DNA from: an uncultured Clostridia bacterium
Lineage (GTDB): Bacteria > Bacillota_A > Clostridia > Oscillospirales > Oscillospiraceae
Assembly: GCA_949289625.1 (NCBI GenBank)
Contig: CASEPH010000154.1
Span: 1 to 10,680, forward strand
Length of the DNA stretch: 10,680 nucleotides
Reading direction: 5' to 3'
The position numbers were made by a program, and so were the translations under genes. This document shows, piece after piece, positions 1 through 10,680 of this stretch (position 1 is the first letter of the stretch; each line of letters begins with the position of its first letter). The notes beneath the pieces are model-generated. The model worked only from the letters and a program-made list of their open reading frames with translations, had not been told where the DNA came from and did not search any database.

Positions 1-1
1 T

Positions 2-100
2 ACATTGACGACCATTCGCTACTTTGCTGCAATTTACCTTATCTTGTTGGGAATTGACAGTGTGGTGATGGCGCTCAGCCGTATAGGTAAGCGGTTCTGA
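2..100 (+). CDS. C-terminal end of an unidentified membrane protein (5' truncated by window)
   Basis: A reading frame is open from the window edge and gives 32 residues before a TGA stop at 98-100. The visible part contains one hydrophobic stretch (IRYFAAIYLILLGIDSVVMA) followed by a short basic tail (SRIGKRF), as expected for a last transmembrane helix with a cytoplasmic positive end. The pattern vaguely recalls the last helix of small HdeD/DUF308-type membrane proteins, but too little is visible to name a family. It lies on the same strand as the following MATE gene, with 142 bp between them that contain promoter-like sequence, so the two are probably separate transcription units. A chance open frame at the window edge cannot be excluded. 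Confidence 0.5.
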   Translation, partial: TLTTIRYFAAIYLILLGIDSVVMALSRIGKRF

Positions 101-133
101 GAAAGAAAATGGATGGTGGACCCAATTAGTCTT

Positions 134-209
134 TTGACAACGCTGGATTAAAACTATATTCTGCAGCTTCAGGACCTGCTTGCCTTTCAGCCTCAGGCTG
201 TGGTAAAAT
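134..209 (+). promoter_or_regulatory. Promoter region of the upstream MATE gene
   Basis: Two overlapping candidates are visible. One has a perfect -35 box TTGACA (134-139) and a weak -10 box TATTCT (157-162), 17 bp apart. The other has TTGCCT (180-185), an 18-bp spacer and an extended -10 element TGG-TAAAAT (201-209). The second would start transcription near 216 and fits the 243 start codon better. Which is used cannot be decided from sequence alone. Confidence 0.5.
188..200. repeat. 13-bp palindrome in the MATE promoter spacer
   Basis: CAGCCT-C-AGGCTG is a perfect inverted repeat around a single central base. It lies wholly inside the spacer of the 180-209 promoter candidate, where a bound dimeric repressor would block RNA polymerase. 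It could be an operator (for example for a MarR- or TetR-like protein encoded elsewhere), or simply chance in a GC-richer stretch. Confidence 0.35.
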
Positions 210-242
210 ATAGGCATATATCTGCTTTTAGGGGGGACTGAT

Positions 243-1628
243 ATGCCTGTAAAATCCACAAAGAAGCTGTTCTTTGCCAGAGACAATACCTTTTACCGGA
301 CATTGCTACGGCTTCTAGTGGTGGTGGCGCTTCAAAACGTATTGTCCTATTCTGTCAACGTGGCGGATAATTTGATGCTGGGCCGATACAGTCAGGCCGC
401 CCTTTCCGGGGCTGCCACTGTGAACCAGATCCAGTTCCTTGTGCAGCAGATCACCATTGCCATCGGAGACGCTGTGGTCATGCTAAACGCCCAATACTGG
501 GGCAGGCAAGATCTGTCCGCTATCCGAAGTCTTACCGGTGTTGGACTCAAAGTAGGGCTTGTTTTCGGCATGCTGGTGCTGGGAGTGACGACACTGTTTC
601 CCAGACAACTTCTTTGGCTGTTCACCACGGATGAAGAGATTATTGCAGCCGGGTTGGAGTACTTGGGACTGCTGAAATATACCTATGTGTTTTATGTGAT
701 GACGACCATTATGCTGGCTGCCCTGCGCAGTGTGGAAGTGGTCCAGATTGCCTTTGGAATCTCCGCAATGAGCTTGATTGTCAATGTGGGGATCAACTAC
801 ACCCTGATCTTTGGGAATTTTGGGTTTCCGGAGATGGGCGTTCGAGGTGCAGCTGTTGGAACCTTGACTGCCAGGATTTTGGAGTTTTGCGTGGTGCTGG
901 TTTATATCCTGCGTGTGGATAAAAAGCTGCGGCTGTTTACGGATAATCCCTTTCGACGGAACCGACAGCTGTTCCGGGATTATCGCCGTGTGGCGGTACC
1001 TGTTGTTTTGACAAATCTTCTGTGGAGTCTGGCGACGCCGATTCAAACAGGGATTTTAGGGCATCTGTCAGCGGATGCCATTGCGGCCAACTCTGTGGCA
1101 ACAACCATGTTTCAGTATCTCAAGGTGATTACGGTCAGCGAGGCCTCGGCCACATCGGTGGTGGTGGGAAAGATGGTGGGAGCGGGCACGGTGGAAAAGC
1201 ATGGCCTGCAGCCCTATGTGCATGCGCTTCAGGCCATTTTCCTTGTGATCGGTTTTTTACTGGGCGGTGTATTGCTTCTGATCCGAGGACCGCTACTGTC
1301 ATTTTACGCGCTTTCGCCCAGTGCGATGACGTTGGCTGGTCAACTGCTATTGCTAATGGTCTTGATCTTTGTGGGGATGGCCTACCAGATGCCGGCTTCC
1401 GTGGGGATTGTGCGGGGTGGAGGTGAGACCAAGTTCAATATGCGCTTGAATCTCATTTCTACTTGGGCCATTGTGATGCCGCTGTCCATTGCCGCTGCTT
1501 TTTGGTGGAAGCTGCCCGTTTTCTGGGTGGTGTTCTGTCTCAACTGCGACCAGATTTTCAAATGTATCCCGGTGGCGATTTACACCAATCAGTACCGCTG
1601 GGTTCATCAGTTGACCAGAAAGACCTAA
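243..1628 (+). CDS. MATE family multidrug/metabolite efflux transporter
   Basis: This encodes a 461-residue integral membrane protein of the MATE (multi antimicrobial extrusion) family, which exports cationic drugs or metabolites in exchange for Na+ or H+. The length is typical (about 440-470). Its sequence shows the expected bundle of roughly twelve hydrophobic helices in two homologous halves. The N-terminal half has the family-type segment VNVADNLMLGRYSQAALSG (residues ~39-57), and Q-rich helix contacts around NQIQFLVQQ. The second half restarts at the VPVVLTNLLWS stretch. The start is an ATG preceded by AGGGGGG at 230-236, spacing 6. No signal peptide is needed. It has its own promoter, and the stop lies about 54 bp before the -35 box of the riboflavin operon. 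The substrate is not evident. A flavin is one speculative option because of the neighbouring operon (the MATE proteins YeeO and Bfe export flavins), but drug efflux is the default reading. Confidence 0.92.
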   Translation: MPVKSTKKLFFARDNTFYRTLLRLLVVVALQNVLSYSVNVADNLMLGRYSQAALSGAATVNQIQFLVQQITIAIGDAVVMLNAQYWGRQDLSAIRSLTGVGLKVGLVFGMLVLGVTTLFPRQLLWLFTTDEEIIAAGLEYLGLLKYTYVFYVMTTIMLAALRSVEVVQIAFGISAMSLIVNVGINYTLIFGNFGFPEMGVRGAAVGTLTARILEFCVVLVYILRVDKKLRLFTDNPFRRNRQLFRDYRRVAVPVVLTNLLWSLATPIQTGILGHLSADAIAANSVATTMFQYLKVITVSEASATSVVVGKMVGAGTVEKHGLQPYVHALQAIFLVIGFLLGGVLLLIRGPLLSFYALSPSAMTLAGQLLLLMVLIFVGMAYQMPASVGIVRGGGETKFNMRLNLISTWAIVMPLSIAAAFWWKLPVFWVVFCLNCDQIFKCIPVAIYTNQYRWVHQLTRKT

Positions 1629-1681
1629 TTCACGCTGTGGCCTGTGGTTGTGAAATAATATTTTGAGGTAAAAACTTTCTC

Positions 1682-1710
1682 TTTACAAATGAAAAATTGC
1701 TGTGTATAAT
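1682..1710 (+). promoter_or_regulatory. Promoter of the riboflavin operon
   Basis: TTTACA (1682-1687) and a perfect TATAAT (1705-1710) are separated by exactly 17 bp, which is near consensus for the housekeeping sigma factor. Transcription should begin close to 1717, about 13 nt before the P1 helix of the FMN aptamer. This makes the riboswitch the first structured element of the mRNA. Confidence 0.85.
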
Positions 1711-1729
1711 ATTCTCAATTAAACTATAA

Positions 1730-1842
1730 GTCTTCAGGGCGGGGTGAAATTCCCCACCGGCGGTAAAGCCCGCGAGCGATCTTTTGATTTGCAGATCTGG
1801 TGAAATTCCAGGGCCGACAGTAAAGTCTGGATGAAAGAAGAC
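1730..1842 (+). ncRNA. FMN riboswitch (RFN element) aptamer
   Basis: The conserved RFN blocks are all present in order: AGGGCGGGGTGAAATTCCC near 1736, ACCGGCGGTAA near 1756, GCCCGCGAGC near 1768, GGTGAAATTCCAG near 1799, CCGACAGTAAAGTCTGGATG near 1814. The closing P1 helix is GTCTTC (1730-1735) with GAAGAC (1837-1842). The aptamer binds flavin mononucleotide and normally turns off riboflavin genes when FMN is plentiful. It lies directly upstream of ribD and is followed by an intrinsic terminator, so control is probably at transcription termination. Confidence 0.97.
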
Positions 1843-1861
1843 AGCATGATTCGATGCCTTC

Positions 1862-1894
1862 CCCCTGAAATGAGCAATCATTTCAGGGGTTTTT
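1862..1894 (+). terminator. Riboswitch-controlled intrinsic terminator
   Basis: A perfect 12-bp stem, CCCCTGAAATGA (1862-1873) with TCATTTCAGGGG (1878-1889), is closed by a GCAA loop and followed by five T residues. This is the expression platform of the FMN riboswitch. The first part of the 5' arm, CCCTGAA (1863-1869), can instead pair with TTCAGGG (1733-1739) in the 5' side of the aptamer, giving a plausible antiterminator in the FMN-free state. Confidence 0.93.
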
Positions 1895-1904
1895 ACGTTT
1901 CAAG

Positions 1905-1938
1905 CGCCCTGCGGATGATGGAACCGTAGGGCGTTTTT
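1905..1938 (+). terminator. Second terminator-like hairpin before ribD
   Basis: CGCCCTGCGG (1905-1914) pairs with CCGTAGGGCG (1924-1933) over ten base pairs including one G-T wobble, with a 9-nt loop, and is followed immediately by TTTTT (1934-1938). It has the form of an intrinsic terminator but lies only 28 nt before the ribD start. It may be a backup terminator or attenuator in the same leader. Whether it terminates in vivo is not known from sequence. Confidence 0.6.
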
Positions 1939-1966
1939 GCCGTTCTGCGGAGAAAGGGAGTGTAGG

Positions 1967-3082
1967 ATGAACGATCAGGAACATATGCGACGGGCCATCG
2001 CTCTGGCAAAACAGGGCGCTGGATGGACCGCCCCAAACCCGCTGGTGGGGGCCGTGATTGTCAAACAGGGACGAATCATCGGAGAGGGGTGGCACCGTCG
2101 CTGCGGGGAGCTTCACGCAGAACGTAACGCCATTGCGTCGCTTCAGGAGTCCGCGGAGGGAGCCACCTTGTATGTCACGTTGGAGCCCTGTTGCCATTAT
2201 GGAAGGACGCCGCCCTGTACAGAGGCCATTTTGGAACAGGGAATCGCCAGGGTGGTCATCGGCTCCCGGGATCCCAATCCACTGGTGGCCGGCAAGGGTG
2301 CCGCAATGCTCCGCGCCAACGGCGTGCTAGTGGAGGAAGATTTCCTCCGGGAGGAGTGCGACAGCATCAATCCGGTGTTCTTTCACTATATCACCACAGG
2401 GAAGCCCTATGTGGTCATGAAATACGCTATGACGCTGGATGGAAAAATTGCAACTTACACCGGTGCATCTAAATGGATCACCGGAGAAGCTGCCCGGCAG
2501 CATGTGCATCAGCTTCGGGGACGGTATCGAGCCATCCTGGCTGGCATTGGCACAGTGCTGGCAGATGATCCAATGCTCAACTGTCGACTTCCTGGCTTTC
2601 GGCAGCCTGTGCGGATCATTGTGGATAGCCGTCTGCGGATACCTTTGAACAGTCAACTGGTTACGACAGCAAAGGACTATCGTACTATCGTCGCCTGCGC
2701 TGAGGGCACAGTGGAAACGGAAGCTGCGCTACAGGACCGGGGCGTGGAGGTACTGCGATGCCCCAATCAGGATGGCCAGGTGGATCTACGGTTATTGATG
2801 GAACGATTGGGAAACATGGAACTCGACAGCGTACTGATCGAGGGAGGCGGTGTGATCCATGAAGCAGCGCTGCGGGCTGGAATCGTCAATCACGTCTGCG
2901 CCTATGTTGCGCCCAAGCTTTTTGGCGGTGGTGCGGCAAAATCTCCCGTAGAAGGTGCTGGCGTTTCGTCTCCAGAACAGTGCGCCAAGCTGAACCATTT
3001 GCAAATTACACAGCTGGGAGAGGACCTGCTGTTGGAATACGATGTGGCAGGAGGGATGAACGGTGTTTACTGGAATCGTTGA
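1967..3082 (+). CDS. ribD: RibD: bifunctional diaminohydroxyphosphoribosylaminopyrimidine deaminase / 5-amino-6-(5-phosphoribosylamino)uracil reductase
   Basis: RibD carries out the second and third steps of riboflavin synthesis: zinc-dependent deamination of the pyrimidine made by GTP cyclohydrolase II, then NADPH-dependent reduction of the ribosyl side chain. The protein has 371 residues, a normal length. The N-terminal deaminase domain (about 1-145) shows the zinc site HAE at 50-52 and PCC...C with Cys75 and Cys84, at the same numbering as in the E. coli enzyme, with Glu52 as proton shuttle. The reductase domain (about 147-365) has KYAMTLDGKIA, SKWITG, GIGTVLADDP and IEGGG motifs. The ATG at 1967 is preferred because AGAAAGGGAG (1951-1960) sits six bases upstream; an in-frame TTG at 1937 lies in the preceding hairpin. 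It is the first gene of the FMN-riboswitch operon, and its last 20 bases overlap ribE. Confidence 0.97.
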   Translation: MNDQEHMRRAIALAKQGAGWTAPNPLVGAVIVKQGRIIGEGWHRRCGELHAERNAIASLQESAEGATLYVTLEPCCHYGRTPPCTEAILEQGIARVVIGSRDPNPLVAGKGAAMLRANGVLVEEDFLREECDSINPVFFHYITTGKPYVVMKYAMTLDGKIATYTGASKWITGEAARQHVHQLRGRYRAILAGIGTVLADDPMLNCRLPGFRQPVRIIVDSRLRIPLNSQLVTTAKDYRTIVACAEGTVETEAALQDRGVEVLRCPNQDGQVDLRLLMERLGNMELDSVLIEGGGVIHEAALRAGIVNHVCAYVAPKLFGGGAAKSPVEGAGVSSPEQCAKLNHLQITQLGEDLLLEYDVAGGMNGVYWNR

Positions 3083-3710
3083 GGAGATTGGAACTGTCCG
3101 GCGGGTGGGTTCCGGGGGAACCAGCGGCAGCATTGCCATCGGGGCTTCCACCGTGTTGGAGGGAACCCAAATCGGGGATTCCATCGCAGTCAACGGTGTG
3201 TGCCTGACGGTAACAAGCCTGGAACGGGATGGATTCACTGCAGATGTTATGCCGGAGACACTTCGAAGGAGCAATTTGGGCAGCCTTCGCAGTGGAGACC
3301 AGGTGGATCTGGAACGGGCTATGGCGGCAGAAGGCCGCTTTGGAGGTCATATCGTCTCCGGACATATCGACGGTGTGGGGACCATTCTATCACGCAGGCA
3401 AGAGGGCAACGCCAACTGGGTCACCATTTCCGCTTCACCGGAACTTTTACGTTTGATTGTGGAAAAGGGCTCTATCGCCATTGACGGTGTCAGCTTAACC
3501 GTGACGCAGGTGACGGACTCTGATTTTTCCGTATCCCTGATTCCTCACACTGGGGCCCAGACTGTTTTGCTGACAAAGGGACCGGGAAGTCAGGTCAATC
3601 TGGAAAATGACATTGTGGGCAAATATGTGGATCGGCTGCTTTCCTTTGCGGCTCCGAAACCGGAGAAAACAGGAATCACCCTGGAATTTTTGCAGCAGCA
3701 TGGGTTTTGA
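3063..3710 (+). CDS. ribE: RibE: riboflavin synthase alpha subunit
   Basis: Riboflavin synthase catalyses the last step, dismutation of two 6,7-dimethyl-8-ribityllumazine molecules into riboflavin and the pyrimidine precursor. The 215-residue protein has the family's N-terminal MFTGIVEEIG and two tandem lumazine-binding beta-barrel repeats (about 1-95 and 96-195). These are marked by the paired motifs SIAVNGVCLTV (with Cys47) and SIAIDGVSLTV, and by GHIVSGHIDG at the start of the second repeat. A C-terminal helix for trimerisation follows (EFLQQHGF end). The start is GTG at 3063, seven bases after AGGAGGG (3049-3055), which lies inside the ribD coding region. The 20-base overlap with ribD implies translational coupling. 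Some genera name this gene ribC or ribE; ribE is used here. Confidence 0.96.
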   Translation: MFTGIVEEIGTVRRVGSGGTSGSIAIGASTVLEGTQIGDSIAVNGVCLTVTSLERDGFTADVMPETLRRSNLGSLRSGDQVDLERAMAAEGRFGGHIVSGHIDGVGTILSRRQEGNANWVTISASPELLRLIVEKGSIAIDGVSLTVTQVTDSDFSVSLIPHTGAQTVLLTKGPGSQVNLENDIVGKYVDRLLSFAAPKPEKTGITLEFLQQHGF

Positions 3711-3747
3711 TTGCATATAGAACATCTGATATTCAGGAGGAATCACT

Positions 3748-4962
3748 ATGAGCTTTACTTACAACACCATTCCCGAAGCACTGGAGGCTCTTCGGCAGGG
3801 AAAACTGATTCTTTGCACCGATGATCCGGAACGGGAGAACGAGGGAGATCTGATCTGCGCGGCGGAGTTTGCCACCACAGAGAACGTAAATTTTATGGCA
3901 GTCCACGGAAAGGGTTTGATCTGCACGCCCATGTCCCAGGCGCTGGCTCACCGGTTGAATCTGCCGCAGATGGTGTCCGAAAATACAGACAATCACTGCA
4001 CGGCCTTTACTGTCTCCATCGACCATGTGAACACCACCACAGGGATTTCTGCGGAAGAGCGTGGTTATACCTGCCGGATGTGTGTAGACGAGTCTACACG
4101 CCCTGAGGATCTGCGGCGGCCTGGACATGTATTTCCACTGGTGGCCCGGCATGGAGGCGTACTTGCCCGGGATGGTCACACGGAGGCCACTGTGGACCTG
4201 TGCCGTTTGGCTGGTCTCAAGGAATGCGGCCTGTGCTGTGAGGTCATGCGGGAGGACGGTACCATGATGCGTACCCCAGAACTCCAGGAGATGGCGAAGA
4301 CCTACGGCCTTTGCTTTATCACCATTAAAGACCTGCAGGACTATCTCCGTCGGTATGAATGCCACATGCAGCGGGAGGCCAGCGCCAAGCTGCCCACGGA
4401 ATACGGAGATTTTCAAATCTACGGCTATATCAATGACATTACCGGAGAACATCACGTGGCATTGGTATGTGGTGAAATTGGTGATGGAGAGGATATTTTA
4501 TGTCGAGTCCATTCCGAATGTCTGACAGGGGACGTATTTGGTTCCGCCCGCTGCGATTGCGGTGAACAGTTGAAAACTGCCATGCAGATGGTCCAGCGAG
4601 AGGGGAGAGGCATTATCCTCTATATGCGCCAGGAGGGGCGCGGCATAGGCCTCATCAACAAGCTCAAGGCCTATGAGCTGCAAGAGCATGGCCGGGATAC
4701 GGTGGAGGCCAACCTGGAACTGGGTTTTGACGCGGATCTGCGGGAATATTGGAGCGGTGCACAGATTCTCCAGGATCTGGGAGTGAAATCCCTCCGGCTG
4801 CTCACCAACAACCCCAGCAAAATCTACGGGCTGGAGGGCTTTGATTTCGTGATCCGGGAACGGGTGCCCATCGAGATCGCCCCGGGCGCCTATGATGAAT
4901 TTTATCTCAAAACCAAGCAGGATAAAATGGGTCACATCTTTAAGAAGATTCATTTTGCATAA
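3748..4962 (+). CDS. ribBA: RibBA: 3,4-dihydroxy-2-butanone-4-phosphate synthase / GTP cyclohydrolase II
   Basis: This fused enzyme supplies both precursors of the pathway. The N-terminal DHBP synthase (about 1-203) turns ribulose 5-phosphate into 3,4-dihydroxy-2-butanone 4-phosphate plus formate. The C-terminal GTP cyclohydrolase II (about 204-404) opens the GTP ring. Visible DHBP motifs are [12 protein letters not shown] (25-36), TTTGISA (96-102) and RPGHVFPL (124-131) with GHTEA (143-147). The cyclohydrolase half has the zinc ligands Cys258, Cys269 and Cys271 within [18 protein letters not shown], then [10 protein letters not shown] and the KAYELQ and NNPSK motifs. At 404 residues it is full length, and both active sites look complete, unlike the many RibBA proteins with a degraded half. 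The ATG is seven bases after AGGAGG (3735-3740). It lies 37 bp after ribE, in the same operon. Confidence 0.97.
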
Positions 4963-4993
4963 CATAGATACAAATTTAAGGGAGGATATTACT

Positions 4994-5467
4994 ATGAACA
5001 TTCAGAAGATCGAGGGAAAAGTCGTTGCCCCCCAGGGGATGCGTGTGGGAATTGTGGCGTCCCGATTCAACAGCTTTATTGTAGAAAAGCTGCTGGACGG
5101 AGCGGTGGACGGCTTGGTGCGCCACGGCGTTTCGGAGGATCATATCACCGCCTGCTGGGTTCCCGGTGCCTTTGAAATTCCGTTGGCAGCGCAGAAGATG
5201 GCTCGGTCCGATCAATATGACGCCGTGATCTGCGTTGGGGCAGTGATCCGGGGATCCACCAGCCATTACGAATATGTCTGCGCGGAGGTCTCTAAGGGAA
5301 TTGCCACAGTGGGACTTCAGACGGGAAAACCGGTACTATTCGGCGTAATCACCACAGAGAATATTGAACAGGCCATTGAACGGGCCGGATCCAAGGCTGG
5401 TAACAAGGGCTATGACTGCGCTCTTTCCGCCATTGAGATGGTCAATCTCATGGGACAGATCGGATGA
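4994..5467 (+). CDS. ribH: RibH: 6,7-dimethyl-8-ribityllumazine synthase
   Basis: Lumazine synthase condenses 5-amino-6-ribitylamino-uracil with dihydroxybutanone phosphate to form the direct riboflavin precursor, usually as a 60-subunit icosahedral shell or a pentamer. The 157-residue protein has the family's normal size and motifs: SRFN (23-26), WVPGAFEIP (55-63), [11 protein letters not shown] (82-92) with the catalytic His91, and GVITTEN near 117-123, followed by the [11 protein letters not shown] region. The ATG at 4994 is preceded by AAGGGAGG (4978-4985); longer in-frame upstream starts would run into the ribBA 3' end and lack this site. It follows ribBA by 31 bp, and its TGA stop overlaps the start codon of the next gene (ATGA), so the phosphatase gene is translationally coupled to it. 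Confidence 0.97.
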
Positions 5468-6129
5468 CGCTGATCTTTGACTGGGACGGCACCCTGCACA
5501 ATACGCTGCGGCTCTATGGGCATGCCTTTCGCGCAGCCTACAAGTGGCTTGTGGAGGGCGGTTTCGCACCGGAACAATACTATTCCGACGAGCAGGTTTC
5601 CAGATTTCTGGGCATGAACACGGCGGATATGTGGCAGAACTTTATGCCCGATCTTCCAGGTTCGATTGTCCAGGAGGCCAGCTCCAGAATCGGAAGGGAA
5701 TTGGTCCGGGCTGTGGACCGGGGAGAGGCCCAGCTCTATGACGGTGTGCCGGAGATGCTGGAGCAGCTTCATGCACTGGGATATACCCTGGTGTTCCTCT
5801 CCAATTGCCAGCACGACTATCAGGAGGCCCATCGGAAGTATTTTCACCTGGATCTCTGGTTTTCCGGATATTTCTGCTGCGAGGACTATCAGGGACGGCC
5901 CAAGGAGGAGATTTTTCGGGAAATTGCCGCTCAGTTCCCCGGACCCTATCTGGTGATTGGAGATCGGGATTCGGATATGCGGGTGGCACAAGTACACGGG
6001 TTGAAAAGCATTGGCTGTCTGTATGGATTTGGGAGACCAGAGGAGCTGTGCACAGCAAACGAACGGGTGATGTCCTGCGGAGAGATTCCGGATAGCGTTC
6101 AACGGCTTTTGCTCTCGGAAAAGTCATAA
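5464..6129 (+). CDS. HAD-superfamily phosphatase, candidate for the riboflavin-pathway pyrimidine phosphatase
   Basis: The 221-residue protein has all four haloacid-dehalogenase motifs: DWDGTL (Asp6 nucleophile and Asp8), FLSN (Ser113), Lys147 in GRPKEE, and GDRDSD (Asp167, Asp171). The roughly 75-residue insertion between motifs I and II is a helical C1 cap, placing it in the phosphoglycolate phosphatase-like subfamily I. It is the last gene of the riboflavin operon and starts within the ribH stop (ATGA), so it is made in step with lumazine synthase. The pathway needs a phosphatase to convert 5-amino-6-(5-phosphoribitylamino)uracil to its dephosphorylated form before RibH. Known enzymes for this (YcsE, YbjI, YigB) are HAD proteins. 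That role is inferred from context only; FMN hydrolysis or general phosphate-ester cleavage are alternatives. Confidence 0.85.
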
Positions 6130-6154
6130 ACGCAGCGTTTAAAGAACACAAAAT

Positions 6155-6195
6155 GGACCGCCAGTATGGAGCAAAATGCTTCATGTTGGCGGCCC
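6155..6195 (-). terminator. Hairpin between the convergent riboflavin operon and MATE gene
   Basis: CCGCCA (6158-6163) continues through wobble and Watson-Crick pairs to GCA (6171-6173) and pairs with 6177-6192, giving 16 uninterrupted pairs around an AAA loop, with two further G-C pairs beyond one mismatch. On the minus strand it is followed by a T-rich tail (ATTTTGTGTTCTTT, 6154 down to 6141), so it probably ends the minus-strand MATE transcript. It is the only obvious terminator for the plus-strand riboflavin operon too, but there it lacks a T-run. Confidence 0.7.
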
Positions 6196-6223
6196 GAACT
6201 TTGTTGAGGTGTGCAGAAATGAT

Positions 6224-7556
6224 TTAGCGAAATTCTCTATACAGTTGTTTATAAAACAGGATACCTGCAAGAACTGCGGTGAACACATCAGCAATGGCTT
6301 GAGAAACCAAAATTCCCATATAACCGACCGTATGATAAGCGATTATCAGGACAAGTAAAAACACAACGCCCTGTCGGCTGATGGAGAGAATAAAGGAACC
6401 TGCAACCTTTCCGGTGGACTGAAATAGAATCGTCAGAAGCAGGATGATCCCAACGAATAGGGTGGAGATTACTTGCCAGCGCAGCATGATCGTTCCATCG
6501 GCAACAATGGTTTCGTTGGACATGAAGCTCCGCATGAGAAGGGGGGCCGCCAGAAAGAGAAGGACGGTTAGACCCAAAGAAATCAGGCCGATAAAGCGGA
6601 GACAGAATTGGAATAATTCGCGCATACGTTTTTTATCCCCGGCGCCATAGTAGAAACCGAACATGGGTTGGCCTCCAAAGGCAAAGCCTGTGAGGATCAG
6701 TAACGCAATCATATTGACCTTCAATACGATCCCCATGGCCGCGATTTTCTCATTTCCATAGGGAAGCAGAAACTGGTTCATAAGCACCACACTGGCACTC
6801 TGCATCACATTGATAATGGCTGCGGGAATTCCAATCCCCAAAATCTGCCCCATATGTTGGATTGATACTTTGATCTTTTTTGGGTCCACCGAGAGTGAAG
6901 CGCTTTTTTTTTGCTACTACGAGAATAAAGCATATGTCAGCACAGAGATACCCGATCACTGTGGCGACAGCTGCACCGCTGGCGCCCCAATCCAGAGCAG
7001 AAATAAAGATTGGATCCAGAACGATGTTGACCAATGCCCCCAGAATGGTCCCAATCATGGATTCTTTTGACATTCCTTCGGAACGCAGAAAGTTGGAATG
7101 GATAAAAGAAAGCATGATGATGGGAGCACCAACTGCCAAGTAGATATAGTAGCTGGAGGCGTAGTTGTAGGTTTCCGCATTGGCTCCGATCACGTATAAA
7201 ATGGGATTTCGGAAAACCAGCATAACAGCAGCAATCACAATGCCAATAAATATGGTAACATAAAAGCAAAAGGCGCTGACATGCTGTACATTTTCGTGGT
7301 CCTTTTGGCCCAGCATACGCGAAATCAGTGAGGAACCACCTTGTCCAAAGATATTGCCCAATGCCATCAACAGGATAAACAATGGCGTTCCCAATGATAC
7401 GCCAGCAACCAGATTGGTGTTATTGGTTTGCGCGACGAAAAATGTGTCGGCAAGATTGTATATGAGGGTTACCACCAAACTGAACACCAGCGGCAACGCC
7501 ATATGAATATATGTCTTGGACACTTTGTTTTCTGAAAATAATGCCTGATCCATCAT
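6224..7556 (-). pseudogene. MATE family efflux transporter (MepA-like), frameshifted
   Basis: Two overlapping minus-strand frames together make one complete MATE protein of about 443 residues. The N-terminal part runs from ATG 7556 through LADTFFVAQTNN, IFGQGGSSLISRMLGQ and GALVNIVLDPIFI to AKKK near 6904. The C-terminal part, in another frame, continues from SLSVDPKKIKV near 6890 through GIPAAIINVMQSASVVLMNQF and GFAFGGQPMFGFYYGAG to the TAA at 6224-6226. The switch falls at a run of nine As on the coding strand (plus 6904-6912). Eight As would restore one frame. The start is supported by AGAGAGG a few bases upstream (ATGATG at 7556/7553). It is divergent from a Crp/Fnr regulator that probably controls it. 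It could be a true pseudogene, a phase-variable gene, a slippage-expressed gene or an assembly error. The pump is of the MepA type (cationic drugs), but the substrate is unknown. Confidence 0.85.
6904..6912 (-). other. A9 homopolymer at the MATE frameshift
   Basis: The plus strand has nine Ts between CGC and GC, read as nine As on the coding strand. The upstream frame uses GCA AAA AAA AAG CGC. The downstream frame needs AGC GCT after the A-run, which requires one A fewer or two more. Runs of nine or more As are known sites of replication slippage, RNA polymerase slippage and sequencing error. Confidence 0.85.
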
Positions 7557-7569
7557 TGCACCTCTCTTT

Positions 7570-7605
7570 AAAATCAAACCGATTATATCATTTTCGTTTG
7601 ATTTT
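7570..7605. repeat. 10-bp inverted repeat around the MATE -10 box
   Basis: AAAATCAAAC (7570-7579) and GTTTGATTTT (7596-7605) are perfect inverted copies separated by 16 bp. The predicted minus-strand -10 element TATAAT (7587 down to 7582) lies between them. The centre-to-centre distance of the arms is about 26 bp. They may be operator half-sites or may form a weak AT-rich hairpin. Confidence 0.6.
7582..7587 (-). promoter_or_regulatory. -10 element of the minus-strand MATE gene, no good -35 box
   Basis: A perfect TATAAT reads on the minus strand from 7587 to 7582 and predicts a start near 7575, about 19 bp upstream of the ATG at 7556. At a 17-bp spacing the -35 position reads CAATAA, with little match to TTGACA. 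The missing -35 box and the palindrome just upstream point to an activator-dependent promoter. Confidence 0.65.
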
Positions 7606-7628
7606 TATTGTGTCATATGGCACAATAA
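7605..7628. promoter_or_regulatory. Near-perfect 24-bp palindrome, candidate Crp/Fnr operator
   Basis: TTATTGTG (7605-7612) and CACAATAA (7621-7628) are exact inverted copies. The 8-bp centre TCATATGG is itself palindromic except for its outer T/G pair, so 22 of 24 positions are symmetric. The TGTG-N8-CACA core resembles sites of Crp/Fnr proteins, and a member of that family is encoded 21 bp away. Its centre (7616.5) lies 41.5 bp upstream of the predicted MATE start at 7575, and it also lies in the promoter or leader of the regulator, so it could serve activation of MATE and autoregulation at once. Confidence 0.75.
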
Positions 7629-7648
7629 TTACAGAAAGGCGGGATTTG

Positions 7649-8284
7649 ATGAAAAATATTAAAGATGCTGCAATGATTGCAAAGTGGGTCAGGGAGAAGG
7701 AGATTCAAGCGTGCTTTGACACACAGGACATTGCTTTTCAGGGGCGTCAATATGAAAAGGGCGAGTATATTACTGTACCATATCGTCCGCTGAAGGAACT
7801 TCTTTTTCTGATTGAGGGAACTGTACGCATCTATGGGCTTCACAGCGATGGGAGCATCTCTCCGGTGAATCAGCATGAGGCGCCGATCCTTCTTGGAGAT
7901 ATTGAGTTTTCCAGCCGGGGAACACCACTCTTTTTCACGGAGGCTGTGACCAATGTGAGCTGTGTCTGTGTGGACATTGATCAGTATTATGAGCAGCTCC
8001 AAAACGATGTTCGGTTTCTGCATACGCTGCTTCGATCCTATGAAGAAAAATTGCAGCTATTTGCTTTTGTGGATGCCCAAGCCGCAAGCATTGAAGAACG
8101 TGTGCTTCTGTATATGCAGAATTTTTGTCCAGAGCAGGAACTTCACGGTATTGAGGCGGCAGTGCTGCAGCTTCGATGCAGCAGACGGCAATTGCAGCGT
8201 GTTTTGCATAAACTCTGTGAAAACGGGAGTGTACAAAAGCTTGGAAAGGGAAGATATAGACTGGTGTCAGAACCATTTATATAA
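7649..8284 (+). CDS. Crp/Fnr family transcriptional regulator
   Basis: The 211-residue protein has the Crp/Fnr layout. An N-terminal cyclic-nucleotide-binding-type beta roll (about 20-115) includes YEKGEYI, LIEGTVRIYG and LLGDIEF. A long dimerisation helix (about 118-145) follows, then a C-terminal winged helix-turn-helix (about 163-205) with LRCSRRQLQRVLHKL as the likely recognition region. The Arg-Ser pair that binds cAMP in E. coli Crp and the N-terminal cysteine cluster of Fnr are not seen, so the ligand is unknown. The GDIEF-type roll recalls YeiL-like regulators of Firmicutes. The ATG at 7649 is preferred over the longer frame back to 7511 because AAGGCGGG lies at 7635-7642 and the extension would overlap the divergent MATE gene. 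The gene is divergent from the frameshifted MATE gene, which it probably controls through the 7605-7628 palindrome. Confidence 0.88.
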   Translation: MKNIKDAAMIAKWVREKEIQACFDTQDIAFQGRQYEKGEYITVPYRPLKELLFLIEGTVRIYGLHSDGSISPVNQHEAPILLGDIEFSSRGTPLFFTEAVTNVSCVCVDIDQYYEQLQNDVRFLHTLLRSYEEKLQLFAFVDAQAASIEERVLLYMQNFCPEQELHGIEAAVLQLRCSRRQLQRVLHKLCENGSVQKLGKGRYRLVSEPFI

Positions 8285-8285
8285 A

Positions 8286-8307
8286 TTTTATACACAAAAG
8301 TATAAAA
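8286..8307 (+). repeat. AT-rich 8-bp inverted repeat after the regulator gene
   Basis: TTTTATAC (8286-8293) pairs with GTATAAAA (8300-8307) around ACAAAA, two bases after the regulator stop. It lacks GC pairs and a following T-run, so as a terminator it would be weak. It may only be an AT-rich coincidence. Confidence 0.4.
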
Positions 8308-8308
8308 G

Positions 8309-8333
8309 TTTAAAGTAATAACGCTTTAAAGTA
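8309..8333 (+). repeat. 9-bp direct repeat abutting the symporter promoter
   Basis: TTTAAAGTA occurs at 8309-8317 and again at 8325-8333, offset by 16 bp, with the second copy ending directly at the -35 box. It may mark an upstream binding site or act as an AT-rich UP-like element. Chance is also likely in such AT-rich sequence. Confidence 0.4.
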
Positions 8334-8362
8334 TTGACATTCCTGATATAATGTTGTATAAA
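8334..8362 (+). promoter_or_regulatory. Promoter of the T-box leader and symporter
   Basis: TTGACA (8334-8339) and TATAAA (8357-8362) are 17 bp apart, giving a strong housekeeping promoter with a start near 8369. A perfect TATAAT at 8347-8352 also occurs but lies only 7 bp from TTGACA, so it is unlikely to work with it. Confidence 0.85.
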
Positions 8363-8375
8363 TAAACCAGCCAAA

Positions 8376-8617
8376 AGCGATGATCGGAAACAAGTAGGTC
8401 CTGACACGTTCTCAGAGAGCTGCCGGCTGGTGCAAGGCAGTGAACAAATCAGCCGCCGAATACATTCCGTAGCTCCGGTCTGAACGCGAATGTCAGTAGG
8501 ATACGGCGGGAGGCCCGTTATAGCTGAAGGACATAGAATTGTGTTCTGAGTCCGTCTGTTACTTCAGACGGAAAAAAGAGGTGGTACCACGGTACGGCGT
8601 GCGTCGTGTCGTCCTCT
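8376..8617 (+). ncRNA. T-box leader, specifier TAC (tRNA-Tyr)
   Basis: This leader RNA reads the charging state of a tRNA and allows transcription when it is uncharged. Stem I begins with AGCGATGA (K-turn GA motif, 8376-8383). The basal helix CGGAA (8385-8389) pairs with TTCCG (8465-8469), and AGTA (8393-8396) forms the specifier-loop S-turn. AGAGAG and CTGCC/GGCAG make the distal part. The 3' side of the specifier loop reads GAA-TAC-A (8458-8464), giving a Tyr specifier at 8461-8463. The conserved CCGTTA of the stem IIA/B pseudoknot is at 8515-8520, and stem III is 8551-8572. The T-box sequence AGGTGGTACCACGG (8579-8592) has the bulge TGGT, which fits an ACCA tRNA end as in tRNA-Tyr. The antiterminator pairs AGAGG (8577-8581) with CCTCT (8613-8617), and ACG (8589-8591) with CGT (8610-8612). 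That is incompatible with the terminator. Confidence 0.95.
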
Positions 8618-8642
8618 GCAGGAGCAGGGGACGACTATTTTT
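8608..8642 (+). terminator. T-box controlled terminator
   Basis: GTCGTCCTCTGC (8608-8619) pairs with GCAGGGGACGAC (8624-8635) over 12 bp with one wobble and an AGGA loop, followed by TATTTTT (8636-8642). Its 5' arm shares bases 8610-8617 with the T-box antiterminator, so the two structures exclude each other. Confidence 0.93.
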
Positions 8643-8644
8643 GT

Positions 8645-8663
8645 CTCCTGTAGAAAAAAGGAG
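8645..8663 (+). promoter_or_regulatory. Possible ribosome-site-sequestering hairpin
   Basis: CTCCT (8645-8649) can pair with AGGAG (8659-8663), the Shine-Dalgarno sequence of the symporter. The same CTCCTG (8645-8650) can instead pair with CAGGAG (8619-8624) in the terminator loop region, which would free the ribosome site. The stem is short and its effect unproven. Confidence 0.3.
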
Positions 8664-8671
8664 TGAAAAAC

Positions 8672-10234
8672 ATGGCAATCAAACTTATTTTTCTAGTGGT
8701 TTTCTTTGCGGCCATGCTGCTGGTAGGCATTCGGTGCAGGAAACACAGCATGGACGTCAACGGGTTTGTGCTTGGTGGACGTGCGGTAGGACCATGGCTT
8801 ACCGCATTTGCCTTCGGGACATCCTATTTTTCCGCAGTTATCTTTGTAGGCTACGCGGGCCAGTTTGGCTGGAATTTCGGCATTGCCTCCACATGGATTG
8901 GCTTGGGAAATGCATTTATCGGCTCTCTGCTGGCCTGGACCGTTCTGGGACGGAGAACCCGCATAATGACGCAGCATCTTGGATCCAAAACGATGCCGGA
9001 GTTCTTTGAAAATCGTTATCACTCCAGCGCTCTGAAAATTGCAGCGTCTATCATCACATTTGTTTTCCTCATTCCATATACCGCGTCTTTGTTCAATGGC
9101 CTGTCTAGATTGTTTGAGATGGCGTTCAGTGTGGATTATGCGGTGTGTGTCATTGTGATGGCTGTTTTGACGGGGATCTATGTCATTGTGGGTGGATATA
9201 TGGCCACAGCGGTCAATGACTTTATTCAAGGAATTATCATGCTTTTTGGTATTGTGGCCATCATTGCTGCTGTTTTGCTTCAGAATGGAGGACTGATGGG
9301 GTCTTTGGCAGCGTTGTCCCTTGTGGAATCTGATGTGATGCAAGGAGCTTATACTTCTTTTTTTGGACCGCAGCCGTTTTATCTGCTCGTCGTGGTATTG
9401 CTGACGTCGCTTGGTACCTGGGGGCTGCCTCAGATGGTGGGCAAGTTCTATGCAATTAAAGACGAGGGTTCGATATCCAAGGGGACCATTATTTCAACGT
9501 TTTTTGCCATTGTGGTCGCTGGTGGATGTTACTTTCTGGGTGGCTTTGGACGACTTTTTTCCACACCGGAGGCAGTGGACGCCAACGGCTTTGACAGCAT
9601 CATTCCCTCCATGCTTTCCGGCCTTCCTGACGTGCTGATCGCGGTTGTGCTGATCCTTGTGCTGTCTGCGTCCATGTCCACGCTGTCCTCTCTGGTGCTG
9701 ACCTCCAGCTCGACACTGGTGCTGGACCTTGTGGTCCCCGCCAGAGAGCAGAACGGAAAAGAAATTCCGGAAAAAAGCAAAATGCTTAGTTTGCGTGTTT
9801 TCGTGGCGTTCTTTATTGCGGTTTCCGCTGTAATCGCCATTGTTCAGGCGAAATCCAAGGTCACCTTTATTGCGCAGCTCATGGGTATTTCCTGGGGGGC
9901 CTTGGCAGGTGCTTTTTTGGCTCCTTTTTTGTACGGACTATATTGGAAAAAAACAACAAGAGGCGGCGTTGCAGCAGGGTTCACTTTTGGTGTGCTGCTG
10001 ATGCTGGTACAGCTTTGCATCTCTTTGAGCGGTGTTTCTCTGGCCGGGGGATTTTTCGGGTTGATTTTCCGTAATTCTCTGTATTCTGGGGTGTTTGCCA
10101 TGGTGGGGAGTCTGGTGATTGTACCTGCGGTCAGTCTCTTGACACAGAAAACAAAACCATCCGATACAGAGGCTATGTTTTCTTGCTATGATACTACCGT
10201 TGAGGTAAAGGCAAAGACCGCTCTGCGTGATTAA
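8672..10234 (+). CDS. Sodium:solute symporter (SSS/SLC5 family), probably tyrosine-responsive
   Basis: The 520-residue protein is a multi-spanning transporter of the SSS family (PutP, PanF and relatives), which couples Na+ entry to uptake of amino acids, sugars or vitamins. Family features are GGRAVGPW (35-42) followed by AFGTSYFSAVIFVGYAG in the first core helices, a G-rich YVIVGGYMA segment near 170-180, and a Ser/Thr-rich helix (LSASMSTLSSLVLTSSS, about 330-347) that holds the second sodium site. About thirteen hydrophobic helices and a polar C-terminal tail are visible. The ATG at 8672 follows AAGGAG (8658-8663) by eight bases; the GTG at 8663 overlaps that site and is rejected. It lies alone behind a Tyr-type T-box, so its synthesis should rise when tRNA-Tyr is uncharged. 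This makes tyrosine or an aromatic relative the best guess for substrate, by inference from regulation only. Confidence 0.93.
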   Translation: MAIKLIFLVVFFAAMLLVGIRCRKHSMDVNGFVLGGRAVGPWLTAFAFGTSYFSAVIFVGYAGQFGWNFGIASTWIGLGNAFIGSLLAWTVLGRRTRIMTQHLGSKTMPEFFENRYHSSALKIAASIITFVFLIPYTASLFNGLSRLFEMAFSVDYAVCVIVMAVLTGIYVIVGGYMATAVNDFIQGIIMLFGIVAIIAAVLLQNGGLMGSLAALSLVESDVMQGAYTSFFGPQPFYLLVVVLLTSLGTWGLPQMVGKFYAIKDEGSISKGTIISTFFAIVVAGGCYFLGGFGRLFSTPEAVDANGFDSIIPSMLSGLPDVLIAVVLILVLSASMSTLSSLVLTSSSTLVLDLVVPAREQNGKEIPEKSKMLSLRVFVAFFIAVSAVIAIVQAKSKVTFIAQLMGISWGALAGAFLAPFLYGLYWKKTTRGGVAAGFTFGVLLMLVQLCISLSGVSLAGGFFGLIFRNSLYSGVFAMVGSLVIVPAVSLLTQKTKPSDTEAMFSCYDTTVEVKAKTALRD

Positions 10235-10258
10235 TAAAGAAAAAATTTTCGATATTAC

Positions 10259-10311
10259 AAGCAGTCCCTCAATCTGCAAACGGCATTGTTTGCGGCTTTG
10301 AAGGACTGCTT
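10259..10311 (+). terminator. Long imperfect hairpin after the symporter
   Basis: AAGCAGTCC (10259-10267) pairs with GGACTGCTT (10303-10311). Inside it TCAA pairs with TTGA, and CTGCAAAC (10274-10281) pairs with GTTTGCGG (10288-10295) around GGCATT. About 21 pairs form with small mismatches. It starts 24 bp after the symporter stop and is probably its terminator, but no T-run follows on either strand. It could be a different structured element or the end of a mobile element. Confidence 0.5.
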
Positions 10312-10375
10312 ATGTTAAATATTATGCTGTATATGTTTTGCCGTTTTGAAGCGAGCGGTTAAACACGCGATTTGA

Positions 10376-10680
10376 CATGTAGGAAAACACTATACAAGGC
10401 AAACGCAACAAAGAACTTTCCTTAAAGGCAAAGGGGCTTTTATCGCAGATGTTGTCCTTGCAGGAAGATTGGGACTAAAGAAAGCCGATACCGAGGACGA
10501 CGAGGAAAACGCCCTTTCGCTGGACGTGCCGCCTTTTGCCGAGGGGCAGACCTTTGACAACCCACAAGCGGCGGTTACGGAGCATTTCACGACGCCGCCG
10601 AAGCCCCATAACGAAGCGTCGCTGCTCTCTGCTATGGAACGCGCCGGGAATGAGGAAACCGACCCGGACGCGGAACGCCG
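10376..10680 (+). pseudogene. DNA topoisomerase III (TopB-like) fragment, 5' truncated, cut by window end
   Basis: An open frame runs from just after an in-frame TGA (10373-10375) to the window end. From about 10490 it reads as the central-to-C-terminal part of a type IA topoisomerase of the TopB kind found on Clostridia integrative and conjugative elements: an acidic linker (DTEDDEEN), PPFAEGQTFDNP, TEHFTTPPKP (from 10577) and LLSAMERAG, followed by an acidic DPDAER. The long N-terminal Toprim and active-site region is absent, and no ATG or GTG start occurs in frame upstream. The first 35 or so codons (10376-10487) are not recognisable as TopB and may be unrelated sequence joined to the fragment. 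Base composition rises in G+C from about 10490. The stretch 10312-10375 shows no feature. It is best read as a relic or edge of a mobile element. Confidence 0.65.

Follow-up and report, generated by a model that had tools for sequence, protein, structure and literature searches.

A HAD-IA phosphatase gene behind ribH in a clostridial riboflavin operon and its probable role in the dephosphorylation of ArPP

The riboflavin operon and its last gene

We analysed a stretch of 10,680 nucleotides (the window) of contig CASEPH010000154.1 from an uncultured Clostridia bacterium. It contains a complete riboflavin operon in the order FMN riboswitch, ribD, ribE, ribBA, ribH and HAD gene, the HAD gene being the fifth and last gene. 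The features of the operon and its control region are as follows.

1682–1710, plus strand: promoter-like site TTTACA-17-TATAAT (11/12 match), upstream of the FMN riboswitch
1726–1846, plus strand: FMN riboswitch aptamer (RFN element), Rfam RF00050, 124.1 bits (gathering threshold 66.2)
1862–1889, plus strand: terminator-like hairpin after the aptamer, 12 pairs followed by TTTTT
1967–3082, plus strand: ribD, deaminase/reductase making ArPP, TIGR00326, 359.7 bits (cut-off 156.35)
3063–3710, plus strand: ribE, riboflavin synthase with a GTG start, NF006767, 238.5 bits (cut-off 155)
3748–4962, plus strand: ribBA, DHBP synthase / GTP cyclohydrolase II, NF006803, 590.6 bits (cut-off 569)
4994–5467, plus strand: ribH, lumazine synthase, TIGR00114, 190.3 bits (cut-off 84.6)
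5464–6129, plus strand: HAD-IA (C1-cap) phosphatase of 221 aa, predicted dedicated ArPP phosphatase

RibD, RibE, RibBA and RibH each scored above the cut-off of their NCBIfam equivalog model. According to these matches the four genes together cover all steps of riboflavin synthesis except the dephosphorylation of 5-amino-6-(5-phosphoribitylamino)uracil (ArPP), as the initial annotation had proposed. An alternative start of ribD is possible at an in-frame TTG (position 1937). The genes ribD and ribE overlap, ribE and ribBA are 37 bp apart and ribBA and ribH 31 bp. At the last junction ribH and the HAD gene share the letters ATGA at 5464–5467, with the HAD start codon at 5464–5466 and the ribH stop codon TGA at 5465–5467. 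The sequence and the RF00050 match thus confirmed that the HAD gene is complete, that it lies under the FMN riboswitch and that it overlaps the ribH stop. In the control region we found 3 promoter-like sites compared to 2.9 expected, so that the support for the site at 1682–1710 consists of its position and its score. The number of terminator-like hairpins was also close to expectation (4 found, 3.9 expected); the stem of the hairpin at 1862–1889 is the longest by far and it is probably the expression platform of the riboswitch.

The HAD protein matched PF13419 with 62.1 bits (cut-off 23.8) and the HAD-IA model TIGR01549 with 37.8 bits (cut-off 23.3). All four HAD motifs (DxDGT, S/T, K and GDxxxD) are present and the full set of catalytic residues that had been noted at the outset (D6, D8, S113, K147, D167 and D171) proved to be conserved. 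These residues are common to the ribH-linked clade described below, to its outside relatives and to the outgroup. By the HAD chemistry that we assume here, D6 would attack the phosphate and form an aspartyl-phosphate intermediate with D8 as general acid/base, while S113 and K147 would hold the phosphate and D167 and D171 the Mg2+. HAD subfamily IA carries a C1 cap. The AlphaFold2 model of the protein (mean pLDDT 96) displays a helical insertion between motifs I and II at residues 15–85, with predicted cap helices at 15–31, 42–48, 53–60 and 66–85, and the modelled insertion is as expected for such a cap.

In the NCBIfam comparison the protein was above the cut-off for no equivalog model. We checked four known types of phosphatase and rejected each of them. 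For phosphoglycolate phosphatase (Gph) the scores were 39.7 bits with NF009695 (cut-off 225) and 22.4 bits with TIGR01449 (cut-off 180). The Cof-type models PF08282 and TIGR00099, which would point to YbjI or YcsE, both remained without a match. The YigB model NF008018 was not among the 17 models matching the protein at E 0.01, and BLASTP against YigB gave an E-value of 0.44. The Pfam matches were to HAD-type families only, which argues against a histidine-family phosphatase of the Aquifex type.

Linkage to ribH and occurrence across genomes

To survey relatives we scanned one genome per species with the pattern [FL]D[WYF]DGT[LI]H[ND] and kept the best 80 of 349 relatives. As a single pattern was used, H12 is fixed by selection in these 80 loci and relatives without H12 are invisible among them. 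For 77 of the best 80 we observed ribH upstream of the HAD gene on the same strand. Between the ribH stop and the start of the aligned HAD there was a median of 5 bp; the spacing was at most 30 bp in 72 and at most 36 bp in 75 of the 77 loci, and the remaining two, with 186 and 390 bp, are from Coriobacteria. The taxa among the best 80 include Oscillospiraceae, Lachnospiraceae, Clostridium, Sedimentibacter, Niameybacter and Coriobacteria, and the arrangement occurs in many Clostridia of the gut and the rumen. There are three exceptions to the linkage. In L044 the HAD gene lies near a contig end. In L050 (Hugonella) it is unlinked, though the genome has RibH and RibBA. In L001, a clade member, rib genes are absent within 10 kb of the HAD gene and both RibH and RibBA are absent from the 1.2 Mb MAG, which is likely to be incomplete.

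The riboswitch was present as well: in a scan of 15 linked loci with Rfam, ribD was preceded by an FMN riboswitch in 14, and in the remaining one (L002) the contig starts 161 bases before the ribD match. Some of the operons show peculiarities of their own. In L061 (4888–8725) two copies of HAD and RibH in opposite orientation flank pieces of RibBA on one contig, perhaps an assembly artefact. The rib operon of L020 (Ruminococcus flavefaciens) has extra ORFs at 6413–7270 and 8481–9506. One of them resembles a lipoprotein gene and lies between ribE and ribBA; two others are small, resemble membrane proteins and separate ribBA from ribH. Other loci of the R. flavefaciens type show similar gaps within the operon.

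We then turned to even samples of genomes, which were searched by profile and are independent of the H12 pattern. The class sample comprises 292 genomes from the class of G003 (taken as Clostridia), each at least 85% complete, and RibH was found in 92 of them. There were 14 HAD matches of at least 141.8 bits and one of 112 bits (a broken copy in G287), followed by a continuum from 94 bits downward. Thirteen of the 14 strong matches are clade members, and all 13 occur in genomes with RibH and lie directly behind ribH. The fourteenth (G150, L176, 141.8 bits) has RibH on a different contig and is placed outside the clade by the tree, so that each of the 14 genomes carries RibH. Fisher's test for clade members with RibH gave p = 1.6e-7 for 13/13 and p = 1.6e-6 for 11/11 after removal of the two seed genomes, both values being uncorrected for kinship.

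The other samples gave a similar picture. In the family of G003 (120 genomes) the HAD gene was found in 7 genomes and RibH in 32; all 7 have RibH and are adjacent to it by coordinates, three of them (G003, G006 and G011) having been seeds. For the class of G016, a Hugonella genome that had served as a seed, we found the HAD gene in 2 of 119 genomes, both among the 54 with RibH; it is unlinked in G016 and separated from ribH by one gene in G362. Across the phylum of G003 (348 genomes) there were 9 places of at least 200 bits, 9/9 directly behind ribH, of which two (G003 and G057) had already been counted in other samples. None of the 11 places of 141–159 bits examined in this sample had a rib gene within 1.5 kb, and 13 weaker places were outside the count. 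RibH thus accompanies 13/13, 7/7 and 2/2 clade members in the class, family and G016 samples, the exception to this co-occurrence being L001 from the relatives scan. The initial annotation had named the gene a candidate ArPP phosphatase whose linkage to ribH should be conserved, and the survey agrees with it (77/80 among the best 80 of 349 relatives, 13/13, 7/7 and 9/9).

Most RibH genomes of the class sample have to manage the step in another way. Of the 92, 78 were without a match of at least 141.8 bits and we conclude that other enzymes perform the ArPP step there; 79 of the 92 lack an intact clade member, and the clade is therefore the solution of one lineage and not a general one. Two of the 78 have split or broken HAD copies behind ribH (L161 in G127 and L164 in G287), resulting either from sequencing errors or from decay. 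In the other 76 the HAD profile matched nowhere in the surroundings of ribH (at most 5 kb on each side, less at contig ends). A same-strand gene of at least 80 aa lies within 600 bp downstream of ribH in 46 of the 78 genomes, two of the 46 being the broken HAD copies. A Pfam scan of 10 of these 46 neighbours (gaps of at most 110 bp, at least 144 aa) revealed no phosphatase; the 10 are unrelated or without a family, namely a formate transporter, NDK, Dus, LigB/AMMECR1, an L,D-transpeptidase, a dicarboxylate symporter, a histidine kinase, Uma2, a copper amine oxidase N-domain and one protein without a family. Neither YigB nor YbjI as a phmmer query had a hit at E 1e-3 among the ORFs of the 94 loci L087–L180.

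The gene had also been expected in genomes that lack homologues of YcsE and YbjI, an expectation for which the class sample gave no support. We observed Cof-type relatives at E 1e-30 in 9 of 13 clade genomes (10 of 14 with G150) compared to 44 of the 78 RibH genomes without a hit and 40 of the 200 genomes without RibH, by a model that lacks specificity for ArPP phosphatases. Within the class sample Cof-type phosphatases are thus not depleted where the clade gene is present. The YcsE model NF045966 was of no use as a discriminator, as it was over its cut-off in 0 of the 292 genomes and in 0 of 14 controls including B. subtilis.

Phylogeny and residues of the ribH-linked clade

The 29 proteins of the clade, including the unlinked L001 and L050, are set apart from all other rows of a 49-row tree by a branch with a support of 100/99 that occurs in 100% of the bootstrap trees. 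A tree of 85 rows recovered the same clade with a support of 99/99. The unity of the 12 relatives outside the clade is without support (44/0 in the 49-row tree) and calling them the sister group is a label of convenience. L176, the match of 141.8 bits in G150, fell outside the clade in both trees and was rejected as a clade hit. Five entries were left out of the trees and of the conservation counts: L161 and L164 because their copies are split or broken, L200 as a piece of 45 residues, and L178 and L180 because L080 and L050 already represent these genes. As the unlinked members belong to the same single clade, linkage to ribH is probably ancestral and was lost at least twice. The distances between HAD proteins track those of the four rib proteins (62 loci) with r between 0.77 and 0.83, compared to 0.77–0.88 among the pairs of rib proteins themselves. 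Plain vertical inheritance of the operon alone could produce the same agreement of distances and trees.

Two residues set the clade apart. H12, which is located just after the DxDGT loop, and Y18, in the first cap helix, do not vary among the 29 rows of the clade, and neither residue occurs in the 12 relatives or the 8 outgroup rows. For 14 of the 29 rows the profile searches did not require H12, and Y18 was not part of the scan pattern. Across 93 clade sequences we counted H12 in 98% and Y18 in 99%, the figure for H12 being inflated because 80 of the 93 were found with the H12 pattern.

The relatives outside the clade show a neighbourhood of a different kind. L214, L216, L217 and L221 are each followed immediately, on the same strand, by a flavin-reductase-like gene. 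This makes 4 of the 12 loci compared to 1 of 189 background loci, three of the four being closely related to one another. PF01613 was confirmed for the neighbours of L216 and L217. A flavin-related substrate is possible for these proteins.

Function and alternative explanations

The dephosphorylation of ArPP is described as a step of riboflavin synthesis without a dedicated bacterial enzyme, most candidates being promiscuous HADs (PMC7017516, PMC12051542), and further papers treat it as open or partly solved (PMC7693651, PMC12542839, PMC13028884). Candidates include the products of yigB, ybjI and ycsE, plant enzymes and the docking-predicted EFI-501083, and the riboflavin operon of B. subtilis is given as one without a phosphatase gene (PMC7017516). 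The products of yigB, ybjI and ycsE are reported to hydrolyse both FMN and ArPP (PMC7017516). In the descriptions of PMC7017516 and PMC12051542 single deletions of these genes cause no auxotrophy. The reported HAD ArPP phosphatases are considered nonspecific, and a dedicated histidine-family phosphatase has been proposed for Aquifex, an enzyme which hydrolyses FMN too (PMC12051542). A specific enzyme of Arabidopsis is mentioned in PMC7693651. The main text of PMC3766115 on FMN regulons does not contain the word 'phosphatase'. Titles and abstracts of the mainly open-licence literature yielded no HAD gene conserved behind ribH in Clostridia, which does not by itself establish its absence in print.

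The C1 cap had been taken as a sign of a separate solution to the ArPP step, and this can be upheld only in part. YbjI is a Cof-type protein with a C2 cap, and YcsE is presumably also a Cof-type HAD with a C2 cap. Both belong to the HAD superfamily and the same reaction has been proposed for them as we propose for the window protein; YbjI matches PF08282 and TIGR00099 (Cof/HAD-IIB), whereas the window protein matches neither. E. coli YigB (b3812), a reported ArPP phosphatase, is however a HAD-IA protein as well (TIGR01549 52.4 bits, cut-off 23.3). It differs from the window protein by its location outside a rib operon, between xerC and uvrD, and the pair shows no significant similarity. As the window protein is HAD-IA but not a YigB orthologue, it represents another lineage of YigB's cap type. 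YigB is considered nonspecific and its deletion is reported to be without effect on riboflavin-free growth (PMC12051542). The histidine-family phosphatase of Aquifex aeolicus, like the window protein a proposed dedicated ArPP phosphatase, has another fold and belongs to another superfamily (PMC12051542). Like the window protein, Arabidopsis At4g11570 and others, with demonstrated ArPP activity, and EFI-501083 of B. thetaiotaomicron, with docking-predicted ArPP activity, are HAD enzymes (PMC7017516). Identity to 3mc1 (a predicted phosphatase of C. acetobutylicum) and to the alnumycin P phosphatase AlnB (4ex6/4ex7) is about 23%; a common fold is no proof of function.

From genomic context, chemistry and distribution we consider it quite probable that the HAD gene encodes a dedicated HAD-IA phosphatase for ArPP (EC 3.1.3.104). 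The predicted enzyme would strip the phosphate from ArPP, the product of RibD, and leave a dephosphorylated product usable by RibH. Its translation may be coupled to that of ribH, and H12 and Y18 may contribute to the pocket that receives the ribitylaminouracil group. A stronger form of this reading is tentative and has somewhat less than even chances: that the clade is truly dedicated, preferring ArPP over FMN by means of the H12/Y18 pocket, that translational coupling keeps the enzyme in fixed proportion to lumazine synthase and that the unstable product is perhaps handed over directly to RibH.

An alternative is that the gene encodes an FMN phosphatase which sets the balance of FMN and riboflavin or feeds riboflavin export and is co-regulated by the FMN riboswitch. 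The flavin-reductase-like neighbours outside the clade fit such a role, as does the hydrolysis of FMN by the known rib-related HADs. The initial annotation had argued against FMN hydrolysis because of the futile cycle that it would create; the argument does not discriminate, since the yigB, ybjI and ycsE products and the Aquifex enzyme hydrolyse FMN besides ArPP (PMC7017516, PMC12051542). What weakens the FMN reading is the direction of control, as by general riboswitch logic the gene would be silenced at high FMN, the wrong way round for FMN removal, and also the place of the gene among biosynthetic genes and the restriction of the clade to RibH-bearing genomes in the samples. We regard this role as unlikely.

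Even less probable in our judgement is a role outside the main flux, in damage control or overflow, with the phosphatase disposing of some reactive by-product of the pathway such as DHBP left unused, DARPP or an intermediate that has been oxidised or epimerised. ArPP is reported to be unstable in oxygen (PMC12051542) and the majority of the RibH-bearing genomes of the class sample manage without the gene, both of which would suit it. Hydrolysis of DHBP or DARPP would however drain the pathway, in which the phosphate of ArPP is the sole one that needs to be removed, and the tight and repeated position behind ribH fits better with the supply of the RibH substrate. We give a similarly slight chance to an accident of gene order that placed a generic HAD-IA phosphatase, of broad or phosphoglycolate-type activity, in the operon. 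HADs are often promiscuous, no equivalog model exceeds its cut-off and the score with the phosphoglycolate-type model is far below its threshold. An accident is difficult to reconcile with a linkage that one clade has maintained over several families and two phyla, apart from two unlinked members in the trees, with the exclusive co-occurrence with RibH in the samples and with H12 and Y18, which are missing outside the clade.

The clade is a riboswitch-controlled group of phosphatases kept behind ribH over a broad lineage; it would join the known HAD ArPP phosphatases, and as a dedicated one. Given a ribH-linked clade under an FMN riboswitch, one small protein is enough to put the question to a direct test. 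The gene may find use in strains for riboflavin production, and with it the annotation of the pathway would become complete in many Clostridia.

Further genes are located on either side of the operon. A MATE transporter gene lies upstream of the riboswitch (243–1628, plus strand) and another one downstream of the HAD gene (6224–7577, minus strand). The frame of the latter is interrupted, as it consists of two overlapping ORFs in different frames (6224–6889 and 6750–7577). We rejected the MATE transporter as a conserved rib neighbour, and with it the idea of flavin export, since homologs at E 1e-10 occurred in only three loci besides the window (L001, L077 and L080). Further downstream a T-box leader (8371–8619, 102.2 bits) directly precedes a sodium:solute symporter gene (8663–10234, PF00474), perhaps a tRNA-controlled amino acid transporter.
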